Source: a bacterium
GTDB lineage: Bacteria; Blakebacterota; Blakebacteria; Blakebacterales; Blakebacteraceae
DNA length: 14,273 bases
Reading direction: 5' to 3'
Assembly (NCBI GenBank): GCA_025774205.1
Contig: JALGWK010000064.1
Span: 1 to 14,273 of the forward strand
In this document: piece after piece, positions 1 through 14,273 of the stretch
Position numbering within the stretch: the first letter of the stretch is position 1
Layout of the letters: the number at the start of each line of letters is the position of its first letter
The notes under the pieces: model-generated
What the model was told of the DNA's origin: nothing
The model's input: the letters and a program-made list of their open reading frames with translations, nothing else
Database searches by the model: none
Made by a program: the position numbers and the translations under genes

Positions 1-65
1 ATCATCTCACGCTCATCCATATCCTCGCTGAGGTAGCCGAGAGGACGGTTGCGGGTACGCAGTGA
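1..65 (+). CDS. 3' end of an unidentified upstream gene (partial)
   Basis: Reading from base 3, an open frame gives 20 residues (HLTLIHILAEVAERTVAGTQ) and a TGA stop at 63-65. The stop overlaps the GTG start of ispE in a GTGA arrangement, the same tight coupling seen at many other junctions in this window, which is the main reason to treat it as real. The other two forward frames close earlier (TAG at 34-36, TGA at 29-31). The fragment is too short to assign to a family. Its product is unknown and it could still be a chance open frame. Confidence 0.4.
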   Translation, partial: HLTLIHILAEVAERTVAGTQ

Positions 66-925
66 ATATCCACGCGCCCGCCAAGGTGAACCTGGGACTT
101 CGCCTCCTGCGGAAGCGGGAAGACGGGTACCACGAGATCGAGACCTTCTTCCACACCCTGGCCTGGGGTGATGAACTCCGGATCGAACCGTCTGACACCC
201 TCTCCCTGACCGTCGTTCCGGCGAGTGACGCGGCCTTTCCCGGACTCCTGGAAGAGGTGCCGGGCGACAGCTCCAATCTGGTCTGGAGGGCGGCTGATCT
301 CCTGATGAAGCGATTCGACCTGCCAGGGGTTTCGATCACCCTCACCAAGCGAACTCCTCCGGGCGCCGGACTGGGGGGTGGATCGAGTGACGCCGCGGCG
401 ACGCTGAGATGTCTGACCGACCTCTACCGGCTGGATATCTCCGAGGCTGATCTCCACGTGATGGCGATGGAACTGGGCGCGGATGTGCCCTTCCTCCTCA
501 CCGGCGGATGCGCTCTGGCGGAAGGTATCGGGGAGAGGCTCACACCGATCGAACCGCTGGATGATGTGCCGGTTCTGGTCATTCTCCATCCCTTCACGAT
601 CCCGACCCCATGGGCATACCGCGCCGCCGGATTGAGGGATGAGAAAGAAGCCTGTTATCAGCGCTGTCTCACTGATGAGGGTGGTATCGCCGAGGTCCTT
701 AACTGCATTGACTTGCGAAACGATTTGGAGGACCCTGTAATCGAAGCCTACCCGGATATCACCGACTCTTTGACAGCATTGAGAGATTCCGGGGCCTTCT
801 TCGTCTCACTGACGGGCAGTGGTTCCGCCGTGTACGGGCTCTACACTACAGAGGACGATGCGGCCGGAGCGGCCCGCCAGCTCGGCGACGAGGGTTTTGC
901 TGTAATCGAAACGGTCTTGCGGTGA
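62..925 (+). CDS. ispE: 4-diphosphocytidyl-2-C-methyl-D-erythritol kinase
   Basis: IspE uses ATP to phosphorylate the 2-hydroxyl of CDP-methylerythritol in the cytoplasmic MEP (non-mevalonate) route to isoprenoid precursors. The 287-residue protein has the usual family length. The N-terminal APAKVNLGL block (residues 5-13, Lys8) and the ADVPF block (Asp141) supply the expected catalytic Lys/Asp pair. The GHMP-kinase glycine-rich ATP loop PPGAGLGGGSSDAA lies at about residues 99-112. The C-terminal GHMP motif is LTGSGSAVYG, near residue 265. The start is GTG at 62, which puts the conserved N-terminus in place and overlaps the upstream stop; purine-rich GAGAGGA at 39-45 is a distant, weak ribosome-binding site. 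ispE lies upstream of spoVG and prs, as in many bacteria. Nothing looks damaged. Confidence 0.96.
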   Translation: MNIHAPAKVNLGLRLLRKREDGYHEIETFFHTLAWGDELRIEPSDTLSLTVVPASDAAFPGLLEEVPGDSSNLVWRAADLLMKRFDLPGVSITLTKRTPPGAGLGGGSSDAAATLRCLTDLYRLDISEADLHVMAMELGADVPFLLTGGCALAEGIGERLTPIEPLDDVPVLVILHPFTIPTPWAYRAAGLRDEKEACYQRCLTDEGGIAEVLNCIDLRNDLEDPVIEAYPDITDSLTALRDSGAFFVSLTGSGSAVYGLYTTEDDAAGAARQLGDEGFAVIETVLR

Positions 926-981
926 AGACACTTCAGTCCCGACCGGGATGAATTGACCGGGCGGGAGGGAGACCCACAGCC

Positions 982-1320
982 ATGAAGATCACCGAAGTCA
1001 GGGTCTCACTCTGCAACGAGGAAAGACTCAAAGCGTTTGTGAATATCACCTTCGACGACGAATTCGTCGTAAGGGGCCTGAAAGTGATAGAGGGGCACAA
1101 CGGGTTCTTCGTTTCCATGCCCTCCAGGCGTCGTTCTGACGGTACGTACCAGGATATAGCCCACCCGATCAACAACGCCATGCGGACCATGCTCGAAGAA
1201 ACCGTGCTCAAGGCCTATGGGGATCAGCTGCAGCTGGCCCGGGATCGGGGTGATGCGGTCGACGAACCGACGCCCGAACCGGAATCCGAGGCCGACGACG
1301 AAACGGAACAACAACCCTGA
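982..1320 (+). CDS. spoVG: SpoVG family nucleic-acid-binding regulator
   Basis: SpoVG proteins are small site-specific DNA- and RNA-binding regulators, first described in sporulating Firmicutes but present in spirochaetes and many non-sporulating phyla. The 112-residue product starts MKITEVRV and carries the family core: the LKAFVNITFDDEFVVRGLKV strand region, GFFVSMPSRR (about residues 47-56) and DIAHPINNAMR (about residues 64-74). The last 25 or so residues (PTPEPESEADDETEQQP) are an acidic, probably disordered tail beyond the conserved domain. The start is ATG at 982, with purine-rich GGGAGGGAG at 963-971 upstream. The gap after ispE is 56 bases, so co-transcription is likely. The family is certain, but the target genes are unknown; nothing else in this window points to sporulation. 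Confidence 0.94.
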   Translation: MKITEVRVSLCNEERLKAFVNITFDDEFVVRGLKVIEGHNGFFVSMPSRRRSDGTYQDIAHPINNAMRTMLEETVLKAYGDQLQLARDRGDAVDEPTPEPESEADDETEQQP

Positions 1321-1333
1321 TCCACAGATCCCC

Positions 1334-1356
1334 CTGATCGGTTCCCATTCGATCAG
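1334..1356 (+). other. 7-bp inverted repeat after spoVG
   Basis: CTGATCG (1334-1340) and CGATCAG (1350-1356) form a perfect 7-bp inverted repeat around a 9-base loop. It begins 13 bases after the spoVG stop and lies about 20 bases before the tRNA. No T-run follows, so it does not look like a standard intrinsic terminator. It could be a transcript-end stabiliser, a processing signal for the tRNA, or chance. Confidence 0.4.
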
Positions 1357-1375
1357 CTCCCTCTCCGATATTTGC

Positions 1376-1449
1376 TGGGGTGTAGACTAAGGGTAAGTCA
1401 CCGGTCTTTGGAACCGGCGTTCTGGGTTCGATTCCCAGCACCCCAGCCA
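1376..1449 (+). tRNA. tRNA-Gln (anticodon UUG)
   Basis: A complete cloverleaf folds by eye. The acceptor stem is TGGGGTG (1376-1382) with CACCCCA (1439-1445). The D stem is GACT/AGTC (1385-1388 and 1396-1399) and the anticodon stem is CCGGT/ACCGG (1401-1405 and 1413-1417). The anticodon loop CTTTGGA places TTG at 1408-1410. The T stem is CTGGG/CCCAG (1422-1426 and 1434-1438) around a TTCGATT loop. The variable loop has four bases, the discriminator is G at 1446, and CCA at 1447-1449 is encoded. UUG reads CAA (and CAG by wobble), so it is charged with glutamine. A tRNA-Gln just upstream of prs is also seen in some other bacteria such as Geobacter-type genomes (recalled). Confidence 0.97.
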
Positions 1450-1518
1450 TCTCCTTCCCGATTCCAGACACACCAGACAGTTCCTTCCCGGCGTCATTAT
1501 CCGTGGTGGCAGAGGGGG

Positions 1519-1549
1519 GTTGTCGGGGTTATCAATATGATACTTATAG
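1519..1549 (+). promoter_or_regulatory. AT-rich promoter candidate upstream of prs
   Basis: Bases 1527-1549 form an unusually AT-rich island in GC-rich surroundings, containing TATGAT (1536-1541) and TTATAG. A TTGTCG hexamer lies at 1520-1525, but its spacing to TATGAT is only 10 bases, so no good -35/-10 pair can be drawn. The island lies 35-60 bases before the prs start, a reasonable place for a promoter separating prs from the tRNA. The call rests only on position and composition. The rest of the 134-base gap (1450-1583) shows nothing else recognisable. Confidence 0.25.
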
Positions 1550-1583
1550 ACCGCATCCTCACCCCGCTGACGGATGAATACCT

Positions 1584-2466
1584 ATGCCGCACTCTATGAA
1601 GTTCTTCACCGGTACTTCCAATCCCGGTCTGGCGCTGGAGATTTCCGAATACCTTGAGACTCCGCTCGGGAACGTGACCATCAAGACATTCGCCGACGGT
1701 GAGATCTTCGTGAAATACGAGGAGAACATCAGGGGCGCGGATGTGTTCATCATCCAGTCGACGAACAGCCCCTGTACCAACCTGATCGAACTCTTCCTCA
1801 TGCTCGACGCGGCCCGGAAGTCTTCGGCCCGTCGTGTGACCGCCGTCATTCCCTACTACGGCTACTGCCGCCAGGACCGGAAAGATCAGCCGCGTGTGAG
1901 CATCTCTGCCAAGCTGATGGCCGATCTCATAACCCAGGCCGGCGCCAACAGGATGCTCACCATGGACCTGCACGCGGCGCAGATCCAGGGATTCTTCGAC
2001 ATCCCCGTCGATCACCTCTACTCGAGCATGGCCCGATGTGGGCTCGCTGATCATGGCAAGAGCGTATGCCAAGCGCCTGGGGGTCGGGATCGCCTTCATC
2101 GACAAACGGCGTCCCGAACCGAACGCGGTCGAGGTGCTCAACATCATTGGTGAAGTCGAGGGGCGGAACATCCTCATCATCGATGACATGGTCGACACCG
2201 CGGGTACCCTCTGCGAAGCGGCCAAAGGGCTGAAGGCCAAGGGGGCGAACCACATTTACTGTGCCGCCACCCATGGGCTCCTCTCCGGCCCGGCGATCGA
2301 CCGGCTGCTGGAGAGCCCGATCGAGAGGATGATCGTTACCAATACCATTTCGATTCCCGAAGATAAACACTTTCCAGACTTGGAAATCGTCTCGGTGGGA
2401 CATATCTTCGGCGAAGCGATCCGCAGGACCTATCAGGAGGAAAGTATCAGTACTCTCTTCAGGTAG
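1584..2466 (+). pseudogene. prs: Ribose-phosphate pyrophosphokinase (PRPP synthase), frameshifted with internal deletion
   Basis: Prs makes PRPP from ribose 5-phosphate and ATP for nucleotide, His, Trp and NAD synthesis. The first half (frame of 1584) has the N-terminal domain: FADGE, ENIRGADVFIIQST, the flexible loop YYGYCRQDRK (residues 91-100), His130 in DLHAAQIQGFFD, and IPVDHLYSS near residue 148. The homologous frame then stops. The second half resumes in another frame with PDVG at 2032-2043, followed by ARAYAKRL, IDKRRPEPN, the PRPP loop DDMVDTAGT (2182-2208), THGLLSGPAIDR, VTNTI and a proper C-terminus ending TLFR at 2463. Only 13 bases lie between 'HL' and 'PDVG', where B. subtilis Prs (recalled) has about 22 residues, so about 53 bases seem lost, including the interdomain linker. 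Without the loss the protein would be about 312 residues, the normal length. Start ATG 1584 has a weak GGA 9 bases upstream; ATG 1596 is an alternative. Since prs is normally essential, an assembly or sequencing error is a serious alternative to true gene loss. Confidence 0.9.
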
Positions 2467-2520
2467 ATGTACAGTCCGCGGATTTCGAGTAACTATCCTG
2501 AGTGATACCTACATAGAGAA

Positions 2521-2540
2521 ACCGGTCCCTTCGGATCGGT
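2521..2540 (+). other. Hairpin in the rplY leader
   Basis: ACCGGTCC (2521-2528) pairs with GGATCGGT (2533-2540) around loop CTTC, an 8-bp stem with one G-U pair. It lies in the 137-base gap between prs and rplY, about 60 bases before the rplY start. No T-run follows, so a simple terminator is unlikely. It could be a leader element controlling bL25 or a 3' stabiliser of the prs message. I see no match to a known leader family. Confidence 0.4.
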
Positions 2541-2603
2541 GACATGCCAGCGGTCGCGGCGGGATGATGCCCGATCCGTGACCTGTCAGGAGGCCGTGCT
2601 GAC

Positions 2604-3281
2604 ATGGAACGCTCGATTCTTCACGCCCTTTCCCGCGAGGAAACGGGTTCAAGAGCGGCTCGTCGTATACGCCGCGCCAACAGCATTCCCGCCGTACTTT
2701 ACGGGAAGTCCAATGAATCCCGACCAATCGCGATCGACTCGGTCGAGTTCGATGGCCTTCTCCGTCAGGGACTCACGGGAAACACTCTCATCAATCTGCT
2801 CATCGACGACGAGGAGAAATCCGACCGGCTGACCATGATCAGGGAGATCCAGCGGGATCCGATGCGTGACACTTTCCGTCACCTTGATCTCGTCCATATC
2901 GACCTCAAGGAAACGATCAAGGTCGATGTGCCGGTGCGCCTCATCGGCCAGGCCGAAGGCGTCAAGGCGGGTGGAATTCTCGAACAGAAGGTCTACGCCA
3001 TCGAGATCGAGTGTCTCCCGACCGAGATTCCGTCGGAATTCGAGGTTGATGTCACCGAGATGAACATCAACGACTCCATCCACCTGGACGAGATCGATCT
3101 CGGAGATTTCGAAACCTCCATGAAACTGCAGCGTACGGTCGTATCGATCGCTCCGCCGCGCGTCGAAGAGGTCATCGAAGAGATCATCGAGATCCCGGGT
3201 GTGCCTGAGCTTATCGGTGAAGAGGTCGAGGAAGGTGCGGACGAGGCGGAGGCTGAAGAGGACTCCGAGGCCCAGGGTTAG
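2604..3281 (+). CDS. rplY: 50S ribosomal protein bL25, long Ctc/TL5 form
   Basis: bL25 binds 5S rRNA in the central protuberance of the large subunit; the long, two-domain form is also called Ctc or TL5. The 225-residue product has the N-terminal L25 domain (about residues 3-95, with RRANSIPAVLYGK, INLLIDDE and the FRHLDLVHIDL end). The C-terminal TL5-type beta domain follows (about residues 105-185, with VDVPVRLIGQAEGVKAGGIL and IECLPTEIPSEFEVDVT). Residues from about 187 form a strongly acidic tail ending EEDSEAQG. Start ATG 2604 is preceded by a perfect AGGAGG at 2588-2593 with 10-base spacing. It sits between prs and pth, the classical order. Nothing is broken. Confidence 0.95.
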   Translation: MERSILHALSREETGSRAARRIRRANSIPAVLYGKSNESRPIAIDSVEFDGLLRQGLTGNTLINLLIDDEEKSDRLTMIREIQRDPMRDTFRHLDLVHIDLKETIKVDVPVRLIGQAEGVKAGGILEQKVYAIEIECLPTEIPSEFEVDVTEMNINDSIHLDEIDLGDFETSMKLQRTVVSIAPPRVEEVIEEIIEIPGVPELIGEEVEEGADEAEAEEDSEAQG

Positions 3282-3316
3282 TCCGGGCCGGTGGCGCGCT
3301 CAGACGGGTACGTTCG

Positions 3317-3883
3317 GTGGATTCCCGCACAGTAATAATCGGTCTGGGTAATCCCGGCCGTGATTACGCGGCGACGAGGCACAACCTCGGTTTTCGCGTG
3401 GTTGACCTGCTCGCTGAACGGTGGCAAGCCGGATTCAGCGGGGGCAAGGGAGAGTACCTTCTCGCCGTCACCCGGTTTGCGGAGCGTTCGATCGTGCTCT
3501 CGAAACCGACTACGTACATGAATGAGAGCGGGTTCGCCGTCCAGGGCCTCCTCTCCTGGTACCGGATCGATCCGGAGGATCTGCTGGTGATCTCGGACGA
3601 CGTCAACCTGCCGATCGGCACGATGCGATTCCGACAGGGAGGTTCGAGCGGCGGTCACCGCGGACTGGAACACATTATCTACCAGCTTGGTAGAGACGAT
3701 TTCACCCGACTGAGGATAGGCGTGGGTGCCGAAAACATGCCCGAGGATCTGAAAGGGTATGTGTTGTCACCCTTCCGCGCTGAAGAACGTGAACTGATCG
3801 AAGAGATGATTTCGAGAGCTGCCGACGCTGTTGAGTCCTATCTCTCCAGCGGTCTCGAAGAAGCCATGAACCTGTTCAACTGA
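3317..3883 (+). CDS. pth: Peptidyl-tRNA hydrolase
   Basis: Pth releases peptides from prematurely dissociated peptidyl-tRNA so the tRNA can be reused, acting in the cytoplasm. The 188-residue length is typical. Visible family residues are Asn12 in GLGNPG, the catalytic His22 in ATRHNLGF, Asn69 in KPTTYMNESG, Asp94/Asp95 in ISDDVNLPIG and the GGSSGGHRGLEHI block at residues 108-120. At position 115 this protein has Arg where E. coli Pth has a substrate-contacting Asn (GGHNG); my recollection is that HRG occurs in other active bacterial enzymes, so this is a variant, not damage. The start is GTG at 3317, placed by homology, with no strong ribosome-binding site. The gap after rplY is 35 bases and the gap before hppA is 21. 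Confidence 0.95.
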   Translation: MDSRTVIIGLGNPGRDYAATRHNLGFRVVDLLAERWQAGFSGGKGEYLLAVTRFAERSIVLSKPTTYMNESGFAVQGLLSWYRIDPEDLLVISDDVNLPIGTMRFRQGGSSGGHRGLEHIIYQLGRDDFTRLRIGVGAENMPEDLKGYVLSPFRAEERELIEEMISRAADAVESYLSSGLEEAMNLFN

Positions 3884-3904
3884 CAACCGAGGAAGGAACC
3901 CCGA

Positions 3905-5935
<2,031 letters not shown>

Positions 5936-5969
5936 TGATTGAAGAGAGAAGAAGATAACAGGATGAACC

Positions 5970-6653
5970 GTGCCCCGGCCGCAAGGCCGGGGCCATGAGC
6001 TCATGATCGTCCTCGCTCCAGATCTTGCGGAGGACGGCTTTAACAAACAACTCGAACTGGTCCGGAAGATCATCGAGAACGGTGGAGGCAACATCGTGAA
6101 CGATGACCGGTGGGGGATCCGTTCCCTTGCCTACCAGATCAGGAAATACGACCAGGGGTACTATACAGTCCTCGAATGGGAGAGCACTCCCGACCTGATC
6201 GCCGAGCTCGACCACACCCTTCGGCTCGATGAAAAAGTCCTGCGGCATATGGTGCTCCACCTCGATCAGACAGCTCTCGAGGAACAGGCTCAGGCCCGCG
6301 TGAAAGTGACAGCGGGACCGCCGGCGGCGGATGACAACGATGATGCAAAAGTTGACGACAAAGCCGGGAACGACGACAAAGCCGGGAACGACGACAAAGC
6401 CGGGAACGACGACGAAGCCGGGAACGACGACAAAGCCGGGAACGACGACGAAGCCGGGAAAGACGACGAAGCCGGGAACGACGACGTGCCGGAGTCGGAT
6501 GACGGGGCAGAAGTGGAAGCCGCCGATCCCGAGACAGCAGAAGAGCCCGAACCCGCTGAGGCCGAAACAGAAGCTGAAGAAGTTGAGGAAGAGGTCGAAG
6601 TTTCAGGTGATGAAACGGATGATGTGGAGGAAGCAGAGGAGGAGACGTCATGA
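5970..6653 (+). CDS. rpsF: 30S ribosomal protein bS6 with long acidic repeat tail
   Basis: bS6 pairs with bS18 on the platform of the small subunit. Residues 8-105 make up the S6 domain: [34 protein letters not shown] and [13 protein letters not shown]. After that comes about 120 residues of acidic tail: seven copies of a (K/E)AG(N/K)DD hexapeptide (131-172), then a Glu-rich stretch to residue 227. Ordinary bS6 is about 95-135 residues, so the protein is much longer than usual. The start is uncertain. GTG 5970, with AGG at 5960-5962, keeps the conserved 'HELM' strand; ATG 6003 is in frame but would begin at 'MIVL' and lose half of the first strand. ATG 5963 is out of frame and ends at a TGA (5996-5998). 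The stop overlaps rpsR in an ATGA. No ssb lies between them. Confidence 0.9.
5973..6005 (+). promoter_or_regulatory. GNRA-capped hairpin and palindrome at the rpsF start
   Basis: CCCCGGCC (5973-5980) and GGCCGGGG (5985-5992) form a perfect 8-bp all-GC stem closed by a GCAA tetraloop, directly after the GTG start codon. CATGAGCTCATG (5994-6005) follows, a perfect 12-bp palindrome. Such a stem should strongly hinder initiation at GTG 5970 unless regulated. In many bacteria the S6:S18 complex binds a structured leader of its own mRNA; this element is in the right place for that, but I did not demonstrate a match to the known motif. Confidence 0.55.
6360..6485 (+). repeat. Seven tandem 18-bp repeats inside rpsF
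   Basis: Seven head-to-tail 18-base units (6360, 6378, 6396, 6414, 6432, 6450 and 6468) have the consensus AAAGCCGGGAACGACGAC. They differ only in the first base (A or G) and, in unit 6, AAC to AAA. They are in frame and encode (K/E)AG(N/K)DD. The near-identity at silent positions suggests recent expansion, and the copy number may vary between strains. Confidence 0.97.
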
Positions 6654-6868
6654 GGCATCAGAAGCCCTGCAGATTCTGCGTCGAGAAGAAATCGTGGGTA
6701 GATTACAAGGATGAGAGAACGCTGCGCCGTTTCCTTACTGACCGGGGGAAGATCGTTTCCCGCCGGCAGACAGGAGTCTGCGCGAAGCACCAGCGGATGC
6801 TGACGACCGCGATCAAGCGGGCCCGTCATGTCGCGCTGCTGCCGTTCACGACCGAATCGTTGCGATGA
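6650..6868 (+). CDS. rpsR: 30S ribosomal protein bS18, zinc-binding form
   Basis: bS18 binds the 16S rRNA platform as a heterodimer with bS6. The 72-residue product has typical length and family blocks: [20 protein letters not shown] (residues 16-35), [13 protein letters not shown] (37-49) and [13 protein letters not shown] (54-66). Cys7, Cys10, Cys44 and His47 form a CxxC...CxxH set, so this is the zinc-containing paralogue type, not the cysteine-free one. Start ATG 6650 overlaps the rpsF stop by 4 bases (ATGA), and its own stop overlaps the next gene in the same way, so bS6, bS18 and the DUF2232 protein should be translationally coupled. Confidence 0.96.
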
Positions 6869-7845
6869 ACCAGGATGTAGAGGGGGGGGGCACCGGCTCC
6901 TACTGGAGCCGGTTCGTCCCGCTCTCGGTCGCGATGACGGTGGTGGGGATGTTCATGCAGCCTCTCCCGTTCCTGAACGCGATCGCAATGATCGGGATGC
7001 CCGCCGCGCTCATGGTGCTGTACCTGGCCCAGGTCGAAAGCGCCGCGCTCAGGTGGATCCCGGCCATACTGGTGAGTCTTGTGATGATCCCTGTCGCCCC
7101 CGGAGTCGGTTCTCTCGGCCTGGGGATGGCGATCATCGCCGCCCTGCTCGACCTTGGAGTCAGGCAGGGATGGGAGTGGAAGAGGATCGGTCTGGGCGCT
7201 TCCGGCCCGATCCTCATCTGGGTGCCGATCGGCCTGATCTGGTGGAATGACGTGGCCGCCTACACCCGGAGCATGCTCGAAGAAGGAACGGCACCGTTGA
7301 TTGAGCGGATATCATTGCTCGGTTTCGGTTCGGACATGATGGCCGCTTTCGAGGAGACGATCCCTCAGACAATAGATCTGACGGTGGCCATTCTGCCTTC
7401 CCAGGTCGTGCTCATGGGACTCTCCGTCGGGTTCGGAGCGTTGCTGGCAGGCAACTGGTGGCTCGATCGGGCAGGCGGGGAACGGAAGCTGGATATCCCC
7501 CCCTTTACGACCTGGGAGGTGCCCTCACGGTTCATCTGGGGGATGGTTGCGGGACTCGTGATTTCGGCCGGCGAACTGGCCCTGGATGGTGGTGAGACGT
7601 TTTCGACCATCGGTCTGAATGTCCTGATCGTGGTCAGTATGTTCTACTGGATCCAGGGGACGGCGATCGTCTGGTATAGTTTCATGATGCGTGACACGCG
7701 CCGCTTTATCAGGGTGCTGTTCATGATCGCTGGCGCGACTCTGCTCCTGCCGGGGCTGGTCGTGCTGGGTGTACTTGAGAACTGGATTCCCTTCCGAAGG
7801 CTGATGGCCGGCGCTGAAGGGATAGGTCCTGAGGAGGATGAGTGA
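6865..7845 (+). CDS. DUF2232 (YybS-like) multi-pass membrane protein
   Basis: A 326-residue integral membrane protein with about eight hydrophobic segments, for example residues 17-35, 40-60, 62-80, 85-100, 110-125 and 180-200, plus three or four between about 220 and 310. Placement between rpsR and rplI is the hallmark of the DUF2232/YybS family, and the overall pattern agrees. The function is not established; the family resembles small-molecule transporter S-components, which is only a suggestion. ATG 6865 overlaps the rpsR stop (ATGA). Codons 6-9 contain a run of nine G (6882-6890), so a one-base slip would shut off almost the whole protein. The C-terminal end is EEDE, and GAGGAGG there (7831-7837) doubles as the ribosome-binding site of rplI. 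Confidence 0.8.
6882..6890 (+). repeat. G9 homopolymer near the 5' end of the DUF2232 gene
   Basis: Nine consecutive G bases encode Gly-Gly-Gly (last codon GGC), starting 17 bases after the A of the start codon. It is the longest mononucleotide run I noticed in the window. Such runs are prone to slippage in cells and to sequencing error; in the given sequence the frame is intact. Confidence 0.9.
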
Positions 7846-8486
7846 TGCGGGTGATCCTGCGTGAGGATATACCGAAACTGGGAGAAGCTGGTGAAGTGGT
7901 AACCGTCAAACGCGGTTACGCCCGGAACTATCTGATCCCGAACAAGCTGGCGCTGGAAGCCACCGAGGGGAACCTGAAAACCTTCAAGGATATCAATCGC
8001 GCGAGGGAAGCGCGGTCCGAGAAGGAACGCGGCGTAGCCGAAGTTACAGCGCAGAAGCTGGCCGCCGTCAGGATTGTCATCCCGGTGGAGATTGGTAACG
8101 AAGGTCAGCTTTACGGTTCGGTCACGAACCAGATGATCCGGGACGCGCTGGCGGAGGATGGCATCGAGATCGAGCGCCGCCTCATCCAGCTCGCTTCGCC
8201 GATCAAGGAACTCGGGACATTCGACGTTCCGATCCGGCTGCACCGCGACGTCGAACCGACCATCCAGGTTGTTGTGGAGGGGACCGACGGGGAAACGGGC
8301 TCGGTGGACTGGGAGGCTGCTGTCGAAGCTGAAGAGGTGAAAGAGGCGGCTGAGGAACTCGAGACAGAGGCCGCGGTTGTCGAAGCCACTGACGCCGACG
8401 ATGCTGCTGTCGACGAAGAGGTCGAGCGGGTTGACCATGCTGCCGAGACAGAGGCTGAGGACGCCGCGGTGGAAGAGGAGGAATAG
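7845..8486 (+). CDS. rplI: 50S ribosomal protein bL9 with acidic C-terminal tail
   Basis: bL9 binds 23S rRNA at the base of the L1 stalk and extends away from the ribosome, helping maintain reading fidelity. The N-terminal domain [13 protein letters not shown]...GEVVTVKRGYARNYLIP (residues 1-32) is diagnostic. A linker helix (about 41-75) and the C-terminal domain (about 76-146, with GQLYGSVT) follow. Residues 147-213 form an extra tail rich in Glu, Asp and Ala, absent from ordinary bL9 of about 148 residues. I chose ATG 7845: GAGGAGG at 7831-7837 has 7-base spacing to it, and it gives the canonical MRVIL start. GTG 7842 would add only one residue. The start shares its first base with the previous stop (TGATG). 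Confidence 0.96.
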   Translation: MRVILREDIPKLGEAGEVVTVKRGYARNYLIPNKLALEATEGNLKTFKDINRAREARSEKERGVAEVTAQKLAAVRIVIPVEIGNEGQLYGSVTNQMIRDALAEDGIEIERRLIQLASPIKELGTFDVPIRLHRDVEPTIQVVVEGTDGETGSVDWEAAVEAEEVKEAAEELETEAAVVEATDADDAAVDEEVERVDHAAETEAEDAAVEEEE

Positions 8487-8493
8487 CCTCCCC

Positions 8494-8499
8494 TATACT
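8494..8499 (+). promoter_or_regulatory. Possible -10 element for a leaderless transcript
   Basis: TATACT ends 6 bases before the ATG at 8506, so transcription from it would begin at or very near the start codon. The only strong purine-rich site (GAGGAGG at 8475-8481) is 24 bases away and lies inside rplI. No -35 hexamer is recognisable at 17 bases. Weak evidence. Confidence 0.25.
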
Positions 8500-8505
8500 G
8501 GGATC

Positions 8506-8988
8506 ATGCAGGAATTCACCGTCAGTGGTCTAGCCCTCGACTCCGCCAATGAATCCCCGGTCGTCCTCCTGAAGGAACTGGACGGCGATCGGGTCCTTCC
8601 CGTCTGGATCGGTCCCGCCGAAGCGAACGCGATAGCTGTTAAACTGGCGGACGTCGAATCGCCGCGACCCCTTACCCATGACCTGCTCAAACGGGTGATC
8701 GATGGAGCCGGGCTCCGCCTCCAGCGAGTGGTGATCTCCGAGATCAGACGGCACACTTTCTACGCCGAGCTCGTGCTGGAAGGGGAGGGGAGCATCGTGA
8801 AGATCGATGCCCGACCCTCCGATTCGATCGCCCTTGCCCTGCGCACCGGAGCCCCCATCTTCCTCTCGGATGAACTCTTCCAGGAGGAGTTCGGAGTCGA
8901 TCCCGCCGAAGACCCTGAGCGGGGGGACCGTCTGCGACAGCGGCTCGAACGGATCGACCCTGAAGAATTCGGAGACATTACCTTATGA
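8506..8988 (+). CDS. Bifunctional nuclease family protein (DUF151/BFN)
   Basis: The 160-residue protein is a DUF151 member, the family of plant bifunctional (DNase/RNase) nucleases and of structurally solved bacterial homologues whose biological role is poorly known. Recognisable blocks are [26 protein letters not shown] (about residues 19-44), [15 protein letters not shown] (54-68) and the hallmark [24 protein letters not shown] (about 104-127). The tail from about residue 128 is charged and variable. I chose ATG 8506 because MQEFTVSGL matches the usual beginning; an upstream open stretch in the same frame overlaps rplI and is not needed. The stop overlaps the threonine aldolase start (ATGA). 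No catalytic residues are firmly defined for the family, so nuclease activity is assumed from homology. Confidence 0.88.
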
Positions 8989-10046
8989 CAGTGATCGACC
9001 TGCGCAGCGATACCGTGACCCAGCCTTCCGAGCCGATGCGCCAGGCCATGTCCGTGGCCGAGGTAGGTGATGATGTCTACGGTGAGGATCCGACCGTAAA
9101 CCGGCTGCAGGAGTACCTGGCCGATCGACTCGGCAAAGAGGCCGGCCTCTTCATGGCCAGCGGGACGATGAGCAACCAGGTGGCGATCAACACCCATACC
9201 CATCACGGGCAGGAAGTCATCTGTCACCGCTGGAACCACGTCTTCAATTTCGAGGGCGGGACGGCCCCGGCCTTCAGCGGGGTCGGATTCAATCTTCTCG
9301 ATGGCGAGTACGGGACGATCACCGCCGAACAGGTCGAAGAGACGATCCGGCCGGTCTCCTATCACTATCCCCAGACTGCTCTCATCAGCATCGAAAACAC
9401 CCATAACAAGGCGGGTGGAACCATCTTCCCGCTGGAAGAGATCGTGAAGATCCGCGGGGTGGCGGAGGCGCACGGGCTGCCCATGCATCTTGATGGAGCA
9501 AGACTCTTCAACGCGGTCGTCGCCACCGGTATCGATCCCTCGGAATGGGCTGAGCCGTTCGATACCATTTCGATCTGTCTCTCGAAGGGGCTCGGCGCGC
9601 CGGTAGGTTCCGTGCTCCTGGGATCGAGGGATTTCATAGACCAGGCGGTGTGGGTCAGGAAACGATTCGGGGGAGCCATGAGACAGGCGGGTGTCCTGGC
9701 GGCAGCAGGACTCTACGCCCTGGAACACAATGTCGACCGGCTGGCTGATGATCACGGGAATGCCAGACGTCTCGCTGAAAGCGTGAACGCGATCACCGGT
9801 CTGGACGTCGATCTCAGGGCGGTGCAGACCAACATCTTCATGGTCAACACCTCCCGATCGGGGCTGAGTGAAGAGGAAGTGCAGTTGAAGCTCGCCGATG
9901 AGGGAGTCCTCATGCACCCCTTCGGGCGGGACCATCTCAGGGTAGTCACCCACCTGAACGTGTCCGGGGAGGATATCTCCCGGGCGATCGAGGGATTCGA
10001 GAAAGTGGCGGAGGAATTCCGACCGACTGGAGCGACTGGAGTATAA
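8985..10046 (+). CDS. ltaE: Low-specificity L-threonine aldolase (PLP enzyme)
   Basis: This enzyme splits L-threonine or L-allo-threonine (and other beta-hydroxy amino acids) into glycine and an aldehyde, in the cytoplasm. The 353-residue protein carries the fold-type I PLP pattern of the family: [15 protein letters not shown] (residues 4-18), [16 protein letters not shown] (27-42), ASGTMSNQ (58-65), the ring-stacking His85, [10 protein letters not shown] (136-145), [10 protein letters not shown] (168-177; Asp170 for the pyridine nitrogen, Arg173) and the Schiff-base Lys201 in [26 protein letters not shown] follows. ATG 8985 overlaps the upstream stop. The related beta-eliminating lyase group is an alternative, but the motif set fits threonine aldolase best. 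Confidence 0.93.
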
Positions 10047-10047
10047 T
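10019..10047 (+). promoter_or_regulatory. Promoter candidate upstream of the sirtuin gene
   Basis: A consensus -10 hexamer TATAAT (10042-10047) overlaps the ltaE stop. CCGACC at 10019-10024, 17 bases upstream, keeps only the central GAC of a -35. It leads the largest intergenic gap (10047-10115, 69 bases) between here and the window end, so it could start a separate sirtuin/TPR/rlpA/pyrF transcript. A chance match is possible. Confidence 0.35.
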
Positions 10048-10115
10048 GCCCGGTCAAGCACGGCGTCGCTCTCGGTGCAGACGATTGTCACCTGACTGGA
10101 CATTGGGAGACCGTC

Positions 10116-10862
10116 ATGGATGATGCGACACCTGATCTGAGTCGATACTACGAAGTCGCGAAGAGCGCCACCCGTTGCGCTGTATTCACCGGCGCCGGAG
10201 TCTCCGCCGAGAGCGGAATGCCCACTTTTCGAGGCGAGGACGGGCTCTGGAAGGAATACCGGGCCGAAGAACTTGCCACGCCGGAGGCGTTCGCACGGAA
10301 CCCTGGTCTCGTATATGAGTGGTATGATTACAGGCGCGGCATCGTGGCCGGGGTGGAGCCGAATGCCGGCCATGAAGCCCTGGCTCGCGCGGAGGACCTG
10401 TTCGAGGAGTTCACACTGATCACCCAGAACGTGGATGGACTGCATCAGCAGGCAGGCAGCAGCAATGTGATAGAACTGCATGGGAATATCAGAAGAGACC
10501 GCTGCAATGTTTGCGGCCATCACCGGGAAGAGGGTGAGGCACGCGAGTGTGCCTGTGGCGGACCGTACCGACCCGATGTCGTCTGGTTCGGAGAAGCTCT
10601 GCCTGTCGGGGCGATGGAGGAAGCCTTCCGGGCGGTGGCCACGGCCGACCTGGTTTTCACCGCGGGCACTTCGACCCAGGTCTACCCGGCCGCGCAGATA
10701 CCATACAGTGCCAAAGAGTACGGCGCCTGGGTTGTGGAAGTGAACCCGGAACCGACTCCCTTCACTCCCCTCGCGGACCTTTCGGTGCGCGGTCCTTCAG
10801 GGGAATGGCTGCCCCTCCTCCTTGATCCGGCCGTGATCAGACCGGACAGAGATACCCGCTGA
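10116..10862 (+). CDS. cobB: NAD-dependent protein deacylase, class III-type sirtuin
   Basis: Sirtuins remove acyl groups from lysine using NAD+, giving nicotinamide and O-acyl-ADP-ribose. The 248-residue protein has the NAD-binding FTGAGVSAESGMPTFRG (residues 24-40), TQNVDGLH (103-110), the catalytic His122 in ELHGNIRRDRC, and four zinc-ligand cysteines at 130, 133, 145 and 147. GTSTQVYPAA (184-193) and VEVNPEPT (207-214) follow. WYDYRR holds Tyr70 and Arg73, the YxxR pair that binds the carboxylate of succinyl- or malonyl-lysine in SIRT5/CobB-type enzymes, so desuccinylation is likely. The second zinc pair is CxC with a short loop, whereas CxxC is common. ATG 10116 follows GGGAG (10105-10109). 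The stop shares a base with the next start (TGATG). Confidence 0.94.
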   Translation: MDDATPDLSRYYEVAKSATRCAVFTGAGVSAESGMPTFRGEDGLWKEYRAEELATPEAFARNPGLVYEWYDYRRGIVAGVEPNAGHEALARAEDLFEEFTLITQNVDGLHQQAGSSNVIELHGNIRRDRCNVCGHHREEGEARECACGGPYRPDVVWFGEALPVGAMEEAFRAVATADLVFTAGTSTQVYPAAQIPYSAKEYGAWVVEVNPEPTPFTPLADLSVRGPSGEWLPLLLDPAVIRPDRDTR

Positions 10863-12922
10863 TGAACCGGTTGAATCCGGAACGAAGCGCTGCCCTGCTG
10901 ATACTCCTGGCAGCGATCATGCTGCTTCCGGGATGTGTCTACTTCAACACTTTCTATTTCGCGCGAAGACATTATAAGGATGCCGAGATCGAGCGGGTGA
11001 AGGCGGAACGGGAGTCCCGTCAGCCCTCTACGGAGATACAGACCCACTACCAGAGATCACTCGAATTCGCCACGAAGGTTCTCATCGATCATCCCGAATC
11101 ACGATGGGTTGAGGAGGCGGTACACCTCTCACAGAAGATCCTCTATCGCCAGGGAGAACTGGCTGCCTCCATCCAGAAGGGTAATGAACTGCTCGATGTC
11201 TTTCCCGAGAGCGAGACGATCCCCACCTGCCGTCTCTACCTGGCCCGGGCGCGCCTGGACATGGGGGATCCGCTGGCGGCAGTATCCGATGCCGTTCTGG
11301 CTATCGATGGACTTGAAGGCAGAGAGTATTACGAGGCCAGAATCCTCCTGGGGCGGGCGCATGGTGAGGCTTCTTCCTTCGACGAGGCCGTGTCTATCCT
11401 TGGTGCAATCCTCGAGGATGAGGAAACACCTCCCGAGTTTATCATTCAGGTCCGGATGGAACTTCAGCGGCTTCTGGCCAGGCAGGGTGAGTACCGGGCT
11501 GCGGCCGATATCGTCAAGGACATGCTCGACGATCCGCGTCTCTCCGGAACGCTTCGCCAGGAGAACCTGCTCAGGCTGATCGACCTGCTCTTTTCTGCCG
11601 GTGAAGTTGATGAGGTCCGGCAGTGGATGACGGAACTCGAACGGAGCAATGAAGCCGGTTTCTACGATGGAGTACTGAAATACTTTAATGGGATTCTGAC
11701 CGGGATCGGGGGGAATGCCCAGTCGGCCCGGAACGAGATGATCCTCGCCCTGGCCACCGGTGTGACCCGGGAATGGGAGGTGCGGATCCGACTCGACCTG
11801 GCGGTCCGCCTGGAGACTGCCAACAGTCCGGAGCTGGCCTGTCCCGAATATCGAGCCGTCACCCAGGGGATCGGCGATCCCGAGCAGGCCCGGCTGGCTT
11901 CGAAAAGGGCTGCGGCCATCATCAGACTATTTGCCCTGAAGACGATGGTTGATCGGGTGGAGGAGGGGATCACCTTCAGGGACCCGCGCGGAGCGAACGC
12001 GTCCTCCGGCCGGGCGCGGACCGAGCCGACACGGAGGGAGGTCGATGAGGATCTTCCGGGACGGGACGATCCCGAGAGGAATCTGGATCCTGATCCTGAA
12101 CCGGATCAGGTGCCGGCACCCGAAATGAGACCGGATCAATTACTGGGCGATGAGCCGCGGGGTATGTATCTCTTCCTGCTGGCCGAGCACCTGGCCCTTG
12201 AGATGGGCCGACCCGATTCAGCGATGGCGTATATTGCCTTGCTGGAGGAGATCCACCCGGATTCCGACCTGATGCCGAGAGCCCTCTACGCGTACGGTTC
12301 GTGGCTGCCGGATGACGCGGAACGACGGGTCCTGAAAGAAGCCGCGACGGCCAGACTGATCTCTGAGTACCCGGAGAGTTCATGGGCCTGGCTGGCTCGT
12401 CTCGACCGGGGAGAGGAACCAGAGAAACCACAGACAGTCCGGGCCGCGGAGGCTCTGTTTGAGGCTGAGCAGGAGGTAGATCTGCTCGCGCCGCCCGGTG
12501 AATGGCAGACAGCGCTTCAGTCTTATCAGGCTGTTGTCGATTCCTTTTCCGGAACGGCCTCCGCGCGGCAGGCCGAACTTGGGATTGCCAGGTTGCTGGA
12601 ACTGGGAGCGGGAGCGATCGAATCGGCGCGGGTGGCATACGAACGGATCGTAGCCCGGCATCCGGGGACATCTGAAGCGCTCCTGGCTGCCGGGCGTCTG
12701 GGCATGGACACCACGGGCTTCCCACCCGATCCGGTCGAGGCCCGCAGCCAGGCCATCTCACAGGAGATCGGGGGCTGGACCCTGTGGTTCCAGACCCGGC
12801 GGGCTGCAAAGGTAACCCTGCTCCAGCTGAGTAGGGGTTCTGTCACGCGGGCCGTGGTCCAACAGCAGCGGCCGACCGGCAATCAGGGAGCACGAGAGAT
12901 AAGGAGGATCCCTCCACGATGA
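10862..12922 (+). CDS. Large TPR-type lipoprotein
   Basis: A 686-residue secreted lipoprotein: residues 1-24 are a signal peptide with a hydrophobic core, and LPGC gives the lipobox with Cys25 as lipidation site. The mature protein opens VYFNTFYFARRHYKDAE, a motif I associate with TPR lipoproteins of uncultivated FCB-type bacteria. Helical tetratricopeptide-like units follow (HYQRSLEFATKVLIDHPESRWVEEA near 60-84, then ASIQKGNELLDVFPES, YLARARLDMGDPLAAVSDA). A proline- and acid-rich linker (about 390-425) separates them from a second helical block ending around 620, with LLEEIHPDSDLMPRALYAYG and AYERIVARHPGTSEALLAAGRLG. It probably scaffolds an envelope complex; the true role is unknown. The last 60 or so residues do not look like TPR. 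They still end in an ATGA overlap with rlpA, but a frame change near 12760-12780 would give a shorter Pro-rich end with a stop near 12832, so the C-terminus is less certain. Confidence 0.8.
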   Translation: MNRLNPERSAALLILLAAIMLLPGCVYFNTFYFARRHYKDAEIERVKAERESRQPSTEIQTHYQRSLEFATKVLIDHPESRWVEEAVHLSQKILYRQGELAASIQKGNELLDVFPESETIPTCRLYLARARLDMGDPLAAVSDAVLAIDGLEGREYYEARILLGRAHGEASSFDEAVSILGAILEDEETPPEFIIQVRMELQRLLARQGEYRAAADIVKDMLDDPRLSGTLRQENLLRLIDLLFSAGEVDEVRQWMTELERSNEAGFYDGVLKYFNGILTGIGGNAQSARNEMILALATGVTREWEVRIRLDLAVRLETANSPELACPEYRAVTQGIGDPEQARLASKRAAAIIRLFALKTMVDRVEEGITFRDPRGANASSGRARTEPTRREVDEDLPGRDDPERNLDPDPEPDQVPAPEMRPDQLLGDEPRGMYLFLLAEHLALEMGRPDSAMAYIALLEEIHPDSDLMPRALYAYGSWLPDDAERRVLKEAATARLISEYPESSWAWLARLDRGEEPEKPQTVRAAEALFEAEQEVDLLAPPGEWQTALQSYQAVVDSFSGTASARQAELGIARLLELGAGAIESARVAYERIVARHPGTSEALLAAGRLGMDTTGFPPDPVEARSQAISQEIGGWTLWFQTRRAAKVTLLQLSRGSVTRAVVQQQRPTGNQGAREIRRIPPR
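12903..12915 (+). promoter_or_regulatory. Hairpin hiding the rlpA ribosome-binding site
   Basis: GGAGG (12903-12907), the core of the AAGGAGG ribosome-binding site of rlpA, can pair with CCTCC (12911-12915) around a 3-base loop. Ribosomes finishing the upstream TPR gene would melt it, so it may couple rlpA translation to that gene. The stem is only 5 bp. Confidence 0.4.
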
Positions 12923-13458
12923 CACGGCTATCCAGGCAACCGATCGCATCCATCCTGTTTCTCATCTTACTCTCGGGATGCGCGTCAGCACCCCGTTACC
13001 ATGGTAGTCCGGTACAGAGGCCGGCTTCAGATCCGTCAGGATCGGAGACCACCAATCCCGTGACACCGGACCGACTGCCCGATCGCCCCGCCGCGGCGGG
13101 ACGGGTACCTGATGGCCCGAGACGCTGGGGAGATCACTACCTGAGGGGACTCTCCTCCTGGTACGGGCGTGACTTCCACGGCAAAAAGACCGCCAATGGC
13201 GAGATCTTCAACATGTACAAGCTCACCGCGGCTCACCGGACCCTCCCCCTCGGCACGAAAGCCAGGGTCTGGAATGTTGAGAACGGCAGGAGCTGCATTG
13301 TGATCATCAACGACCGCGGTCCGTTCATCGAGGGCCGGATACTCGATCTTTCCTACGCCGCCGCGCTGGAACTCGAGATGGCTCAGAAGGGCGTTGCTGA
13401 AGTCCAGATAGAGATCATCAAGCTGCCTGATGGTTCTCCGGGAACGTCGTATGAGTGA
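12919..13458 (+). CDS. rlpA: RlpA-like septal ring lytic transglycosylase lipoprotein
   Basis: RlpA is an outer-membrane lipoprotein that cleaves denuded (peptide-stripped) glycan strands and helps daughter cells separate. The 179-residue product has a signal peptide with LSGC lipobox (Cys21). A Pro/Ser-rich linker (about 22-70) leads to a double-psi beta-barrel domain (about 74-168): GLSSWYGRDFHGKKTANGE, MYKLTAAHRTLPLGTKARV and VIINDRGPFIEGRILDLSYAAA. Glu95 and Asp132 match the acidic catalytic residues described for P. aeruginosa RlpA. It lacks the C-terminal SPOR domain of the E. coli and Pseudomonas proteins, so septal targeting through denuded glycans is not expected. AAGGAGG at 12901-12907 precedes ATG 12919, which overlaps the TPR gene stop (ATGA). 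Confidence 0.93.
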   Translation: MTRLSRQPIASILFLILLSGCASAPRYHGSPVQRPASDPSGSETTNPVTPDRLPDRPAAAGRVPDGPRRWGDHYLRGLSSWYGRDFHGKKTANGEIFNMYKLTAAHRTLPLGTKARVWNVENGRSCIVIINDRGPFIEGRILDLSYAAALELEMAQKGVAEVQIEIIKLPDGSPGTSYE

Positions 13459-14273
13459 CGCGCCCTGCATGCCGCTCCTCCACGAGCGGGCCATCCACTT
13501 CAATACCCGGCTCTGTATCGGCATCGATCCGGTTCGGGAGCGGCTGCCCGAAATACTTCTCGACGATCCCGATCCCCTTCTGACGTTCTGCACCACGATC
13601 GTTGATGCCACCAGAGAATTCGCCCTCGCCTACAAGCCGAACATGGCCTTCTTCGAAGCCGATGGCGCAGAAGGTCTCGATCGGCTCCAGGCATTGATCG
13701 CGCATATTCCCGATCAGATCCCGATCATCCTCGACGCCAGGCGTGGAGACCTCGGCCCGTCGAGTGAGCAGTACGCGCGCATGGCGTTCGAAACCTTTGG
13801 AGCTGACGCGGTGACCGTCAGCCCGTGGATGGGACGGGGTAGAGCCATTCCTCGATTATAAGGAGCGGGGGATCTTCCTGGTCGCCGCGACCGGCAATCC
13901 GGGGGCGGCGGATTTTCAGGACCTCAGGGTGGAAGGTGAGTCCCTGTCCACCCGGGTGGCCCGGACAGCCTCCCTCTGGAATGAATGCGGGAACGTGGGA
14001 CTCATGACCGGCGGTAACCGTCCGGATGAGGTAGCGAAGTTGCGGGAGGCCGCCCCCGACCTGCCCTTCCTGGTGGTGGGCATGGGGGAGGAGGGGAGTG
14101 AGATCGGCCGGGTGATGAAAGCTGCGCTCAATTACCTCAATGAAGGGGTGATCTTCTCGATTTCCCGGGCGATCCTCTATACCCGGGATTCCGAGTTCGA
14201 TCGCGGCGCCGAACAGGCTGCCCGCGCTTTCATGAACCTGATGAACGAAGCACGGGAGGAAGCGCTCGAGATC
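13451..14273 (+). pseudogene. pyrF: Orotidine 5'-phosphate decarboxylase (type 2), frameshifted; runs off the window
   Basis: PyrF decarboxylates OMP to UMP, the last step of de novo pyrimidine synthesis. From ATG 13451 (8-base overlap with the rlpA stop) the frame gives RLCIGIDPVRERL, FALAYKPNMAFFEADG, IPIILDARRGDLG and GADAVTVSPWMGR, then runs into a wrong-frame end and a TAA at 13859. The family sequence continues in another frame from 13833: DGVEPFLDYKERGIF, ATGNPGAADFQDL, NVGLMTGGNRPDEV, PFLVVGMGEEGSE and ISRAILYTR, open to the last base. The two frames meet exactly if one GGGAC unit has been lost after 13829 (5 bases). The DxKxxD motif also reads D-A-R-R-G-D: codon AGG at 13739-13741 puts Arg97 where the family has its catalytic lysine. 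So the gene looks both shifted and catalytically crippled, unless base errors explain both. The C-terminus lies outside the window. Confidence 0.88.

Follow-up and report, generated by a model that had tools for sequence, protein, structure and literature searches.

A frame-breaking 53-nt gap in prs of a draft bacterial genome is probably a local assembly error

The gene for ribose-phosphate pyrophosphokinase (prs) in the window, by which we mean the whole 14,273-nt stretch of DNA that was analysed, lacks 53 nt at the join of its two domains and changes frame there. The gap is real in the assembled sequence but almost certainly not in the organism, as judged from comparison of sequences. We consider it very probable that the gap arose through a local error in the assembly of a metagenome-type draft, a reading that rests on a pattern seen across the assembly and that becomes almost certain because several other essential genes show similar losses of ~50-61 nt. 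The value of the finding is one of caution only, in that the assembly breaks genes; otherwise the locus is ordinary.

The prs gene as assembled

All gap sizes given here were obtained by pairwise DNA alignment with a genome from the same genus (G001), whose intact prs of 311 codons served as reference. In this alignment the 53-nt deletion, at ~2028-2032, is the sole gap across the whole gene (1584..2466), so that the estimate of about 53 missing bases in the earlier note proves to be exact. A GCC/CC microhomology of 2-3 nt means that the junction can be placed only to within that length. What is lost is codons 150-167, which comprise the end of the N-terminal domain and the first strand of the C-terminal domain, and the frame is shifted, in agreement with the earlier proposal that the missing length would both change the frame and remove a strand. 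In solved structures (e.g. 1dkr) the absent residues, ~150-167, correspond to the stretch ahead of the PDxG motif.

The translations also confirm the description of an N-terminal domain that runs to HLYSS and a C-terminal domain that resumes with PDVG at 2032 in another frame. The first frame is good through ...DHLYSSMA, after which the residues are unrelated until the stop, and the C-terminal part resumes as PDVGSLIMARAYAKRL. Both domains of a class I Prs are present, the N-terminal Pribosyltran_N and the C-terminal Pribosyl_synth (Table 1), and these are the domains of the class I enzyme from Bacillus subtilis (PDB 1DKR/1DKU/1IBS), from which the window copy differs by the absence of codons 150-167 and the change of frame at that place. 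The single continuous frame of ~310-320 codons that belongs to a class I prs is, however, broken at ~2030. The order of genes in window 62-3883 (ispE, spoVG-like, tRNA-Gln, prs, bL25 (ctc/rplY) and pth) resembles what we take to be the B. subtilis order, ispE-spoVG-prs-ctc-pth.

Table 1. Features of the prs locus in the window, and frame-breaking lesions in the same assembly
Feature	Position in window	Strand	Lesion	Basis
tRNA-Gln(TTG), intact, upstream of prs	1376..1449	+		ARAGORN; Rfam RF00005
prs N-terminal part (ribose-phosphate pyrophosphokinase), codons 1-149 of 311	1584..2031	+	frame continues to stop at 2153	PF13793 (Pribosyltran_N), 1596-1943, E 1e-46 (Pfam)
prs junction	2028..2032	+	53 nt missing	alignment with same-genus relative; 2-3 nt microhomology
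prs C-terminal part, PDVG... to stop	2032..2466	+	other frame	PF14572 (Pribosyl_synth), 2134-2463, E 1.6e-26 (Pfam)
pyrF	13451..14273	+	5-nt loss near 13838-13842	intact same-genus copy; second lesion of the same class on the same contig
pyrK			61-nt loss, 1-2 nt microhomology	G001
Aminotransferase class V gene			50-nt loss	G001
cmk			50-nt loss	G001
Amidase gene			59-nt loss, no microhomology	G001
gmk			59-nt loss, no microhomology	G001
glnD			59-nt loss, no microhomology	G001
TerB-like gene			59-nt loss, no microhomology	G001; alignment has further gaps nearby
Gfo/Idh gene			76-nt loss	G001
lgt			7-nt tandem duplication	G001

An intact prs encoding 311 aa is present in G001 and in two genomes of the same family (G002 and G003), and in all three of these close relatives it lies at the corresponding place. 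The G001 protein matches 1dkr across residues 4-310 (E 5e-95). The earlier note had asked for an alignment with the closest relatives, and none of the three carries the short form. It had also raised the possibility of a second prs elsewhere, which did not materialise, PF13793 and PF14572 having one match each in the assembly (~86% complete), both at this locus. A scan of contigs with the C-terminal half of the gene returned only relatives at <=61% identity, and so gave no independent assembly of this species.

Measured against G001, dN/dS is ~0.036 in each half of prs, and both halves look to be under strong purifying selection, as in a gene in use. The relaxed selection of a real pseudogene is therefore not seen in either half, on a measure that a very recent loss would escape, and the value sits well with the earlier remark that the deletion, if real, would be very recent.

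Lesions elsewhere in the assembly

The assembly is a draft of 527 contigs and 3.09 Mb, with a completeness of 85.85% and a contamination of 4.84%, and lesions of the same class as that in prs occur in many unrelated genes, including essential single-copy ones (Table 1). Exactly 59 nt has been lost in four of these genes. Such an exact recurrence, without microhomology (the 61-nt loss having 1-2 nt), would be unexpected from independent mutations and suggests the assembler as its source, possibly through a step of fixed length such as a k-mer or an overlap between contig ends. As with prs, no further copy of cmk or gmk was found in the assembly, where the sole copy of each is broken. Since the only copies found of prs, cmk and gmk are all broken, the sequence as written cannot be that of a viable free-living cell; we know of no free-living bacterium that lacks all three together and, from what is established about these essential genes, would hold one to be impossible. 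The same genome has another pyrF-like gene, an intact one, on contig C348.

To survey coding-phase jumps inside genes more widely, a phase-HMM was applied to this genome and to its same-genus relative. Sixty further contigs were sampled, of which 18, all <3 kb and read as N, were excluded, leaving 42 readable contigs that together with the window amount to 297 kb. This sequence gave 32 candidate frame breaks, against 15 in the 236 kb taken from the same-genus genome. Because the candidates include false positives where one gene simply ends and the next begins, lesions were counted only where a relative or a broken domain backed them. Reading of the sequences revealed that most of the strong candidates here are breaks within genes, whereas most of those in the same-genus genome are ordinary gene boundaries. 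When ten within-gene candidates from this genome were scanned with Pfam, several of the breaks coincided with known domains. The lesion counts should not be taken as an unbiased rate, since the presence of candidates was part of the reason for selecting the contigs to compare with G001. Given the many frame-breaking joins here, and fewer in the same-genus relative, broken or missing genes in this assembly should not be interpreted as lost metabolic functions.

Frame breaks were noted on contigs L124, L127, L133, L139, L162, L166, L168, L184, L189 and L194 of the window's genome. The genes broken there include those for GlnD, an ABC transporter, an amidase, PyrK, an aminotransferase and Cmk, as well as TonB-receptor-like, lgt, gmk, beta-lactamase-fold and Gfo/Idh genes.

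Origin of the gap

Local errors, with sequence missing or duplicated at joins, have been described in metagenome-assembled genomes, from which incorrect gene sequences propagate (PMC7111523), and many of the bacterial pseudogenes recorded in databases have been shown to arise from assembly (PMC11017572). The lesions described here are like those errors in being short losses or duplications that occur here and there across the assembly in genes that are otherwise conserved. They differ in that the published cases are defined by read support and ours by sequence comparison, and in the repeated length of 59 nt, which is peculiar to this assembly. Where coverage or k-mer continuity failed at a site, the flanking contig ends may have been joined directly or through a chance overlap of 0-3 nt, with the loss of the ~50-60 nt that lay between them. 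We infer both this joining mechanism and the intact state of prs in the cell; like its relatives, the organism most likely has an ordinary, intact class I prs located between tRNA-Gln and the bL25 gene. Two features of the junction fit assembly error less well, namely that the prs loss is 53 nt and so differs from 59, and that a microhomology of 2-3 nt could occur in a genuine deletion too.

That microhomology, together with the continued conservation of both halves and the incompleteness of the genome (85.85%), would be in keeping with a genuine and very recent deletion of 53 nt, in which neighbours supply PRPP-dependent compounds or a second prs lies within the unassembled ~14%. We regard this as very unlikely, given that lesions of this kind also interrupt cmk, gmk, pyrF, lgt, glnD and other genes in the same assembly and that prs is intact at the same place in three close relatives. 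Less likely still is its more specific form, a population that has just lost its sole prs and lives on PRPP-derived compounds from the community. If the loss were true, this would be a rare bacterium without its own PRPP synthesis. The earlier note had offered assembly error, a second prs and a dependent lifestyle side by side; the first is now strongly supported, no second copy was found, and a dependent lifestyle specific to prs is unsupported, given that comparable lesions affect many unrelated genes, among them several essential ones present in single copy.

The number of broken genes within one genome might instead point to decay throughout it, in a host-dependent or endosymbiotic bacterium with many recent pseudogenes of which prs would be one. 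This seems more doubtful again, since gmk and cmk, which even reduced symbionts usually keep, are among the broken genes, loss lengths recur at exactly 59 nt, and coding density exceeds 90% in a 3.1-Mb genome. The low dN/dS in prs also speaks against it, as do the assembly-type tandem duplications that the same-genus genome has of its own. Finally, although the two prs halves are adjacent on the same strand in different frames, the idea that recoding (programmed frameshifting or ribosomal bypass) joins them into a shortened working Prs can be put down as wholly improbable, because the bases for 17-18 residues, including the strand before PDVG in the C-terminal domain, are absent from the DNA and could not be restored in this way, and the prs of close relatives needs no recoding.

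Lesions in the same-genus genome, and a dispersed element

Three lesions of assembly type were seen in G001 itself. Its bL25 gene has a 22-nt tandem duplication and its hppA pyrophosphatase gene a 4-nt loss (L140 / G001:C316; equivalents of window 2759 and 4858), and a Gfo/Idh gene has a 61-nt tandem duplication (L232 / G001:C297).

A dispersed, MITE-like element of ~166 bp with CTAG-ended terminal inverted repeats was also observed. Copies or parts of it lie at window 10050-10102, L208:2363-2527, L207:9000-9165, L206:4140-4304 and L162:1134-1175. Among loci sampled from the same-genus genome there are at least seven near-full copies, and those in the sampled contigs of this genome are mostly partial.
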